In this document: one piece after another, positions 1 through 64,000 of the stretch
How the letters are laid out: the number at the start of each line of letters is the position of its first letter
How positions within the stretch are numbered: position 1 is the stretch's first letter
Source of the DNA: Chitinophagales bacterium
GTDB taxonomy: Bacteria > Bacteroidota > Bacteroidia > Chitinophagales > CAIOSU01
Direction: 5' to 3'
Assembly (NCBI GenBank): GCA_040877935.1
Contig: JBBDNB010000057.1
Span: 127,813 to 191,812 of the forward strand
DNA: 64,000 nucleotides
Translations under genes and position numbers: made by a program
Notes under the pieces: generated by a model
Seen by the model: only the letters and a program-made list of their open reading frames with translations
Databases searched by the model: none
Told to the model about the DNA's origin: nothing

Positions 1-36
1 CCCCCTACACTTTTTGCAATTCAGTTTTTCATCCCT

Positions 37-789
37 TTATTCCTCCGATACAACAGTGGCTTTATAGAACTCGCGGTTCATACGTGCGATGTTTTCCAGG
101 GAAATTCCTTTCGGACATTCCGCTTCACAGGCACCGGTATTGGTACAGCTACCAAATCCTTCCTTGTCCATTTGGCCAACCATGCTCAGCACTCGTTTTT
201 CTGCTTCAATCTTTCCCTGTGGCAATAGTGCCAACTGACTGATCTTGGCAGAAACAAACAATGAAGCCGATGAATTTTTGCAAGCTGCAACACAGGCACC
301 ACAACCTATACAGGTGGCTGCATCAAAAGCCTTATCGGCATTTTCTTTTTGCACTGGAAGTGCATTGGCATCCTGGCTGTTTCCACTGGTGTTTACGGAA
401 ACATAACCTCCTGCCTGGATAATGCGGTCAAATGAAGAACGATCTACTACCAGGTCTTTAATTACGGGAAAAGCTTTGGCCCTCCAGGGTTCAATATATA
501 TGGTATCGCCATCTTTAAAACTGCGCATATGCAACTGACAGGTGGTGATCAGCTCGCCCGGCCCATGTGGCCTGCCATTGATAAACATACTACAGGATCC
601 ACAAATCCCTTCACGACAATCGTGATCAAAAGCTATTGGGTCATCCCCTTTATTGATCAGTTGCTCGTTGAGCACATCCATCATTTCCAGAAAAGACATA
701 TCGGGGGAAATATCACTAAGCTGGTATTCAGCCATTTTTCCATTGTCTTCTGTATTTTTCTGTCTCCAAACTTTTAGTGTCAAATTCAT
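37..789 (-). CDS. sdhB: Succinate dehydrogenase/fumarate reductase iron-sulfur subunit
   Basis: Iron-sulfur subunit of succinate:quinone oxidoreductase (complex II family); it passes electrons from the flavoprotein to the membrane quinone site. At 250 aa it has the usual family length. The N-terminal ferredoxin-like half carries the [2Fe-2S] cysteines C58, C63, C66 and C84. The C-terminal half carries C160, C163, C166, C170 and C215, C221, C225 for the [4Fe-4S] and [3Fe-4S] clusters. The start is the ATG at 789. It is the last gene of an sdhC-sdhA-sdhB set read leftward, but a 316-bp repeat-rich gap separates it from sdhA, which is unusual for this operon. Sequence alone does not say whether the enzyme runs as succinate dehydrogenase or fumarate reductase. 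Confidence 0.96.
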
Positions 790-1105
790 TGCTGTGTTAT
801 TTTAGTTGACTAGCAAACTGCTTGATTAGTTGACTAGTATTTATTTCAGTTTATTTAAAAAGCTGTTCAGCATTTTTGATTCTTTGTACGATTTAACCCT
901 GACAATGAAAATCTCCATTTCATGATAAGTTATTGATTTTCATTCGTCAAATTATGCAATTACTTTTCAATTGCATAATGCGGGTTTAAATATGGTAATA
1001 TAATTTATTAGTTATTAAATGAAATTCGTTATTGTCATTTATTTGCCAACAAGTAAACGAATCATCTAGTAAACTAAATCTCTAGTCAACTAGTCTGCTA
1101 ATCAA
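790..1105. repeat. Repeat-rich gap between sdhA and sdhB with nested inverted repeats
   Basis: This 316-bp stretch has no credible gene. The 11-mer TAGTTGACTAG occurs at 803-813 and 827-837. Near the other end, 1082-1093 (CTAGTCAACTAG) is its inverse, followed by a degenerate copy near 1096-1108, so the gap is bounded by inverted repeats. Inside are an imperfect stem pairing 901-913 with 935-948 and a perfect 11-bp stem (951-961 with 969-979, 7-nt loop). The layout resembles a small palindromic mobile element such as a MITE, or an mRNA-structure element controlling the sdhA/sdhB ratio. No transposase is associated with it. Confidence 0.6.
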
Positions 1106-3106
1106 CTACTTATAACTCCTCTGTTTCAGTTCAATATTTTCGTACGTCAATTCTTCTTTATTCAATTTAGGCTGCTCGGGTGTTCCCGTATATTCCCAGG
1201 CAGATACAAAAGTATATTCAGCATCATTCCTCTTGGCCTCTCCTTCTTCTGTTTGTGATTCTTCACGGAAGTGCCCGCCACAGGATTCATTTCTGTTCAA
1301 TGCATCTATGCACATCAGCTCTCCCAATTCGAGGAAATCTGCAACACGACCGGCTTTTTCCAATTCTGGATTGAACTCATTCAGCTCGCCTGAGACTTTT
1401 ACATCTTCCCAAAATTCCTTTCTCAATTTTTGAATTTCTGAAATGGCCTTTTTCAAGCCTTCTTCATTTCTGGCCATTCCGCAATATTCCCACATGATGT
1501 GTCCCAGTGCTTTGTGGAAAAAATCTACGCTGCGTTTTCCATTGATGGCGGAAAGTTTTTCAAGACGGGCTTTCACTTCATTTTCAGCTTCGTCAAATTC
1601 GGCAGTATTAGTTGGTATTTCACCAGTTCTGATATCATCCGCCAGATAATCACCAATGGTATAGGGGATCACAAAATAACCATCGGCCAGTCCCTGCATC
1701 AATGCAGAAGCACCAAGCCTGTTGGCTCCGTGATCGGAAAAATTGGCCTCGCCACAGGCAAAACAGCCGGGAATGGTGGTCATTAAATTGTAATCTACCC
1801 AAATGCCGCCCATAGTATAATGCACTGCAGGGTAAATTTTCATAGGTGTTACGTATGGATTGTCGTCCGTGATTTTTTCATACATCTGAAACAAGTTGCC
1901 GTATTTGGCTTTTACTACTTCTGTCCCCAACTCTTTTACCAGCGCCTTGTCATCGGGATTCAATCCTTTGGTGTTGGCTTCGATTTTTCCGTAGCGCTCA
2001 ATGGCCGCAGCAAAATCCAAGAAAACTGCCTGTCCTGTTTTGTTCACGCCAAAGCCAGCATCACATCTTTCTTTGGCCGCTCTGGAGGCAACATCACGAG
2101 GTACTAAATTTCCAAAAGCTGGATATCTTCTTTCCAAATAATAATCGCGATCTTCTTCTTTTATTTTTTCAGGCTTTACTGATCCATTTCTGATTCCTTC
2201 AACATCTTCCTTGTTTTTGGGCACCCAAATTCTTCCATCGTTTCTCAAGGATTCCGACATCAAAGTCAATTTTGACTGATAGTCACCAGATACGGGAATG
2301 CAAGTTGGGTGGATTTGCGTAAAACATGGATTGGCAAAATAGGCACCTTTTTTATGTGCTTTCCAGGTAGCCGTTACGTTTGAGCCCATTGCATTGGTCG
2401 AAAGGAAAAACACGTTTCCATATCCACCGGAGCACAATACCACGGCATGACCTGAATGTCTTTCTATTTCTCCAGTAATTAAATTCCTTGCGATTATACC
2501 TCTGGCTTTACCGTCCACTTTTACTATGTCTAGCATTTCGTGGCGATTGTACATTTTTATTTTTCCCTTGGAAATTTGACGGGACATGGCCGAGTATGCA
2601 CCCAGCAACAATTGCTGTCCGGTTTGTCCTTTGGCATAAAAAGTTCTTGAAACTTGAACACCACCGAAAGAACGATTGTCCAACAAGCCACCGTATTCCC
2701 TGGCAAATGGCACGCCCTGTGCTACACATTGATCGATAATGTTTGCAGAAACTTCTGCCAATCTGTAAACATTGGCTTCGCGAGAGCGGTAGTCGCCACC
2801 TTTTACGGTGTCGTAAAACAAGCGATAGGTGGAATCCCCGTCATTCTGGTAATTCTTGGCTGCATTGATTCCGCCCTGTGCTGCAATGGAGTGCGCCCTG
2901 CGCGGAGAATCCTGGAAGCAGAATGATTTTACATTGTAGCCCAATTCTGCAAGCGAAGCGGCAGCAGAAGCTCCGGCCAGCCCTGTACCTATTACGATTA
3001 TATCAATTGAGCGTTTATTGGCCGGATTGACCAGTCGGATATTGTTTTTATGATTGGTCCATTTTTTATCTATCGGGCCTTCGGGAATTTTTGAATTTAA
3101 ACTCAT
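1106..3106 (-). CDS. sdhA: Succinate dehydrogenase/fumarate reductase flavoprotein subunit
   Basis: Catalytic FAD subunit that oxidises succinate to fumarate (or the reverse) at the cytoplasmic face of the membrane. It is 666 aa, the length typical of the Bacteroidota b558-type enzyme. The N-terminal dinucleotide-binding motif ([19 protein letters not shown], from about residue 38) is followed by [12 protein letters not shown], in which H72 is the expected covalent FAD attachment residue. The [10 protein letters not shown] and [18 protein letters not shown] segments typical of the family's substrate and FAD sites are present. The ATG at 3106 lies 76 bp after the sdhC stop. It is co-oriented with sdhC and sdhB and presumably transcribed from the promoter upstream of sdhC. 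Confidence 0.97.
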
Positions 3107-3182
3107 TTGCTTGTTTTTTCATTTATCGCCCGGTGTTTGTTTCCGGGTTGTAAATCTGTAATTTTTTGTTCAATTGCCGACT

Positions 3183-3872
3183 TTAATTAAAAAGCAGTTG
3201 GCCTATGGGATTTCCCAAATATAAATTCACCGGGATAAGCGCAAATGCCACCGGTATGATCACTGCGAACAACAAACCGAATTTTTTGATCAGCGGACTG
3301 TATTTTGAATGGTTGATGCCCAGGGTCTGGAAGCCACTTTGGAATCCATGCACCAGGTGAAACCCGATGGGGATCATAGCCAGCACATAAACCACTACAT
3401 ACCACAACTTGTCAAAAGAGAACATTACCGCTGCATACAGGTCTTTGTTGCCATTGGCATCCATCTCCAGACCGCCAAAATGTGTTTTGTACCAGAAATT
3501 GGAAAGGTGCAAAACAATAAAAGCCAGGATCAGCGTACCGAGGATGCCCATGTTGCGGGAAGACCAAAGGCTGTTTTCACTGGCTTTGCTGTAGTTGTAT
3601 TTTACAGGTCTTGCAGCTCTGTTTTTTCTTGACAAGATTGCTGCATCTACCACGTGAAGGATAACACTTGCAAAGGTGACAATAGACAGAATCCTAATCA
3701 CCGGATTGCTGGTCATGAATTTTGCATATTCATTGAATTGCAGGCGTCCGGCTTCTCCGGGTATGAACAATTGCAGATTGCCGGCCAGGTGACCGATCAG
3801 AAAGACACACAGGAAAAGCCCTGTCAATGCCATCCAAAGTTTTTTACCAATAGTACTGTTGACCAAACTCAT
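3183..3872 (-). CDS. sdhC: Succinate dehydrogenase cytochrome b558 subunit
   Basis: Membrane anchor of complex II that binds haem b and the quinone. It is 229 aa with about five hydrophobic helices, the single-polypeptide b558 arrangement in which one protein replaces separate SdhC and SdhD. Histidines expected as haem ligands lie in the helices (for example within the GHLAGNLQLF and HVVDAAI segments and in FHLVHGFQSGFQTLG). It is the first gene of the operon, with ATG at 3872 and a good Bacteroidota-type promoter just upstream. No separate sdhD is present or needed. Confidence 0.95.
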   Translation of the reverse strand: MSLVNSTIGKKLWMALTGLFLCVFLIGHLAGNLQLFIPGEAGRLQFNEYAKFMTSNPVIRILSIVTFASVILHVVDAAILSRKNRAARPVKYNYSKASENSLWSSRNMGILGTLILAFIVLHLSNFWYKTHFGGLEMDANGNKDLYAAVMFSFDKLWYVVVYVLAMIPIGFHLVHGFQSGFQTLGINHSKYSPLIKKFGLLFAVIIPVAFALIPVNLYLGNPIGQLLFN

Positions 3873-3894
3873 CTTTTGTTTTTTTACACTGCTG

Positions 3895-3926
3895 CAAAAT
3901 TACCTTATTAATACAAAAACCACCAA
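3895..3926 (-). promoter_or_regulatory. Predicted Bacteroidota-type promoter of the sdh operon
   Basis: On the minus strand, TAATTTTG (forward 3895-3902) matches the -7 consensus TAnnTTTG exactly. A TTG (forward 3924-3926) lies 21 nt upstream, as expected for the -33 element. Transcription would start about 15 nt before the sdhC ATG. Confidence 0.6.
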
Positions 3927-4045
3927 CAATGTTGAGGATAAGTGAGTAGTTAAGAATGGGTCTAAATAAGTTTGATTTTTTGGCAAGGAGGGGCTTGGTA
4001 ATTTGAGGTTGCTTTACTGCTGGGGAAACAGGAGTGGGGGCTTTT

Positions 4046-4140
4046 GGTAAACGTGAGTCATCCGATGACTATGGCTCATAGACTATTCTACAGTATTTTG
4101 AGTTTAGAAAGATCAATTGGGTGCAGTCATCGGATGACTA
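4046..4140. repeat. REP pair (BIME), copy 1, upstream of the RAYT gene
   Basis: Two inverted REP palindromes: AGTCATCCGATGACT at 4056-4070 and its reverse complement at 4125-4139. Each forms a 7-bp hairpin with a 1-nt tip, and about 54 bp separate them. The whole unit is nearly identical to the copy at 4945-5038, including the leading GGTAAACGTG. A degenerate third REP-like hairpin (AGTCATCGATTTT...) lies at 4205-4226. Pairs of inverted REPs flanking a RAYT gene are the family's usual arrangement. Confidence 0.85.
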
Positions 4141-4350
4141 TGGCATGGTCTTTTTCTTGAATACTCCTACTGCAGCAAGAATTACTTTCTAATCAGATGT
4201 GGGCAGTCATCGATTTTATGTCGACTGATTACTGAAACTGTTATTCAATACAAATCAATCAAATGACTTTCTTTTAATTGGGGAGTTGAAGGATATTTTC
4301 AATTCTTTAGCTAGCTATGTTAAATATCAAAATATACTTATCTTCAAATC

Positions 4351-4950
4351 ATGCGATTTACTGACAACGAGATTTACCATATATACAACCGTGGCAATAA
4401 CAAGCAAACTGTATTCTTCAAAAGAGAGAATTATTTATACTTTTTAAGGAAGGTTAGAAAACATCTTATGCCACATTGTGGTTTGCTGGCATATTGTCTA
4501 ATGCCCAATCATTTTCATTTTTTGGTTTATACCAGTAAGAATATTGATGGTGTTTCTAAAAATCGCCCGATAAATAAGGAAAAGTCGCAACATCCTATTT
4601 CAATGGCTATTGCTGTTATACTCAGATCTTACACACGTGCAATTCAAAAACAGCAAAACGTTACAGGGTCTGTCTTTCAACAAAAAACAAAAGCCAAAGC
4701 ATTGAATTCATCTGATGAAAATTATCCTTTCATATGTTTCAACTATATACATCAAAACCCGATGAGGGCAGGTCTTGTAAAGCGTTTGGAGGATTGGGAG
4801 TTCTCATCTTTTCGAGATTATGCGGGTTTGAGGAGCGGAACCCTTTGCAATTGCAATTTGGCAATGCAGCTTATAGGTTTTGATGAAAATAAATTCATGG
4901 AGGAATCCTATGCTGTGATTGATGAAGCTCATATTGAACGGCTTTGGTAA
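4351..4950 (+). CDS. REP-associated tyrosine transposase (RAYT, Y1_Tnp family)
   Basis: A 199-aa single-strand DNA nuclease of the HUH/Y1 superfamily related to IS200/IS605 TnpA. RAYTs cut and rejoin REP hairpins and are thought to disperse them. The HUH motif is clear (MPNHFHFLVY, H54-F55-H56), and the catalytic tyrosine is expected to be Y132 in FNYIHQNPMRAGLV, the family hallmark. The ATG is at 4351. The gene appears intact and is bracketed by two REP pairs. The 3' end is unusual: the TTTGG-TAA that ends the coding sequence is itself the left edge of the downstream REP unit, and the same CTTTGG-TAA context recurs in the upstream copy. Mobility could be in trans on REPs elsewhere; no IS-type ends are seen. 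Confidence 0.9.
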   Translation: MRFTDNEIYHIYNRGNNKQTVFFKRENYLYFLRKVRKHLMPHCGLLAYCLMPNHFHFLVYTSKNIDGVSKNRPINKEKSQHPISMAIAVILRSYTRAIQKQQNVTGSVFQQKTKAKALNSSDENYPFICFNYIHQNPMRAGLVKRLEDWEFSSFRDYAGLRSGTLCNCNLAMQLIGFDENKFMEESYAVIDEAHIERLW

Positions 4951-5038
4951 ACGTGAGTCATCCGATGACTATGGCTCATAAGCTATTCGCAGTATTTTGA
5001 GTTTGGAATCATCAATTGGGTGCAGTCATCGGATGACT
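4945..5038. repeat. REP pair (BIME), copy 2, overlapping the RAYT stop codon
   Basis: REP hairpins at 4956-4970 and, inverted, at 5024-5038, with a spacer nearly the same as in copy 1 (4046-4140). The repeat starts inside the last codons of the RAYT gene, so the TAA at 4948-4950 belongs to both. It ends about 40 bp before the 3' end of the metalloprotease gene, so transcripts of both neighbours could carry these hairpins. Confidence 0.85.
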
Positions 5039-5079
5039 CTCCAAAACAGGATTGCAAGTCCTGGATTGAAAAACTTGGC

Positions 5080-8000
5080 TTATCTTTTCACGAAACGCAG
5101 TACCTGGTTGTATTTTTGATTTTCCTGAGCAGATATCCTCATTAGGTATATCCCGGAACTAAAATCAGTCAAAGGGATACTGATGGTTTTTTCTCCTTTC
5201 TCCATTAAATGTTGAGCGAGCTCTTTGCCAATCACATCAAACAACTGTATTGTAATTGGTATTGCTGCTACTTCAGAAGGGATTTCAATGTTAATATATC
5301 CATCGGCAGGATTCGGGTATATTTTAATTTCAGATTGTTCGGGCAGGTCAATATTGTTTGCCGAACATTCGGAAACCGGGATAATTTCATCTGTACTGAA
5401 ACATTGCCTGTTGCCGTAGTTTGTAGCTGTGACCTCCACATTTTGAGAGGAGGGAAAAGGACCGATATACACATTTGGTTCGTTCATGCTTGCATAGAAT
5501 GTGTCATTGCTCACATTATTGGTTATTTCAAAAAGATAACCGATTGTGTTTCCGGTAATACTGCCCTTGATCCAGTATTCGGTCTGATTATTTGCGGAAT
5601 TCAATATACAGGTGTCGGTGTAATTCAATTCAGGAGTGCTGCAATAGGCACTGGTACAACCTGTGTTAAAAGTTTTGCTTATGGAACAACCACCATCAAT
5701 GGCAAAGTCAACAATGATGTCGGTGCCATTGGGGAATGGACCAAGTGTTTTTGTTCCCGGAGCATTGAATGATACAAAGTCGGCATTGTAGTCATTGGTG
5801 GCGGTAAATGTATTGGATTGGGCATTGGAATGTAACTCTATTTCGATGTAGAAATTCTGTGAATCGTTATTAAGGCAAACAGGCGTAATGCGTGCATCAG
5901 GAACAGGTTCAATGGTAATCTCATATCCCCCCAGCATTTGATATACAGCAGGAGTGGATGGGTCATTGTCATGATCGCAAATTGCATAGGCAAAATAAAC
6001 CTGTGTTTCGGGTAAGCCAGTGGAGGGATTGGAATTAAGCGTTGGCCCATTGTAGCCAGGCAAATCATCTGGTTCCTCAGGATAAGTATTTACTCCCTGC
6101 ATTTCTATAGGCCGGTCAGTCCAAATAATTTCTGAAAACAAACTGGCATCCGATATGCCCAGATCGGGAAAACCACCTGAAAGTGTGCTGCCAGAACAAA
6201 TGGACTCACTACCTCCTGTAAAAGTACTGCTGACACATTCGTTTTGTGGTGTACATGCAGGGCAGTCAGGTTTTTTAACCACAAAACTTTTTTCACAGTC
6301 AAAAAAACTTAGAACGCTAAAGCTTATATCGCTTCCCGTGCTTCCACAGGTTTCTACCGGAAGCGGGTTTGGGGTTACATCATCCAAAGGACAGGCCGGG
6401 ACAATTTCATAGATACAATCCATATCCCCGTTAATGATATAGGATATTGAAGGTGCTTCTGGAAAAGGAGCCGGGTCGTGCAGGGTTACTGTACCCAGGG
6501 GGATATAACCATTCGGCACGCCATTTCCACTGGTGTCACAGCCCAGCGAAGTATAGATAAAAACATTGCTTCCAAATCCACAGCCATCTCCGTCATAGGT
6601 ATAATCCCGGTTTTCATCAAATGGCACTGAGCGCTCAGGGTCTGAAAAGTAATAGATATCATTTACATATCCATTGGGGTCAAAAAGACTGATGAGCGTA
6701 TTTTCATAGTATTGAAATCCATCCTCAAAATTGTAGTCGGGACAAGGTGTAAGTACATTCATGTTGCCTCCTGAAAATGCCACGCCCGGGCACTGTCCGG
6801 GAGTCATTTCGCAACGATACTGGGCTGTATCAATACGTGAGCAGGGCTGGCTGCAGCATGGACCTACCACAGTGGAATCGAAATCAACTGTATAGACAAT
6901 TTCTCCAGAAACCGTAGTGGGAAAAGTAGGATTGCTATGTGGAGTAAAAGTGATGTAATCATCACAGTTGGCAGCAAGGTCGGCTGCTGAAAATTCGGGG
7001 CCGGGGCCGGTATCACAATCCCCGTTTTTCAAGTACCTGGCCAATAATTGTTCAGGAGTCAGGTAGGACAGGACAACCACTTTTCCACCCATTTGTTTGG
7101 TACCGCTGGTACTGCAATTGATGTTAAGCCAATATTCAATGGTGTCCGGTTTGCAGATGGGTGAATTGCCGCTTACAACAGCTTTTGCAGGAAATTCAAC
7201 CAATGGGCCGGTCAGGCTTCCTATGTGCCATGAATATTCGGTTGTAGGGCTTACGTTTGTATTGTAATTCCAGTTTTGGGTGTACTGATTTAGATTAATG
7301 GTGTCTGTACCGCAAATGCGCAAAGTATCATGTGGGATATTGATGAGCAGTGCTGCACAGGCCAGTGCTCCCTGATTGCATTTGGATTCACCATTCAGTA
7401 CTCCGCCTGTTGAATTGCATGGAGGATTAAGGTTATTTGCAAAGGGCAGCAAGTTTTCAGCCTGTTTGAGATACAGCTTCATATAGGCTACTTGTTCATG
7501 TGTAAAGTTTACGGTCCAGGGCTTGCTGCTGTAATCCATAAAATTGGTCCACATTATAGTATTGCCACAATGTGTGACAACTTCGTTTTGAACATAATTG
7601 GGCACACCCGCTCCGGGACCGGAACTCGGGCGTCCATGCAAGGGGGTGTCTGAAAAACCATCATCTATGCCACAGAAAGTTGCGGGCGTTAAAAGATTCC
7701 AATTTGCAATATTGGTTTTGCCCCAGATATGTGAAAGTCCTAATAAATGTCCAATTTCGTGGGTCAAGGTCGTTCCTAAATTAACTATAGGGTTTGTTAT
7801 CAGGCCTCCCGGAATAAAAGCATTGTCATCAATTCTGACTCCTACTCCTGAATGAAAAAGATTACGGGCATAGCCCAGAAGACCTCCTCCGGCTATTCCA
7901 ATACCATAGTTTCCGATATATAGGTTTAGGTACTGACAACGATTTTTTATCGGTGAAGCTACCATATCTTGTCCGCTGATTATCCTGTTGTTAGGATCAA

Positions 8001-8502
8001 TCACTGTAGCATTAAAAGGCGCCATGTTTAAATTCACACGGTTCAGGTCATTATTGTTCCAGCAAAATTGAATACAGGTATTGGCACTTGCACTTCCATT
8101 GGCCCAGAATTGATCCTGAACCCTGTTTAGATTTGGATGTGTCCCCTGGTAGTGCATATTCAGTTGATCTATGGCAGTTTGTATTTCTGCTGTTGTAAAA
8201 TTATTGTCACCAGCTACATTTGCATTGCCTCCATTGTGTAGAATATGGATGTAGAGGGGGATGATACGTATGCCATCGGGGCAGCTTGCCGTTGCGGGTG
8301 TGCTGCGTTTACTTTGTTGTTTTACTGCAAGTTCTGCCGCAGCTCTTTGGTGTGCAAGTTGGTACAGTGCATATGCCTCGGGTTCTTCTGCTTTAAATTC
8401 TGCTTCTAACTGATCGTACAGACATGGAGCCTGAAAAGTGTTTTCCTGGGCAGGAAGCAAAGAAACAAATACTGCCAGAAGTGTAATCAAAATGCTTTTC
8501 AT
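5080..8502 (-). CDS. Secreted M43-family zinc metalloprotease with T9SS sorting domain
   Basis: A 1140-aa exported protease of the M43 (cytophagalysin/pappalysin) family. A signal peptide covers about residues 1-18. The catalytic domain spans about residues 75-350, with zinc motif HEIGHLLGLSH at 248-258 (three His ligands and catalytic Glu249) and Met-turn NFMDYSS with M322. About 700 cysteine-rich residues without a domain I recognise follow; they may be substrate- or surface-binding modules. The C-terminus (IYPNPADG ... GIYLMRISAQ ... FVKR) is a type A T9SS sorting domain, so the protein should cross the outer membrane and be anchored or released. ATG at 8502. It is divergent from the helical protein at 8677 and sits next to a REP pair. 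Confidence 0.93.
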   Translation of the reverse strand: MKSILITLLAVFVSLLPAQENTFQAPCLYDQLEAEFKAEEPEAYALYQLAHQRAAAELAVKQQSKRSTPATASCPDGIRIIPLYIHILHNGGNANVAGDNNFTTAEIQTAIDQLNMHYQGTHPNLNRVQDQFWANGSASANTCIQFCWNNNDLNRVNLNMAPFNATVIDPNNRIISGQDMVASPIKNRCQYLNLYIGNYGIGIAGGGLLGYARNLFHSGVGVRIDDNAFIPGGLITNPIVNLGTTLTHEIGHLLGLSHIWGKTNIANWNLLTPATFCGIDDGFSDTPLHGRPSSGPGAGVPNYVQNEVVTHCGNTIMWTNFMDYSSKPWTVNFTHEQVAYMKLYLKQAENLLPFANNLNPPCNSTGGVLNGESKCNQGALACAALLINIPHDTLRICGTDTINLNQYTQNWNYNTNVSPTTEYSWHIGSLTGPLVEFPAKAVVSGNSPICKPDTIEYWLNINCSTSGTKQMGGKVVVLSYLTPEQLLARYLKNGDCDTGPGPEFSAADLAANCDDYITFTPHSNPTFPTTVSGEIVYTVDFDSTVVGPCCSQPCSRIDTAQYRCEMTPGQCPGVAFSGGNMNVLTPCPDYNFEDGFQYYENTLISLFDPNGYVNDIYYFSDPERSVPFDENRDYTYDGDGCGFGSNVFIYTSLGCDTSGNGVPNGYIPLGTVTLHDPAPFPEAPSISYIINGDMDCIYEIVPACPLDDVTPNPLPVETCGSTGSDISFSVLSFFDCEKSFVVKKPDCPACTPQNECVSSTFTGGSESICSGSTLSGGFPDLGISDASLFSEIIWTDRPIEMQGVNTYPEEPDDLPGYNGPTLNSNPSTGLPETQVYFAYAICDHDNDPSTPAVYQMLGGYEITIEPVPDARITPVCLNNDSQNFYIEIELHSNAQSNTFTATNDYNADFVSFNAPGTKTLGPFPNGTDIIVDFAIDGGCSISKTFNTGCTSAYCSTPELNYTDTCILNSANNQTEYWIKGSITGNTIGYLFEITNNVSNDTFYASMNEPNVYIGPFPSSQNVEVTATNYGNRQCFSTDEIIPVSECSANNIDLPEQSEIKIYPNPADGYINIEIPSEVAAIPITIQLFDVIGKELAQHLMEKGEKTISIPLTDFSSGIYLMRISAQENQKYNQVLRFVKR

Positions 8503-8676
8503 AACCTGGTTTTTTTAGTGAGGATTTTAAAAAATCAATAGGACCTAATGGTAATAGTTGGAAATACTGAATTTTGGTTTTTCCATTTAATTTAGTCAAA
8601 ATTACACTATGTATTAAGCACTTGATCAAAACAATTTTTCGGGATTGTGAGGAAAACAAATTAAAAACTACTGAGT

Positions 8677-10119
8677 ATGAAAAAATTAAAAGCCTTGCGT
8701 TTATTGAAATCCCTGAACAATTCTGAGCGGCAGCAATTGCGAAATGTGATAAAAAAGCAGAATCGACATAGCCTCGAAAAATTGCTGAATATTGCATTAT
8801 CCTCATTGAGTAAGGACCAAATATTGCCCGAAAAGCCTGATTTGTTTCAGAAAGTTTTCAAAAGTGAATATAATTCCGGGAAGGATTATCTGTTGAGAAA
8901 TGAGATAAGATTACTCACTGAAAAAATACATGGCTTGCTTGAGGAAAGCAGCTATACCAATGAACTGAAAAATAACCCTGCATTACAACAGTATCATTTG
9001 CTTAAATCATACCGAGAGCGTGGTTTGTTGAGTGAGTATGAAAGTCTTTACTACAAATCGTTGAAAATTGCCCATGAACAATATGATTTTTTCAATGCAC
9101 ATCGCATCAACCGGGATTACTTCAATTACCTGATGAGCTGTCGGGAATTAAATGCAGATGTTTTTAATGAAACGCATCGGTTGTTGACAGAGGATATTGA
9201 TAATATTAAAACCTGGTACCGTACACAAACAGCACTGAACCAGCAGGGCAAAGTTGCCATGGAAGATTTCCTGAATTCATATGGCGTTCGTCTAAAGCAA
9301 ACTAATATTGGCCCCGACAAGGATATAGAAAGAATTTCCAATAACTATATAGAGTTTATAGAGCAAGTTGGAAATTATCACCAGGCAAGCGGAAACGAAA
9401 AAATTGCTTTTGCACATAAAGCATTGAAGAATATACTCAAATTGAAAGTTGTTTATCCGCTAAAAGTAGTGGATGCCTATGCAATTTTGGCCGGAAGCTA
9501 TATGCTTGAGGGAAAATGGAGCAAAGCTGCAAAATACCATAAAGAGGGACTTGATTTTGCCTCTGAAAAGAAACTACAGGTCAGGTTGGATGTTCTGTTC
9601 AATTATTGCAGCACGCTGATGAAATTGAGGAAATACAAGATAGTCATTGATTTGATTAAAAAATACCAAAAAGAGATAGACAAAAATCAGCGGGTTCATT
9701 TCAGGTTTAAGGGATTGCTGTGTTTTTGCCATATTTTCAATAATGATTATGATGGAGTACTATCAGAAATTCCCCGGCAATTGGGCAAAAGGCCGGAATC
9801 CGAATACCAGTATTTTCGCTTTATCTATTGCATATTGCCCTATATGCTTAAGGATTATGAATCAGGCATCAGGGAGACAGATAATTTTATCAGGTACTTT
9901 CACCGAAAGGGGAAGGAAAAATTGAGTTTTTATAATAACATAGAACTGGCGCAAATCTTTAAGTTGTTTTATCAGGCACTTATCGTTTCTAGTGATAAAA
10001 AAACATTGAAAACAGCATTGCAAAAATGCAGGGATATGCTTGAGGCATTTAACAAAGCAAACCCTGTTTTAGCTGACAGGTTGTACAATATTTGGCTTGC
10101 AAATAAACTTCAGGCTTGA
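8677..10119 (+). CDS. Helical repeat-like protein of unknown function
   Basis: A 480-aa, charged, mostly alpha-helical protein without signal peptide or membrane segment, so probably cytoplasmic. The opening (LRLLKSLNNSERQQLRNVIK) resembles a family of Bacteroidota proteins of unknown function that begin with a short helical domain and continue as degenerate TPR-like helix pairs; AYAILAGSYMLEGKWSKAAKYHKEG near residues 268-292 looks like a TPR motif. No catalytic motif is visible. ATG at 8677 lies 174 bp from the divergent metalloprotease start. Its 3' end nearly touches that of the cupredoxin protein (1-bp gap, convergent). Function not assigned. Confidence 0.75.
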   Translation: MKKLKALRLLKSLNNSERQQLRNVIKKQNRHSLEKLLNIALSSLSKDQILPEKPDLFQKVFKSEYNSGKDYLLRNEIRLLTEKIHGLLEESSYTNELKNNPALQQYHLLKSYRERGLLSEYESLYYKSLKIAHEQYDFFNAHRINRDYFNYLMSCRELNADVFNETHRLLTEDIDNIKTWYRTQTALNQQGKVAMEDFLNSYGVRLKQTNIGPDKDIERISNNYIEFIEQVGNYHQASGNEKIAFAHKALKNILKLKVVYPLKVVDAYAILAGSYMLEGKWSKAAKYHKEGLDFASEKKLQVRLDVLFNYCSTLMKLRKYKIVIDLIKKYQKEIDKNQRVHFRFKGLLCFCHIFNNDYDGVLSEIPRQLGKRPESEYQYFRFIYCILPYMLKDYESGIRETDNFIRYFHRKGKEKLSFYNNIELAQIFKLFYQALIVSSDKKTLKTALQKCRDMLEAFNKANPVLADRLYNIWLANKLQA

Positions 10120-10120
10120 A

Positions 10121-11848
10121 TCATTTTACAAGCAACTTAAAACTCGTCCTTCCATTTTTAGAATAAATATTCAAAAAGTACAAACCTGCGGCAGCATCAA
10201 GTGAAACAGAAGTGTTTTTTTGCTGTACCTGTATTTGTGGCAAAATCACTTTGCCCGAAAGGTCGGTGACTTCATAATGGATGTTTCCGGAGATGTCTTT
10301 TACTTCAAGTACAAAATCACCAGAACTGGGATTGGGGTAAACTGCAATTTTTTCTATCAGTGTATTTTCATCAATTCCGATTACAGTAATATTTACACAA
10401 TCGGAAGTATCGCTGCAATTGTTCTTGTTGATGGCTACTGCATAATTTCCACTTGTACTTGCGGTAAAAGCCTGTCCCGTTTCACCCTGGATTTCAGTAT
10501 TGTTGTCGCAATCCAGCCATTGATAGGTGGCTCCGGTTTCATTGGCAGTAGCAGTGATATTGTTCATATTGACTGTTTTGTCAATTTGCTCAACAGTTAA
10601 TGTTGTTGTGATCGTGCTGTCGCAGCCCATTGAACTGGTGAGCAGGCTGGTATAAACTGAATCTGTCATACCAATATTCCCATCGGGAAAAGTATAGGAT
10701 TCGCCCTGGCAAATGCTGACATCCTCTGCCAAACTATAAATTTGGGCTATCACAATGGTGTCCGAGGCGGATGCAGCCGGGCATCCACCTGAAGCTACGA
10801 TTTCATTGGTAACGATATAGGTTCCTAATGCACTGGAAGATATATTGACAGTTCCGGTAGCTGCATCAATAATTAATCCGGCAGAACTTGAAAAATTGCC
10901 TGCACTTGCACCGCTGTCTAATGTAATTGTAGCTATGCCTGCTCCCGGGCCGCCACAAAAGGGCGATCCTGTATAGCTAAATCCTGCATCTGGTGTGGTA
11001 TTGATCACAATATCAAAATAGGCGGTGTCCGGACAAACGCCCAGGGTTCTGTACATTACTTCATAATTACCGGCACCGCTGGCTTGCAGGTCTATTTCAC
11101 CTGTAGTTGAATTTATGGATAAATTATTGTCTCCGGAAAATACGCCTCCGCTTGTGCCATTGATGGTAGGAGTGGGGTCACTTCCTGTCAGGCAAAAGAA
11201 GCCACTGCTGTAGCTGAAGGAAGCATCGTCTTTCGGCAATACGTTTACGGTAACGGAGTCTTCAACGGTATTGGCACTGCCATCTAATCGTGCATAGTAG
11301 GTTGTAGTAGCTCCCGGATTGACCACAAGTGGATTGGTTGTATCCAGGTTATTTCCGTTTCCTCCCGGCCCATCATACCAGGTGAGGGTAGCGCCATCGC
11401 CTTCCACAACTCCATGTGCAGTAAGTGTTACGCTTGTTTCGGGGCAAACATCATTCACATCTGCTGTAACGGAATCTATCTCTGAAGGAGTTGCAGGAGC
11501 TAACACTGTAATTACCCCGGTCATGCCCGCAAATAAATGAGGGTCGCAGTGATAATCATAATTTCCAGCTATAGAGAATACAAATGTATAAGTCCAGCCA
11601 GATCCTACTGAATTGCCAAAAGATTCGGGGTTGGAGGGATAAGATCCTGTGGTGCCATTTACATTGTGACTTCCCGAAACATTGGTCCATCTTACCGTAT
11701 CCCCTACATTTATGGTGACACTATCAGGGTCGAAATAATTGCTCCCTACTTCAATGTCAATCAAATCCTGGCTATAAGCAAAGTTGTAGCTTGCTATAAT
11801 CAATACAAGCTGAATCAATACAGAAAATAGAGTAACTGTTGGTTTCAT
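10121..11848 (-). CDS. Secreted cupredoxin-domain protein with Ig-like repeats and T9SS sorting domain
   Basis: A 575-aa exported protein. I place the start at the ATG at 11848, not the upstream in-frame TTG at 11878, because MKPTVTLFSVLIQLVLIIASYNFAYSQ is then a normal signal peptide. The first ~100 mature residues form a plastocyanin-like domain with the type 1 copper ligand pattern: His in SGSHNVNG, then Cys, His and Met in YDYHCDPHLFAGMTG. Ig-like segments rich in VCPETSVTLTA and FCLTGSD-type strands follow. The C-terminus (VYPNPSSGDFVLEV ... GLYFLNIYSKNGRTSFKLLVK) is a T9SS sorting domain. A copper-binding surface or electron-transfer role is inferred from the ligands only; the partner is unknown. 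Its 3' end abuts the convergent helical protein. Confidence 0.88.
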   Translation of the reverse strand: MKPTVTLFSVLIQLVLIIASYNFAYSQDLIDIEVGSNYFDPDSVTINVGDTVRWTNVSGSHNVNGTTGSYPSNPESFGNSVGSGWTYTFVFSIAGNYDYHCDPHLFAGMTGVITVLAPATPSEIDSVTADVNDVCPETSVTLTAHGVVEGDGATLTWYDGPGGNGNNLDTTNPLVVNPGATTTYYARLDGSANTVEDSVTVNVLPKDDASFSYSSGFFCLTGSDPTPTINGTSGGVFSGDNNLSINSTTGEIDLQASGAGNYEVMYRTLGVCPDTAYFDIVINTTPDAGFSYTGSPFCGGPGAGIATITLDSGASAGNFSSSAGLIIDAATGTVNISSSALGTYIVTNEIVASGGCPAASASDTIVIAQIYSLAEDVSICQGESYTFPDGNIGMTDSVYTSLLTSSMGCDSTITTTLTVEQIDKTVNMNNITATANETGATYQWLDCDNNTEIQGETGQAFTASTSGNYAVAINKNNCSDTSDCVNITVIGIDENTLIEKIAVYPNPSSGDFVLEVKDISGNIHYEVTDLSGKVILPQIQVQQKNTSVSLDAAAGLYFLNIYSKNGRTSFKLLVK

Positions 11849-12302
11849 ATCTGTTGTTTTTTTTGATTTTATAAGCAAGTGGTTTTAATTGAAGTTATAA
11901 AATTTCATTTAAACTATCGCGAAACGATAGGATTCCGATTCCTACAGTCAGATGCCTTGCTCTAATGAAAACCCGAAATGAAAATTTCAATATGTTAGTC
12001 AATGGATAGAATTATCAGCCAGCGGCTGACAAAGTTTCCACTCGCAGGATGCGAGCGGAGGCAGGGAAGTTGGTTTTTGAAAATGTAATTGTCAAATGAC
12101 AATTTTGCTATAGTTTTATTCAAATTTCTTATCTTGGAAGTATGAGGATTAAAGAGCTTGCCTTTCCCCAATTCACGAGAATACGATGAGCATTTCCATG
12201 AAAAAAGGGAGGGTTACTATCTTTAGCTTGAATTAAACAAAATTTAGCCTACATTTTCCGTGAGTATTGAATATCCCGGGCTAAAAGTCAATTCATTATA
12301 CA
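11849..12302. other. Intergenic region with short hairpins and no gene
   Basis: 454 bp without a credible gene on either strand. Small hairpins occur at 11914-11930 (CTATCG/CGATAG), 12016-12028 (CAGCC/GGCTG) and 12041-12055 (CTCGCA/TGCGAG); the last two lie in a locally GC-rich patch that looks like a dispersed intergenic repeat. TATCTTTA at 12218-12225 could be a weak -7 element for the RhuM gene, though no good -33 element is seen. Confidence 0.5.
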
Positions 12303-13133
12303 ATGGAAGAAAACAAATCCCAAATCATCATTTATCAAACGGAGGACGGAGAAACAAAATTAGACGTTCGCTTTCAGGATGAAACCGTTTGGCTTACTCA
12401 AAAATTGATGGCGGAATTATTCCAAACTTCGGTTCCCAATGTAAACATGCATCTCAAAAACATATTTGAAGAAGGTGAATTGGAGGAAAATCGAACTATT
12501 AAGGATTTCTTAATAGTTCAAAAAGAAGGAGGCCGAGAGGTAAAAAGAAAGCAGGTTTTTTACAGCCTTGATGCCATTATTTCAGTCGGATATCGCATAA
12601 AATCGCATATAGCAACCAAATTCAGGCAATGGGCAACCAAGCACCTGCGAGAATACATTGTGAAAGGATTTGTACTTGATGACGAACGCTTGAAAAACCC
12701 TGATTTACCGTTTGATTATTTTGAAGAATTGGAAAAGCGAATACAAGATATTCGTACTTCAGAGAAACGGTTTTATCGGAAAATCACGGACATTTATGCA
12801 ACAAGTGTTGATTATGACCCCACTTTGGATATTAGCATTGAGTTTTTCAAAACTGTTCAGAACAAACTACATTGGGCAATTACAGGCCAAACGGCAGCAG
12901 AGATAATTAGTGAAAGAGCAGATAGCTCCAAAGATAATATGGGGTTAACGACTTGGAGAGGTTCTCAAATCAGAAAGACAGATGTGTCTATTGCAAAAAA
13001 TTATCTCAATGAAGAAGAATTATCTGCACTGAACAATTTAGTTGAACAGTATCTGATTTTTGCACAAGGGCAGGCACAGAGAAGAGTGCCAATGTATATG
13101 AAAGATTGGGTTGAAAAATTAAATGGGATTTGA
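12303..13133 (+). CDS. RhuM-family protein, truncated by a frameshift
   Basis: RhuM (virulence protein RhuM) family, found on mobile islands across bacteria; biochemical role unsettled. 276 aa are read before a TGA. The N-terminal half (FQDETVWLTQKLMAELFQTS, VFYSLDAIISVGYRIKSH, FRQWATKHLREYIVKGF) is the conserved RhuM/KilA-N-like DNA-binding region, and the C-terminal core (TGQTAAEIISERADSSK...GL) is also present. After KLNG at about 13127 the frame breaks: the expected last ~58 residues continue in another frame to 13303. Loss or gain of a base in the GGGATTTGAAA run explains this. Not in an operon with its neighbours; probably an acquired accessory gene now decaying, unless the break is an assembly error. 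Confidence 0.82.
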   Translation: MEENKSQIIIYQTEDGETKLDVRFQDETVWLTQKLMAELFQTSVPNVNMHLKNIFEEGELEENRTIKDFLIVQKEGGREVKRKQVFYSLDAIISVGYRIKSHIATKFRQWATKHLREYIVKGFVLDDERLKNPDLPFDYFEELEKRIQDIRTSEKRFYRKITDIYATSVDYDPTLDISIEFFKTVQNKLHWAITGQTAAEIISERADSSKDNMGLTTWRGSQIRKTDVSIAKNYLNEEELSALNNLVEQYLIFAQGQAQRRVPMYMKDWVEKLNGI

Positions 13134-13303
13134 AACTAAACGACCGAGAAATATTGAAAAATACAGGTAGTATATCTCACGAATTAGGAAAAGCAAATGC
13201 AGAGCGAGAATACGGGAAATTTAAAGAGAATAGGCAAAAAACCATAGGAGAAGGAGACTTTGAAAAAGCAATTAGAAAGATAGAAATCAAGAAACGAAAA
13301 TAG
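13127..13303 (+). pseudogene. Frameshifted C-terminal tail of the RhuM gene
   Basis: Read from 13127 this gives a 58-residue tail beginning DLKLNDREILKNTGSISHEL and ending in KKRK before the TAG at 13303. It matches the usual RhuM C-terminus (a ...LNER-DIL...G-ISHE-A pattern) and directly continues the truncated 276-aa frame. There is no start codon of its own. A single-base correction near 13127-13131 would restore a ~333-aa protein of normal family length. Confidence 0.8.
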
Positions 13304-13501
13304 TACCAAAGTGAAAGCTGTACTCATTGCCAAAGCACTGGCCATGGAATAAAAATATATGATCCTTCAGGGATTATTGTCGATGGTTAAAAAAATCAGC
13401 TCTTTTTTACCAGTTTTACATCAATTAAATATTTATAATTAACAATGCTAAAAGTCCGAATCATCGAATAACTTTCATTCCTGTTTTGACATACTATCCA
13501 A

Positions 13502-13521
13502 CAATGGGTCATGACCCATTG
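13502..13521. repeat. Perfect 20-bp palindrome beside the gmhA stop codon
   Basis: CAATGGGTCATGACCCATTG is a perfect inverted repeat without a spacer, 4 bp beyond the 3' end of the gmhA coding sequence. It could fold as a hairpin in the gmhA transcript, but no T-run follows, so it is not a standard terminator. A dimeric-protein binding site is equally possible. Confidence 0.7.
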
Positions 13522-13525
13522 GAGA

Positions 13526-14110
13526 TTACCCAAACAAAGCACCCTCCACCCATTCGCACAAAATATGCCCGAGCAGGATGTGGCCTTCCTGAATGCGGGG
13601 CGTGTCCTGCGATGGGATTTTTATTAAGAAGTCGCAGTACTCTTCCATTGGGCCGTTGAATGCCCCGGTAAATCCGGCAGTAGTCATGCCTTTCATTTTG
13701 GCTTTTTCCAATGCTTTTATCACGTTTTCGGAATTGCCCGAAGTGGAGAGCCCAATCAAAATATCGCCTTTTTTGCCCTGGGCTTCTATCAGTCGGCTAT
13801 AGACTTGCCCGAATGAATAATCATTGGCGGTAGCGGTGAGGTATGAAGTGTTTACGTGCAGAGCTTCAGCGTGAAGTGGCTTGCGGTCTAAATAAAATCG
13901 TCCGCTTAGTTCTGCGGCCAGATGTTGGGCATCTGCGGCACTTCCGCCATTTCCACAAAAAAGTACTTTTCCGCCTTTTTCATAGCATTGTTTGATTTGC
14001 GCGCCCAGTTCTTGAAGGGTTTCCAGCAGTTCTGTTTCTTTGAGCAGCGCATTTTTTACTTTTTGTGCTGCATTGATTTTCTCCACAGCCAATACTTTCA
14101 ATTCTATCAT
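13526..14110 (-). CDS. gmhA: Phosphoheptose isomerase-like SIS-domain protein
   Basis: A 194-aa SIS-domain protein of the GmhA group, which converts sedoheptulose 7-phosphate to D-glycero-D-manno-heptose 7-phosphate, the first step to nucleotide-activated heptose for LPS or glycans. Family signatures: FCGNGGSAADAQHLAAELSG, then ALHVNTSYLTATANDYSF, the phosphate-binding LIGLSTSGNSENV, and a C-terminal QEGHILLGHILCEWVE holding metal or catalytic residues. I start at the ATG at 14110; the frame stays open to a TTG at 14194, but that would add 28 unlikely residues and overlap the divergent gene's leader. The neighbouring epimerase and glycosyltransferase support a role in surface sugar synthesis. 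DiaA-like SIS proteins are a weaker alternative. Confidence 0.88.
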   Translation of the reverse strand: MIELKVLAVEKINAAQKVKNALLKETELLETLQELGAQIKQCYEKGGKVLFCGNGGSAADAQHLAAELSGRFYLDRKPLHAEALHVNTSYLTATANDYSFGQVYSRLIEAQGKKGDILIGLSTSGNSENVIKALEKAKMKGMTTAGFTGAFNGPMEEYCDFLIKIPSQDTPRIQEGHILLGHILCEWVEGALFG

Positions 14111-14163
14111 AACACATTGCTTTGATGATTGCTTTATGAGATTATAATGATGCCTAAAATTCT

Positions 14164-14171
14164 TAGCTTTG
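14164..14171 (+). promoter_or_regulatory. Predicted -7 element of the epimerase-glycosyltransferase operon
   Basis: TAGCTTTG fits the TAnnTTTG consensus exactly. No TTG lies at the ideal distance upstream, so this is a partial match. Its position argues against an upstream TTG start at 14129 and for the ATG at 14222, leaving a leader of roughly 45 nt. Confidence 0.4.
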
Positions 14172-14221
14172 CCAAATCCCAAGCGGAAGAACAAAGTAAA
14201 TCATTTCAATCAAATTTATTC

Positions 14222-15280
14222 ATGAAGAAGTTTCATTTAGTTTCAGGTGCCTGTGGATTTGTGGGGCGAAATCTGACCAAACGCCTTTACAACACTACGG
14301 ATGCAACATTGATAATTGTGGACGATCTTTCTGTTGGACTACATCCATCGGAATGGTTACAGGATTTTCAATCGAAAAAAGTAAAGGATGCCGAGCTAAT
14401 TGGTGCAGACGAGCGCATTTGGTTTTTCAAGCAGGATTTCAGGAAATTTCTCAGGGATTTAATGGAAAATGGCAATTTTTTGAAGAACGATTACGGATTG
14501 GAAATTGAGACTTTCAATGATGTTTTTCATTTTGCGGCCATAGTAGGAGGGCGTGCTAAAATTGATGGCGACCCCATGATGGTGGCACTCGATTTGGCCA
14601 TTGATGCCGAATTTTTCTATTGGGTCTGCCGCCACAAGCCAGACAGGGTTTTGTTCCCAAGTTCCAGTGCTGCTTACCCTGTTGATTTGCAAACTGATAA
14701 AGATGCAGTAGCATTGAAAGAAAGTGATATCAATTTCCACAGCAACCTCGGACAGCCCGATATGACTTATGGTTGGTCAAAATTGACTGGCGAATATCTG
14801 GCGCAGATTGCTGCTGAATATTATGGCATTTCCGTGGCCTGTGTGCGTCCTTTCTCCGGTTATGGAGAAGACCAGGATTTGTCCTATCCCGTTCCGGCCA
14901 TTGCAGCCCGAGCAGCAGCCAAGGAAGATCCCTTCGAGGTTTGGGGCAGCGGAAAGCAAGGCCGCGATTTTGTGCATATTGACGACTGTATTGATGCAAT
15001 CCTAATGGCATTGGACAATATTTCCGATGGCAGGGCTATAAATATCGGTCAGGGCAGATTGACTAGTTTTCTTGAGATTATAGAATACTTTACAAAATTC
15101 GCAGGGTACAAACCCGAAATCAAACCGCTGCTGGACAAGCCTGTAGGCGTTCATTCGCGCTATTCCAATATGGATTATGTGAAAAATGAATTTGGTTGGG
15201 AGCCTAAAATTTCCATTGAAGAAGGCCTGCGCAGGGTGTATGACAAAGCGGTAGAAAATCTGGAGAAAAAAAATGCCTGA
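14222..15280 (+). CDS. NAD-dependent nucleotide-sugar epimerase/dehydratase (extended SDR)
   Basis: A 352-aa extended short-chain dehydrogenase acting on a nucleotide sugar. The Rossmann motif is at the N-terminus (SGACGFVGRNL), and the catalytic triad region is visible as PSSSAAYP and YGWSK. FHFAAIVGG and RPFSGYGEDQD are typical of the GDP-mannose-epimerase/dTDP-glucose-dehydratase branch, but the exact substrate is not clear. The ATG at 14222 puts the Rossmann glycines at the very N-terminus, as usual for the family. Its last codons overlap the start of the glycosyltransferase gene (15273), indicating translational coupling. With gmhA alongside, an ADP- or GDP-heptose or hexose pathway is likely but unproven. 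Confidence 0.86.
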   Translation: MKKFHLVSGACGFVGRNLTKRLYNTTDATLIIVDDLSVGLHPSEWLQDFQSKKVKDAELIGADERIWFFKQDFRKFLRDLMENGNFLKNDYGLEIETFNDVFHFAAIVGGRAKIDGDPMMVALDLAIDAEFFYWVCRHKPDRVLFPSSSAAYPVDLQTDKDAVALKESDINFHSNLGQPDMTYGWSKLTGEYLAQIAAEYYGISVACVRPFSGYGEDQDLSYPVPAIAARAAAKEDPFEVWGSGKQGRDFVHIDDCIDAILMALDNISDGRAINIGQGRLTSFLEIIEYFTKFAGYKPEIKPLLDKPVGVHSRYSNMDYVKNEFGWEPKISIEEGLRRVYDKAVENLEKKNA

Positions 15281-16553
15281 TAAGACAATCGTATGTTTTG
15301 GGCCAGGGCCGCAGTTTAAGGGCGGTATTTCCAATTACAATACTTCGCTGGCGAAATCATTGGCCAAGCAGCCCAATACCAAAGTGCATATCGTTTCCTG
15401 GACACAGCAATATCCCGCCATCATTCCCCGAGATTTTATCGATAAGGCCAGTAAAAAGGATTTGCTGGAAGGAACCGGCATCACGGTAGATTACCTGACC
15501 AATTACAACAATCCACTGAGCTGGAAGAAGACTTGTGATTTTATAAAATCATTGAATCCAGATAAGGTGATTTTTCAATGGGCCATTGCCCTGCAAGGTT
15601 TGCCAATGGGTTGGATGGCGCGTTGGCTGATGCGCAATACCAATATCGAAGTGCTTTTTGATGTGCATTTGGTCAAACAGAAAGAGGCCAGTTCAATCGA
15701 TAATTTCTTTTTGAAATACGGATTGGAAAAAGCCCACAGCTATATCGTACATTCCCTGAAAAGCGCAGAAGAATTGGAGGAATTGTATCCCAATCAAAAA
15801 TTCAATATTACGGAGACGGGTGAAAGATCTTCTGGCGAAACGCGAACGGTCATTAAATTGTACCACCCGATTTACGATATGTTTCAGCCCGACCCCAATT
15901 TTGACCTGGAAGCAGTGAAAAAGGAATTGGGCCTGAAAAAGCATGTGTTTCTCTTTTTTGGATTTATCAGAAAATACAAGGGCCTGCACCAGTTGATTCC
16001 TGCATTTGCAAAAGTGGCTGCAAAACGGGACGATGTTTCTTTGTTGATCGTGGGCGAATCTTTTTGGAATACGCTGGACAAAACAAAATGGAGCACGCGA
16101 TTAAAAAAATCCTTGTTTGGTCTGGCGAAATCCCTTGTGCTAAAAAAGGGCGACAATGAGGAAGATTACAATCCGCTGGCATTGATCGATGAATACAAAT
16201 TACAGGACAAAACAGTAGTCATCAATGAATTTGTGCCCAATGAGGATGTACACAAATATTTTCAGGTAGCAGATGCCATTTGCAATTATTATTTGGTGGC
16301 AACGCCTTCGGGCGTGGAGTCCATCGCCTATAATTTTCATCTGCCGGTATTGGCCACGGCTGTCGGGCATTTTCCCGAAACGGTAAAGCCGGGCTTCAAT
16401 GGCTATTTGGCCGAGCCTGAAAACATTGATTCCATGGCGGAGCAGATGCTGAAATTCATTGACCATCCCATTGATCGCAAAAACGTGAAAGTTACGGCCG
16501 ATCAGTTCAGTTGGGAGAATTACGCTAAGGCAGTATTGGTGCAGAGCTTTTAA
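15273..16553 (+). CDS. Glycosyltransferase family 4-like protein
   Basis: A 426-aa GT-B fold glycosyltransferase that moves a sugar from a nucleotide donor onto a glycan or lipid acceptor. The N-terminal Rossmann domain opens with CFGPGPQFKGGISNYN (the glycine-rich acceptor-side loop). The C-terminal domain contains FFGFIRKYKGLHQLIPAF, then LVATPSGVESIAYNFHLPVLAT with the E-x7-E-like donor site, and VKPGFNGYLAEPEN. No signal peptide; probably a cytoplasmic or peripheral membrane enzyme. The ATG overlaps the end of the epimerase gene by 8 bp, so the two are co-translated and probably act in one glycan pathway. Sugar and acceptor unknown. Confidence 0.86.
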   Translation: MPDKTIVCFGPGPQFKGGISNYNTSLAKSLAKQPNTKVHIVSWTQQYPAIIPRDFIDKASKKDLLEGTGITVDYLTNYNNPLSWKKTCDFIKSLNPDKVIFQWAIALQGLPMGWMARWLMRNTNIEVLFDVHLVKQKEASSIDNFFLKYGLEKAHSYIVHSLKSAEELEELYPNQKFNITETGERSSGETRTVIKLYHPIYDMFQPDPNFDLEAVKKELGLKKHVFLFFGFIRKYKGLHQLIPAFAKVAAKRDDVSLLIVGESFWNTLDKTKWSTRLKKSLFGLAKSLVLKKGDNEEDYNPLALIDEYKLQDKTVVINEFVPNEDVHKYFQVADAICNYYLVATPSGVESIAYNFHLPVLATAVGHFPETVKPGFNGYLAEPENIDSMAEQMLKFIDHPIDRKNVKVTADQFSWENYAKAVLVQSF

Positions 16554-16611
16554 ATAATTATCGAATTTAGGTTACCAATATAAAGCAGTAAATAAGCCTA
16601 AAAACATTAAC

Positions 16612-16644
16612 TTGTCATCGATTTATACAGGACTTCTTACTTTG
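16612..16644 (+). promoter_or_regulatory. Possible promoter of the EEP-family gene
   Basis: TTG at 16612-16614 and TTACTTTG at 16637-16644 are separated by 22 nt. The second element deviates from TAnnTTTG at one position. The distance to the ATG at 16660 is short but normal for this phylum. Confidence 0.35.
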
Positions 16645-16659
16645 TAAACGAGCTGCTAA

Positions 16660-17691
16660 ATGTTATATAGATTGATACTGTTTTTACTACTTTTTATTCT
16701 GATTGTCTTTGCAGTTATAGTAGTATTTTACTTTTGGAGCAGTTCTGGAAGTGTAGATCAGTCCCAATATTCCCAGGTCATCAAGTGGGAAAATAAGGAG
16801 CAGGGCAGGAATGAGCTTGTAGAAAACAGGACTTATATGATAATCAGCTACAATATTGGCTATTTATCGGGAATGAGCAATAATCTTGCAGTGGAGCGCA
16901 AGTCTGAATTATTTGAATCCAATCTTGAAAATGTAAATGCGGAGATAAATAAGCTGCAACCTGATTTTATCGCTTTCCAGGAAATAGATTACAGGGCTAA
17001 AAGATCGTATAATATTGATCAGTTGGAGGCCATTGCCGGTAATACGGGTTTTGCCTATGCTGCCCGGCAGATCAATTGGGACAAAAACTATCTGCCGTTT
17101 CCCTATTGGCCACCCAAATTCCATTTTGGAAAGCTGCTTTCCGGGCAGGCTGTTTTGAGTCGTTACCCGGTTCTCGAGGACAAACGCATTGTATTGCAAA
17201 TGCCGGAAATGCCTTATTACCGCGAGGCTTTTTATATCGACCGCTTATTGCAAATCACTAAAATTGATATTGATGGACAGCCATTGATTCTGATGAATGT
17301 ACACCTAGAAGCCTATGATCAGAATACAAGGGTGGCACAGGCCAAAAAGGTTTTGGGCTATTTCAGGCAATATGCCAAAGATTACCCGGTGATACTGGCA
17401 GGTGATTTCAATAGTGACCCGATATATAGCGATGTGCCCGGACAAAAACAGGAACCAACAATCAGTTTTTTCCTGGATACCGAAGATTTGGAAGCCGCAT
17501 CCTTAGCTTATTATCCTATTGAAAAGGAAAAGGTAAAAGCTACTTTTCCGGCAGACAATCCGGATGTTAAACTGGATTATATTTTTTACACCGCTGATCG
17601 AATCGAGAAAATTGATTTTAAGGTCTTGGAAGATTTTGGCACTGCCTCTGATCATTTGCCGGTGATGATGGAGTTTAGGTTTAAACCCTGA
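16660..17691 (+). CDS. Membrane-anchored endonuclease/exonuclease/phosphatase (EEP) family protein
   Basis: A 343-aa protein with one N-terminal membrane helix (about residues 4-27) and a C-terminal EEP domain, so the catalytic part is probably periplasmic. EEP signatures in order: IISYNIGYL (Asn), DFIAFQEIDYR (metal-binding Glu), LMNVHLEAY (His), ILAGDFNSDP (Asp/Asn pair), KLDYIFYT and ASDHLPVMMEF (general-base His). The family includes nucleases, sphingomyelinases and inositol-phosphate phosphatases; the substrate cannot be told here. About 107 bp separate it from the glycosyltransferase, and it probably has its own promoter. Confidence 0.88.
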   Translation: MLYRLILFLLLFILIVFAVIVVFYFWSSSGSVDQSQYSQVIKWENKEQGRNELVENRTYMIISYNIGYLSGMSNNLAVERKSELFESNLENVNAEINKLQPDFIAFQEIDYRAKRSYNIDQLEAIAGNTGFAYAARQINWDKNYLPFPYWPPKFHFGKLLSGQAVLSRYPVLEDKRIVLQMPEMPYYREAFYIDRLLQITKIDIDGQPLILMNVHLEAYDQNTRVAQAKKVLGYFRQYAKDYPVILAGDFNSDPIYSDVPGQKQEPTISFFLDTEDLEAASLAYYPIEKEKVKATFPADNPDVKLDYIFYTADRIEKIDFKVLEDFGTASDHLPVMMEFRFKP

Positions 17692-17774
17692 TTCTTTAGA
17701 CTTACAACAACACAACACCTTCCAAAGCTATTGTTTTCACACCTAAATTTTGCGGCAGGATAAAATTTAAAAAA

Positions 17775-17806
17775 TTTGTTTCTTAATTAGGAAACTTATA
17801 TCTTTA
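17775..17806 (+). promoter_or_regulatory. Predicted promoter of the higBA operon
   Basis: TTTG at 17775-17778, 20 nt, then TATCTTTA at 17799-17806: spacing is ideal, with a single mismatch in the -7 box. It is 14 bp upstream of the toxin ATG, so HigA could repress it by binding here. Confidence 0.5.
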
Positions 17807-17820
17807 ACAAAAGCATTGAT

Positions 17821-18156
17821 ATGACAGAAAAATTCAAGGTTGAGTTTTCTGAAGAAGTGTTGATTTTTCTTGATAAACTGGAAGAAAAAGCAAGGGATAA
17901 AATTCTTTTCAATATTGATAAATCTAAGGTCAAGGACGACAGTAAACTTTTCAAAAAACTAACCAGTGAGATTTGGGAATTTCGAACGCTGTACAATAAA
18001 AAACAATACAGATTATTTGCTTTTTGGGACAAGACTGACAAACAAATAACAATTGTAGTTGCGACTCACGGGATAGTTAAGAAAACCCAGAAAACTCCAA
18101 AAAAGGAAATAGAAAAAGCCACTCAAATAATGCTTGAATATTTTAAAAATAAATAG
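17821..18156 (+). CDS. higB: HigB-like toxin (RelE superfamily, phage Gp49-like)
   Basis: A 111-aa basic protein of the Gp49/HigB group. Known members are ribosome-dependent mRNA endonucleases. The fold signature is the central IWEFRTLYNKKQYRLFAFWDK, followed by ITIVVATHGIVKKTQKTPKKEIEKA; the conserved R/Y/H/K residues that position mRNA are present. ATG at 17821. The toxin gene precedes the antitoxin by 2 bp, the reversed order typical of higBA. Activity is not demonstrated by sequence alone. Confidence 0.88.
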   Translation: MTEKFKVEFSEEVLIFLDKLEEKARDKILFNIDKSKVKDDSKLFKKLTSEIWEFRTLYNKKQYRLFAFWDKTDKQITIVVATHGIVKKTQKTPKKEIEKATQIMLEYFKNK

Positions 18157-18158
18157 TT

Positions 18159-18470
18159 ATGAAAACATACAGTTTTGATGAAGTGAAAGATCGATACCTC
18201 GGAAAAAGAGGGACTAAAAAACGTGAAATATATGAATACGAGCTGAGAATGGATTTGATTGGTGAAGCCATAAAAAATGCTCGTAAAGAAAGAAATCTGA
18301 CCCAGGAACAATTGGGGAAGATGGTCGGTGTTCAAAAAGCTCAAATATCCAAAATAGAGAACCACTTAACTGATGCTCGTTTTGATACAATCTTGAAAGT
18401 ATTTAAAGCATTAAATGCCAAAATCAACTTTCAGGTAGAATTATTGAACCAAAACATGAAGTTGACATAA
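18159..18470 (+). CDS. higA: HigA-like antitoxin (XRE-family HTH)
   Basis: A 103-aa partner of the preceding toxin. The C-terminal half is a helix-turn-helix of the XRE/Cro type (IGEAIKNARKERNLTQEQLG, then KMVGVQKAQISKIENH). The N-terminal ~35 residues (DEVKDRYLGKRGTKKREIYEYE) should wrap the toxin. Antitoxins of this kind bind toxin and repress their own promoter. ATG at 18159, 2 bp after the higB stop. The pair is a self-contained accessory module between two metabolic genes. Confidence 0.88.
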   Translation: MKTYSFDEVKDRYLGKRGTKKREIYEYELRMDLIGEAIKNARKERNLTQEQLGKMVGVQKAQISKIENHLTDARFDTILKVFKALNAKINFQVELLNQNMKLT

Positions 18471-18662
18471 ATATTACGTGCTATATGATGAAGCATACAC
18501 GGGGCGTAATTAGCTCCGCTTAGCTGCGGTAGGAAAGGGCAGACAAGAAAGTGCTTCAAAATCACACACTTGTTTTAGGGCGAATCATTATTTTTTCGCC
18601 TATCATCCAACCATTTTAACTTTTCAATTGTCTTGATAAAAAACCTAAGTAAATTACCGTAA

Positions 18663-20783
18663 ATGAAGATGCTAAAGCTATTGCTTTCCCTAACTGTTTT
18701 TATTCTATTATTTCCCCAAATTTCCCAAGCCAAAAAGAACCTTCCGCAATGGACGGAAGTCGATAAAAGCCAGATCGATATTGTCCGCGATTCTTTTGGA
18801 GTGCCGCATATTTTTGCGCCCACCGACAAACAGGTGGTTTACGGGCTTGCCTGGACCACCTGCGAAGATGATTTTGAAACCCTGCAATGGTCGATCCTTG
18901 CATCCAAAGCCATGCTGGGCATGCACCTGGGAGAAGAGGGAGCGCGAATAGATTATGCCGTGCAATTGCTGCGTGCCCGGGAAGTGGTTGATGAAAAATA
19001 TGAAACCGATCTCAGTCCTGAATTCAGGGATATGATTGCTGCTTATGCGCAGGCCGTCAATCAATATGCCAGCGAAAACCCCAAAAAGGTATTTGTCAAA
19101 AGAGCCTTTCCGGTTGAGCCCAAGGATATGGCAGTGGGTTTTGTGCTTTCAATGTCGCTGATGTCAGGTATTGACAAAGTGCTTACCAGCATTCTTGATG
19201 GCACAATAGTGAAAAAAATTCCTGACGAGGGCGTGGGCTCCAATGCCTTTGCCTTTAATTCTAAAATGACCAAAGACGGGAATACCTACCTGGCGGTAAA
19301 TTCGCATCAGCCACTGGAAGGGCCGCTTTCCTGGTATGAAGTGCATTTGTGTTCTGAAGAAGGCTGGAACATCATTGGCGGAACATTTCACGGTGGGCCG
19401 GCCGTTTTTCACGGCACCAATGAATACCTCGGCTGGGCGCACACGGTCAATTATTTCGACCTGACTGATGTGTATAAACTGAGAATGCATCCCGAAGAAA
19501 AAAACAAGTATTATTTTGATGGGGAATGGCTGGAGCTGGAAGAGGAAAAAGCCAAAATGCGCGTAAAAATATTTCCAAATTTCGGTTTGAAGATTCCGGT
19601 GAAAAGGAAAATCTGGAACAGCGTGTATGGCCCAACCTTAAAAACGGATCATGGGGTTTATTCCATCAGAATGGCTGGGAATATGAGGCTTGGCGCTGCC
19701 GAGCAATGGTACCGGATGAACAAGACAAAGAACTTCAGCGAGTTTAGAGATGTACTGGATATGCAGCAGCAGAGCCGAATGACCATTGTATATGCCGATA
19801 AATACGACACCATTTACAATCTGAGCAATGGTCTGGTGCCCATTCGAAATCCAAATTACGATTGGCAAAAAGTTTTGCCCGGAGATACTTCCGCTACTTT
19901 GTGGACCGAATTCCATCCGGTAGAAGACCTGCCGCAATTGCTCAACCCTGAATGTGGGTTTTTGTACAATTCCAATAATTCAGCTTTTCACCTGAGCAAA
20001 GAAGAATGCGACCTTGACCCCGCTGATTACGATCCTACAATGGGTTTTGATCTGCGCATTACAAACAGGGGAGAGCGCATCAAGGAATTGATAAAAAATT
20101 ATGACGGTGTGGATTGGCAGGATTTTATGGACATCAAGTACGATTTAAAATATCCCAGCGATACGATGGTTTTTCACAGACCCATTTCCATTCAACAGAT
20201 TATGACCCTGAAGCCTGAACGATATCCTAAAGTTGCTGAGGGCTTGCGCTTGATTCAAAGCTGGGACAGAAAATTTAACAAAGAAAATCGGGCGGCAGCA
20301 TTATTGACCCTTAGCATGTTGAAAATGTACAAGAGTTCCGGCAAACCTATGGAAACCATTGCGGTGGATAGAATAGCAAATCGTGAATGGATTTTGGAAA
20401 ATCTGGAAGCAGCCCAAAATCACATGAAGCAATATTTCGGCAGAATAGATGTGCCGCTTGGCGATTGGTTTAAGTTGGAAAGGGGAGGAGAGGAATACCC
20501 AATTAGCGGAGGCCCTGATGTAATTCGTGCGGCTTATCCCAGGGCCTATGGAGATGAAGGGAAGTACCGCTCCTGGGTGGGCGATTCCTATATCCAAATG
20601 GTGAAATTTACCAAAGACGGGCCTGAACTTCATACGGTGAGTCCTTTTGGCGCATCAAATACACCGGGCAGTCCACACTATACCGATCAAATGCCTTTGT
20701 ACTCTAAAATGAAACACAAAAAAATGACTTTTGATAAGGAAGCCATTTATAAGGCTGCTGAAGCTATTTATCAACCGAATTAA
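18663..20783 (+). CDS. Penicillin acylase-family (S45) N-terminal nucleophile hydrolase
   Basis: A 706-aa exported amidase of the S45 family, which includes penicillin G acylase and acyl-homoserine-lactone acylases. A signal peptide covers residues 1-23. Maturation should occur by self-cleavage at the alpha/beta junction in EGVGSNAFAF: G192/S193, making S193 the N-terminal nucleophile of the beta chain. GTNEYLGWAHTVNYFDLTDVY downstream is the family's conserved beta-chain block with the catalytic Asn region. Likely periplasmic. Substrate is unknown: N-acyl-homoserine lactones, acylated amino acids or other amides are possible. ATG at 18663. Its 3' end meets the convergent DUF3368 gene with a 1-bp gap. 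Confidence 0.9.
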   Translation: MKMLKLLLSLTVFILLFPQISQAKKNLPQWTEVDKSQIDIVRDSFGVPHIFAPTDKQVVYGLAWTTCEDDFETLQWSILASKAMLGMHLGEEGARIDYAVQLLRAREVVDEKYETDLSPEFRDMIAAYAQAVNQYASENPKKVFVKRAFPVEPKDMAVGFVLSMSLMSGIDKVLTSILDGTIVKKIPDEGVGSNAFAFNSKMTKDGNTYLAVNSHQPLEGPLSWYEVHLCSEEGWNIIGGTFHGGPAVFHGTNEYLGWAHTVNYFDLTDVYKLRMHPEEKNKYYFDGEWLELEEEKAKMRVKIFPNFGLKIPVKRKIWNSVYGPTLKTDHGVYSIRMAGNMRLGAAEQWYRMNKTKNFSEFRDVLDMQQQSRMTIVYADKYDTIYNLSNGLVPIRNPNYDWQKVLPGDTSATLWTEFHPVEDLPQLLNPECGFLYNSNNSAFHLSKEECDLDPADYDPTMGFDLRITNRGERIKELIKNYDGVDWQDFMDIKYDLKYPSDTMVFHRPISIQQIMTLKPERYPKVAEGLRLIQSWDRKFNKENRAAALLTLSMLKMYKSSGKPMETIAVDRIANREWILENLEAAQNHMKQYFGRIDVPLGDWFKLERGGEEYPISGGPDVIRAAYPRAYGDEGKYRSWVGDSYIQMVKFTKDGPELHTVSPFGASNTPGSPHYTDQMPLYSKMKHKKMTFDKEAIYKAAEAIYQPN

Positions 20784-20784
20784 T

Positions 20785-21282
20785 TTATTGTTGATATTTT
20801 TCATCTATTTCTTGAAGAATTCTGTTGTATAATTTATCGCTTAGCCAGAAACCAGCATCATTTCTAAGTTTGTCTATAATTGGTCTCACTTTATCGATAA
20901 ACCCTTTTTCTTTACATTTAATCAGAACGCCAAGCAAACCAATTGTATTTAAGCCGTAATCCTTTGCTATTCTTGTTCCAATTTTTTCATCTATCAACAA
21001 ATATTCAGCATTCATTTCCTGAGCTAGAATAATTGCTTCAGACTCACCCCTATCTAAAACATTTAAAAGAACTGATAGGCCTTCTTTATTTTTTGGGAAA
21101 TTAATGGTTATCCAATTGGCTTTTCGGTATGCTTCTATATCTATATTAAAGGTTTCTAAAGCTCTAATTTCTTTATTTACAAAAGGAGGGATTATTATAC
21201 TGCCAAACATTTTTTTTAAAAGGTCTAGCTCGCCAATTTGAATTAGATTGGATACAGTAGAAGTATCGCTGATTATTACCAA
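20785..21282 (-). CDS. DUF3368 PIN-like toxin
   Basis: A 165-aa protein of the DUF3368 family, a PIN-like group usually paired with UPF0175 antitoxins. It opens with VIISDTSTVSNL, carrying the first PIN-type acidic residue, and continues with LDRGESEAIILAQEMNAEYLLIDEKIGTRIA, giving the E/D cluster expected at a metal-dependent RNase site. The only sensible start is a TTG at 21282 that touches the stop codon of the UPF0175 gene, so translation is probably coupled. RNase activity is inferred from family membership. Confidence 0.82.
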   Translation of the reverse strand: MVIISDTSTVSNLIQIGELDLLKKMFGSIIIPPFVNKEIRALETFNIDIEAYRKANWITINFPKNKEGLSVLLNVLDRGESEAIILAQEMNAEYLLIDEKIGTRIAKDYGLNTIGLLGVLIKCKEKGFIDKVRPIIDKLRNDAGFWLSDKLYNRILQEIDEKYQQ

Positions 21283-21522
21283 TTATTTAATGTTTTTAAT
21301 AGTATTTAAGTCCTGTTCAAATTCTTCAACATCATAGTGAATTGGAATTTTCCTTTTTCCGAGTTCTTTTTGGAATTGAGATTGATGTAAACCGGCTATT
21401 TCGCTGGCTTGACCTAGAGTGACACTTTCTCTTTGAAATAAAATCAAAGCGAGTTCTAACAATACTACATCATGAGTCAACCCTGATTTTTCTAATAGTT
21501 GATTTGGTATTTCAATCCTCAT
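21283..21522 (-). CDS. UPF0175-family antitoxin
   Basis: A 79-aa UPF0175 protein, the usual antitoxin upstream of DUF3368 toxins. It has the family's helix-rich pattern: ALILFQRESVTLGQASEIAG (DNA-binding helices, including the LGQASEIAGL block), then KRKIPIHYDVEEFEQDL. ATG at 21522. It is followed without a gap by the toxin gene. Confidence 0.85.
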   Translation of the reverse strand: MRIEIPNQLLEKSGLTHDVVLLELALILFQRESVTLGQASEIAGLHQSQFQKELGKRKIPIHYDVEEFEQDLNTIKNIK

Positions 21523-21631
21523 TTTAATAGCATTTAAGGCATTTAATTAAAACAATAACAATATAGCTAAGTTCCACTTAAAAAATTATAAACTCATTTT
21601 GACCGAACTACAAAAATACAATATTGAGAAA

Positions 21632-21665
21632 TTTGTTGCTATAAAATGATTTATTATTATCTTTT
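21632..21665 (+). promoter_or_regulatory. Predicted promoter of the pxpABC operon
   Basis: TTTG at 21632-21635, 22 nt, then TATCTTTT at 21658-21665 (one mismatch to TAnnTTTG). Transcription would start about 15 nt before the pxpA ATG at 21687. Confidence 0.5.
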
Positions 21666-21686
21666 TGCAACGCAAATTACACAGCA

Positions 21687-22448
21687 ATGTCAAAAGCATC
21701 AAAAAGGCATCCCAAATTAAGCATAGACCTGAATGCCGACCTGGGAGAGGGCAGCGGAAACGATCATTTGTTGCTGCCCTTGATCAGCAGTTGTAATGTG
21801 TGTTGCGGGGCACATGCCGGCAATATTGACGACATAGAGGAAACCATCTGCAATGCACTTGAGCACAAGGTAAAAGTCGGGGCACATCCTTCTTTTCCCG
21901 ACCGGGATAATTTTGGCAGGAAAATATTGACCATTGAAGACAAAGCGCTTTTTGACAGCCTGCTTGAGCAAATAACATGTGTAGAACAAATGCTCAAAAG
22001 ATCGGGCAAAAAATTGAATCATGTAAAATTACACGGTGCATTGTATCATTTGAGCAATTCTGATTTTAAAACAGCAAATCTTGTTTGTGAATTGATTAAA
22101 AATCAGTTCAACCATTGTAAAATCTATGCACCTTTTGGTTCACTCATGGCTGAAATTGCCCAGGAAAAAGGACTTGAAACCAGCTATGAAGTTTTTGCCG
22201 ACCGCAATTATAATGATGACCTGGATTTATTGAACAGAAGTCACAAACAGGCAGTTATTCACGATCCACAAAATGTTACCGACCATGTATTGCGCATGGT
22301 TAAAGACCAACAAGTAAAAACCATAAACGGAACATTGCGTTCAATTCGGGCGGAAACAGTTTGTGTGCATGGAGACAATCCGGCTGCCCTGCAATTGCTC
22401 AGGCATTTGAAAGCTGCTTTATTACAGGAAAATATTACTGTTGTATGA
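21687..22448 (+). CDS. pxpA: 5-oxoprolinase subunit A (LamB/YcsF family)
   Basis: A 253-aa subunit of the ATP-dependent prokaryotic 5-oxoprolinase, which opens 5-oxo-L-proline (pyroglutamate) to L-glutamate and so clears a damage product of glutamine and glutamate. Signatures: SIDLNADLGEGSGND at the N-terminus, NVCCGAHAGN, KVGAHPSFPDRDNFGR, VKLHGALYH and VHGDNPAALQLL near the end. ATG at 21687. Its stop overlaps the pxpB start (ATGA), and pxpC follows, giving the complete three-subunit operon in canonical order. Confidence 0.96.
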   Translation: MSKASKRHPKLSIDLNADLGEGSGNDHLLLPLISSCNVCCGAHAGNIDDIEETICNALEHKVKVGAHPSFPDRDNFGRKILTIEDKALFDSLLEQITCVEQMLKRSGKKLNHVKLHGALYHLSNSDFKTANLVCELIKNQFNHCKIYAPFGSLMAEIAQEKGLETSYEVFADRNYNDDLDLLNRSHKQAVIHDPQNVTDHVLRMVKDQQVKTINGTLRSIRAETVCVHGDNPAALQLLRHLKAALLQENITVV

Positions 22449-23164
22449 GTTTTTCGCTGAAATACAGACAAGTTTCTCCATATATTTTTGAAATTATCTG
22501 GCCTGCTGAAATCAGTGAAGCCATACTTTTTGACATTTTAAAATTGAAAAATGCCATTGAAAAAGCAGCGGATATTCCAGTGCAAAATATGCGCATCACC
22601 TATCATCATTTGAGTTTGGCTTTTGATGATGCGATTGATTTCAAAAAGCTGAAAAGCAGTATTGAAAAGCTTTATGCTAAAAAGGAAAAATTTCAGATAG
22701 GAGAAAGAAAATGCTGGGAAATTCCCGTTTTGTACGAGGGAAAGGATTTGGCGGAATTTGCAAAAACAAAAAAACTTCCCAAACAAGAGCTGATAGCACT
22801 GCACAGCAGCAGGGATTATCTCTTGTATTTTTTCGGCTTCTTGCCGGGTTTTATGTACCTCGGTGGACTTGATGCCCGATTGCATCAAGCAAGAAAAGCG
22901 GTGCCCGATCGAAAAATTGAAAAAGGCAGTGTGGCCATTGGTGGCAAGCAAACAGGGGTTTATCCGTTGGACAGTCCCGGTGGCTGGCATGTGATTGGGC
23001 AGACTCCAATCAAAATTTTTGAGCTCAATGCCAATCAACATGTTTTTGCCCGTGCAGGAGATATAATCCGTTTTAGCGCTATTGAGTTCAATGAATTTTC
23101 AGAGATAGAATCATTGGTACAGCAAGGCAAATACAAAATTAAAAGCAAGGTGGTCAATGGCTAA
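22445..23164 (+). CDS. pxpB: 5-oxoprolinase subunit B (KipI family)
   Basis: A 239-aa KipI-type subunit of 5-oxoprolinase. Conserved blocks: LPKQELIALHSSRDYLLYFF, GFLPGFMYLGGLDARLHQAR, SVAIGGKQTGVYPLDSPGGW and VIGQTPIKIF. I start at the ATG at 22445, which overlaps the pxpA stop in an ATGA junction; a longer frame open from 22361 would run into pxpA. It ends overlapping the pxpC start. KipI in Bacillus was first described as an inhibitor of the KinA kinase, but with PxpA and PxpC adjacent the enzymatic role is much likelier. Confidence 0.95.
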   Translation: MSFSLKYRQVSPYIFEIIWPAEISEAILFDILKLKNAIEKAADIPVQNMRITYHHLSLAFDDAIDFKKLKSSIEKLYAKKEKFQIGERKCWEIPVLYEGKDLAEFAKTKKLPKQELIALHSSRDYLLYFFGFLPGFMYLGGLDARLHQARKAVPDRKIEKGSVAIGGKQTGVYPLDSPGGWHVIGQTPIKIFELNANQHVFARAGDIIRFSAIEFNEFSEIESLVQQGKYKIKSKVVNG

Positions 23165-24011
23165 AGCGCACATTTTAAAAGCCGGATTTTACAGCAGCAT
23201 TCAGGATATGGGGCGTTTTGAATATGCCCACCTGGGAGTGCCGGTTTCCGGGGCGATGGATATGACAGCTTTCAGATTGGCCAATCATTTGCTGAGAAAC
23301 AATGCCGATGCAGCATGTCTGGAAATTACGCTAAAAGGACCACACGTTGCTTTTGAAGCAGCCACACAAATTGTGGTAACAGGGGCTCAGGCAGAAATAA
23401 AAATCAATGAAAGAAGCATAGCCATTAATCAGCCGGCAAGTGTTAAACCCGGTGATGTGCTTAAAATCGGTGCTGCACATATTGGCGTGCGTCTTTATCT
23501 GGGCATAAAAGGGGGATTTCTTACAGAAAAAGTATTGGGCAGCCGCAGTTTTTATCTGGGCATTACGCAACAGCAAAAATTAGAGAAAGGAAATATTTTA
23601 CATTACACGGAAAATGAAAAACCCATTGAGCCATCGAATGCACATGTTCAGCCCAATAGGGATAATGTAAAAGCACAAAATTTGAAATTTTACCCCGGCC
23701 CGGAATGGCAACAACTTACCCAAAAGCAACAAGAAACCATTAAGTCACAGACTTTTAGCATTTCACCACAGCAAAATCGGATGGGCATACAACTGAAAGA
23801 ATCTTTGCCCAATCAACTGAATGAAATTCTCACAGCCCCCGTATATCCCGGAACGGTGCAGCTTACTCCCTCTGGTAAATTGATCATTTTGATGCGCGAT
23901 GCGCAGGTGAGTGGCGGCTATCCCAGAATTCTTCAAATGCAAGAAAATTCAATTGATGTATTGGCTCAGATAAGGGCAGGTGATTCATTTTGGTTTAAAA
24001 TTACAGGGTAA
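23157..24011 (+). CDS. pxpC: 5-oxoprolinase subunit C (KipA/biotin-dependent carboxylase-like)
   Basis: A 284-aa KipA-type subunit completing the PxpABC 5-oxoprolinase. Signatures: KAGFYSSIQDMGRFEYAHLG and VPVSGAMDMTAFRLANHLL at the N-terminus, LEITLKGPHVAFE, GVRLYLGIKGG, and AQVSGGYPRILQM near the C-terminus. ATG at 23157 overlaps the pxpB stop by 8 bp. The length is slightly short of some relatives (about 300 aa) but all conserved blocks are present. tRNA-Ser follows 78 bp downstream. Confidence 0.95.
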   Translation: MAKAHILKAGFYSSIQDMGRFEYAHLGVPVSGAMDMTAFRLANHLLRNNADAACLEITLKGPHVAFEAATQIVVTGAQAEIKINERSIAINQPASVKPGDVLKIGAAHIGVRLYLGIKGGFLTEKVLGSRSFYLGITQQQKLEKGNILHYTENEKPIEPSNAHVQPNRDNVKAQNLKFYPGPEWQQLTQKQQETIKSQTFSISPQQNRMGIQLKESLPNQLNEILTAPVYPGTVQLTPSGKLIILMRDAQVSGGYPRILQMQENSIDVLAQIRAGDSFWFKITG

Positions 24012-24089
24012 ATCATCTTGATAAAGTATTTCTCTCAAAAATACCGAGGCGGTCTTTTGCAAAATGAAATCTATTCGTATGTTTGCACC

Positions 24090-24176
24090 GGAGAGTTGGC
24101 AGAGTGGTCGATTGCGGTGGTCTTGAAAACCATTGACCTGTAACAGGGTCCGGGGGTTCGAATCCCTCACTCTCCG
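24090..24176 (+). tRNA. tRNA-Ser (anticodon TGA)
   Basis: An 87-nt class II tRNA. Acceptor stem GGAGAGT/ACTCTCC (24090-24096 with 24169-24175), anticodon loop CTTGAAA with TGA at 24124-24126, a long variable arm typical of serine tRNA, and a T-arm with GGTTCGAATCC. CCA is not encoded. A terminator hairpin follows immediately. Confidence 0.95.
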
Positions 24177-24187
24177 CATAGAAATTT

Positions 24188-24222
24188 CCCAATGCTTTGT
24201 TTTTCAAGGTATTGGGTTTTTT
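24188..24222 (+). terminator. Rho-independent terminator after tRNA-Ser
   Basis: CCCAATGCTTTG (24188-24199) pairs with CAAGGTATTGGG (24205-24216) with two G-U pairs and a 5-nt T loop, followed by six T. Placed 11 bp after the tRNA. Confidence 0.85.
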
Positions 24223-24280
24223 ATTGGAATGATTTTCCCGACATCGAAAAGACTGTGCTTTTTCACCAAAAATGTACAGT

Positions 24281-24493
24281 TTATTTATCTACCTTATAGC
24301 TCAAAGCTCCCGAGGGGCATTTGTTGATCTGGCTTATTAATTGCTCAGTACTGGCATTTTCTACTGAGATCCAGGGTTTTGCTTTGGGGTTGTAAACCTT
24401 GGGCAGTGTTTTGACGCATACGCCAGAATGCTGACATTTTTTGGGTTGCCAAATTACAGTGATTTCTCCATTGGAATAATGTTTCTTTTCCAT
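24281..24493 (-). CDS. Small (4Fe-4S) cluster-binding protein
   Basis: A 70-aa protein of the divergent single-cluster ferredoxin family (Fer4_19-like). The pattern WQPKKCQHSGVCVKTLPKVYNP places the first cysteines C20 and C26, and NKCPSGALSY supplies the CP-type cysteine near residue 59. Such proteins typically read C-x5-C-x(n)-C-P with a missing or substituted fourth ligand. Probably a cytoplasmic electron carrier or sensor; partner unknown. ATG at 24493. It stands alone, convergent with tRNA-Ser. Confidence 0.8.
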   Translation of the reverse strand: MEKKHYSNGEITVIWQPKKCQHSGVCVKTLPKVYNPKAKPWISVENASTEQLISQINKCPSGALSYKVDK

Positions 24494-24825
24494 GATCTTG
24501 GGGTTTTACATGAATTATAAAGGTTATCAGACAATAGACAGTAAGATACGTATAATTTTTGAAAAAATATAACAAGAAAGAAAGAGAGCATTGGAAATTG
24601 AAGTATCATGTTTTGGCTAAAGTTAGGAGGGATTTCTACAGGATTCTTTATCGTCAATCGCATCTGTGATATTCACATGCATACCCTGTTTTTATTTTAT
24701 ACGGATATTTCATTTTGATTAAGCTGCTCTTGTTTTAACAATTTCTTTATGATTTTTTTTGCTTGTTGTTAACTATTTTGGTTTTTATTGTGTTAGATTT
24801 AGACACAGTAAAATGAAACAGCCTT
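24494..24825. other. AT-rich intergenic region
   Basis: 332 bp with no convincing gene. It is the divergent leader of the small iron-sulfur protein (leftward) and the 175-aa protein (rightward). TAGATTTA near 24795 is a possible -7 element for the latter, without a well-placed -33 element. Confidence 0.4.
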
Positions 24826-25353
24826 ATGAACACGAATTCTTTAAAATTTCAGGTATTGGAGTGGTTGTTTGAGTCTTATATGGAGCAACCAGATACTTAC
24901 AAAAACATCAATGATTTTCTAGAGCAAAAAGGCATTAGCTCGGAAACATCCATGATAAGCTTTGGCTATGCGCTTAAAGCAGCCGGTTTTTTGAAGAATG
25001 CATCAGCCTGTAATTCTGAAGGTGCATTTATGGCTTGTATCAGTGTGAATGGTATTGATTTTGTTTCTACTGCTGTGAAAGATGAGACCCGGCAATTGAT
25101 CCGTTTTGCCATAGAGGAAGACACAAATGGTTTCTTACCGCTCAATGATCATTTGAAATTGATTCCTGGCAATAGCGAATATGCAAGCGATATTTCTAAA
25201 TATTTGAAAGAGAACAATCTGTCCGAAATCAAGAAAGAAGACGGACAATACTACTTTAAACTTTCAGAACTGGCCTTTATCATTTTCAACAACCGTCCCG
25301 GAAAATGGGATTCGAAAGAAGGAGAGTCGGGAGTGAATAGGAAGTTTGCATAG
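24826..25353 (+). CDS. Hypothetical protein, 175 aa
   Basis: A soluble, acidic 175-aa protein with no signal peptide, membrane segment or motif I recognise. Predicted helices at the N-terminus (LKFQVLEWLFESYMEQPDTY, then INDFLEQKGISSETSMISFG) look like a winged-helix-type fold and a repeat of that pattern appears at the C-terminus (ASDISKYLKENNLSEIKKED, then YFKLSELAFIIF). A DNA- or partner-binding role is only a guess. ATG at 24826; codon use resembles its neighbours. It stands alone, convergent with folC. Confidence 0.65.
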   Translation: MNTNSLKFQVLEWLFESYMEQPDTYKNINDFLEQKGISSETSMISFGYALKAAGFLKNASACNSEGAFMACISVNGIDFVSTAVKDETRQLIRFAIEEDTNGFLPLNDHLKLIPGNSEYASDISKYLKENNLSEIKKEDGQYYFKLSELAFIIFNNRPGKWDSKEGESGVNRKFA

Positions 25354-25454
25354 GTTTTTTTAAATTCCATTTTGATCTTTCCAAAGACCATTATTTGGAG
25401 TATTTTGATCTTTCCAAAAACCAAAATTCAGTAAGTGAGAAGCTTGGTTTTAGT

Positions 25455-26768
25455 TTATAAATTACTCAACTGCGGAATCTCAGCCACTGTAAAGATGCTG
25501 CCGCCTGCAAAAACCAAATCTTTTTCCCCGGCATTTTTCATTGCTGCATTTACGGCATCTGATACTGAAGGATGGCTTTCCCCTTTAAGATCGAAATGCT
25601 TAGCTTTTTCTTGTAGCTCTTTAGCAGGAAGGGCCCTTGGTATTTGAGCAGCACACCAGTAATACTGAAAATTTTTGTTGAGCAAGGGTAAAACAGCGCT
25701 CAGGTCTTTGCCCTGAACCACTCCAAAAACAACATGCACCTTATCGTAATTTACAGATTCGGTATTGACTTGCTGCATCACCTCTTTTAGGCCATGGGCA
25801 TTGTGCGCACTATCGCAGATAAAAAGCGGAGTATCTTGAATTTTCTGAAAGCGGCCAATCAATCCGCTCAAGCTGCGGGTTTGGCAAATGGCTTCAATGC
25901 TTTTGCTTCGGTTCAATTTCCATTCGGGGTATTTTTCATTGATGATTTCTACGGCTGCCAATGCATTGCGGATATTGTATTGCTGATAAGAGCCCGGAAG
26001 TTCATTGCTTTGTGCATTCTGTGTTTCGCCATCTTGGTAGAGTACCTCGAATGAACTTTCCTGCAATTTTGCATCAAAGTTTTTTATCTCCAAAATGTGA
26101 TTGGACAAATAAAGTGCTGCGTTTTTCTCTTTGCATACTCTCTCAAAAACCGGTTTTGTTTCCGCCAATATTTCCCCCACCAAACAAGGCGTATTTTCTT
26201 TAATGATCCCCGCTTTTTCCCCTGCAATCAATGCTAGGGTATCGCCCAGAAATTCCATGTGATCGTAGCCAATATTGGTGATGATGGAAAGCAGGGGGTC
26301 CACAACATTGGTGGAGTCTAAACGACCGCCCAAACCCGTTTCTATAATAGCAATATCTACTTTTTTTTGCCTAAAAGCATCAAAGGCCATTGCTACTGTG
26401 AGTTCAAAAAAGGAAGGTTGTATATCGCTGATCTGCTTTTTGATCTTTGCTGTAAAATCAATGACGAATTGCTCATCAATGGGTTTTCCATCGATTTTTA
26501 TCCTTTCCCTAAAATCAAAATAATGTGGAGAGGTATAAAGCCCCGTTTTGTAGCCATGCGATTGAAAAATGGCACTGAGCATATGGGCCAGGCTTCCTTT
26601 GCCGTTTGTTCCGGCTATGTGAATGCATGGAAATGCCGTTTCGGGATTAGCCAGTGCATCCATGAGTTTTATAGTATTTCCCAGGTCTTTTTTGAAAGCA
26701 GCAGCACCTATTCTCTGAAACATTGGAAGCTGGGCATAAAGGTAGTCCAGTGTTTGGGGATAATTCAT
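25455..26768 (-). CDS. folC: Folylpolyglutamate synthase / dihydrofolate synthase
   Basis: A 437-aa Mur-ligase-like enzyme that adds glutamate to dihydropteroate or tetrahydrofolate using ATP. The P-loop is CIHIAGTNGKGSLAHMLSAI near residues 48-68, followed by the omega loop TSPHYFDFRERI and the second-domain blocks IIETGLGGRLDSTNVV, NIGYDHMEFLGDTL and CDSAHNAHGL. Length and motif order are normal. ATG at 26768. Whether it has both activities or only FPGS cannot be told, but most bacteria with one copy use it for both. Confidence 0.96.
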   Translation of the reverse strand: MNYPQTLDYLYAQLPMFQRIGAAAFKKDLGNTIKLMDALANPETAFPCIHIAGTNGKGSLAHMLSAIFQSHGYKTGLYTSPHYFDFRERIKIDGKPIDEQFVIDFTAKIKKQISDIQPSFFELTVAMAFDAFRQKKVDIAIIETGLGGRLDSTNVVDPLLSIITNIGYDHMEFLGDTLALIAGEKAGIIKENTPCLVGEILAETKPVFERVCKEKNAALYLSNHILEIKNFDAKLQESSFEVLYQDGETQNAQSNELPGSYQQYNIRNALAAVEIINEKYPEWKLNRSKSIEAICQTRSLSGLIGRFQKIQDTPLFICDSAHNAHGLKEVMQQVNTESVNYDKVHVVFGVVQGKDLSAVLPLLNKNFQYYWCAAQIPRALPAKELQEKAKHFDLKGESHPSVSDAVNAAMKNAGEKDLVFAGGSIFTVAEIPQLSNL

Positions 26769-26813
26769 ATTAATACTATAAAATCAAAAACACGGAATTT
26801 CATATTGTAAGAT

Positions 26814-27230
26814 TTATGTTTGTTTCAAACACTGAATAAAGTCAGTAAAGGTTAGAATTTTAGTTTTTTTAATTTCTTTCAAAACCAATAAATCTTTATC
26901 TCCCGTAATTAAATAATCAGCCTTGGAATCAACTGACAGATTAAGTAAAAAATTGTCTTTTTTATCTCGGCAAACTTGAAGATTCGATTTGATATTTACC
27001 AATTCTCCGTATTGATTGAAACTGTCTAATAATTTTTCTATATCCTTAGATGAAAAGTATTTCTTGAATTTAGGACGGCTTACCACCTCAGTGAATTCTT
27101 CAAGAAGCTCTTCAGAGAAAATCAAGCGGACTTTATTTTTTTCAATCAACTTATCGAGTTGATTAAATTTATTGGATATTAGAAAGCTAATCCAAAGATT
27201 TGTATCAAGGATAATCTTCTTACTTTTCAT
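26814..27230 (-). CDS. PIN-domain toxin (COG1569 type)
   Basis: A 138-aa PIN-domain protein, a predicted Mg-dependent RNase toxin. Acidic active-site positions: D9 in KIILDTNLWISFL, a glutamate in the EELLEEFTEVVSRPKF block, and the aspartates of RDKKDNFLLNLSVDSKADYL and ITGDKDLLVL. ATG at 27230 lies inside the end of the upstream gene (11-bp overlap), the usual coupling in such pairs. The pair is inserted between folC and the TonB operon and shares their orientation. Confidence 0.87.
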   Translation of the reverse strand: MKSKKIILDTNLWISFLISNKFNQLDKLIEKNKVRLIFSEELLEEFTEVVSRPKFKKYFSSKDIEKLLDSFNQYGELVNIKSNLQVCRDKKDNFLLNLSVDSKADYLITGDKDLLVLKEIKKTKILTFTDFIQCLKQT

Positions 27231-27435
27231 ACCGGGATTTCCTCACTTCTTCAACTTCCTTTGTTATTTCATCGAGGCTGATATCACTTTTGGATTTAGT
27301 TCTTAATTTCTTTAGAAGGGTAGAAAAGTCTGGCTTGTTTTTTTCTTTATTGATCTTAATCAAATTTAAGTCTGCCAAATTCTTTAAAAGATTTTTGGCT
27401 TTTGGGTTTAATATGTCAATTTGTATGCTTTCCAT
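27220..27435 (-). CDS. Antitoxin partner of the PIN toxin
   Basis: A 71-aa charged protein immediately upstream of and overlapping the PIN gene. MESIQIDILNPKAKNLLKNL followed by ADLNLIKI is the familiar opening of small antitoxins paired with COG1569 toxins in Bacteroidota (ILNPKAKNLLKNLADLNLI-type). The C-terminal half (LLKKLRTKSKSDISLDEI) is helical and likely binds the toxin. Assignment rests on pattern and position. Confidence 0.78.
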   Translation of the reverse strand: MESIQIDILNPKAKNLLKNLADLNLIKINKEKNKPDFSTLLKKLRTKSKSDISLDEITKEVEEVRKSRYEK

Positions 27436-27526
27436 AAACGCTCAATTTATATAAATCTATGAAATTGTTTTGAGGTCAAGAATTTTATCTTGAGTAATAA
27501 TAAGAAGTTATGGGATATTACCTGAT

Positions 27527-28522
27527 TTAACGCAATTTGAACGTAAAGGTAATAATCCCAAACTGTTCTTCAGAGGCATTGGAATCTGAATTGAACTTTG
27601 CTTTTCTGGCAGCTTCTTCAGCCAATTTAATAAGATGTGCATCGGTAGTTGTGGAACCTTTGCTGGTATATGATGCCGAGATTACATCACCATTGCGGTT
27701 TACTTTAATGCGCACAGCCACAATACCCGTTTCCTGTGATTGGTCCTTAATAGGTGGGATACCCATCAGGCTTCTGCCTTCCAGGTCGTAGCCCACGCCT
27801 TCGTTTCCAAGTCCGTAACTTTTATCTCCATCGTAATTTTTTGAATCGGGACTACCATCTTCTGCTCCCTGGTCACCACTGCCTTGCTTGTTTCCATCGC
27901 TGCCTTCTTTATTTTCTTCTGCCTCACTGCCTTTGAACATTGCCCTATCGTCCACTTCGGGTTTGGGTTCTTCTTTCTTTTCTGCTGGCTTTTCCTTTGG
28001 AGGTTCTTTCGCTTCTTCTACCGGCTCTTTCTCTTCCTCTTTTGTTTCTTTTACGGGTTCTTTTTCAACTGGTTTTTCTTCTTTGGGCTCCTCCACCGGT
28101 TCTTCTACTTTTTCTTCCGGTTTTTCAATGGCAGGTGCTTCATCTACATCTTGCGTTTCCACTTCTTCAACAATTTCTTCCGGAACTTCTTCAGTTTCAA
28201 TTTCTTCAACTTCCTCCACTGGGATTTCTTCGGGCACTTCCTCTACCGGTTCGGTTTCTTCCACCACTTCCTCTTCCACTTCTTCCACAGCCTCGGCAGC
28301 GGGCTCTTTTGCTGTAGGTTGAACATCACCTGCGGCTTCATCCACTGTGCCGAAATTGATCAATACCCCTTGTTCTGGATCTGGTGGTTCTTTATGATAC
28401 AGGCCAATGAAAAAAAACAATAGCAATAAAAGTAAGTGAATGATCGTGGAAGTGATCATTCCTTTTCTCTTGTTTTTGCGCTCAGTTGAGTGCCATGCTA
28501 TATTTGCTCCGTTTTGAATCAT
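27527..28522 (-). CDS. tonB: TonB-family energy transducer with long Glu/Pro linker
   Basis: A 331-aa periplasm-spanning protein that links ExbB-ExbD to outer-membrane TonB-dependent transporters. One N-terminal membrane helix (about residues 21-42, ITSTIIHLLLLLLFFFIGLY). Residues about 60-200 form a low-complexity linker of repeated Glu, Val and Pro, then a Gly/Ser/Asp-rich stretch. A C-terminal TonB/TolA-like domain follows (IVAVRIKVNRNGDVISASYT ... LIKLAEEAARKAKFN ... ITFTFKLR). The linker is strongly acidic, whereas classical TonB linkers alternate Glu-Pro and Lys-Pro. Last gene of exbB-exbD-tonB, with ATGA overlaps throughout. Confidence 0.9.
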   Translation of the reverse strand: MIQNGANIAWHSTERKNKRKGMITSTIIHLLLLLLFFFIGLYHKEPPDPEQGVLINFGTVDEAAGDVQPTAKEPAAEAVEEVEEEVVEETEPVEEVPEEIPVEEVEEIETEEVPEEIVEEVETQDVDEAPAIEKPEEKVEEPVEEPKEEKPVEKEPVKETKEEEKEPVEEAKEPPKEKPAEKKEEPKPEVDDRAMFKGSEAEENKEGSDGNKQGSGDQGAEDGSPDSKNYDGDKSYGLGNEGVGYDLEGRSLMGIPPIKDQSQETGIVAVRIKVNRNGDVISASYTSKGSTTTDAHLIKLAEEAARKAKFNSDSNASEEQFGIITFTFKLR

Positions 28523-28914
28523 TTCTGAGGCTGGGTGGCTAATATCATTTTGATTTTTAAATCATTGGCAATATTCATTACCTGTACTACATTTTGAATG
28601 GGAACGCTTTGCTCTGCACTGAGCACGACAGTAGCATCAGGTGTGTCTTTTAATTCATTCCGCAACATCCCTGGCATTTGATTCAGCGATACTTTGTCTT
28701 TTCCTATGTAATAATTCAGATCCTTGTCAATGGAAACGGTGAGGTTCATTTTTGCCTTGGTTTTATTGTCGGATGTGGGCAATAAAAGCTTCAATGCATT
28801 GGGGTTGACCAATGTGGATGTCAGCATAAAAAATATCAGCAACAGGAAAATAATGTCTGTCAGGGAAGACATATTGAATGCTGCACTCACTTTATTTCTC
28901 GATCTCAGGTTCAT
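28519..28914 (-). CDS. exbD: Biopolymer transport protein ExbD/TolR family
   Basis: A 131-aa inner-membrane protein with one N-terminal helix and a small periplasmic domain; with ExbB it uses the proton gradient to drive TonB. The helix contains the proton-carrying Asp in NMSSLTDIIFLLLIFFMLTS (D25). The C-terminal part (YIGKDKVSLNQMPGML ... VLSAEQSVPIQNVVQVM) is the usual ExbD periplasmic fold. Start and stop overlap its neighbours by 4 bp. Confidence 0.94.
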   Translation of the reverse strand: MNLRSRNKVSAAFNMSSLTDIIFLLLIFFMLTSTLVNPNALKLLLPTSDNKTKAKMNLTVSIDKDLNYYIGKDKVSLNQMPGMLRNELKDTPDATVVLSAEQSVPIQNVVQVMNIANDLKIKMILATQPQK

Positions 28915-29588
28915 GATGCCGGTTCTTGTAGTAAATCAATAAAATCAACGGTGGTGGCTTCCATATTGTGCACCACTTTGTCAACCATTCCTACCAGTAA
29001 ATTATAGCCTACAAATGCAATAATTCCAACTGTCAGACCAACTGCTGTGGTGATCAGTGCTTCGTAAATACCACCTGCCAATACTTCAATATCCATATTG
29101 TTTCCTGCATTGGCCATGCTGTAAAAGGATTTGATCATTCCGGTAACGGTTCCGAGGAATCCGAGCATTGGCGCTGCACCGGCAATTGTGGCTAAAAGTG
29201 CCAGGCCTTTTTCCAGTTTGAATATTTCGAGCTTGCCCACATTTTCAATGGCAACTTCAATATTTTTCAATGGTTTTCCGATGCGCATAATTCCTTTTTC
29301 GATCATGCGGGCTACCGGGGCGTTGTTTTGCTGACACAAAGACTTTGCGGCAGCAATATTCCCGTTTACTACATAGTCGCGAATATGCGGCATAAAATCC
29401 TTGTCGATTTTTGAGGCTTTTTTTATGGTGAGGTAGCGCTCAACAAAAATGTAGATACCTGCAAATGACATCAGTATAATAGGGATTAAAAAAGCACCGC
29501 CTTTCAGTAGTATAGAAATAACAGGGGTCTTTTCCATTGTTTGTCCTTCTGCAAGGCTTGCTGCTGCATCAAGTAAAATCAAATCCAT
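28911..29588 (-). CDS. exbB: MotA/TolQ/ExbB proton channel protein
   Basis: A 225-aa three-helix proton channel protein, first gene of the TonB-energising operon. The first helix (about residues 24-48) is followed by a cytoplasmic loop (LTIKKASKIDKDFMPHIRDY), and the two channel helices are in the C-terminal half (GLALLATIAGAAPMLGFLGT ... ITTAVGLTVGIIAFVGYNLL). The TIAGAAPMLGFLGTVTGMI block is diagnostic of MotA/TolQ/ExbB. ATG at 29588. A 275-bp region separates it from the divergent giant gene. Confidence 0.94.
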   Translation of the reverse strand: MDLILLDAAASLAEGQTMEKTPVISILLKGGAFLIPIILMSFAGIYIFVERYLTIKKASKIDKDFMPHIRDYVVNGNIAAAKSLCQQNNAPVARMIEKGIMRIGKPLKNIEVAIENVGKLEIFKLEKGLALLATIAGAAPMLGFLGTVTGMIKSFYSMANAGNNMDIEVLAGGIYEALITTAVGLTVGIIAFVGYNLLVGMVDKVVHNMEATTVDFIDLLQEPAS

Positions 29589-29863
29589 TACTCAGTTTTT
29601 GTGGTGAAATAGTTAAACGTCCTAAAAGTACTTTATTATACCCGGGAATAAATGTCGATGCGCACCATTGGAATGTTTACTTGTACAATTTACTATACAA
29701 ATTTCGAAATTTCCTTTAGGTATGTGAGCCCCCAATTCCAAAAAACCATGCTTTCTATCTCGGATAGTACATTTTAGCATACAATCCATAAATATTGTTT
29801 AAAACACGAATAAATTGCTGTGCCTAAATTTTTATTTTAGTTCGAAATTAGAACCCGAAAATT

Positions 29864-32800
29864 ATGTCGAAAAAAGTCATTTTACTCCTGCTTTTTACAG
29901 CTTGCAATCTATTCCTTTTTAACAATTATGTATTTAATAACGCTGTTCAGGCTCCGGCTGGTTATACCAATGCTCCGGGAGATAACGGGGGATGCAAAAC
30001 CTCGGGATGCCATGTCGGTGCTACTGAATTTACAGGGGGCAATGCTACGGATATAAATTTTGGATTTTTTTCAGGCTCCCATACTGCGTACACAAAAAAT
30101 GACAATTACATTTTCCAAATAAATTTTAACGGATCTTCCGCCCAAAACAATTACGGCTGGCAGGTGACCGCTTTGGATGCTTCTGGCAATGCCATTGGAA
30201 CTTTGGGTACTCAAAATCAATCTACTGTTGCGCTTTCCAGTCAGGGGGGGAGAGATTATGTAGGACACTTTAACCACTCGGGTACTGGAGCCTATATTTT
30301 CAATTGGGTAGCTCCATCAAACTATTTACAGGGAACAGCCACTTTTTATATTGCTGCAGTTTCCAATGGAGGGCTTGGCGAACGTGTTTATTACAAAACT
30401 TTCACTTTTGATCCCGATTCAACAATTGTAGCACCTTCTCTATCTGCTGATTTTACAGTGGATGATACAATTCCCTGCCTCGGAGAGACCATTAATTTTA
30501 CACAGCAATCCACAGGCAATCCTGTGGGTTATTCATGGGATTTTGGTGCCGGAGCTACACCGCAAACGAGCACGGATCCCAATCCTTCTGTTGTGTATAG
30601 TTCAGCAGGATTAAAATCTGTGGGGCTGACTATTACTGATTCCAATGGAGATACAGACAGGGAAAATAAGATCAACTTTATCAATGTAAACCCCGGGCCC
30701 AATGCGGATGTCGGCCCTGATCTAGTAATGTGTTCAGGGGGCACAGTGCAATTACAGGCCTCAGGAGGGGTGGCTTATCAATGGTCTCCAAGTACTGGTC
30801 TGAGCAATGCAAATGTTCCCAACCCAATAGCCGCACCATCGGATTCTACTGTTTATTCAGTTGAAGTTACAGACTCATTGGGTTGTACCAATTCGGACGA
30901 AGTACAGGTTGCTGTGATCAATGCACCAATACTAAACTTAAATGATGCCTCGATTTGTCCGGGGGATTCTGTTGTATTGGATGCTGGAAATCCCGGCTTT
31001 GATTATGACTGGAGTACAGGAAGTACCGATCAAAGTATTAAAATCGGACAGGCGGGAACTTACAGTGTTACCGTTAGCAGTGGTGGTGTATGTGCTGCAT
31101 CCGACACTGTAGTGATTATGCACCTTTCAGCACCGATTGCAGATGCAGGGCAGGATATAAGTATTTGCCAGGGAGAAACAGTTCAGCTTGGCAGTGCTCC
31201 GGTACAGGGACTTGATTATACCTGGCAGCCGAATGCTTCGCTTTCCAGCCTGAATGTTTCAGATCCTTTTGCCACGCCAATTCTCAATACTGATTATATT
31301 GTGGAAGTTGTTGATCCCAATACTTCCTGTACAGATATGGACACGGTTTCTGTCAGCATCAATCCGCTTCCGCAGGTGCAGGTCGGTGGATTGGATACGC
31401 TTTATTGTATTTCAGATAATGTTCCTGTTTCACTTACCTTAAATCCGAGTGGTGGAAATCTAAGCGGCCCGGGAATCAGCGGTACGGATTTCACCCCTTC
31501 TGCCGCAGGCATTGGAAACCATCAGATAATATATCAATATACCGACCCTCAAACAAATTGCAGCAATTCGGATACAATAAGTGTAGAAGTAGTCCCCGAT
31601 CCAACTGCAAGTTTTGATAATTTACAAACAGAATATTGCATATACAACAATGATTTTGTTTTACAGGGAAGTCCTGTTGGCGGTGTGTTTTATATCAATG
31701 GCCAGTCTGAGACTTCATTTTCTCCTTCAACTTTGGGTGCAGGTGTTCACGATGTTGAATATGTTTATACAGTTGGAACATGTAGCGATACTGCAACAGA
31801 ACAAGTGACGGTAATAGGGAATATCCAGGTCGGTATTGATCCGCTTGGAGCAGTTTTCTGTAAAGGCGACAATACACCATATGCACTGAGTGGAACGCCT
31901 GCCGGAGGAACCTTCAGTGGTTTTGGTGTGCAGGGCAGCGATTTTATACCTGAACTTGCCGGTGTTGGAACCGGATCGATCAGATATGAATTCGATACCG
32001 CGGCCTGCACCTTTGTTTCATTCTTACCCGTAGCAGTTCATGGTGTTGAACTGGGAAATGATACCTCAATTTGTGAAGGCGATTCAGCACTGCTTGATGC
32101 TTCGGTTTTGATATCCAATATTCAGTGGAGTACAGGAGATACAAGCCCCGCTTTAAAAGTAAGCCCGGCTGTTTCAACTACTGAAATGTACATTGTAAGC
32201 GGAACGGATGCAGAGGGTTGTAACACATCAGATACTGTTGAAGTAACTACAGTACCAAGACCAAGTGTAAGTTTTACCAATTTGGATTCTACTTATTGCT
32301 CAACCGATGCAATTGTAACCTTAACAGGAACTCCATCAGGTGGAGTATTTTCAGGGCCAGGCGTAATCGGGAATTTATTTGATCCTGCAAATGCCGGAGT
32401 TGGTGGCCCGCATACAATCACTTACACTTATCAAACCCAGGCTGGTTGCCAGGTAAGCAGCAGCCAGGAGGTGCTTGTGCTTCAGGGCTTTTCAAACCCA
32501 GATTTTATAGGATTAGACAGTATTTATTGTGTGAATAACGGAGCAGTAATGCTTCAGGGAACACCGGCAGGTGGTGTTTTTTCAGGAACAGGCGTAGTAG
32601 ATTCTGCCTTTTTGCCCTATTTTGCGGGTGTGGGTATTCACAACTTATCCTACGGAATTCAAAGTGGCAATGGATGTGGAGCGGTAAAGACTGTTCAGGT
32701 GGAAGTGAAGGCCAGGCCACAGGTTCAGTTTGATCCGCTTCCTGCATCAGTATGTTCCAATAGTGGAAGTATTGCTTTGTCCGCATCTCCACAAGGCGGT

Positions 32801-33898
32801 GTTTTTAATGGTTCAGGAGTTCAGGATTCCATTTTTAATCCTGCTTTGGTAAATGTGGGCAATACCAATGTCATTTCTTACACTTATACAGATTCCTTTT
32901 CCTGTAGTCGTAAGGTAGATCAGATGCTCAGCGTTTTGCCAAAACCAAATGCTTCTATTAATGGACACCCTGTAAACAAATGCGAAGGGGACAACCCTGT
33001 TGTGTTCAATGGTCAACCAGCTGGTGGGCAGTTTTACATCAATGGTGTTGCGGGCAATACACTTGAACCGGATTCATCAGCACTGGGCGTAAACTCAATT
33101 CAATATGTTGTGATAGGTAACAACGCATGCAGCGATACTGCGTTTTCTTCAATCCGTGTATTCGCCAGACCGCAGGTTTCTTTTAATATTCAAGAGAATC
33201 AGACTTGTGCTTATCCCATTAATATTGGTTTATCCGTAAATCCGGCAGGAGGGGTGTTTAGCGGTGGCGGAGTCAGTTCTGAGAATACGTTTATTCCTTC
33301 CAATGGGTCAATTGGAGCTAATCTAATTTCCTACACTTATACCGATAGCAATGCCTGCAGCAGAACAATGTACGATAGTATAGAAGTTTTGGCGTTGCCA
33401 GAGCTTCAGGTTCTTGGATTGGAAGCGCAATACTGCAATACGGATGATACAGTAGCTTTAAGTCTAAGCCCTGCTGGAGGATTGCTTTCAGGGCCGGGAA
33501 CTTCGGGGAATAATTTTGTTCCATCGCAGGCCGGAGTGGGAAGCTATAATATTCGCTATGTAGTGACGGATATAAACAATTGTGTGAATGCCCAAAGTAT
33601 CAATGTAAGCGTAGATAATTGTACCGGAATGTCTGATCCAAAAAAGGAGTTGAGTTGGAATGTTTACCCTAATCCAAGTTCAGGTATTGTGAATGTATAT
33701 TTCGATCAGGTAGCAGAGCAATTCCTCAAATGGACTTTGATGGATTTGCAAGGCAAACAGGTTTTATTAGAGGGTATTGAACGCCTTAATAATCCGGGAG
33801 GCTTCAAATTAGATATCAGCAGTTTAATGCAGGGTGTTTATTTATTGAGGGTTGAAAATGAAACTACATCATCTGTAAAGCGTATAGTAAGGTACTAA
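29864..33898 (+). CDS. Giant secreted protein: choice-of-anchor V-type domain, PKD, Ig-like repeats, T9SS domain
   Basis: 1344 aa. Signal peptide about residues 1-29. The N-terminal domain resembles choice-of-anchor V modules; at its start NAPGDNGGCKTSGCHVGA has C44-x4-C49-H50, a spaced-out haem c-like motif where relatives usually have CxxCH. A PKD domain follows (about residues 190-275, GYSWDFGAGATPQTSTDPNP). The rest is Ig-like repeats: first ASGGVAYQWSPSTG-type, then ten or so ~70-aa units with YC ... PAGGVFSGPGV ... AGVG ... YTYTD. The C-terminus WNVYPNPSSGIVNVYF ... GVYLLRVE is a T9SS sorting domain. Likely a surface adhesin. First of three tandem giant genes in the same orientation, 52 bp before the next. 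Confidence 0.88.
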   Translation: MSKKVILLLLFTACNLFLFNNYVFNNAVQAPAGYTNAPGDNGGCKTSGCHVGATEFTGGNATDINFGFFSGSHTAYTKNDNYIFQINFNGSSAQNNYGWQVTALDASGNAIGTLGTQNQSTVALSSQGGRDYVGHFNHSGTGAYIFNWVAPSNYLQGTATFYIAAVSNGGLGERVYYKTFTFDPDSTIVAPSLSADFTVDDTIPCLGETINFTQQSTGNPVGYSWDFGAGATPQTSTDPNPSVVYSSAGLKSVGLTITDSNGDTDRENKINFINVNPGPNADVGPDLVMCSGGTVQLQASGGVAYQWSPSTGLSNANVPNPIAAPSDSTVYSVEVTDSLGCTNSDEVQVAVINAPILNLNDASICPGDSVVLDAGNPGFDYDWSTGSTDQSIKIGQAGTYSVTVSSGGVCAASDTVVIMHLSAPIADAGQDISICQGETVQLGSAPVQGLDYTWQPNASLSSLNVSDPFATPILNTDYIVEVVDPNTSCTDMDTVSVSINPLPQVQVGGLDTLYCISDNVPVSLTLNPSGGNLSGPGISGTDFTPSAAGIGNHQIIYQYTDPQTNCSNSDTISVEVVPDPTASFDNLQTEYCIYNNDFVLQGSPVGGVFYINGQSETSFSPSTLGAGVHDVEYVYTVGTCSDTATEQVTVIGNIQVGIDPLGAVFCKGDNTPYALSGTPAGGTFSGFGVQGSDFIPELAGVGTGSIRYEFDTAACTFVSFLPVAVHGVELGNDTSICEGDSALLDASVLISNIQWSTGDTSPALKVSPAVSTTEMYIVSGTDAEGCNTSDTVEVTTVPRPSVSFTNLDSTYCSTDAIVTLTGTPSGGVFSGPGVIGNLFDPANAGVGGPHTITYTYQTQAGCQVSSSQEVLVLQGFSNPDFIGLDSIYCVNNGAVMLQGTPAGGVFSGTGVVDSAFLPYFAGVGIHNLSYGIQSGNGCGAVKTVQVEVKARPQVQFDPLPASVCSNSGSIALSASPQGGVFNGSGVQDSIFNPALVNVGNTNVISYTYTDSFSCSRKVDQMLSVLPKPNASINGHPVNKCEGDNPVVFNGQPAGGQFYINGVAGNTLEPDSSALGVNSIQYVVIGNNACSDTAFSSIRVFARPQVSFNIQENQTCAYPINIGLSVNPAGGVFSGGGVSSENTFIPSNGSIGANLISYTYTDSNACSRTMYDSIEVLALPELQVLGLEAQYCNTDDTVALSLSPAGGLLSGPGTSGNNFVPSQAGVGSYNIRYVVTDINNCVNAQSINVSVDNCTGMSDPKKELSWNVYPNPSSGIVNVYFDQVAEQFLKWTLMDLQGKQVLLEGIERLNNPGGFKLDISSLMQGVYLLRVENETTSSVKRIVRY

Positions 33899-33950
33899 TG
33901 CAAAGTAACAACTACCATAAAAGCAGGGTTGCATTTTATAAATCATTGTC

Positions 33951-36900
33951 ATGAAAAAGTCTTCTACAGTCAAAGCACTATTTTTGCTGTTGTTTTTATG
34001 TTTAATAGTGCAAAGTCTTGAAGTCAAGGCACAATGCAATTTCAGCTCAGAATACACTACTCCATTTGGCTGGCAAAGTGTTGGCACCACAATAGGCATT
34101 TCCGGAGGTTCTTTAAATTTTAACCAAACGCCTGGAAGTCCCCAGACTGAGCATTTTTACAGACAGACCGTTTGCCCCTTGAATGACGACAACTGGCAGG
34201 CCCAGTTTTCTTTTCGACTGGACACCGGAAATTTAATGGGGCATGCTTTGCTTTTTCTTTCCAACAGTAATACTAACCCATCTTCAAGCCCCGGAATAGG
34301 GGCTTATATTTTTTCAGATGCCAGCAATCCCACACAGTTGATATTGGTGGCGCAGGACAACTCCAATTTTTATACTTCCCTGGGAGGACCAGCGCTGGAA
34401 ATTGAGCAAGATTCAATTTACCATATTGTATTGGAACGTGTGAACATGGGTGCGGCAAGACTTTCTGTTTTCAAAGATTCTTTGCGACAAAATCCAGTAG
34501 CAGGAAGTCCTATAGACCTGTCATTTCCCGGTCAGAATATTGTAGGTCTGGATTATGTCATTCATGGCAACAACGACCAGTTGCCCGGTGTTGATTTCCT
34601 GACTGGCGCTATTGAATACTTGGATATTAAGGACGGGTGCAGTGCAAAAATTATTGGTCAGGATACGGTATGCTCAGGTCAGAATTTTACTTATGAACTG
34701 AATACTGCAAATTCCTATCAATGGAATACCGGTGAATCAAGCCGGCAGATTACAAGATCGTTTTCAGCTGATCAAATGCTGATTGGCACCATAACCGATA
34801 CCAATCAATGTTCTGCATCCGATACTTTGCAAATTAAGGTTTTTGATATGCCCAATGCTGCATTTACTGCATCTGATTACAATAGTAGTAAGGTGCCCTT
34901 TAATGTGAATTTTACCAATAATTCCACCAATGCCAATAAGTGGTTTTGGGATTTTGGTGATGGAAATACATCTACTGACGAAAACCCGTCACATACCTAT
35001 AATTCATATGGTGATTTTACGGTGAGCCTTGTTGCCATTGACAGTAGTTCGGGCTGTGCAGATACTGCTTATGCGCAGATCAATATTGAAGTAATTTCCG
35101 CTGATTTCACCAGTGAAGCTACTGTAGGGTGTGGCTCTACGGTTATACAATTTGAAGATTTATCTACCGGCCCCATAACCAACTGGTTTTGGGTGTTTGG
35201 CAATGGTTCAATCTCTACCGACCGAAACCCAGTGGCCATTTACCCCAATCCCGGCACTTACCAGGTTTCGCTGACGGTTACCGATGGGGTAAATACCGAT
35301 ACAAAAACAATAAATGGCTATATAGAAATCGGTTCTGAAGCATCGGCTCCAATTGTACAATTTACAGCCGATACGACTACTTCATGTACCAATGACCTTA
35401 GCGTGCAGTTTACAGACCAGTCGCAGAATGCAGCAGCTTGGTTCTGGGAATTTGGCGATGGGGATACTTCGCATCAGCAAAACCCGCAGCATTATTACGA
35501 TTCGGCAGGAGATTATTCTGTAAAATTACAAGTTACAAACACCCTGGGTTGTGTACGCGACACTACTTATGAGGATTATATTGTGATCGATCCGCCCAGG
35601 GCTGATTTCAATGCCAGCCCTTCAAATGCCTGCGGGCCTTTTACCACTAATTTTGAAGATTTGAGTTATTCTGCCGACAGTATCGTTTCCTGGTTTTGGG
35701 ATTTTGGCGATGGACAAACCGGCAATACACAAAACCCAACCCACCTTTATGCCAGTACTGGTGTTTATCTTGTTACATTGACCATTGAAGATGAAAATGC
35801 ATGTTCAGATTCTTTTACAGACACTCTTCGATCCGGTTCAATCAAACCCGATGCTGATTTTACAGCAGCACCAAGCAGGGTTTGTATTGGTGAGCCGGTA
35901 CAGTTTACCGATCAATCCATTGATGCCAACCAGTGGTTTTGGGATTTTGGCGATGGAGGGGCTTTGATTACCCAACAAAACCCGGTTTACAGTTTTGCCG
36001 ATACTGGTGATTATACCGTTACGCTTATTGCCTGCAATGATGGCTGTTGCGATACCATTTCAAAAATGCAGGACATAGAAGTTATTGAACCTATTGCCGT
36101 TTTTTCTGCTGATGAACCGGTTGGGTGTTCAGTACCTCATCAGGTGCAATTTAGCGATGAGTCCTTTTCTCCAAGTAACTGGAGCTGGGATTTTGGAGAT
36201 GGCAATACTTCATCACAGCAAAACCCCCAACACACCTATCAGAACATTGGCATGTACACTGTCACTTTAATTGTTCAGGATACAATTACTTTATGCCAGG
36301 ACACTTTTACATCAAACATTAATATTGATACTGCTCAAACAAATTTTGCAGCATTTCCGCTGAATGGTTGTACACCATTATTGGTTCAATTTGCTGATAA
36401 TTCACGAAATCCTGTTGCCTGGAATTGGGATTTCGGGAATGGAAGCACCGCAACTGTGCGAAATCCATTGCATACTTATGTTGATTCTGGCAGCTATGAT
36501 ATCACTCTTGTGACAGAAATTCAAAATGGATGTCGCGATACGCTTGTGCGCAGTGATATGATCACAGTGGTAGAGCCGGATATTCAAATTTCTGCTTCTG
36601 TACAAAGTGGCTGTGCTCCTTTAACTGTGGATTTTGAAAATCTCACAAATGGAACAGCTAATCAGTTTTGGGATTTTGGTAATGGAGATACTTCAGACCT
36701 TAAATCACCCACTGTTACTTTTACACAGCCCGGTATTTATGATATTACCCTGCAAGTCGAGGATATTAATGGTTGTAGCAACACGGAAATTTTTACACAA
36801 TACATTGAAGTATTTGATTTGCCTGAATTGACAGTTTCTGAAGATACGGCTGTGTGTTTTGGTTCTCAACTCGACATATTTGCTTCGGGTGCTGATACTT

Positions 36901-39900
36901 ACAATTGGAACAATGGCTTGTTTGGTGACAGTATTCGCTTGACAATATATACCGACAGTACCTTAATTCTTACCGCTATCGATTCAAATTCATGCCAGGG
37001 CACAGATACGGTAAATATTGAAGCAATGTCTTTGCCCAATGCCAGCGCAGGTGTAAATGATTCAGTTTGCCTGGGAGAAAGCGGTACTTTAAATGCATCA
37101 GGTGGAGATCAGTATTTGTGGAATGAAGGCACTTCTACTGCTCAATTGACGGAAACAGTAGCAGTTACAACTTTATTTACAGTTGAGGTGACCGACAGCA
37201 ATTCCTGTACTGCAAGCGATAGCGCTTATATAGTGGTTCGTCCGCAACCCATTGCCGATGCAGGCAATAATGATACGATTTGCCTTGGAGAAACAGGACA
37301 GCTTATTGGAAGTGGAAGCGGGAATCTGAGCTGGAGCAATGGCAATACCGGATCCTTGATGCTTGACAGCCCACTGGTGACCACAGATTATGTATTGACC
37401 GTTACAGATGTTTACAATTGCCGGGCTTTTGATACAGCAAGTATTTTTGTGGATGATTTTACCAGTGCAGGCATACTAAAAGCAGACACGATTTGTGAGG
37501 GAGATACTGCAGTTTTGGAAGTCTTTGGAGGTGTGAATTACAGCTGGAGCAATGGAAGTTTTGACGCTGAAATTTTTGTTACCCCCGTTTCAAATACGGT
37601 GTACCGGGTTACCATTACCAATGATCTTGGATGTACCTTGACTGATAGTGTAGAAGTGGTGGTAAATCCCTTGCCCAATTTGAATATCCCTGACGCCAGC
37701 TTTTGTTTGGGTGGATATACCATTTTGGATGCAAATATTGGCTCGGGAGCCAGCTATTTGTGGTCAACCGGTTCAACTACCGATACCATTAAAGTACACA
37801 GTGCGGGGGAATACACAGTAATAGCGGAAAGTAGTTTTGGATGCCAGGCTTTTGATACTGTACAAACGAGTGTTGATACTGCTCTGGTAGTTGAGCTGAT
37901 CAGCGATTCACTGTGCGATGGCCAGGTTCATATTTTGGATGCAGGAAATCCCGGAGCCTCATATTTGTGGAACACAGGTGATACAACGCAAACTATAGAG
38001 GTAGATCAAAGCGGAACCTTCACCGTAGAAGTTACCGATCCTTTCGGTTGTATGGGTTTTGATACTGCTGATGTGTTTTTCTTTCCGCGCCCTTTAGCTG
38101 ATGCAGGGGCAGATAAAGAAATCTGCGAAGGTGACACTGCTTTATTGATTGCCAGCGGGGCTGTGGATTATGAATGGAGCAATGGAATAAGCAGCGACAG
38201 CAATTATGTTGCTCCTTTATCCAATACTGTTTACAGTGTAATTGTTACCGACAGCAATGGCTGCAAGGATACGGCATCGGTGAATGTACAGGTTAACCCA
38301 TTGCCTGTTGTTTCAGCAGGAGCTGATGTTGAAGCCTGTTTTGGTGATACTTTGACATTGAATGCGAGTGGTGCAGTGAATTACATATGGAGTAATGGAG
38401 TAGCCCAGGCCCAGAATACCATTATAGCTTTACAGGATTCCATGTTGATTGTACAGGCAAGTGATACAAATTTCTGTGATGTATTTGATACTGTTAATGT
38501 TTTCGTAAATCCATTACCGGTAGCTGATGCAGGGCAAAGTGACAGCATCTGTTTGGGAGATACCACAATGCTTGTAGCTTCCGGTGGCGCTTTTTATCAA
38601 TGGAGCAATGGATTTTCAAATGACACCATTTTTGTGAGCCCTGTGAATACCTCCATTTACAGGGTGAGTGTAAGTGATAGTTTTGGATGCACGGCAGTGG
38701 ATTCTGTTGAGGTATTTGTAAAACCAGTTCCTGTGGCAAATGCGGGTTCCGATCAGCAAATATGTTTTGGGGATTCCGTGCAATTAACTGCAAGTGGTGG
38801 TGATGCCTACCTTTGGAGTACAGGTGATACTTCCGCCCAGATCAAAGTAGCTCCCACAACTGATCAAGATTATGTGCTTGAGGCCATCAACAATTTTGGC
38901 TGCACTGACTTTGATACGGTATTGGTTGAAGTAGAAAGCCAGCCTCAACTTGTATTGACTCCTGATACAGCTGTTTGTGAGGGAAGTTTTGTCGAATTGA
39001 ATGTTTCAGGTGCGGCAACTTATTCCTGGAGCAATGGAGCAAGTGGCAGTTCAATTTCTGTACAAATCAATTCGGATACAGTTTTTTCTGTAACAGGAAC
39101 AAACACTTTTGGATGTGTGAGTCAGGATTCAGTTGAAATACAAAGTATAGCACCTCCCGTAATCAGTGTTTCAAACGATACGGCTGTATGTATTGGAAGT
39201 ACTGTGGTGCTTGAAGCTTCAGGAGCTGTAAATTACCTGTGGTCAAATGGAAATTCAGGAGCGCAAATAAGCATCAATCCGTTAAATTCAAATTATTATA
39301 CTGTTTCGGCAAATGATGTAAAAGGTTGTACTACTGTTGATTCCGTATATGTTGAAGTTTATGAGCTGCCGGTGTTTGAATTAAATGACCAGACATTTTG
39401 CACCGGTGGAGGAACCACATTGCCTGGGCCTTCCGGTGATTCCCAATACAACTGGAATACAGGCGATACTTCACAGCATATTTTCGTGAATACGGTTGGG
39501 GTTTATACGCTTTCCGTCACGGATTCCAATTTGTGCAGCTATACGGATACTGCCGAGGTCAGTGACAGTTCGGTTTTGGTAATTGCAATTCCCGACCAGG
39601 ATATATGCAGTGGACAGATTGCTGTATTGGATGCCGGATATCCTGATGCGCAACATCAATGGTCAACGGGAGACACTGGGATGACCATGACAACAGATTC
39701 AGCAGGAATATTTACCGTTTATGTGCAGGATACTTTTGGTTGTGAAGGTTTTGATACTGTTGAGGTCAATTTATTCAGCAACCCTGCTGTCTTTATTGGG
39801 AGTGATACTGCTGTTTGTGAAGGCACTGCACTGGGCTTTGCATACAGTCCTGTGGGCACTTCAATCTGGAATGGCATGGATACCAATTCGGTCTTTTCAT

Positions 39901-42062
39901 TTAGCGCAGCTACTGATACCATGCTTACAATTCAATACATCGACACCAATTCCTGCCAGGGTTTTGATACGGTTAATATTGGTGTTTATGAAAATCCTGA
40001 CCTGGAATTGTTTGCCCCCGATTCTGCCTGCCAGAATTCAGAAATATCTTTATTGGCAGCAGGCAATGGAGATTTAAAATGGTTTAACAGCGATACGACT
40101 ACTTCTACAGAGGTGATTTTATCCCAAAGCAATTATTTCTGGGCAGAACTCACAGATTCCAATACCTGTGTTACAAGAGATTCAGTATTTGTAAAAGCAT
40201 TGCAATTGCCACAGCCCAATGCGGGTGTGGATACTTTTGTTTGTTCCGGTGATACCATAAATATCAGCGGAAGTGCAGGAGTTGGCAATCTGGTTTTTTG
40301 GAACACCGGTGATTCAACGCTTGATATCAGTTTGAGCCCGGCACAGTCACACAATTTGGTCTTTTTTGAAATCGACAGCAATAATTGCCTGGGATCTGAT
40401 ACTGCATTGCTTGAAGTTTCGGCATTGCCTGCGATTACTTTCAATGGTTTGAAATCAAAATATTGTATTGGAGATACCATTGCGGTATTGGACATTCAAC
40501 CTTCTAATGGAAATTTAAGCGGAGTGGGAATCTCTGGATTTACATTTGATCCCAATGCAGTTCCTTTGGACAGCACATTGACATTGAGGTATGAAATTAC
40601 CGATACTTTCGGTTGCAGCAATAGCAGTGAAAAACAAACCATTGTGTATCCTTTGCCGGAACCTGAACTGAGTATATCGGATACCGGTTTTTGTGAAAAT
40701 CTTACGCCTGTTAGTTTGAGCGGAGCTCCCTTTGGTGGCCAATTCAAAGGCCCGGGCGTAAGCAATGATATTTTCATTCCTTTCTATGCAGGGGCAGGTA
40801 GGCATCTGATACAATACAGCTTTTCTGACAGCAACCAATGTGTAGCGGCAGATTCACAGTATGTTACAGTCTATCCATTGCCTCAACCCGCAATTGATAC
40901 TTTGCCTGAGGAAGTTTGCGTGGATGCACCTGCTTTGGAAATTGGGCTGAGCCATACGGGAGGCACATTGCAGGGTAAAGGACTGTCCGGTGATTCGCTG
41001 TTTGTTCCTTCCCAAGCTGGGGTTGGAGGGCCTTATGCCTTGGTATATTCCTATACCGATTCTAATAATTGCTCCAATTTCACCTTTCATGAAATTACTG
41101 TAAAAGCATTGCCTGTACTGAATTTCACAGGAGTAAAAGATGTCTATTGTGAAGGTATGGATACTGTGTTGCTTTCAGCAAGTCCGGAAGGTGGTTATTT
41201 CAGCGGATTGGGTGTGGATTCCTCAACTTCAACTTTAGTATTTGATTCAGTGCTTAAGCAAAGTACGCTTAGTTATCATTATTACGATAGCAGCAGTAGC
41301 TGTGCCAATAGTATTTCAAAAACAGTACAACAATCTGAAAACCCGGAAGTCAATTTTGTGAATGCTACGGATAGTTTCTGTGCTGATGTTTCTTTTGTAG
41401 AACTCCGGGCTGAACCTGCCGGTGGTATATTTAGCGGCAGCGGGGTGAATAATGATGTTTTTAGACCTCAAACTTTGGTAGCGGATTCAAGCTACACTTT
41501 AAAATATACTTATACTGATTCCAACAATTGCCGATCTGAAGCAAATGCAAGATATTATATACATGCCTTGCCAGAAGTAGCAATTTTAAATGAAGATTCA
41601 TTTTATTGCCAGGGGGAAATCCAACTGGTAGCAAGTCCTGAAGGTGGATACTTTACAGGTGCCGGTCAATATAATGGCGTGTTGTATCCTAAAGAATTTG
41701 CTCCAGGAAAATATGAAATTACATATACATACCAGGATGAAAATGCATGCCTGAACAAAACCCAAAGAATTTTCGAGTTTGATAACTGCACTTCAATTGA
41801 AGCCAATGTTATAGACGTAAACCTAAGTGTTTATCCCAATCCATTCAGTTCATTTATAAATATAGAATTTGGAGCAGCAAAAGTACAAAGACTTCAATTG
41901 ACTGATATCAGCGGCAAAGTGATCCTGGATCGGCAAATATTGGATTCATCGGGTGAAATTACACTGCAAATCAACGAAGCACTTAGTGATGGTGTTTATT
42001 TTCTTGGCATTTATACTGCCGAACAGCACATTGTTAAAAAACTCCTCAGGCAAGGCGATTGA
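33951..42062 (+). CDS. Giant secreted PKD/Ig-like repeat protein with T9SS domain
   Basis: 2703 aa. Signal peptide about residues 1-28, then a lectin-like beta-sandwich region (to about residue 225). Eight PKD domains follow in tandem, each with a WxWDFGDGxTSxxxNPxHxY core (DNA about 34,850-36,820). About seventeen SprB-like repeats come next (ADAG-D--IC-GD---L-ASGG--Y-WSNG pattern, about 36,820-40,440), then six or seven YC/GGxFSGxGV repeats like those of the upstream paralogue. The C-terminal sorting domain is LSVYPNPFSSFINIEF ... GVYFLGIYTAEQHIVKKLLR. SprB-type repeats suggest a cell-surface adhesin, perhaps used in gliding or attachment; no motor genes are nearby to confirm it. Confidence 0.9.
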   Translation: MKKSSTVKALFLLLFLCLIVQSLEVKAQCNFSSEYTTPFGWQSVGTTIGISGGSLNFNQTPGSPQTEHFYRQTVCPLNDDNWQAQFSFRLDTGNLMGHALLFLSNSNTNPSSSPGIGAYIFSDASNPTQLILVAQDNSNFYTSLGGPALEIEQDSIYHIVLERVNMGAARLSVFKDSLRQNPVAGSPIDLSFPGQNIVGLDYVIHGNNDQLPGVDFLTGAIEYLDIKDGCSAKIIGQDTVCSGQNFTYELNTANSYQWNTGESSRQITRSFSADQMLIGTITDTNQCSASDTLQIKVFDMPNAAFTASDYNSSKVPFNVNFTNNSTNANKWFWDFGDGNTSTDENPSHTYNSYGDFTVSLVAIDSSSGCADTAYAQINIEVISADFTSEATVGCGSTVIQFEDLSTGPITNWFWVFGNGSISTDRNPVAIYPNPGTYQVSLTVTDGVNTDTKTINGYIEIGSEASAPIVQFTADTTTSCTNDLSVQFTDQSQNAAAWFWEFGDGDTSHQQNPQHYYDSAGDYSVKLQVTNTLGCVRDTTYEDYIVIDPPRADFNASPSNACGPFTTNFEDLSYSADSIVSWFWDFGDGQTGNTQNPTHLYASTGVYLVTLTIEDENACSDSFTDTLRSGSIKPDADFTAAPSRVCIGEPVQFTDQSIDANQWFWDFGDGGALITQQNPVYSFADTGDYTVTLIACNDGCCDTISKMQDIEVIEPIAVFSADEPVGCSVPHQVQFSDESFSPSNWSWDFGDGNTSSQQNPQHTYQNIGMYTVTLIVQDTITLCQDTFTSNINIDTAQTNFAAFPLNGCTPLLVQFADNSRNPVAWNWDFGNGSTATVRNPLHTYVDSGSYDITLVTEIQNGCRDTLVRSDMITVVEPDIQISASVQSGCAPLTVDFENLTNGTANQFWDFGNGDTSDLKSPTVTFTQPGIYDITLQVEDINGCSNTEIFTQYIEVFDLPELTVSEDTAVCFGSQLDIFASGADTYNWNNGLFGDSIRLTIYTDSTLILTAIDSNSCQGTDTVNIEAMSLPNASAGVNDSVCLGESGTLNASGGDQYLWNEGTSTAQLTETVAVTTLFTVEVTDSNSCTASDSAYIVVRPQPIADAGNNDTICLGETGQLIGSGSGNLSWSNGNTGSLMLDSPLVTTDYVLTVTDVYNCRAFDTASIFVDDFTSAGILKADTICEGDTAVLEVFGGVNYSWSNGSFDAEIFVTPVSNTVYRVTITNDLGCTLTDSVEVVVNPLPNLNIPDASFCLGGYTILDANIGSGASYLWSTGSTTDTIKVHSAGEYTVIAESSFGCQAFDTVQTSVDTALVVELISDSLCDGQVHILDAGNPGASYLWNTGDTTQTIEVDQSGTFTVEVTDPFGCMGFDTADVFFFPRPLADAGADKEICEGDTALLIASGAVDYEWSNGISSDSNYVAPLSNTVYSVIVTDSNGCKDTASVNVQVNPLPVVSAGADVEACFGDTLTLNASGAVNYIWSNGVAQAQNTIIALQDSMLIVQASDTNFCDVFDTVNVFVNPLPVADAGQSDSICLGDTTMLVASGGAFYQWSNGFSNDTIFVSPVNTSIYRVSVSDSFGCTAVDSVEVFVKPVPVANAGSDQQICFGDSVQLTASGGDAYLWSTGDTSAQIKVAPTTDQDYVLEAINNFGCTDFDTVLVEVESQPQLVLTPDTAVCEGSFVELNVSGAATYSWSNGASGSSISVQINSDTVFSVTGTNTFGCVSQDSVEIQSIAPPVISVSNDTAVCIGSTVVLEASGAVNYLWSNGNSGAQISINPLNSNYYTVSANDVKGCTTVDSVYVEVYELPVFELNDQTFCTGGGTTLPGPSGDSQYNWNTGDTSQHIFVNTVGVYTLSVTDSNLCSYTDTAEVSDSSVLVIAIPDQDICSGQIAVLDAGYPDAQHQWSTGDTGMTMTTDSAGIFTVYVQDTFGCEGFDTVEVNLFSNPAVFIGSDTAVCEGTALGFAYSPVGTSIWNGMDTNSVFSFSAATDTMLTIQYIDTNSCQGFDTVNIGVYENPDLELFAPDSACQNSEISLLAAGNGDLKWFNSDTTTSTEVILSQSNYFWAELTDSNTCVTRDSVFVKALQLPQPNAGVDTFVCSGDTINISGSAGVGNLVFWNTGDSTLDISLSPAQSHNLVFFEIDSNNCLGSDTALLEVSALPAITFNGLKSKYCIGDTIAVLDIQPSNGNLSGVGISGFTFDPNAVPLDSTLTLRYEITDTFGCSNSSEKQTIVYPLPEPELSISDTGFCENLTPVSLSGAPFGGQFKGPGVSNDIFIPFYAGAGRHLIQYSFSDSNQCVAADSQYVTVYPLPQPAIDTLPEEVCVDAPALEIGLSHTGGTLQGKGLSGDSLFVPSQAGVGGPYALVYSYTDSNNCSNFTFHEITVKALPVLNFTGVKDVYCEGMDTVLLSASPEGGYFSGLGVDSSTSTLVFDSVLKQSTLSYHYYDSSSSCANSISKTVQQSENPEVNFVNATDSFCADVSFVELRAEPAGGIFSGSGVNNDVFRPQTLVADSSYTLKYTYTDSNNCRSEANARYYIHALPEVAILNEDSFYCQGEIQLVASPEGGYFTGAGQYNGVLYPKEFAPGKYEITYTYQDENACLNKTQRIFEFDNCTSIEANVIDVNLSVYPNPFSSFINIEFGAAKVQRLQLTDISGKVILDRQILDSSGEITLQINEALSDGVYFLGIYTAEQHIVKKLLRQGD

Positions 42063-42241
42063 TTTTATAAATGAGTATGCAGTATAGTATACGGCTACTA
42101 ACTTATGGGATAAAAATTTATAAAACATCCCTTTCTATCAACTTAATTTTTCCTTAGAATATACTTTCCTCAACAGTTTACTTGTGCAAGGGGACATAAA
42201 AATTCTTTTTGCTAAATTTTTCCATAAGTGGGTAAATATTA

Positions 42242-42249
42242 TATCTTTG
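42242..42249 (+). promoter_or_regulatory. Predicted -7 element upstream of the largest giant gene
   Basis: TATCTTTG matches TAnnTTTG exactly, 66 bp before the ATG at 42308. No TTG lies 17-23 nt upstream. It excludes the TTG at 42251 as a start, since that would be within the promoter. Confidence 0.4.
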
Positions 42250-42307
42250 TTTGAGTCTGAATTCAATTTCAGACATGTCCAAACTTAATAACAAAAACAA
42301 CAGAGCT

Positions 42308-45300
42308 ATGAATACTTACTGGATTCAAAGGATTGTATTTGCTGTATGCAGCATTTTCCTAATTTCTATTTTACCTGTCAATGCACAGGTTGTGATCAAT
42401 GAGATTGACTATGACCAACCCGGAACAGATGAATTTGAATTTATCGAACTGTTAAACACCGGAGGCTCAACTGTCAGTCTTGACACTTTTTACCTTGAGC
42501 TCTATAACAGTGGTACGGAATCGGTCTATAACCTAATAGAACTGCCGGATTCCCTGCTTGCTCCCGGAGAGTACTTTGTTATTTGTGGAAATGCGAGCAA
42601 TGTTACCACATGTAACTTTGAAGCTACTCCAGGGACGGACTTAATACAAAATGGGCCAGCTGATGCAGCGGCCCTTTTTCATGTAGCTGGGGATACTACA
42701 GTAGTGGCAGTTACTGATGACGGTTTTAATACTGCCTATGTTTTTGGAGGTTTTGCCTCTAATCCAGATGTCCCAGTTAGAAGAGGAGAAACTTATGTTG
42801 TCGATTTAACAGCACCGGGACATCCATTTTGGGTGAAAACTGCACCTACTACCGGTACTGGTGATCAGTATAACGATGGTGTTACAAATAATGGAATAGA
42901 TGATGGTTTAATAACATTTACCATTCCTTTTGATGCTCCTGATACGCTGTATTACCAATGTGAATTTCACAGCCCAATGGGCGGAATGCTCTTAGTCAGC
43001 AATACATACAGCGATGCTGTGAGTTATGATGGCGATGCTGGGGCACCTTATGTAGAAGGAACGGCTTTTTCAGGCGCTGACAACAATACCGATGATTACC
43101 TTGGGGTTTCCCGTTTTCCCGATGGAGCAGATACCGATGACAATGATGCGGATTTTAGTTTAAGGTGTATTACGCCCGGAGCTGCAAACAGCTCAGACAA
43201 TACAGGATGTGCCAATCCTTATCAAACTGTATGTGAAGCACCCGATACGGTATATTTTGATAATATTACAACCACTAGTGCTACTGCCTATTGGGATCCT
43301 GCCAACAGTGGCAGTGCAGGGTATTTACTTGAAATTGTTCTTGAAAATGATCCACCAGCTGGTAATTACCAGGCATACACTGATACATTTGCATCATTGC
43401 CTCCTGGTGCTGGAATGTTGCCCTCGGGCACTACTTTTGACGTTTATATTGTTGAAGTATGTAGTTCTGCTCCCGGAGATACAAGTGCTGTTGCCGGACC
43501 ATTCCAGTTTACAACTCTTTCTGAATGTGATGAACCCACTACATTGTCATCACAAGATGTTACTTCTGATGAAGCGACTTTATTTTGGACATCAGGCGGT
43601 GGTTTGAATGCAGATTCATACATAGTTGAATATGGACAAACAGGATTTACGCCCGGGACTGGAGCATTTGAAACTCCTACCGATACCTTTGCAAATTTAA
43701 CAGGGTTAAATGCAAATACAGATTATGACTTTTATGTAACTCAAGTTTGTGGAACAAATCCCGGAGATACAAGTGTTGCAGTTGGTGCGCAAAGTTTTAC
43801 TACATTGTGTAATGTTTTTGGATTTCCTTTTTTAGAGGATTTTGAGAGTGGAAGTTCCAGCTTAAGTTGCTGGTCTCAAGACGTTGTTGGTGCCGGATGG
43901 CAAATTACAAGCAATCAGGCCAATAGCGGGTCTCAGAGCTATTATCACAATGATGACTCAGGGGCTCAGTCTGATAGGTTAATTTCTCCTGCAATAGATT
44001 TAACCGGAGCCGTCAATCCCCAATTGGTGTTTTGGGAGTACGATAACTTCTCTTCTTTTTATGACAATCATGAAGTAGCCATTTCAACAGACGGAGGCTC
44101 TACATGGAGTGCACCTATTTACAACCAAGCTGGAGTTGAAGATACATGGACAGAAGTAGTCCTGGATGTTTCAGCCTATGCTGGCCAAACCATACATGTA
44201 GGCTTTTTGTATGAAGGGGATTTTTCAGATGAGTGGTATATTGATGATTTTGAATTAAGGGAAGCACCAACATGTGTAGCACCTACTGCATTATCTGCCC
44301 AAAATATAAGCGTTGATGAAGCAACTGCAATATGGACTGCTGGAATAGGAGCCGTTTCTTATATAGTAGAATTCGATACAGTTGGTTTTAATACAGGAGA
44401 AGGTACCCTGGTGGCTGTAAATGATACCTTTGCTGTGCTCAGCGGATTGGATGCCAATACCGATTATGAATTTTATGTAAGCCAGGTTTGCGGCACAAAT
44501 CCCGGAGACACAACAACTGCTGCGGGACCAGAGGCATTTACTACACAATGTGCTGCTTTAATGGCTCCTTATTCTGAAAACTTCGACACAACTGGCGGAA
44601 CGGTTATTCCTGATAATGGCCCTTTACCGGATTGTTGGACTGGAATTGTTGTAGATGCTTCAGGAACAGCAACATTAGAAGTTGATATAGCAGGTGACAA
44701 TGGTGGATCGCCAAGTCCTGCAATTTCATCCCCTAACATAATAGAATTAACAACTGATGATGCTGGTGATACGGTTGTATTGGTATCCCCTGCATTTAGT
44801 GATTTAGGGGCTCAGGATAAACGTATTCGTTTTTATGCTCAGAGAGATGATCATTTAGGTGATCTGTTTATCGGAACAATGACGGATGCCAACGACCTAA
44901 GTACCTTTATGCCATATGATACTATTTTAAATAGTGAGTTGTTGGACGGAACCTGGGCGGAGTTTACTGTCAATTTTGATACTTATGCCGGAGGTACAGC
45001 ACATATTGCTTTCATGCAAATAGAACCGAATCCCTTTAGTGATACATACATTGATAATTTTGTTTACGAAAAAATTCCATCTTGTTTTGCTCCTACAGCT
45101 TTATCAAGCCAGGGTATCACAGAAAGTGAAGCAAGTGTATACTGGACATCAGCATCTGGAGCAGCTTCTTTTATAGTTGAATACGATACAGCTGGATTTA
45201 CTCCTGGTAGTGGAAATATAATGACTCCAACAGATACATTTGTGAATTTGAGTGGACTTGATGCAAATACAGCGTACGATTTTTATGTTACCCAGGTTTG

Positions 45301-48300
45301 TGGAACAAATCCCGGAGATACAAGTGCAGTGGCTGGCCCTGTAAGTTTTACAACCGAATGCGAGGCGGTTGCATCATTCCCATGGACGGAAACATTCGAG
45401 AACTCATCCACTACGCGCAGTTGCTGGGCGAACATCTATGAAAGCGGAACGGCTGATTGGACTTATGATATAGGTTCAAGTGGAGGAGCTATAAGTGCTC
45501 CGTTTGCAGGAGCCTTGAATGCCCGTTTTGTAAGCCAGAGCGGAACGAACAACCCCGCAACCAAGCTGGTAAGCCCGGTATTGGACCTGAGCGGCCTTAC
45601 AAATCCGGAAGTGGAGTTTTATTATGGCCAGGAGGAATGGTTTGGCGATCAAAACACGCTCCATGTATTTTATAGGGTAAGCCCCTCCGACCCATGGGTC
45701 TTGATAGCGGACTATACTTCTGAGGCAGCAGTCTGGACTCAGGAAACGCTTCTTTTGCCCAATCCATCTTCTACCTACCAGTTGGCTTTCGAGGGAAGGA
45801 ACAATTATGGAAGGGCCAACGTACTGGACAACGTAACGGTACAGGCAGGCCCAAGCTGTCCGCCCGTAACGGATTTGACCGTTTCTAATATTACCGCATC
45901 GGAGGCTACCTTGTCCTGGACACCGTCAAATAGCGACACGAGCTACTTGGTGGCATACGATACAACAGGTGCTGCATTTGAGGACATGAACAATGTTTTC
46001 GCGACCAGCAACGCTTCTTTGAACATAAGTGGCCTGGATGCCAGTACGGAATATGATTTTTATGTAGTGGGCGTCTGTGGAACAAATGTGGGAGACTCAA
46101 CATTGGTCGGCCCTGAAACTTTCACTACTACCGCGGCATGTGATGTTCCTACGGCATTGTCAACCCAAAACATAAGTTCAGATGAAGCAACTGCTACATG
46201 GACTGCAGGAACGGGTGCTGTCTCTTATATAGTGGAATATGACACCGCAGGATTTACTCCCGGTGATGGAAACGTATTGACCCCAACGGATACATTTGTC
46301 AACCTGACAGGCCTGGATGCTCTTACGGAGTATGAGTTTTATGTAACGCAAGTATGCGGCACAAATCCTGGAGATACAACAGCAGCAGTTGGTCCCGAGA
46401 CATTTGCTACACTTTGTGCAGCTGTAATGGCTCCTTATCAGGAAAATTTTGATGGGTCAAGCTGGACACCCGGTACTGGATTTGATAATTCCGGTGATGC
46501 AATCGACCCGTGTTGGTCACGTAATCCTGCAACCAGTTCCGACTTTTTCTGGGGAACCAGAACAGGCACCACAGGCAGTGGTTCAACTGGACCTGATAGT
46601 GATAATACTACAGGCAGTGGCAATTATATCTTTACCGAAGGTTCAAATGGTGGAACAGGAGATATTGCTACTATTACAAGTCCTCAGATCGACTTGAGTT
46701 CATTGACTGTTCCACAGTTGTTGTTTGCCTACCATTTCTATGGTGCCAATACCGATAGTTTCTGGGTTGAAGTTTATGATGGTACTGTTTGGACGCTTAT
46801 CGATACTATTACCGGGACACAACAGACAGATAACAGCGATCCATGGTTGATCAGAGAACTTGATCTAAGTGCTTTTGCGGGTTCAACCGTACAAGTTCGC
46901 TTTAGTGCCATAAGGGGAACCAGCTTTAATGCAGATTATGCCCTGGATGATATTTGGATTCGGGAGACTCCTTCCTGTATTGTGCCATCAAGCCTTGCGG
47001 CTCAGGATATTACAGAAACGGAAGCCACATTGTTTTGGACGGCATCTCCAGGTGCTGCCTCATTTATTGTAGAGTATGATACTGCAGGCTTTACGCCCGG
47101 TGATGGCAATGTTTTGACCCCTACCGATACATTCGTAAACCTAACAGGCTTAAGTGCCAGTACAGATTACGAGTTTTATGTCACCCAGGTATGTGGTGCA
47201 AATCCGGGAGATACCAGTTTTGTTGTAGGACCTGAAAGCTTTAGGACTGCTTGTGGTGTGGAACTGGCTCCATTCTTTGAGAATTTTGACGGTGCTGTAT
47301 GGGTTGCTGGTTCAGGCTTTAATAATGCCGGAAGCGAAATAGACCCTTGTTGGACAAGTAATCCACCTTTAAGCCCAGACTATTATTGGGGAGTTGGTGA
47401 AGGAACAACAGGTACTAGCTTTTCAACTGGGCCTGATGGTGATAACACAACAGGTATCGGTAATTATGTTTTCACAGAATCATCCAATGGTTCTACAGGA
47501 GATATAGCAACTTTTACCAGTCCTCAGATTGATTTAAGCCCTTTGACTGTACCTCAATTGTTGTATGCGTATCACTTTTATGGAGCAACTATTGATACTT
47601 TCTTAGTGTCAGTTGATGATGGAAACGGATATGTATTCATTGACACAATAATAGGTGAACAACAGGCAGACAATCCCGAACCATGGTTGATTCGTGAGTT
47701 GGATTTGAGTGCCTTTGCAGGAGCTACTGTAAATGTTCGCTTTACAGCCAGAAAAGGCGGCACGAGCTGTGATTACGCCATAGATGATTTTTGGATAAGA
47801 GAAACACCTTCATGTAATGTCCCAACAGCATTGTCTAGTCAGGATATTACTGAAAATAGTGCGACAGTTTCTTGGACTGGAACCTCTGGTGCAGTTTCTT
47901 ATATCTTAGAATACGATACAGCAGGTTTTACTCCGGGTGATGGTAATTTTATCACACCTACAGATACTTTTTCCAACTTAACTGGATTAATGTCTAATAC
48001 AGAATATGATTTTTATGTAACCCAGGCCTGTGGTACGAATCCGGGAGATACTAGTTTACAGGTTGGGCCTGCTACTTTTACTACATCATGTAATGCATTT
48101 ACAGCTCCTTATAGTGAGAATTTTGATTCCATTGCTGGAGTGGTTATACCGGATAACGGTCCTTTACCGGATTGTTGGACAGGTATAGTGGTGGATGCTT
48201 CAGGAACAGCGACATTAGAAGTAGATGCTGCAAATAATTCAGGAGCACCTTCTGACCCAATATCTGAGCCCAACTTTATAGAGATTACAACTGATGATGT

Positions 48301-51300
48301 TGGTGATACGGTTGTATTGGTATCCCCCGCATTTAGTGATTTAGGAGCTCAGGATAAACGTATTCGTTTTTATGCTCAGAGAGATGATCATGCCGGTGAT
48401 CTGTTTATCGGAACAATGACGGATGCCAATGACCTAAGCACCTTCATGCCATATGATACTATTTTAAATAGTGAGTTACTGGATGGAACCTGGGCAGAAT
48501 TTACTGTCAATTTTGATACTTATATAGGAGGTACAGCACATATTGCATTCATGCAAATAGAACCGAATGCGTTCAGTGATACTTATATTGATAATTTTGT
48601 TTATGAGGAAATCCCGTCTTGTTTTGCTCCTACAGCTTTATCAAGCCAGGGCATCACAGAAAGTGAAGCAACGATTTACTGGACATCTGCAACCGGAGCA
48701 GCTTCTTTTATAGTTGAATACGATACAGCCGGATTTACGCCTGGTAATGGAAATATCATGACTCCAACAGATACATTTGTGAATTTGAGTGGACTTAATG
48801 AAAACACTGCTTATGAGTTTTATGTTACACAGGCATGTAGTGCAAACCCTGGCGATACAAGTACGGCTTCAGGTCCTGTTGCATTTACTACTCAGTGTGC
48901 AGCTGTGTTAGCTCCCTATCAGGAAGATTTTGAAGGATCAAGTTGGGTTTCCGGAACAGGGTTTAGCAACACGGGTGATGCAATAGATCCTTGTTGGTCG
49001 AGAAATCCAGCTACCAGTTCCGATTACTTCTGGGGAACCAGAACTGGAACAACAGGGAGTAGCAGTACGGGTCCATCTTCTGATAATACCACAGGAAGTG
49101 GAAAATATGTATTTGCTGAAGGTTCAAATGGCAGCACTGGTGCTATTGCTACAATAACCACTCCTCCAATTGATTTAAGCCCTTTAACTACACCCGAATT
49201 GTTATTTGCCTACCACATATACGGAAGCGGAACCGATAGTTTCTGGGTTGAAATTAATGATGGACTAGGCTGGGTGCAGATTGATGCTATTACCGGGGCT
49301 CAGCAAAGCAGTAGCACAGATCCTTGGTTAATACGCACATTGAATCTAAGTGCCTATGCAGGTGCTACGGTTAACGTACGATTTAATGGTATCAAAGGGG
49401 GCTCTTTTTCAGATTATGCTATTGATGATGTATGGATTCGTGAAGCACCGAGTTGTGCCGCAGTTACCGACCTTACTGTTGAAGATGTTAATGCTACGGA
49501 TGCGACTGTAAGTTGGACATCTGCAAGTGGTGCAGCTTCATTTATAGTTGAATATGATACTTTAGGGTTTACCTTAGGTCAAGGAAACCTAATTTCCACT
49601 ACAGATACATTTGCTGTTATTTCGGGTCTGACTTCAGCTACTGATTACGACATCTATGTAACACAGGTATGTGGCACAAACCCTGGAGACACAAGTTTTG
49701 TTACTGGCCCAGTTTCAATTACTACATTATGTGTGGCACCGGTGATTTCTTCCTACCCATATACTGAGAACTTTGACGGTGTTACTTCACCTGATATTCC
49801 ATGTGGTTGGATTGTAGAAAATACCAATGGTGACGCTTATGAATGGGAGACTTATTCAGGTACTTTACCAAGTCCCAATTCTTCACCAAACTCAATTGCA
49901 ATAAGATGGAATGGCAGTCAGGCCATGAACGACTGGATATTTTCTCCAGAGCTTATCCTTACTGGTGGTCAGTCTTATGATTTGAGTTTTGCATATACCA
50001 ATAACAGCTCTTTTTACACTGAAAAATTAAAGGTTCACTACGGAACAGGTCAAACATCAGGAGATATGACAACACAGTTGTTTGATGATGCCAATGTACA
50101 ATACAATGGTGTTTATCAAACTGTAACAGTTTCCTTTACTCCACCAAACACCGGTTCTTATTATATTGGTTTCCACGGTTATAGTGATGCAAATCAGTTT
50201 AGATTAGCGTTTGATGATTTCGAAATCGATCTGTCTTATATTTGCTCTACGGTTGATGCCGGAATGAACGATACCATTTGTGCAGGGGATACCACTACGC
50301 TGACTGCGGTTGCAACATCTGCTGTGGGGACATATTCCTGGAGTCCGGGAGGAGCCTCAACAGCAAGTGTAGATGTGGCACCAACTGTTACTACTGATTA
50401 CATAGTGACATTTACCGATACCAATAACTGTGTTGATTCGGATACGGTTACGGTAGTTGTTGATTCGCTTCCCAATAGTGTTTTGACTGACCGTTCGGTA
50501 TGTAGTGGATCAACGATTACATTGGATGCTGGCAACCCCGGAAGTACTTATAGTTGGAGTACAGGAGAAAGTACCCAAACCATTGTGGCTACCGATGCTG
50601 ACTCGTTATATACTGTAACGATTACGACTCCTGCCGGATGTAGCATTACTGATACATCCCAGGTTACATTAGTAACGGACATTCCAATTGGTTTGATGGA
50701 TTATGATATCTGTGAAGGGGATACACAGGTCTTGGATGCCAATAATCCAGGTCGTGACTTTATGTGGAGTACAGGTGATACCACACAAACTATCAGTGTG
50801 ACAACAAGTGATATTTACTACGTGACAGTTACTGATCCATTGGTTGGATGTACTGGTACGGATACTTCAATTGTTACGGTCAATCCACTCCCTCCTGCTG
50901 ATGCGGGATCAAATGATACCATTTGTTTGGGAGAATCAAGCACTTTAACTGCAAGTGGTGGTGTGGATTATGCATGGAGTACATCGGACATGACAGCCAG
51001 TACAACAGTTTCACCAATGGCTACTACAGATTACTATGTAACGGTTACAGATGCCAATGCATGTTCTGATACTGACACTGCTACGGTAGTGGTAAATCCA
51101 TTACCAGTTGTAGATGCCGGAATGAACGATACCATTTGTTTGGGTGATTCTGCTACGCTTACAGCAAGTGGTGCTGATACTTATTTGTGGAGTACATCTG
51201 AGCAAACAGCAAGCATTACGGTTAATCCTACTGCTACTTCGGATTTTGTAGTAACGGGTACTGAAAATGTAAATGGTTGCTCTGCTTCAGATACCGTCAC

Positions 51301-52477
51301 AGTACTAGTAAATCCATTGCCTCCAGCAGATGCAGGATCAGATGTAAGCATCTGTTTGGGTGACTCGACTACGCTTATGGCAAGTGGGGGTACCGATTTC
51401 TTGTGGAGTACAAGTGATCAAACTGCAAGCATTACAGTTTCTCCAACAATGGATACCCAATACAGCGTAGAGGTAACAGATAACAACAGCTGTTCAGCAT
51501 CTGATACGGTAGAAGTTGTTGTAAATGCATTGCCACCTGCCGATGCAGGACAGGATGAAGTGATTTGTGATGGTGACAGTGTGACTCTCACAGCAAGTGG
51601 CGGAACGGATTATATGTGGAGTACTGGAGATATGACGGCTTCTATTACAGAAAGCCCTTCTGTAGCTACAGAATATGGTGTATTGGTTACCGATACCAAT
51701 GGCTGCTTTGCTTCTGATACCGTTGAGGTAATGGTAAATCCATTACCAGTTGCGAGTGCCGGAGCGGATACCAATGTTTGTGAAGGTTCTTCAGTTACCC
51801 TTACGGCAAGTGGAGGCACAGTTACAGGTTACCAATGGAGCAATGGCGATATGACGGAAAACACCTCTGTTTCACCATCTATGGATACAACTTATAGTGT
51901 TACCGTAACGGATGGCAATGGCTGTACTGATGTAGCATTTGTTGATGTTGAAGTGCTTGAATTGCCTATTGTTCGCTTTGTACAGGTTGATTCAAGTTAT
52001 TGTGCAGGTTCAGGAAATGTTCAGTTGGTAGCTTCTCCTCCCGGTGGAAACTTCTCAGGAAATGGAGTAAGCGGTACCACACTTGATTTGGATGCAGTTG
52101 GTGCAGGAAACACAACTACAGTTACCTTCACCTACCAGGCTACCAATGGTTGTGTGAACAGTACTTCAATGGACATCTTTGTTGATCCTTGTCCCGGCAT
52201 TGATGAGATTGACTTCCTCAACCAGGTTCAGTTGATGCCAAATCCATTTACAGACCGTTTGGTAATGACTTTCAATTCTGATAAAGAAACCAAAGTCTTG
52301 CTAAGCATGATGGATATTAGTGGAAGACAGATATGGGTAGAGGATAAAGTTGTTCAGTTTGGTAAAAATACTTTTGAACTGAATACCGGAAATCAGTTGG
52401 CTGAAGGAATGTACTTTGTTACGATTTCCAGTGCTGAACAATCCAGGACATTTAAAGTGATCAAGACCGTTAAATAG
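42308..52477 (+). CDS. Giant secreted protein: LTD with embedded cupredoxin, FN3 and MAM-like modules, SprB-like repeats, T9SS domain
   Basis: About 3389 aa from the ATG at 42308, chosen because it gives the signal peptide MNTYWIQRIVFAVCSIFLIS...; ATG 42275 and TTG 42251 are in frame upstream. Order: a lamin-tail domain (VVINEIDYDQPGTDEFEFIE) interrupted at about 42,700-43,010 by a cupredoxin-like module (GHPFWVKT ... YYQCEFHSPMGGML, potential Cu ligands His, Cys, His, Met); ten fibronectin III-like domains alternating with eight MAM/choice-of-anchor J-like jelly rolls (43,230-50,250); about nine SprB-like repeats (50,250-51,960); one YC/GGNFSG repeat; and a sorting domain (LMPNPFTDRLVMTF ... 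GMYFVTISS). Probably a surface adhesin or matrix-binding protein. A terminator follows. Confidence 0.88.
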   Translation: MNTYWIQRIVFAVCSIFLISILPVNAQVVINEIDYDQPGTDEFEFIELLNTGGSTVSLDTFYLELYNSGTESVYNLIELPDSLLAPGEYFVICGNASNVTTCNFEATPGTDLIQNGPADAAALFHVAGDTTVVAVTDDGFNTAYVFGGFASNPDVPVRRGETYVVDLTAPGHPFWVKTAPTTGTGDQYNDGVTNNGIDDGLITFTIPFDAPDTLYYQCEFHSPMGGMLLVSNTYSDAVSYDGDAGAPYVEGTAFSGADNNTDDYLGVSRFPDGADTDDNDADFSLRCITPGAANSSDNTGCANPYQTVCEAPDTVYFDNITTTSATAYWDPANSGSAGYLLEIVLENDPPAGNYQAYTDTFASLPPGAGMLPSGTTFDVYIVEVCSSAPGDTSAVAGPFQFTTLSECDEPTTLSSQDVTSDEATLFWTSGGGLNADSYIVEYGQTGFTPGTGAFETPTDTFANLTGLNANTDYDFYVTQVCGTNPGDTSVAVGAQSFTTLCNVFGFPFLEDFESGSSSLSCWSQDVVGAGWQITSNQANSGSQSYYHNDDSGAQSDRLISPAIDLTGAVNPQLVFWEYDNFSSFYDNHEVAISTDGGSTWSAPIYNQAGVEDTWTEVVLDVSAYAGQTIHVGFLYEGDFSDEWYIDDFELREAPTCVAPTALSAQNISVDEATAIWTAGIGAVSYIVEFDTVGFNTGEGTLVAVNDTFAVLSGLDANTDYEFYVSQVCGTNPGDTTTAAGPEAFTTQCAALMAPYSENFDTTGGTVIPDNGPLPDCWTGIVVDASGTATLEVDIAGDNGGSPSPAISSPNIIELTTDDAGDTVVLVSPAFSDLGAQDKRIRFYAQRDDHLGDLFIGTMTDANDLSTFMPYDTILNSELLDGTWAEFTVNFDTYAGGTAHIAFMQIEPNPFSDTYIDNFVYEKIPSCFAPTALSSQGITESEASVYWTSASGAASFIVEYDTAGFTPGSGNIMTPTDTFVNLSGLDANTAYDFYVTQVCGTNPGDTSAVAGPVSFTTECEAVASFPWTETFENSSTTRSCWANIYESGTADWTYDIGSSGGAISAPFAGALNARFVSQSGTNNPATKLVSPVLDLSGLTNPEVEFYYGQEEWFGDQNTLHVFYRVSPSDPWVLIADYTSEAAVWTQETLLLPNPSSTYQLAFEGRNNYGRANVLDNVTVQAGPSCPPVTDLTVSNITASEATLSWTPSNSDTSYLVAYDTTGAAFEDMNNVFATSNASLNISGLDASTEYDFYVVGVCGTNVGDSTLVGPETFTTTAACDVPTALSTQNISSDEATATWTAGTGAVSYIVEYDTAGFTPGDGNVLTPTDTFVNLTGLDALTEYEFYVTQVCGTNPGDTTAAVGPETFATLCAAVMAPYQENFDGSSWTPGTGFDNSGDAIDPCWSRNPATSSDFFWGTRTGTTGSGSTGPDSDNTTGSGNYIFTEGSNGGTGDIATITSPQIDLSSLTVPQLLFAYHFYGANTDSFWVEVYDGTVWTLIDTITGTQQTDNSDPWLIRELDLSAFAGSTVQVRFSAIRGTSFNADYALDDIWIRETPSCIVPSSLAAQDITETEATLFWTASPGAASFIVEYDTAGFTPGDGNVLTPTDTFVNLTGLSASTDYEFYVTQVCGANPGDTSFVVGPESFRTACGVELAPFFENFDGAVWVAGSGFNNAGSEIDPCWTSNPPLSPDYYWGVGEGTTGTSFSTGPDGDNTTGIGNYVFTESSNGSTGDIATFTSPQIDLSPLTVPQLLYAYHFYGATIDTFLVSVDDGNGYVFIDTIIGEQQADNPEPWLIRELDLSAFAGATVNVRFTARKGGTSCDYAIDDFWIRETPSCNVPTALSSQDITENSATVSWTGTSGAVSYILEYDTAGFTPGDGNFITPTDTFSNLTGLMSNTEYDFYVTQACGTNPGDTSLQVGPATFTTSCNAFTAPYSENFDSIAGVVIPDNGPLPDCWTGIVVDASGTATLEVDAANNSGAPSDPISEPNFIEITTDDVGDTVVLVSPAFSDLGAQDKRIRFYAQRDDHAGDLFIGTMTDANDLSTFMPYDTILNSELLDGTWAEFTVNFDTYIGGTAHIAFMQIEPNAFSDTYIDNFVYEEIPSCFAPTALSSQGITESEATIYWTSATGAASFIVEYDTAGFTPGNGNIMTPTDTFVNLSGLNENTAYEFYVTQACSANPGDTSTASGPVAFTTQCAAVLAPYQEDFEGSSWVSGTGFSNTGDAIDPCWSRNPATSSDYFWGTRTGTTGSSSTGPSSDNTTGSGKYVFAEGSNGSTGAIATITTPPIDLSPLTTPELLFAYHIYGSGTDSFWVEINDGLGWVQIDAITGAQQSSSTDPWLIRTLNLSAYAGATVNVRFNGIKGGSFSDYAIDDVWIREAPSCAAVTDLTVEDVNATDATVSWTSASGAASFIVEYDTLGFTLGQGNLISTTDTFAVISGLTSATDYDIYVTQVCGTNPGDTSFVTGPVSITTLCVAPVISSYPYTENFDGVTSPDIPCGWIVENTNGDAYEWETYSGTLPSPNSSPNSIAIRWNGSQAMNDWIFSPELILTGGQSYDLSFAYTNNSSFYTEKLKVHYGTGQTSGDMTTQLFDDANVQYNGVYQTVTVSFTPPNTGSYYIGFHGYSDANQFRLAFDDFEIDLSYICSTVDAGMNDTICAGDTTTLTAVATSAVGTYSWSPGGASTASVDVAPTVTTDYIVTFTDTNNCVDSDTVTVVVDSLPNSVLTDRSVCSGSTITLDAGNPGSTYSWSTGESTQTIVATDADSLYTVTITTPAGCSITDTSQVTLVTDIPIGLMDYDICEGDTQVLDANNPGRDFMWSTGDTTQTISVTTSDIYYVTVTDPLVGCTGTDTSIVTVNPLPPADAGSNDTICLGESSTLTASGGVDYAWSTSDMTASTTVSPMATTDYYVTVTDANACSDTDTATVVVNPLPVVDAGMNDTICLGDSATLTASGADTYLWSTSEQTASITVNPTATSDFVVTGTENVNGCSASDTVTVLVNPLPPADAGSDVSICLGDSTTLMASGGTDFLWSTSDQTASITVSPTMDTQYSVEVTDNNSCSASDTVEVVVNALPPADAGQDEVICDGDSVTLTASGGTDYMWSTGDMTASITESPSVATEYGVLVTDTNGCFASDTVEVMVNPLPVASAGADTNVCEGSSVTLTASGGTVTGYQWSNGDMTENTSVSPSMDTTYSVTVTDGNGCTDVAFVDVEVLELPIVRFVQVDSSYCAGSGNVQLVASPPGGNFSGNGVSGTTLDLDAVGAGNTTTVTFTYQATNGCVNSTSMDIFVDPCPGIDEIDFLNQVQLMPNPFTDRLVMTFNSDKETKVLLSMMDISGRQIWVEDKVVQFGKNTFELNTGNQLAEGMYFVTISSAEQSRTFKVIKTVK
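44756..45235 (+). repeat. Internal duplicated module, copy 1
   Basis: This part of the giant gene (end of a jelly-roll domain and start of the next FN3) aligns with 48293-48772 at a constant offset of 3537 bp with no gaps. Long stretches are identical at the nucleotide level, including silent positions, which indicates recent duplication or gene conversion. Confidence 0.85.
48293..48772 (+). repeat. Internal duplicated module, copy 2
   Basis: Second copy of the module at 44756-45235, offset 3537 bp. Differences are mostly silent (for example AAAAAATTCC against AGGAAATCCC near 48605). Confidence 0.85.
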
Positions 52478-52505
52478 TCTGATTGCGAGAATAATCTGAT
52501 TAAAA

Positions 52506-52542
52506 TGGGATGCAGTTTACTGTATCCCATTTTTATATTTTT
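52506..52542 (+). terminator. Rho-independent terminator of the giant gene
   Basis: TGGGATGCAGT (52506-52516) pairs with ACTGTATCCCA (52519-52529) over 11 bp with one G-U pair, followed by a T-rich run. It is 28 bp after the stop and just before the atoE-like gene, so that gene must have its own promoter or depend on readthrough. Confidence 0.8.
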
Positions 52543-52558
52543 ATGATAAATCTTAAGT

Positions 52559-53896
52559 ATGCAATCAGCAGGTATTATTGAAAAAGTAAAATGGTTTTTG
52601 CCCAGCCCATTTACCATAGCACTACTCCTGTCAGTGCTTACCTTTTTATTGGCCTATTTTCTTACCAATGAAAAAAATACAGCTGCTTATTCAATAGAGG
52701 TTTTGGAATTCTGGCAAATTGGCTTTTGGGATTTCCTGAAATTCAGTATGCAAATGATGCTGATATTGGTGCTCGGGCACAATCTGGCCAAAACACCCTT
52801 TTTTGAGCGCATTATTGCAGTAATCGTTCCCTTTTGTTCTACCAATATCCGAGCAGCAATACTGGTTACATTTTTTGCCATGGCAATGGCTTATTTAAAC
52901 TGGGGTTTGGGTTTGATCTTTGGTGCAATTTTAGCCCGTCAGGTAGGTGAATTTGCCAAAAAGAATAAAATATTGCTGAATTACCCTTTGATAGCAGCTT
53001 GTTCCTATACCGGTTTAATGATCTGGCATGGTGGTTTTAGTGGTTCTGCTCCTCTTGCATTGGCTGAAAGTGGCCACAATCTTTTTGAATTGACAGGAGC
53101 AATTCCAGTAAGCGAAACACTTACGAGTAAAATGAACCTGTCTGTTGTGGCAATTACACTTGTGTGTTTACCGCTCTTAGCAGCATTTATGGCTGGGAAA
53201 TTTAAAGTCGATAAATTTTATCTGCCCAAAGTACAGCGCAAGAAAATAAAACTTTCTAAAGGTCTGGGAGCAGAGCGTTTGGATAGCAGCTCATGGCCGG
53301 CTTATTTCTTTGGCCTAATCATATTGATACTTGCTGTTTTATCTGCCATAAAATCAGAAGGGCCTGCGCTTTCATTTCTCAATTTAAACTACATCAATTT
53401 TCTGCTCTTTGGTCTGGCTCTATTTCTACATGGCAGCATTCAAAAATTTATAGCAGCTACCGAAGAGGCTATGAGTGGAGCTACTGGAATACTTTTGCAA
53501 TTCCCTATTTATGCTGGGATTATGGGGATGATACAACACTCCGGTTTGATCGATCTGTTTTCACAGCATATGATAGCAGTTTCTACGCCATATACTTTTC
53601 CGATTTTTACTTTTATCAGTGCTGGGGTAGTCAATATTTTTGTTCCAAGTGGTGGCGGGCAATGGATCATACAGGGGCCTGTGCTTATGGAAGCTGCCAG
53701 GGAATTGGGGGTGCCTTTTTCTAAAACAGTAATGGCACTGGCCTATGGCGATCAGGTGACAAATATGCTGCAACCCTTTTGGGCTTTGCCGCTTTTGGCT
53801 ATTACAGGATTGGAAGCCCGGGACATTTTGCCCTATACTTTTCTTTTCTTTTTAAGTGGAGTCGCCATTTTTACCGTAGTTTTGCTGCTGTTTTAA
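52559..53896 (+). CDS. Short-chain fatty acid transporter family protein (AtoE-like)
   Basis: A 445-aa polytopic inner-membrane carrier of the AtoE/short-chain fatty acid transporter family, predicted to import butyrate-type acids. About ten to twelve hydrophobic helices; family blocks include LPSPFTIALLLSVLTFLLAY, QMMLILVLGHNLAKTPFFER, MAYLNWGLGLIFGAILARQV, IWHGGFSGSAPLALAESGHN and NIFVPSGGGQWIIQGPVLME. ATG at 52559. First of four closely spaced genes, 10 bp before surE; nothing in the operon explains the link of a carboxylate carrier to surE and lpxB, so this may be transcriptional convenience. Confidence 0.9.
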   Translation: MQSAGIIEKVKWFLPSPFTIALLLSVLTFLLAYFLTNEKNTAAYSIEVLEFWQIGFWDFLKFSMQMMLILVLGHNLAKTPFFERIIAVIVPFCSTNIRAAILVTFFAMAMAYLNWGLGLIFGAILARQVGEFAKKNKILLNYPLIAACSYTGLMIWHGGFSGSAPLALAESGHNLFELTGAIPVSETLTSKMNLSVVAITLVCLPLLAAFMAGKFKVDKFYLPKVQRKKIKLSKGLGAERLDSSSWPAYFFGLIILILAVLSAIKSEGPALSFLNLNYINFLLFGLALFLHGSIQKFIAATEEAMSGATGILLQFPIYAGIMGMIQHSGLIDLFSQHMIAVSTPYTFPIFTFISAGVVNIFVPSGGGQWIIQGPVLMEAARELGVPFSKTVMALAYGDQVTNMLQPFWALPLLAITGLEARDILPYTFLFFLSGVAIFTVVLLLF

Positions 53897-53906
53897 AGTT
53901 TGAATT

Positions 53907-54677
53907 ATGAAACCGACAATATTGGTCACCAATGATGATGGCATTACTTCACCGGGCATCAAAGCACTTGTTGAAGCAGTAAAGGGGCTGGGCAATATTC
54001 TTGTTGTGGCACCTGACAAACCGCAATCTGGAATGGGACATGCCATTACCATCGAAAACCCGCTTCGACTGGAAAAGGTGGATATTTTTGATGGAATAGA
54101 AGCATATTCCTGCTCCGGCACCCCGGTTGATTGTGTAAAACTGGCAAAGGATAAATTGCTGCATAAAAATCCCGACCTCTGTGTATCGGGCATCAATCAT
54201 GGATCCAATTCATCCATCAATGTAATTTATTCAGGTACAATGTCTGCCGCTATGGAAGCGGCTATCGAAGGGATTCCAGCTGTAGGATTTTCGCTTTGCG
54301 ATTACAATTACCATGCAGATTTTTCGCTTTCTAAAGAAGTGGCTGCTACTGTTTCCAAAGAATTGCTGGAAAAAGGGATGCCCACCGGGACATTGCTCAA
54401 TGTAAATGTCCCGAGAGTGAGCCTTGAAAACTTTAAAGGCTACAAAATTTGTCGTCAGGCCAATGCCAAGTGGCAGGAAGAATATGATGAGCGTATTGAT
54501 ACCCGCAATAAAAAATATTATTGGCTCTCGGGTGAATTTGTCAATTTTGATCGTGGAGAAGATACCGATGAATGGGCACTGCGCAATAACTACGTGTCTG
54601 TTGTGCCGGTGCAGTTTGATTTAACTGCACATCATGCCATTGCTGACTTAAACAATAAATGGAAACTCGATGCTTAG
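53907..54677 (+). CDS. surE: 5'/3'-nucleotidase SurE
   Basis: A 256-aa metal-dependent phosphatase acting on nucleoside 5'- and 3'-monophosphates. The N-terminus ILVTNDDGITSPGIKALVEA carries the paired metal-binding aspartates; PQSGMGHAITIENPLR, YSCSGTPVDCVKLA, VSGINHGSNSSINVIYSGTM and the S/T-rich AAMEAAIEGIPAVGFS follow in the usual order. ATG at 53907. Its stop overlaps the next gene. SurE contributes to stationary-phase survival in other bacteria. Confidence 0.96.
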   Translation: MKPTILVTNDDGITSPGIKALVEAVKGLGNILVVAPDKPQSGMGHAITIENPLRLEKVDIFDGIEAYSCSGTPVDCVKLAKDKLLHKNPDLCVSGINHGSNSSINVIYSGTMSAAMEAAIEGIPAVGFSLCDYNYHADFSLSKEVAATVSKELLEKGMPTGTLLNVNVPRVSLENFKGYKICRQANAKWQEEYDERIDTRNKKYYWLSGEFVNFDRGEDTDEWALRNNYVSVVPVQFDLTAHHAIADLNNKWKLDA

Positions 54678-55014
54678 GCAGGATAAAATAGGAGTGGGGC
54701 TACTTTACGGTTTTCTTTTTCCGGTATTGCTTTTTGTATTGATCCGTGAATTGAATCTTTTTTTGGTAGAACTGGATTTCGGATGGGTGGAAAGTGCATT
54801 TGGAATCAACCCTAGGTTTTTGACCGAATTTCAGGTGCGAGGTGGCTTCAGTGATAAATTTATAGCCATTCTTGCTGTTTGCTGTAACCTGATCCCTTTT
54901 AATGTGTTTAAAAAAGCGGGAAAAGATCATGCCCTACAAGGTGTGCTTACAGCCACATTTGTTTTGGTCATTGTCCTTGTGATCTTTTTTTGGGATGATT
55001 TTCTAGGTAATTAA
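54670..55014 (+). CDS. Small membrane protein of unknown function
   Basis: A 114-aa protein with three probable membrane helices (about residues 9-29, 62-80 and 91-109) and a short hydrophilic C-terminus. It lies between surE and lpxB in the same orientation, overlapping surE by 8 bp and ending 11 bp before lpxB. Genes like this are common beside surE-lpxB in Bacteroidota but I cannot name a function. ATG at 54670. Confidence 0.8.
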   Translation: MLRQDKIGVGLLYGFLFPVLLFVLIRELNLFLVELDFGWVESAFGINPRFLTEFQVRGGFSDKFIAILAVCCNLIPFNVFKKAGKDHALQGVLTATFVLVIVLVIFFWDDFLGN

Positions 55015-55025
55015 AGCCATGATTT

Positions 55026-56147
55026 ATGAAATATTATCTCATTGCAGGAGAGGCTTCGGGCGATTTGCACGCATCCAACCTGATGAAGTCCATTAAAAGG
55101 AATGATGCTGAGGCATCGTTCAGGGGCTTTGGCGGGGAACGTATGCAGACAGAAGGATTGCAATTGGTCAAACATTACAAAGAGCTGGCGTTTATAGGGT
55201 TTTGGGAAGTGTTGAAACACCTCAGAACCATTTTGCGAAATATAAAGCTCTGCAAACAGGATATTCTTGATTTCCAGCCCGATACGGTGATTCTGGTTGA
55301 TTACCCTGGATTTAACCTGCGCATTGCTTCTTTCCTGAAGGAACAAGGCATAAAAGTAATTTACTACATTTCCCCTCAGGTATGGGCCTGGCATGCATCG
55401 CGGGTTAAGAAAATCCAGAAAGTGGTAGATCGCATGTTGGTGATTCTGCCTTTTGAAAAAGATTTTTATGCCCAATATGGTATGGATGTGGATTTTGTGG
55501 GACATCCCCTGCTCGATGCGATGGAACAATTTCCATTTAACAAAAACATGCACAAGGATTATAGGCTTGATGAAAGACCCCTAATTGCTCTATTGCCAGG
55601 TAGCAGAACTGGAGAAATTCAAAGCATGCTGCCGGTATTTGTATCGCTGTCAAATCAATTTCCCCAATACCAATTTGCGGTTGCCGGTTTGTCGCAGCAC
55701 GGTGAATCTTTTTACAGGGAAATTACTGGAGACAGTACTGTTAAAATAGTAATAGATGAAACCTATAGCTTGTTGAATATCGCCTATGCAGCTATTGTAA
55801 CAAGCGGAACAGCCACCCTTGAAACAGCTTTGCTGGATGTACCACAAGTAGTGGCCTATAAAGGCGGTTGGTTGAATTACCTGATAGGGAGCTATGTGGT
55901 GAATGTGGACTATATTTCGCTGGTAAATATCGTGATGGACGAACCTGTTTTGCAAGAGCTGATACAGGAGGAGCTCGATGAAGGAAATCTAAAGCTGGCT
56001 TTTGAGAAATTGCTTAAAGAGGGGAACAGAGATAGATTCAAGGAAAAATATGCTGAGCTTAGAAAAAAACTGGGTGGAACAGGTGCTTCTGTCCGTGCTG
56101 CCGAAATTATTCAGCAAGAAGTTCAGCGAAATGAAAATAATGTGTAG
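55026..56147 (+). CDS. lpxB: Lipid-A-disaccharide synthase
   Basis: A 373-aa GT19 glycosyltransferase joining UDP-diacylglucosamine and lipid X to form the lipid A disaccharide, peripheral at the inner membrane. Signatures: IAGEASGDLHASNLMKSI, GFWEVLKHLRTI, LVDYPGFNLRIASFLK, YYISPQVWAWHASRVKKIQK, LPGSRTGEIQSMLPVF and TSGTATLETALLDVPQVVAYK. ATG at 55026. The last 13 codons (encoding EIIQQEVQRNENN) are duplicated at 58073-58112 beyond hipBA, so this gene's 3' end looks like one border of an insertion. The terminal residue differs (V here, A in the displaced copy). Confidence 0.96.
   Translation: MKYYLIAGEASGDLHASNLMKSIKRNDAEASFRGFGGERMQTEGLQLVKHYKELAFIGFWEVLKHLRTILRNIKLCKQDILDFQPDTVILVDYPGFNLRIASFLKEQGIKVIYYISPQVWAWHASRVKKIQKVVDRMLVILPFEKDFYAQYGMDVDFVGHPLLDAMEQFPFNKNMHKDYRLDERPLIALLPGSRTGEIQSMLPVFVSLSNQFPQYQFAVAGLSQHGESFYREITGDSTVKIVIDETYSLLNIAYAAIVTSGTATLETALLDVPQVVAYKGGWLNYLIGSYVVNVDYISLVNIVMDEPVLQELIQEELDEGNLKLAFEKLLKEGNRDRFKEKYAELRKKLGGTGASVRAAEIIQQEVQRNENNV
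56103..56142 (+). repeat. Direct repeat, left copy (3' end of lpxB)
   Basis: 40 bp inside the last codons of lpxB that recur at 58073-58112 with one mismatch (position 56117 A, against G). Together they bracket hipBA at a spacing of 1970 bp. Read as an attachment-site-like border. Confidence 0.9.
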
Positions 56148-56169
56148 TCCCGGGTTTTATCATATTTGA

Positions 56170-57468
56170 CTACAAATGAACCAAAGTCTTTTCAATGGCA
56201 TCGCGTAATTCTGTTTTTACTTTTATCTCTTCTGCATATGTATTCCAATTTTTGACTACCTCATTGATTTGGTCAATAACCTGCTTGGCCTTTTTGATAT
56301 TCATGGCTTCAGCAAGTTTCAGCAAGTCATCCCGGGTAATGTTTTTTCTTTTTCCATTGATGCTCAGGGCGTGCTGGTTTACCCACTCGCTTCCCGGGCG
56401 ATAAGCGTGGCAAAGGTCATAGGCCGGAGCCAGTCTCCATTCATCGTCTTTTTTCAATCGAAAGGCAAAATTCTTGGTATGGTCATCGCAGTTTCTGGCC
56501 AATACATTGAAAACCATCCTTTGGAACATCTGCTCTGCTTCGGGGTAAGTCAGGCGCAATTCCCGCATGGTCTGGAAAAGTTGCTCATAGCTAAAGCTGC
56601 CCACATCGTTGTAGTCAAAATGTTTCAGGGCACACCAGGTTTGGATATGGTGTTTAATGTTGCCAGCTTCACGATCGAATCTTTTGGTCATAAAATGTGT
56701 ACGGTTGTTTTCTTCCAATAGCCGGGAAGGCATCATGTCAATCCCACAATCCACGGCCATCAGGTAATATGCCATTTCTACCCGTCCATAGCCATGACTG
56801 GCGCCCAATTGTACATCACTTACTCCATCCAATTTTAAGAGCCAGTGTTCAAACCCCTTAGGGACTTTTGTTTGTTCTGATCTGACCACTCCTGTTTTTT
56901 CATTGTAAGCGATCAATGCTTTGGGTCTTGCTCCACCGGCAGAAGTTCCGATCTTTAAAATAGCTTTCAGCGCTGCTTCCTCATCTTTTTGTAAGTTGGT
57001 ACTGAAATCCTTTTTTTGGGAAAGCATTTTCTGTGCAATATCAATCAGGCTGCTTATTTCAAGGCTAAAGCTTCCTTTCTGTTCGTTGAATTTTGCCGGT
57101 TCAAATTCCAGGGCGCCCATGCCTCTTTTTCCGATAAAACAGAGCATTTCAACCGGGTTCATGCTGTTTTCCGGGCGACCGTTTTGTGCCAGCCATACAT
57201 TGATCAACTGGTTGCCGTATTTATCGGGCAAGGAATCTGCCAGCAACCCGGGCAGTCCCCTGAAGGTATTGAGTCCCGAACCTTTTTTCTCTCTCAATTC
57301 CGGGAAGCTGTATATCTCACCCCGTTGCAAGGGCATTTTTAAAGGCGCCAGCTCCCTATTGAAAGCGACAAACCCCGGGTCGTATTCGAAACTGGCTATT
57401 TCGGTATTTCCATCCCAGGCCACTGCCCCGACTGTTTGCCCCCATATTTTTACAAATGCAGTTTCCAT
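56170..57468 (-). CDS. hipA: HipA-family serine/threonine kinase toxin
   Basis: A 432-aa HipA kinase. In E. coli the toxin phosphorylates glutamyl-tRNA synthetase and causes persistence; the target here is unknown. The N-terminal HipA domain runs to about residue 110 (VKIWGQTVGAVAWDGNTEIA ... GLPGLLADSLPDKYGNQLIN). The kinase part has the G-loop-like GTSAGGARPKALIAY, then DVQLGASHGYGRVEMAYYLM and the catalytic block NVLARNCDDHTKNFAFRL with its N-x-DDH-x-KN pattern, followed by the metal-binding LAPAYDLCHAYRP. All key residues appear intact. ATG at 57468. It follows hipB with a 74-bp gap containing a palindrome and a dispersed repeat, and lies opposite to lpxB. Confidence 0.93.
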   Translation of the reverse strand: METAFVKIWGQTVGAVAWDGNTEIASFEYDPGFVAFNRELAPLKMPLQRGEIYSFPELREKKGSGLNTFRGLPGLLADSLPDKYGNQLINVWLAQNGRPENSMNPVEMLCFIGKRGMGALEFEPAKFNEQKGSFSLEISSLIDIAQKMLSQKKDFSTNLQKDEEAALKAILKIGTSAGGARPKALIAYNEKTGVVRSEQTKVPKGFEHWLLKLDGVSDVQLGASHGYGRVEMAYYLMAVDCGIDMMPSRLLEENNRTHFMTKRFDREAGNIKHHIQTWCALKHFDYNDVGSFSYEQLFQTMRELRLTYPEAEQMFQRMVFNVLARNCDDHTKNFAFRLKKDDEWRLAPAYDLCHAYRPGSEWVNQHALSINGKRKNITRDDLLKLAEAMNIKKAKQVIDQINEVVKNWNTYAEEIKVKTELRDAIEKTLVHL

Positions 57469-57474
57469 AATTTA

Positions 57475-57540
57475 CTCGATAATCGAGATTTAAACCTGCC
57501 CGACTAAGCAGGCGGGTGCTCCGAGGCTTGCCCCGATGTT
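57475..57540. repeat. Palindrome plus dispersed repeat between hipB and hipA
   Basis: CTCGAT-A-ATCGAG (57475-57487) lies just before the hipA ATG. Next to it is a GC-rich hairpin unit (CCTGC at 57496-57500 with GCAGG, then TCCGAGGCTTGCCCCGA). The same kind of CCTGCC...GCAGG unit recurs at 62110-62135. It looks like a dispersed intergenic element that has landed inside the hip operon. Confidence 0.6.
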
Positions 57541-57542
57541 GT

Positions 57543-57890
57543 TTACCAATCACTTTCTGGTTTTTTATTTTTATTGGAAGGGCGTGCGCGCTGCCGCTTC
57601 TGTTTTTGCATTTTGGCCAGTGCCAGTGGACTGATTTTTTCTTCTGTTTCAAATATTTTGAACAAATGAAGCTTGTCTAATACGCGTAAAACCTGAATGA
57701 AAGAAGCCAGCGTAACCGTTTGCCCGCGTTCCAGGAGGCTTAAGGTAGAACGGCTTATACCAGCTGCTTTTGCTATCTGGTTTTGGGTTTTGTTTTGTTC
57801 CAGGCGCTGTGTTTTGATAAAATGACCAATCTGTTTGGCAATTGCTTTGTCGCTTAATGCCGGCCAATTAATGTTTGATATATCAGTCAT
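57543..57890 (-). CDS. hipB: HipB-like HTH antitoxin
   Basis: A 115-aa XRE-type helix-turn-helix protein, the antitoxin and autorepressor for HipA. The HTH is IGHFIKTQRLEQNKTQNQIA followed by KAAGISRSTLSLLERGQTVT. The C-terminal ~35 residues are very basic (KMQKQKRQRARPSNKNKKPE), which may help DNA binding. ATG at 57890. It precedes hipA in canonical order, but the pair is separated by 74 bp rather than overlapping. A 14-bp direct repeat upstream may be part of its operator. Confidence 0.9.
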   Translation of the reverse strand: MTDISNINWPALSDKAIAKQIGHFIKTQRLEQNKTQNQIAKAAGISRSTLSLLERGQTVTLASFIQVLRVLDKLHLFKIFETEEKISPLALAKMQKQKRQRARPSNKNKKPESDW

Positions 57891-57908
57891 AAATATAAAT
57901 ATAAGAAA

Positions 57909-58008
57909 TTAATGAATGAAATTTCATACTAAATAATTTTTGCTAAGTTAGTTAAAATGAATGATAAATAATACGTAAAAAGCTATAAAAAGATTTAATG
58001 AATGAAAT
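57909..58008. promoter_or_regulatory. Candidate hipBA operator region
   Basis: TTAATGAATGAAAT occurs at 57909-57922 and again at 57995-58008. The first copy overlaps the palindrome ATGAAATTTCAT (57916-57927). Paired sites upstream of hipB would suit cooperative repression by HipB; this is inference from position. Confidence 0.45.
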
Positions 58009-58072
58009 ATGATTCAAAAACAGAGGTGAATAAATTGAATGTATGCTATGGATCATTCTTAGAGTGGATTCT

Positions 58073-58112
58073 GAAATTATTCAGCAGGAAGTTCAGCGAA
58101 ATGAAAATAATG
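58073..58112 (+). pseudogene. Displaced copy of the lpxB 3' end
   Basis: 40 bp matching 56103-56142 at 39/40 positions. It keeps frame and reads EIIQQEVQRNENN then Ala and a TAA, so it is a complete lpxB terminus without its gene. It lies 26 bp before tRNA-Ala, and probably marks where lpxB originally ended before hipBA was inserted. Confidence 0.88.
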
Positions 58113-58138
58113 CTTAATTTTGAGCTCGCTTAAATGAT

Positions 58139-58215
58139 GGGGATATAGCTCAGTTGGCTAGAGCGTTTGACTGGCAGTCAAGAGGTCCGGGGTTCGACTC
58201 CCCGTATCTCCACCA
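58139..58215 (+). tRNA. tRNA-Ala (anticodon GGC)
   Basis: A 77-nt tRNA. Acceptor stem GGGGATA/TATCTCC includes the G3-U70 wobble that identifies alanine tRNA. Anticodon loop CTGGCAG with GGC at 58173-58175, T-arm GGTTCGACTCC, and an encoded CCA end. It sits between the displaced lpxB tail and a strong terminator. Confidence 0.96.
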
Positions 58216-58217
58216 AT

Positions 58218-58260
58218 TAAAAACCCAATATACTGTTGTTCAGTGTGTTGGGTTTTTCTT
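58218..58260 (+). terminator. Rho-independent terminator after tRNA-Ala
   Basis: AACCCAATATACTG pairs with CAGTGTGTTGGGTT over 14 bp with two G-U pairs and a 5-nt loop, and a T-run follows. It lies between convergent tRNA-Ala and TPR genes, and its A-rich left side could also serve the opposite strand. Confidence 0.88.
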
Positions 58261-58291
58261 TTCTGTGTTTCCCCCAACTTATTCCAAACAA

Positions 58292-59116
58292 TCACTCATC
58301 TTCATCCGCACCACAATACTCCTCAATTTTTTCAGCAGCAAGGTCGGAGCCCAGGTCTTTGGCTTTTTGCCAGTCGGAGCAGGCCTTGTTTGTATTGCGC
58401 AAAAAATATTGCGCCAGGCCTCTTTCGTGATAACATTTTGCAAAGTTGCTGTCAAGTTCCAGAGCGCGGTCAAAAGAGCTTATTGCATTTTTGTATTCTT
58501 CTAAATCTACCTGTACATAACCCAGTTCATACCAAATTTCTGAATTTTCAGGATCCAGTTCTACTATCATAATAAAAAAATCTTTTGCAGCACTATAGTT
58601 TTCTGATTCCCGTGCGCATTTTCCGAGATAATAGAAAGCGAGAGCGGATAATTCCACATCATTTTTCAGTAGCCAGTAGAGGTCTTTTTCGGCCAGGGGG
58701 CAATGGTCCTGCACATAGAATATAGTAGCCCGAAGAAATCGGGCGTCACTGTATGTTGAATCCAGGTTGATGGCATTGTTGACTGACTTGAGCGCTTCAT
58801 TAAAGAAATTCATTTCAAACAGCGCATTGGCTTTGAGGTATAAAACCTGTTCATCTGCTTCATCCAGCTCAATCAATTTGTCGAAATCTGCTACGGCACC
58901 ACGATAGTCTTCCAAATATTGACGGGTTTGTCCTCTGTAGAAATAGGCATCGCTTTCGTTGCCACCCAGGTCAATGTATTCGTTGAAATAACGAAGTGCC
59001 TTCTTGAGCTCTCCTTTCTCGTATTCAGCTACTGCTTTGCCGTATAATTCTTTTTGAAAAAGATTGTCCTGGGCATGTAGCGATGTTGCGAGTAACAGGA
59101 TTAAAACAATAAACAT
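58292..59116 (-). CDS. Secreted or periplasmic tetratricopeptide-repeat protein
   Basis: 274 aa with a signal peptide (MFIVLILLLATSLHAQ) and about seven TPR units to the end (for example YGKAVAEYEKGELKKALRYF, DAYFYRGQTRQYLEDYRGAV, EIWYELGYVQVDLEEYKNAI). TPRs form helical scaffolds for protein contacts. No catalytic part. ATG at 59116. It is convergent with tRNA-Ala and separate from the DUF1428 gene by about 190 bp that include a gene remnant. Partner unknown. Confidence 0.88.
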   Translation of the reverse strand: MFIVLILLLATSLHAQDNLFQKELYGKAVAEYEKGELKKALRYFNEYIDLGGNESDAYFYRGQTRQYLEDYRGAVADFDKLIELDEADEQVLYLKANALFEMNFFNEALKSVNNAINLDSTYSDARFLRATIFYVQDHCPLAEKDLYWLLKNDVELSALAFYYLGKCARESENYSAAKDFFIMIVELDPENSEIWYELGYVQVDLEEYKNAISSFDRALELDSNFAKCYHERGLAQYFLRNTNKACSDWQKAKDLGSDLAAEKIEEYCGADEDE

Positions 59117-59152
59117 AGGTCTGTAAGCTGGTGAACAGCGAAATATAACACT

Positions 59153-59215
59153 TTATGCATTGGCATACAATACATCCAAAGCAGCTTTTACAGTGCGTAC
59201 TACATTGGGCATAAA
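59153..59215 (-). pseudogene. Displaced copy of the 3' end of the E1-beta dehydrogenase gene
   Basis: 63 bp aligning with 59979-60041 without gaps, 58/63 identical (51/52 in the best part). Read on the minus strand it gives FMPNVVRTVKAALDVLYANA and a TAA, against FMPNVERTVKAALDVLYVKA and a TAG in the intact gene. Only the last 20 codons are present. It lies 826 bp beyond the intact copy, closing off the DUF1428 module. Confidence 0.9.
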
Positions 59216-59306
59216 GGTTCTAAAAAGTGGGATATACATTTACCGGATTAATCTAAATAGCAAGGAAAGCCAAGTTGGAAGGATTGTAGCGCAGTAATGG
59301 TCTCTG

Positions 59307-59681
59307 CTATTCAGATTGAACAAGCGGCTTGAAGCCTCCATAGACCATTCTGCTGGCGTCAAAGATTAATTTATGGTCTGTCAGGGGTGCGATTAGTTCT
59401 TTCATTCTTGGGTCTGCCGCAACTTTTTTGTTGGCTGAATCACGTATCTCTTTTGAAGGAAAAACAACCCAACCAAATACAATTTCCTCTTCTTCCTTTG
59501 CATCTATAGTTTCTGTAAAGGATTTCGTGCCTTCTAAAGACAGATCATCGCCAACGAATTCGAAATAAGCAATAGCACCATACTTTTTCCAAATTTCAGC
59601 TACTTTTTCAGCTGCCTTTTTGTATTCGCTCAAATATATTCGAGGAATGGGAAAAACAAAGCCATCTATGTAGTTTGCCAT
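59307..59681 (-). CDS. DUF1428 family protein
   Basis: A 124-aa protein of the DUF1428 family, a ferredoxin-like (dimeric alpha-beta barrel) fold with unknown function. Typical features: MANYIDGFVFPIPRIYLSEY at the N-terminus, the AAEKVAEIWKKYGAIAYFEF block, EEIVFGWVVFPSKEIRDSA and a C-terminal FDASRMVYGGFKPLV. ATG at 59681. It is bracketed by an intact and a displaced copy of the E1-beta 3' end, suggesting it arrived as a cassette. Such proteins are often on accessory DNA. Confidence 0.9.
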   Translation of the reverse strand: MANYIDGFVFPIPRIYLSEYKKAAEKVAEIWKKYGAIAYFEFVGDDLSLEGTKSFTETIDAKEEEEIVFGWVVFPSKEIRDSANKKVAADPRMKELIAPLTDHKLIFDASRMVYGGFKPLVQSE

Positions 59682-59684
59682 TTT

Positions 59685-59930
59685 TTAATGTTTTGGATTG
59701 GGGTATTTTTTTGGAGGTGGAGGATGTATTTCGTAATGATACTGAAATGAAATTCTCGTTCCAATTTTTTTATTGAGATAAAATTTAGTAGAGTCCGATA
59801 ATTGAATGAATTTTTTTCCATACCATTCTTTGGATACGTAATTCTGATATTCATCTATCGCTTTGCAAACTTCAATGATTGAGTTTTGAATAGCATAAAG
59901 TATCAAATATAAATAAATGTTACTAAACAA
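59685..59930 (-). CDS. Uncertain short gene or gene fragment (81 aa)
   Basis: An open frame from a TTG at 59930 to a TAA at 59685, with no ATG. Its second half (DEYQNYVSKEWYGKKFIQLS ... YLNKKIGTRISFQYHYEIHP, then PPPP) reads like a real protein tail, whereas the first part is poor. The frame stays open back to the E1-beta stop codon at 59979. I read it as the truncated end of an unknown gene carried with the DUF1428 module, though a short real gene is possible. Confidence 0.4.
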   Translation of the reverse strand: MFSNIYLYLILYAIQNSIIEVCKAIDEYQNYVSKEWYGKKFIQLSDSTKFYLNKKIGTRISFQYHYEIHPPPPKKYPNPKH

Positions 59931-59978
59931 ACACTTATCAACCCCATAAATCCTAAAATGATATTGTATCCTAAAGCT

Positions 59979-60962
59979 CTATGCTTTTACATACAATACA
60001 TCCAAAGCAGCTTTTACAGTGCGTTCTACATTGGGCATAAATTCCTCTACCAAAGTAGGAGCATATTGCATAGAAACATCAGCAGTATTGATTCTGCGAA
60101 TGGGTGCATCAAGATAATCAAAGGCTTCATTTTGTATGCGGAAGGCAATTTCTGTAGATACATTGGAAAAAGGCCAGGCCTCTTCAACAATCACCAGGCG
60201 GTTGGTCTTTTTTACCGATTTGATGATGGTATCAATATCCAGCGGTCTGATGGTCATCAGATCGATGACTTCTGCACTGTAGCCTTCTTTTTTCAATTCC
60301 TGCGCAGCTTTCACCGCTATTTTCATGGATTTGTTAAAGGAGATGATTGTCACATCCGATCCTTCAATTTTCACGTCTGCTTTACCAATTGGAATCAGGT
60401 ATTCGTCTTCAGGTACTTCTCCTTCATCGGAATACATCAGCTCTGACTCGAAAAAGCAAACCGGGTCTTCATCTCTGATGGCAGATTTTAGCAAACCTTT
60501 TGCATCGTATGGGTTGGAAGGGGAAATGACTTTCAATCCCGGAACATTGGCTATCCAGCTTTCAAAAGATTGCGAATGCTGTGCGCCAAGTTGTCCTGCT
60601 GTGCCTGAAGGACCTCTGAATACCATTGGCGCAGCAAATTGTCCGCCCGACATGCTCAGGATTTTCGCGGCAGAATTCACTACCTGGTCGAATGCCAAAA
60701 CTGCAAAATTCCAGGTCATAAATTCAATGATGGGACGGGTGCCGTTCATAGCTGCACCTACTCCGATGCCTGCAAAACCAAGTTCTGAAATAGGGGTGTC
60801 GATCACCCGTTTCGGGCCGAATTCTTTCAACATGCCCTGGCTTACCTTATATGCGCCATCGTATTCCGCTACTTCTTCTCCCATTAAAAAAACGCGCTCA
60901 TCTCTGCGCATTTCCTCCGTCATGGCTTCATTCAAAGCTTCACGAAATTTTATCTTTCTCAT
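59979..60962 (-). CDS. pdhB: Thiamine-diphosphate-dependent dehydrogenase E1 component, beta subunit (pyruvate dehydrogenase type)
   Basis: A 327-aa E1-beta subunit of a 2-oxo-acid dehydrogenase complex, pyruvate being the usual substrate. REALNEAMTEEMRRDERVFL opens the family. MGEEVAEYDGAYKVSQGML, DTPISELGFAGIGVGAAMNG, FRGPSGTAGQLGAQHSQSFE, PYDAKGLLKSAIRDEDPVCF and VEEAWPFSNVSTEIA follow in order. ATG at 60962. No E1-alpha or E2 gene is adjacent, so the partner must be elsewhere. It is 15 bp after the SDR gene, same strand. Acetoin or branched-chain dehydrogenase is a weaker alternative. Its last 20 codons are duplicated downstream at 59153-59215. Confidence 0.93.
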   Translation of the reverse strand: MRKIKFREALNEAMTEEMRRDERVFLMGEEVAEYDGAYKVSQGMLKEFGPKRVIDTPISELGFAGIGVGAAMNGTRPIIEFMTWNFAVLAFDQVVNSAAKILSMSGGQFAAPMVFRGPSGTAGQLGAQHSQSFESWIANVPGLKVISPSNPYDAKGLLKSAIRDEDPVCFFESELMYSDEGEVPEDEYLIPIGKADVKIEGSDVTIISFNKSMKIAVKAAQELKKEGYSAEVIDLMTIRPLDIDTIIKSVKKTNRLVIVEEAWPFSNVSTEIAFRIQNEAFDYLDAPIRRINTADVSMQYAPTLVEEFMPNVERTVKAALDVLYVKA

Positions 60963-60977
60963 AAAAGCTGTTTTATT

Positions 60978-61670
60978 TTATGAATATACGGGATTCATCG
61001 GACGAATCTCCACATCTAAAGTATTGAAATTATCGGGAGATTCGAGCAATTGAATAAAGAGTTTTGCAACGTCATCAGCATGTAGCATGGTGTCATTGGC
61101 TTTGGTGCCCTCCACTTCATCGAAAAAATGGGTATTGACCGAACCGGGATACACACAAGTGACCTTGATATTGTCTTTTTTCACTTCCTTGTAAAGCGAA
61201 TGGGAAATCCCGCGCACAGCGTGTTTGGTACCACAATAACCGGCAGCTTGCTCTATACCTGTTGTCCCGGCAATGGACGATACATTGATAAAGTGACCGT
61301 GCTGGGCTTTTTTCATGTCTTTCAGAGCTCTTTTGGTGAGGTAGAACAGTCCATTGACATTCACATCAAACATTTTCCGCCAGGTATCCGAATTGCATTC
61401 ATCGGTTTTGGCAAAATGTCCAAAGCCGGCATTGTTGATTACAATGTCAATGCCTCCCAGAAAATCCAAACTCTTTTTGTAGGCTGCATCCACAGCTTCT
61501 TCATCGCTGATATCGAGATTGAACTCCCGGTAGTTTTCATTGGTGAATCCTGAGCCGGTGCGGCTCCAGCCTACTACCTTACAGCCTTTTGAAATCAGTA
61601 GCTTAACTGTTTCAGCTCCAATTCCCTTACTGCTTCCACTTACGATTGCTTTTTTTTCTTTTAAGTTCAT
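60978..61670 (-). CDS. Short-chain dehydrogenase/reductase (SDR)
   Basis: A 230-aa classical SDR using NAD(P)H. The cofactor motif is VSGSSKGIGAETVKLL near residue 10, NNAG is in IVINNAGFGHFAK, and the catalytic Ser-Tyr-Lys is NVSSIAGTTG ... AAGYCGTKHAV (Y and K in YCGTK). Substrate unknown. ATG at 61670. It lies 15 bp before pdhB and 10 bp after a 50-aa gene, probably co-transcribed. Confidence 0.93.
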   Translation of the reverse strand: MNLKEKKAIVSGSSKGIGAETVKLLISKGCKVVGWSRTGSGFTNENYREFNLDISDEEAVDAAYKKSLDFLGGIDIVINNAGFGHFAKTDECNSDTWRKMFDVNVNGLFYLTKRALKDMKKAQHGHFINVSSIAGTTGIEQAAGYCGTKHAVRGISHSLYKEVKKDNIKVTCVYPGSVNTHFFDEVEGTKANDTMLHADDVAKLFIQLLESPDNFNTLDVEIRPMNPVYS

Positions 61671-61680
61671 CCGTTTGTCT

Positions 61681-61833
61681 CTATTTTGATTTTAATTTGA
61701 GTTTTCTTTCTTCGAAATATTTTTTCATTTCCTCAAAACTCATGTCTTTAATATCCCGGCTGATTTTATCCCTGACTTTTCTCATGAAATCCACTGCTTT
61801 GAAGCCTTTTATGATGTCCTCTTTATTTTTCAT
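61681..61833 (-). CDS. 50-aa antitoxin-like small protein
   Basis: An ATG-started frame (61833) of 50 codons, strongly charged and helical: MKNKEDIIKGFKAVDFMRKV, then RDKISRDIKDMSFEEMKKYF and a KLKLKSK tail. The RDKISRDIKDMSFEEMKKYF block resembles small antitoxins encoded before PIN-domain toxins (pattern FMREVRDxISxDIxxMxFEE). No toxin follows; the next gene is the SDR, 10 bp downstream. It may be an orphan antitoxin left after toxin loss. A 49-bp imperfect palindrome lies just upstream. Confidence 0.75.
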   Translation of the reverse strand: MKNKEDIIKGFKAVDFMRKVRDKISRDIKDMSFEEMKKYFEERKLKLKSK

Positions 61834-61849
61834 AGTTGACAGGTTTCAT

Positions 61850-61898
61850 CAACCGTTAATTTAATGTTGTTCATTGTAAAATTAAAATAATACGGTTG
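61850..61898. promoter_or_regulatory. Large imperfect palindrome before the antitoxin-like gene
   Basis: CAACCGT at 61850-61856 pairs with ACGGTTG at 61892-61898, and inner arms (TAATTTAATG with CATTGTAAAATTA) continue the symmetry around a TTGTT centre. It lies 17 bp upstream of the ATG at 61833, where an autoregulatory operator would be expected; an mRNA-leader hairpin is the alternative. Confidence 0.5.
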
Positions 61899-62082
61899 TT
61901 AATACTTTACTCCACAATAAACCCAAAGATAGCTCAAGTGTAAACACCGGCATTGTGTGCAGTCCAAATGTGCTTTTCAGTAGCACAGTGTTTATCATGC
62001 AATGAATTTAATATTTTGTTAGCCCATATATGTAAATATTGTAGGTTTTTTATAACGTGCAAGGTTTTGGTGTTCAAAGCTA

Positions 62083-62155
62083 AACGCTGACAGGATCCTA
62101 CCTTAAACGCCTGCCGACATAGGTAGGGCAAGCAGGTTCGAACCCTGTCAGCGTT
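62083..62155. repeat. Nested hairpin repeat with 12-bp perfect stem
   Basis: AACGCTGACAGG (62083-62094) pairs perfectly with CCTGTCAGCGTT (62144-62155), followed by TTT on the plus strand. The 49-nt loop contains a second hairpin unit (CCTGCC...GCAGG) like the one between hipB and hipA at 57496-57516. It may act as a terminator on the plus strand or be a dispersed repeat into which another has inserted. Confidence 0.65.
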
Positions 62156-62179
62156 TTTGAGGCTTTGGAAAAGTTAAAC

Positions 62180-62314
62180 TCATCGCTTCACAAACTTACC
62201 TCGCACCACTTCACCACCAATCATTTCCGCCTGATAGAAATAAATGCCCTGTGAAAGCTCGCTGGTATTGATGGGGCTTTGTTTGGTATGGATGATGTTT
62301 TTGCTGTTCAATAG
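62180..62314 (-). pseudogene. Orphan tail of a T9SS sorting domain
   Basis: An open stretch of 44 codons with no start, ending in TGA at 62180. It reads NSKNIIHTKQSPINTSELSQ, then GIYFYQAEMIGGEVVRGKFV and KR, the last strands of a type IX sorting domain (TSELSQGIYFYQ... pattern). It overlaps the end of the protease gene by 7 bp in a different frame. The protease already has its own complete sorting domain, so this is a remnant of another secreted-protein gene, resembling the displaced 3' ends at 58073 and 59153. Confidence 0.8.
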
Positions 62315-63909
62315 CTATCCATCTTCACAAATTGTTTGGTAAAGGCTTTTTTATCTGTTATCACTTTCACAATATACATACCGTTTGCCCAATCGCTAAT
62401 GTTGTGGGTTTCGGTAGAAATTCCCTTTTGGTAGGTTTTGTCATTGCTGCTGAACATTAATTGGCCATAGGTATTAAAAATTTGATAGACAAAGCTTTTC
62501 CTTGTGTCAAGCACGAATTTCAAATTAATGGATTGGCTGGCAGGGTTAGGCTCTGCCCTTATCACGATAAAATCCGTTTCAACTTTTTTGTTGTTTTCCT
62601 CTTCTGGTTTTTCGTATTCCGGAAGTTTGATGGCCCTGAGTTTATCAATGAACTGCTGTTTATTGTCCATTTCACCTTTCTTTGGCGAGGGGCAGCCCTG
62701 TATGGAGGCCTTAAAATTTGCTCCTGGTTGTACTCTAAATCCAGGTCCCAAAGTAATAGAATTACCAGCGGTAAATTCATAGTCCGCACCATTAAATACC
62801 GTGATGTTCTTATTGGTCGTAATATCATTATTGGCACTGAGTGTTATTTTATTTTCATCCTGATAATGTTCTGCCGGGAAATAATAGCCATCTGCATTGG
62901 CAGCGCCACCGGGCAGGGTAAGGTTATCATAGCAGGTTATTTTTTTGCCGGGCATTCCAAAAATATTCACGCTACGTTCATTAGAAGGGTTTAAAGTACT
63001 CCTTACCGTAGGAGTATGATAATTGGCATAAAATTTTCCATAGGTAGCAAACCAGGTTACAGGACAATTAGGTGTATCCCAACCAGAAAGCATACCAATC
63101 ATACGATTGTCAGAGTTATAAAGACCTGAGCCTGATGAACCATCTTCAAGCATACCATATTCCCATGCTCCAGGAACATTCATATAAGGTACATCAGTAT
63201 GAATGCAAAGAGCCTGAGTATTTGTCCCAAATATTGCGTCAAATAAATTTGCAGCGGTATAACACCCCGCTTCCATACCTAAAGTAATGACCTGATCTGT
63301 TCCGGATATTTTCTTAATGTCCCCACGGGGATGATGAATGCCCACATAATCTCCATTACCGCCAGGAAAAGTGCCGGGGTTATACAATATATTAGGATTC
63401 CAACCTGCATAGCTAACATTAAAGTGCGGAGGTAATGGCGTTGCGATTTCACATAAAGCAAAATCTCCCCAGCCGTACCAGGCTATCAGGTTGATATTTG
63501 ATTGATGGTGATATTCACGTCTTTCAAAAGTTGGATAAAGACTTACACTTTGACCTGGATAAACTCCTTTGTTACTTTGCGCGGTACTACTGCTGTATTC
63601 GTCAGGACTTTGATAATTGAAATAAAATCTTGAGTTAGTAAGATCTTCTCCAGTGAGACAATGTCTTGCTGTTATAAAGTAATAACCTATATTTTCATCG
63701 GAGACATTACGGTTTATTAGCGTCCCACTACAACCAGCTCCACTAGAAGTAATATACCTGAAAGTTGCATCAATGGATTTCTTTCTCCATTCATTATTAT
63801 AGGCTGGATCATTTACATTAATATTACAATGTTTGGATTGATCCCACTGTGCTTTAGAACTAAATGAGTAAAATAATATTAATAAAAATGATATTTCAAT
63901 AGTTCTCAT
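62308..63909 (-). CDS. Secreted trypsin-like serine protease (Lys-C-like) with T9SS domain
   Basis: 533 aa. Signal peptide about residues 1-20. The chymotrypsin-fold domain has H83 in YYFITARHCLTG, D149 in YGWGDFALCEI and S259 in EDGSSGSGLYN, matching the lysyl endopeptidase-like group (GCSGTLIN and IHHPRGDIKKIS are also typical). A beta-solenoid-like segment (NITVFNGADYEFTAGNSITL) and a T9SS sorting domain follow (RAEPNPASQSINLKFVLD ... GMYIVKVITDKKAFTKQFVK). Probably a secreted degradative enzyme. ATG at 63909, 91 bp from the window's edge; upstream context not visible. Its 3' end overlaps a displaced sorting-domain tail. Confidence 0.9.
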   Translation of the reverse strand: MRTIEISFLLILFYSFSSKAQWDQSKHCNINVNDPAYNNEWRKKSIDATFRYITSSGAGCSGTLINRNVSDENIGYYFITARHCLTGEDLTNSRFYFNYQSPDEYSSSTAQSNKGVYPGQSVSLYPTFERREYHHQSNINLIAWYGWGDFALCEIATPLPPHFNVSYAGWNPNILYNPGTFPGGNGDYVGIHHPRGDIKKISGTDQVITLGMEAGCYTAANLFDAIFGTNTQALCIHTDVPYMNVPGAWEYGMLEDGSSGSGLYNSDNRMIGMLSGWDTPNCPVTWFATYGKFYANYHTPTVRSTLNPSNERSVNIFGMPGKKITCYDNLTLPGGAANADGYYFPAEHYQDENKITLSANNDITTNKNITVFNGADYEFTAGNSITLGPGFRVQPGANFKASIQGCPSPKKGEMDNKQQFIDKLRAIKLPEYEKPEEENNKKVETDFIVIRAEPNPASQSINLKFVLDTRKSFVYQIFNTYGQLMFSSNDKTYQKGISTETHNISDWANGMYIVKVITDKKAFTKQFVKMDSY

Positions 63910-64000
63910 AGCGAATATTTTGAAATTTTAAAAGTATCTAAACCATTAAAGTACTGCACTATTCCTATATTCGGAGCAAAAAAAACTAAGCTCTCAATGT

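Follow-up and report, generated by a model that had tools for sequence, protein, structure and literature searches.

The window, i.e. the whole 64,000-nucleotide stretch of DNA that was analysed, is part of contig C57 of a genome of 4.03 Mb in 63 contigs. A single intact ORF (4351–4950, plus strand), which specifies a 199 amino acid protein and ends in CTTTGG-TAA, stands between its left and right neighbours. To its left are two genes on the minus strand, 3183–3872 (a 229-aa membrane protein) and 1106–3106 (666 aa), which from a reading of their translations we take to be succinate dehydrogenase-like subunits, and to its right is a long minus-strand gene (5080–8502). Screening with PADLOC for an anti-phage defence assignment gave no match.

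The ORF, by profile matches, motifs and predicted fold a gene for a RAYT/TnpAREP-like HUH Y1 transposase, is bracketed by two direct repeats of approximately 97 bp at 4043–4139 and 4943–5038, which are 96% identical over 4043–4088 versus 4943–4988 and 94% over 4091–4139 versus 4990–5038. Each is made up of a leader followed by two 15-nt palindromic arms in mutual inversion, 53–54 nt apart (AGTCATCCGATGACT-N53/54-AGTCATCGGATGACT). The left REPIN-like element (4056–4139) has 54 nt between its arms and the right one (4956–5038) has 53 nt; single-strand folding gave z = −5.3 and −6.8, respectively, a good fold in both cases, in which the two arms pair. The earlier note had described two nearly identical inverted REP pairs around an intact RAYT gene, and its coordinates and sequences were reproduced.

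The two copies have in common a 13-nt leader, TTTGGTAAACGTG, which on the right (4943–4955, plus strand) holds the last two codons of the gene, the TAA stop (4948–4950) and five further nucleotides, as indicated by the sequence, the ORF and the comparison of the repeats. The first right-hand arm starts at 4956, and the stop thus adjoins the palindrome; it lies in the leader, 5 nt ahead of the palindrome, and not within the latter, which corrects the proposal that the RAYT stop lies inside the REP unit. On the left, a leader scar (4040–4055, plus strand), GGCTTTTGGTAAACGT(G), repeats the RAYT gene end with its stop but contains an additional T, GGC-TTTGGTAAACGT being aligned to GGCTTTTGGTAAACGT (GGCTTTTGGTAA in the left leader versus GGCTTTGGTAA in the right). 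As had been noticed before, this copy carries the gene-end context, CTTTTGG-TAA, at a place where no ORF ends.

Two further palindromes were considered. The third, degenerate REP-like hairpin of the earlier note was found at about 4192–4230 (ATCAGATGTGGGCAGTCATCGATTTTATGTCGACTGAT) and resembles the right-arm context (81% over 21 nt); it is plausibly a decayed REP. A cognate palindrome within the RAYT gene itself (TTCATCTGATGAA, 4707–4719) was rejected, since 27% of synonymous shuffles do equally well.

The RAYT protein and the dispersed REP family

The protein matches the NCBIfam REP_Tyr_transpos profile (E-value=2e-15; 56.9 bits, against a curated cut-off of 80) and Pfam Y1_Tnp (17.8 bits, against 23), both below the threshold. 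It contains the HUH motif NHFH (residues 53–56), the tyrosine motif YIHQNP (Y132) and WEFSS; NHFH and Y132 are invariant in an alignment of 40 relatives. In a larger set of 87 relatives, NHFH is again present in 84, YIHQNP in 61 and WxSS or WxxSS in 78; relatives come nearly all from Bacteroidota. The AlphaFold2 model has a mean pLDDT of 92, and the solved structure that best matches the predicted fold is the TnpAREP-REP hairpin complex of E. coli TnpAREP (4er8; Foldseek E-value=3e-7), followed by the TnpA proteins of ISDra2 and IS608. The gene combines two of the features that define a RAYT (TnpAREP): an HUH motif and a single catalytic tyrosine in a predicted Y1 transposase fold, and palindromic repeats which flank the gene and are also scattered in the genome. 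The third, binding and cleavage of the single-stranded REP, would be expected of the protein. It is assigned to a RAYT locus of the Bacteroidota type.

The arm motif GTCATCSGATGAC occurs at 21 exact sites in the 4.03 Mb genome, against none for the reversed control, and so recurs far more often than chance would allow. These sites correspond to about 14 elements: nine exact inverted pairs at 67–69 nt spacing and three single sites, in two cases accompanied by a second arm with one mismatch, with a diverged pair on contig C28 and another element on C21 in addition. Two inverted REPs are thus dispersed jointly as a unit, as in REPINs. An alignment of 13 elements revealed that the interiors are conserved near the arms and that the outer flanks are unrelated, except among local duplicates; inspection of the same alignment disclosed no conserved GTAG/GGAG-like foot at the arms.

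Whether this unit includes the leader was decided on several grounds. The earlier note had suggested that the REP unit, as mobilised, carries the 3' end of the RAYT gene, and had proposed as a check that REPs elsewhere be examined for the leader. None of the 20 outer flanks of ten other elements resembles it: they score 3–6 against the leader, versus 14 for the left copy, the 99th percentile of the null being 7. The exact 14-mer TTTGGTAAACGTGA has two sites in 4.03 Mb, both flanking the window RAYT, and BLAST matches to the left unit at other places in the genome begin at the arm, not in the leader. The genome of a related locus, L098, behaves similarly. Its dispersed REP matches mostly begin at query positions 117–122, with a few at 104–112, and the best of them start no more than a few bases from the gene-end junction; a match from position 75, well into the gene-end part, sits at the RAYT locus. 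The dispersed elements lack the leader, and the dispersed unit therefore excludes the gene end; by the refuting criterion of the earlier note itself, the suggestion fails. The leader belongs to the gene: the proteins of relatives terminate at nearly the same point, in many cases with IW, LW, IF or IY (IW or LW in 10 of 87 family proteins).

Elements or other palindromes were also noticed at several further loci of the genome (G000). On contig C8 (113000–118000; L055), three elements of this family with a common upstream flank of approximately 60 nt separate three modules: an ORF6N-domain gene, a ParE-like toxin preceded by a small ORF, and a nucleotidyltransferase/substrate-binding pair. On C37 (1500–5500; L060, 1306–2070) a REPIN lies just upstream of a DUF433/DUF5615 pair, beyond which part of the C8 flank repeat recurs. 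Other RAYT paralogues on C57 (~27158–27784; L047) and C49 (~11820–12350; L050) have their own, different palindromes, both beside the gene and within the coding frame. A distant Y1-transposase-like gene on C43 (~40113–40553; L052) has a separate palindrome family on both sides, with hairpins GTTCGTAGC...GCTACGAAC and ATCCGTAGC...GCTACGGAT.

Gene-end relics at related loci

For comparison, 80 related loci from a contig scan were added to those from 60 relatives, and 101 loci were compared, three of which duplicate contig regions already included. A direct repeat (score of at least 20) shared by the upstream and stop-codon regions was found at 74 of the 101; many or most of these repeats are palindromic and some are of other kinds. 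Downstream inverted repeats, which were found at 55 loci, usually begin no more than about 30 nt from the stop; their arms show greater self-complementarity than shuffled arms do (mean 3.96 versus 2.71; Wilcoxon p=2e-6). Because the repeats of the relatives display both properties, bracketing and nearness to the stop are ordinary in this RAYT family.

True intragenic REPs also exist among the relatives. In L086, from a Bacteroidales MAG, the RAYT is 52% identical to that of the window and nearly the same arm, TCATCCGATGACT...AGTCATCGGATGA, is found beside and inside the gene (CDS 264–293 and flanks), which suggests that the arm has been retained with the protein lineage. In L126 a stretch of approximately 100 nt near the start of the RAYT ORF (CDS 21–128) has REP-like arms and three repeats downstream (83–88%); here the chosen ORF start may be too early.

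Scars of the kind seen in the window were sought by matching upstream REP copies in non-coding sequence only and extending them in register through the stop into the CDS, with the gene ends of other, mismatched loci as the null (74 copies from 57 loci). Five loci scored 8 or more, versus 0.36 expected. One of them, L112, was set aside as its repeated segment apparently belongs to the neighbouring gene upstream and is no REP, which leaves four: L098, L096, L134 and the window. In L112 (−226 to +131 around the RAYT), this upstream segment of approximately 150 nt, apparently the end of that gene, recurs immediately after the RAYT stop, as though an insertion had duplicated part of its target.

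The clearest relics are those of L098, where a REPIN is followed by a RAYT 5' end relic together with a 3' end relic, a second REPIN, the RAYT gene, a third REPIN, a further 3' relic and a fourth REPIN. Between the two upstream REPINs, the 5' relic is ATAAACTTTGAAGCTGGCTCAATA, one base off the first 24 nt of the gene, and the 3' relic comprises its last ~30 nt and stop. This upstream relic is an internally deleted, REPIN-flanked RAYT which has kept both gene ends. In L144 copies of a 74-nt fragment of the RAYT 5' end (88%) lie between REPs on either side of the gene, and whole-unit matches are confined to the RAYT contig. In the window the gene-end remnant amounts to approximately 16 nt (a scar of 13–16 bases).

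Origin of the upstream leader

The reading that we favour, with a probability of roughly 0.6 taken as a whole, is that of a Bacteroidota-type RAYT locus whose elements are dispersed in trans and whose upstream scar derives from a lost upstream RAYT copy. By analogy with the family, the paired-palindrome elements are most likely the sites at which the HUH/tyrosine protein nicks and joins single-stranded DNA, and the protein would disperse them through the genome in trans. A second RAYT copy with its own downstream element would once have stood upstream and have been lost by deletion; the scar left of the upstream element would be its last remnant, as relatives with longer remnants suggest. The earlier note had offered, as one of two alternatives, a derivation of the left pair from an earlier RAYT gene end. 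The leader, being the gene's own, and the longer relics in relatives, of which L098 is the clearest, support this indirectly; with ~16 nt left in the window, it is a probable derivation. Tandem RAYT-REP units with later loss of the gene body would provide the simplest common account for L098, L144 and the window.

Against this reading there are the shortness of the gene-end remnant, with no significant further RAYT relic on either side of the locus or between its two elements, and the NCBIfam and Pfam scores, which lie under the curated cut-offs. The comparison was made without a close relative of the same genus, and neither an ancestral tandem copy nor an empty site was observable.

The strongest alternative is that a single step placed a copy of the right element, together with ~16 nt of gene end, upstream, by imprecise RAYT action, by template switching or by gene conversion between the two elements, and that a second RAYT never existed. 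Local direct copying of the gene end and element would leave an identical scar, and because only the last ~16 nt survive in the window, this origin keeps a minor share of the probability. The short scar and the want of any other RAYT relic upstream suit it, and so does the divergence, ~5–7% in the element and 0/13 in the leader, as a single event would give. The presence of the two ends of a RAYT, 5' as well as 3', in the equivalent upstream scar of L098 tells against it, since one-step copying of a gene end yields no such pair; on balance it is the less likely origin.

A chance match of the leader, or a repeat that is an ordinary duplication unconnected with RAYT action, is very improbable. 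The two copies have only 13–16 nt in common outside the element, and a score of 9 corresponds to p=0.003 for a single copy in the cross-locus null, with 74 copies tested; yet the common stretch abuts the element directly and in register, and the flanks of the other elements score far below the 14 of this one. Least probable, and already largely refuted, is that the leader has a function within the mobile unit, for instance as a guide or cleavage sequence, so that mobilised units carry the gene end: its perfect conservation between the two copies and the recurrence of TGG-stop at gene ends would fit, but the 20 unlike flanks, the two sites of the 14-mer and the starts of the dispersed matches in the L098 genome do not.

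The lost upstream copy allows a tentative extension, which we regard as possible rather than probable. Bacteroidota REP arrays might in part be built from tandem RAYTs which collapse by internal deletion and leave gene-end scars between REPs, as in L098 and L144, with the window as the last trace. Such collapsed units would be the missing intermediates, MITE-like, between an autonomous RAYT transposon and gene-less REPINs.

Relation to known systems

The locus bears on the origin of gene-less REPINs and on whether RAYTs ever moved autonomously. Collapsed RAYTs that keep both gene ends between REPs, most clearly in L098, are candidate intermediates which could be found systematically in Bacteroidota genomes; the window itself is one modest added example. 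It is otherwise ordinary for the known RAYT family of domesticated transposases.

The dispersed elements resemble the REPINs of Pseudomonas in their inverted palindrome pair, in dispersal as a unit and in the presence of a RAYT in the genome, but they number ~14 whereas Pseudomonas REPINs occur in hundreds of copies, and they have no obvious GTAG/GGAG foot. Bertels and Rainey, in 2011, reportedly described the Pseudomonas REPINs as pairs of short inverted palindromes that spread as one unit in genomes with a RAYT.

REPs that bracket RAYTs and supply or overlap stop codons have been published (PMC3733652, PMC6006769). Di Nocera et al. (2013, PMC3733652) describe REPtrons and TIRtrons, transposase genes flanked by repeats, some of which overlap the 3' end ('3'ov'), and report that the TAG stop codon of adjacent ORFs often comes from a GTAG REP. 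The window is alike in having a repeat-flanked transposase gene with a repeat at its 3' end; it differs in that the stop lies in a leader, short of the palindrome, and in that the upstream copy repeats this leader.

TnpAREP subclass 2.6, equated with Bertels group 5 by Quentin et al. (2018, PMC6006769), belongs to Bacteroidetes; atypical secondary structures flank its genes and recur at other places in the genome, and its proteins have the motifs YIH[QN]NP and NH[LIV]H, with SS in the C-terminal extension. Intragenic REPs have been published for subclass 2.4 (PMC6006769). The HUH motif listed for 2.4, NH[IFV]H, would admit the NHFH of the window gene, but the tyrosine motif of 2.4, YIxNNP, does not fit. 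Compared by motifs, the window gene agrees with subclass 2.6 in its Bacteroidetes host, YIH[QN]NP, the SS of the C-terminal tail and flanking structures with genomic copies, and it differs in the E which follows W, where 2.6 has Q. Because NHFH replaces NH[LIV]H, its assignment to subclass 2.6 is provisional.
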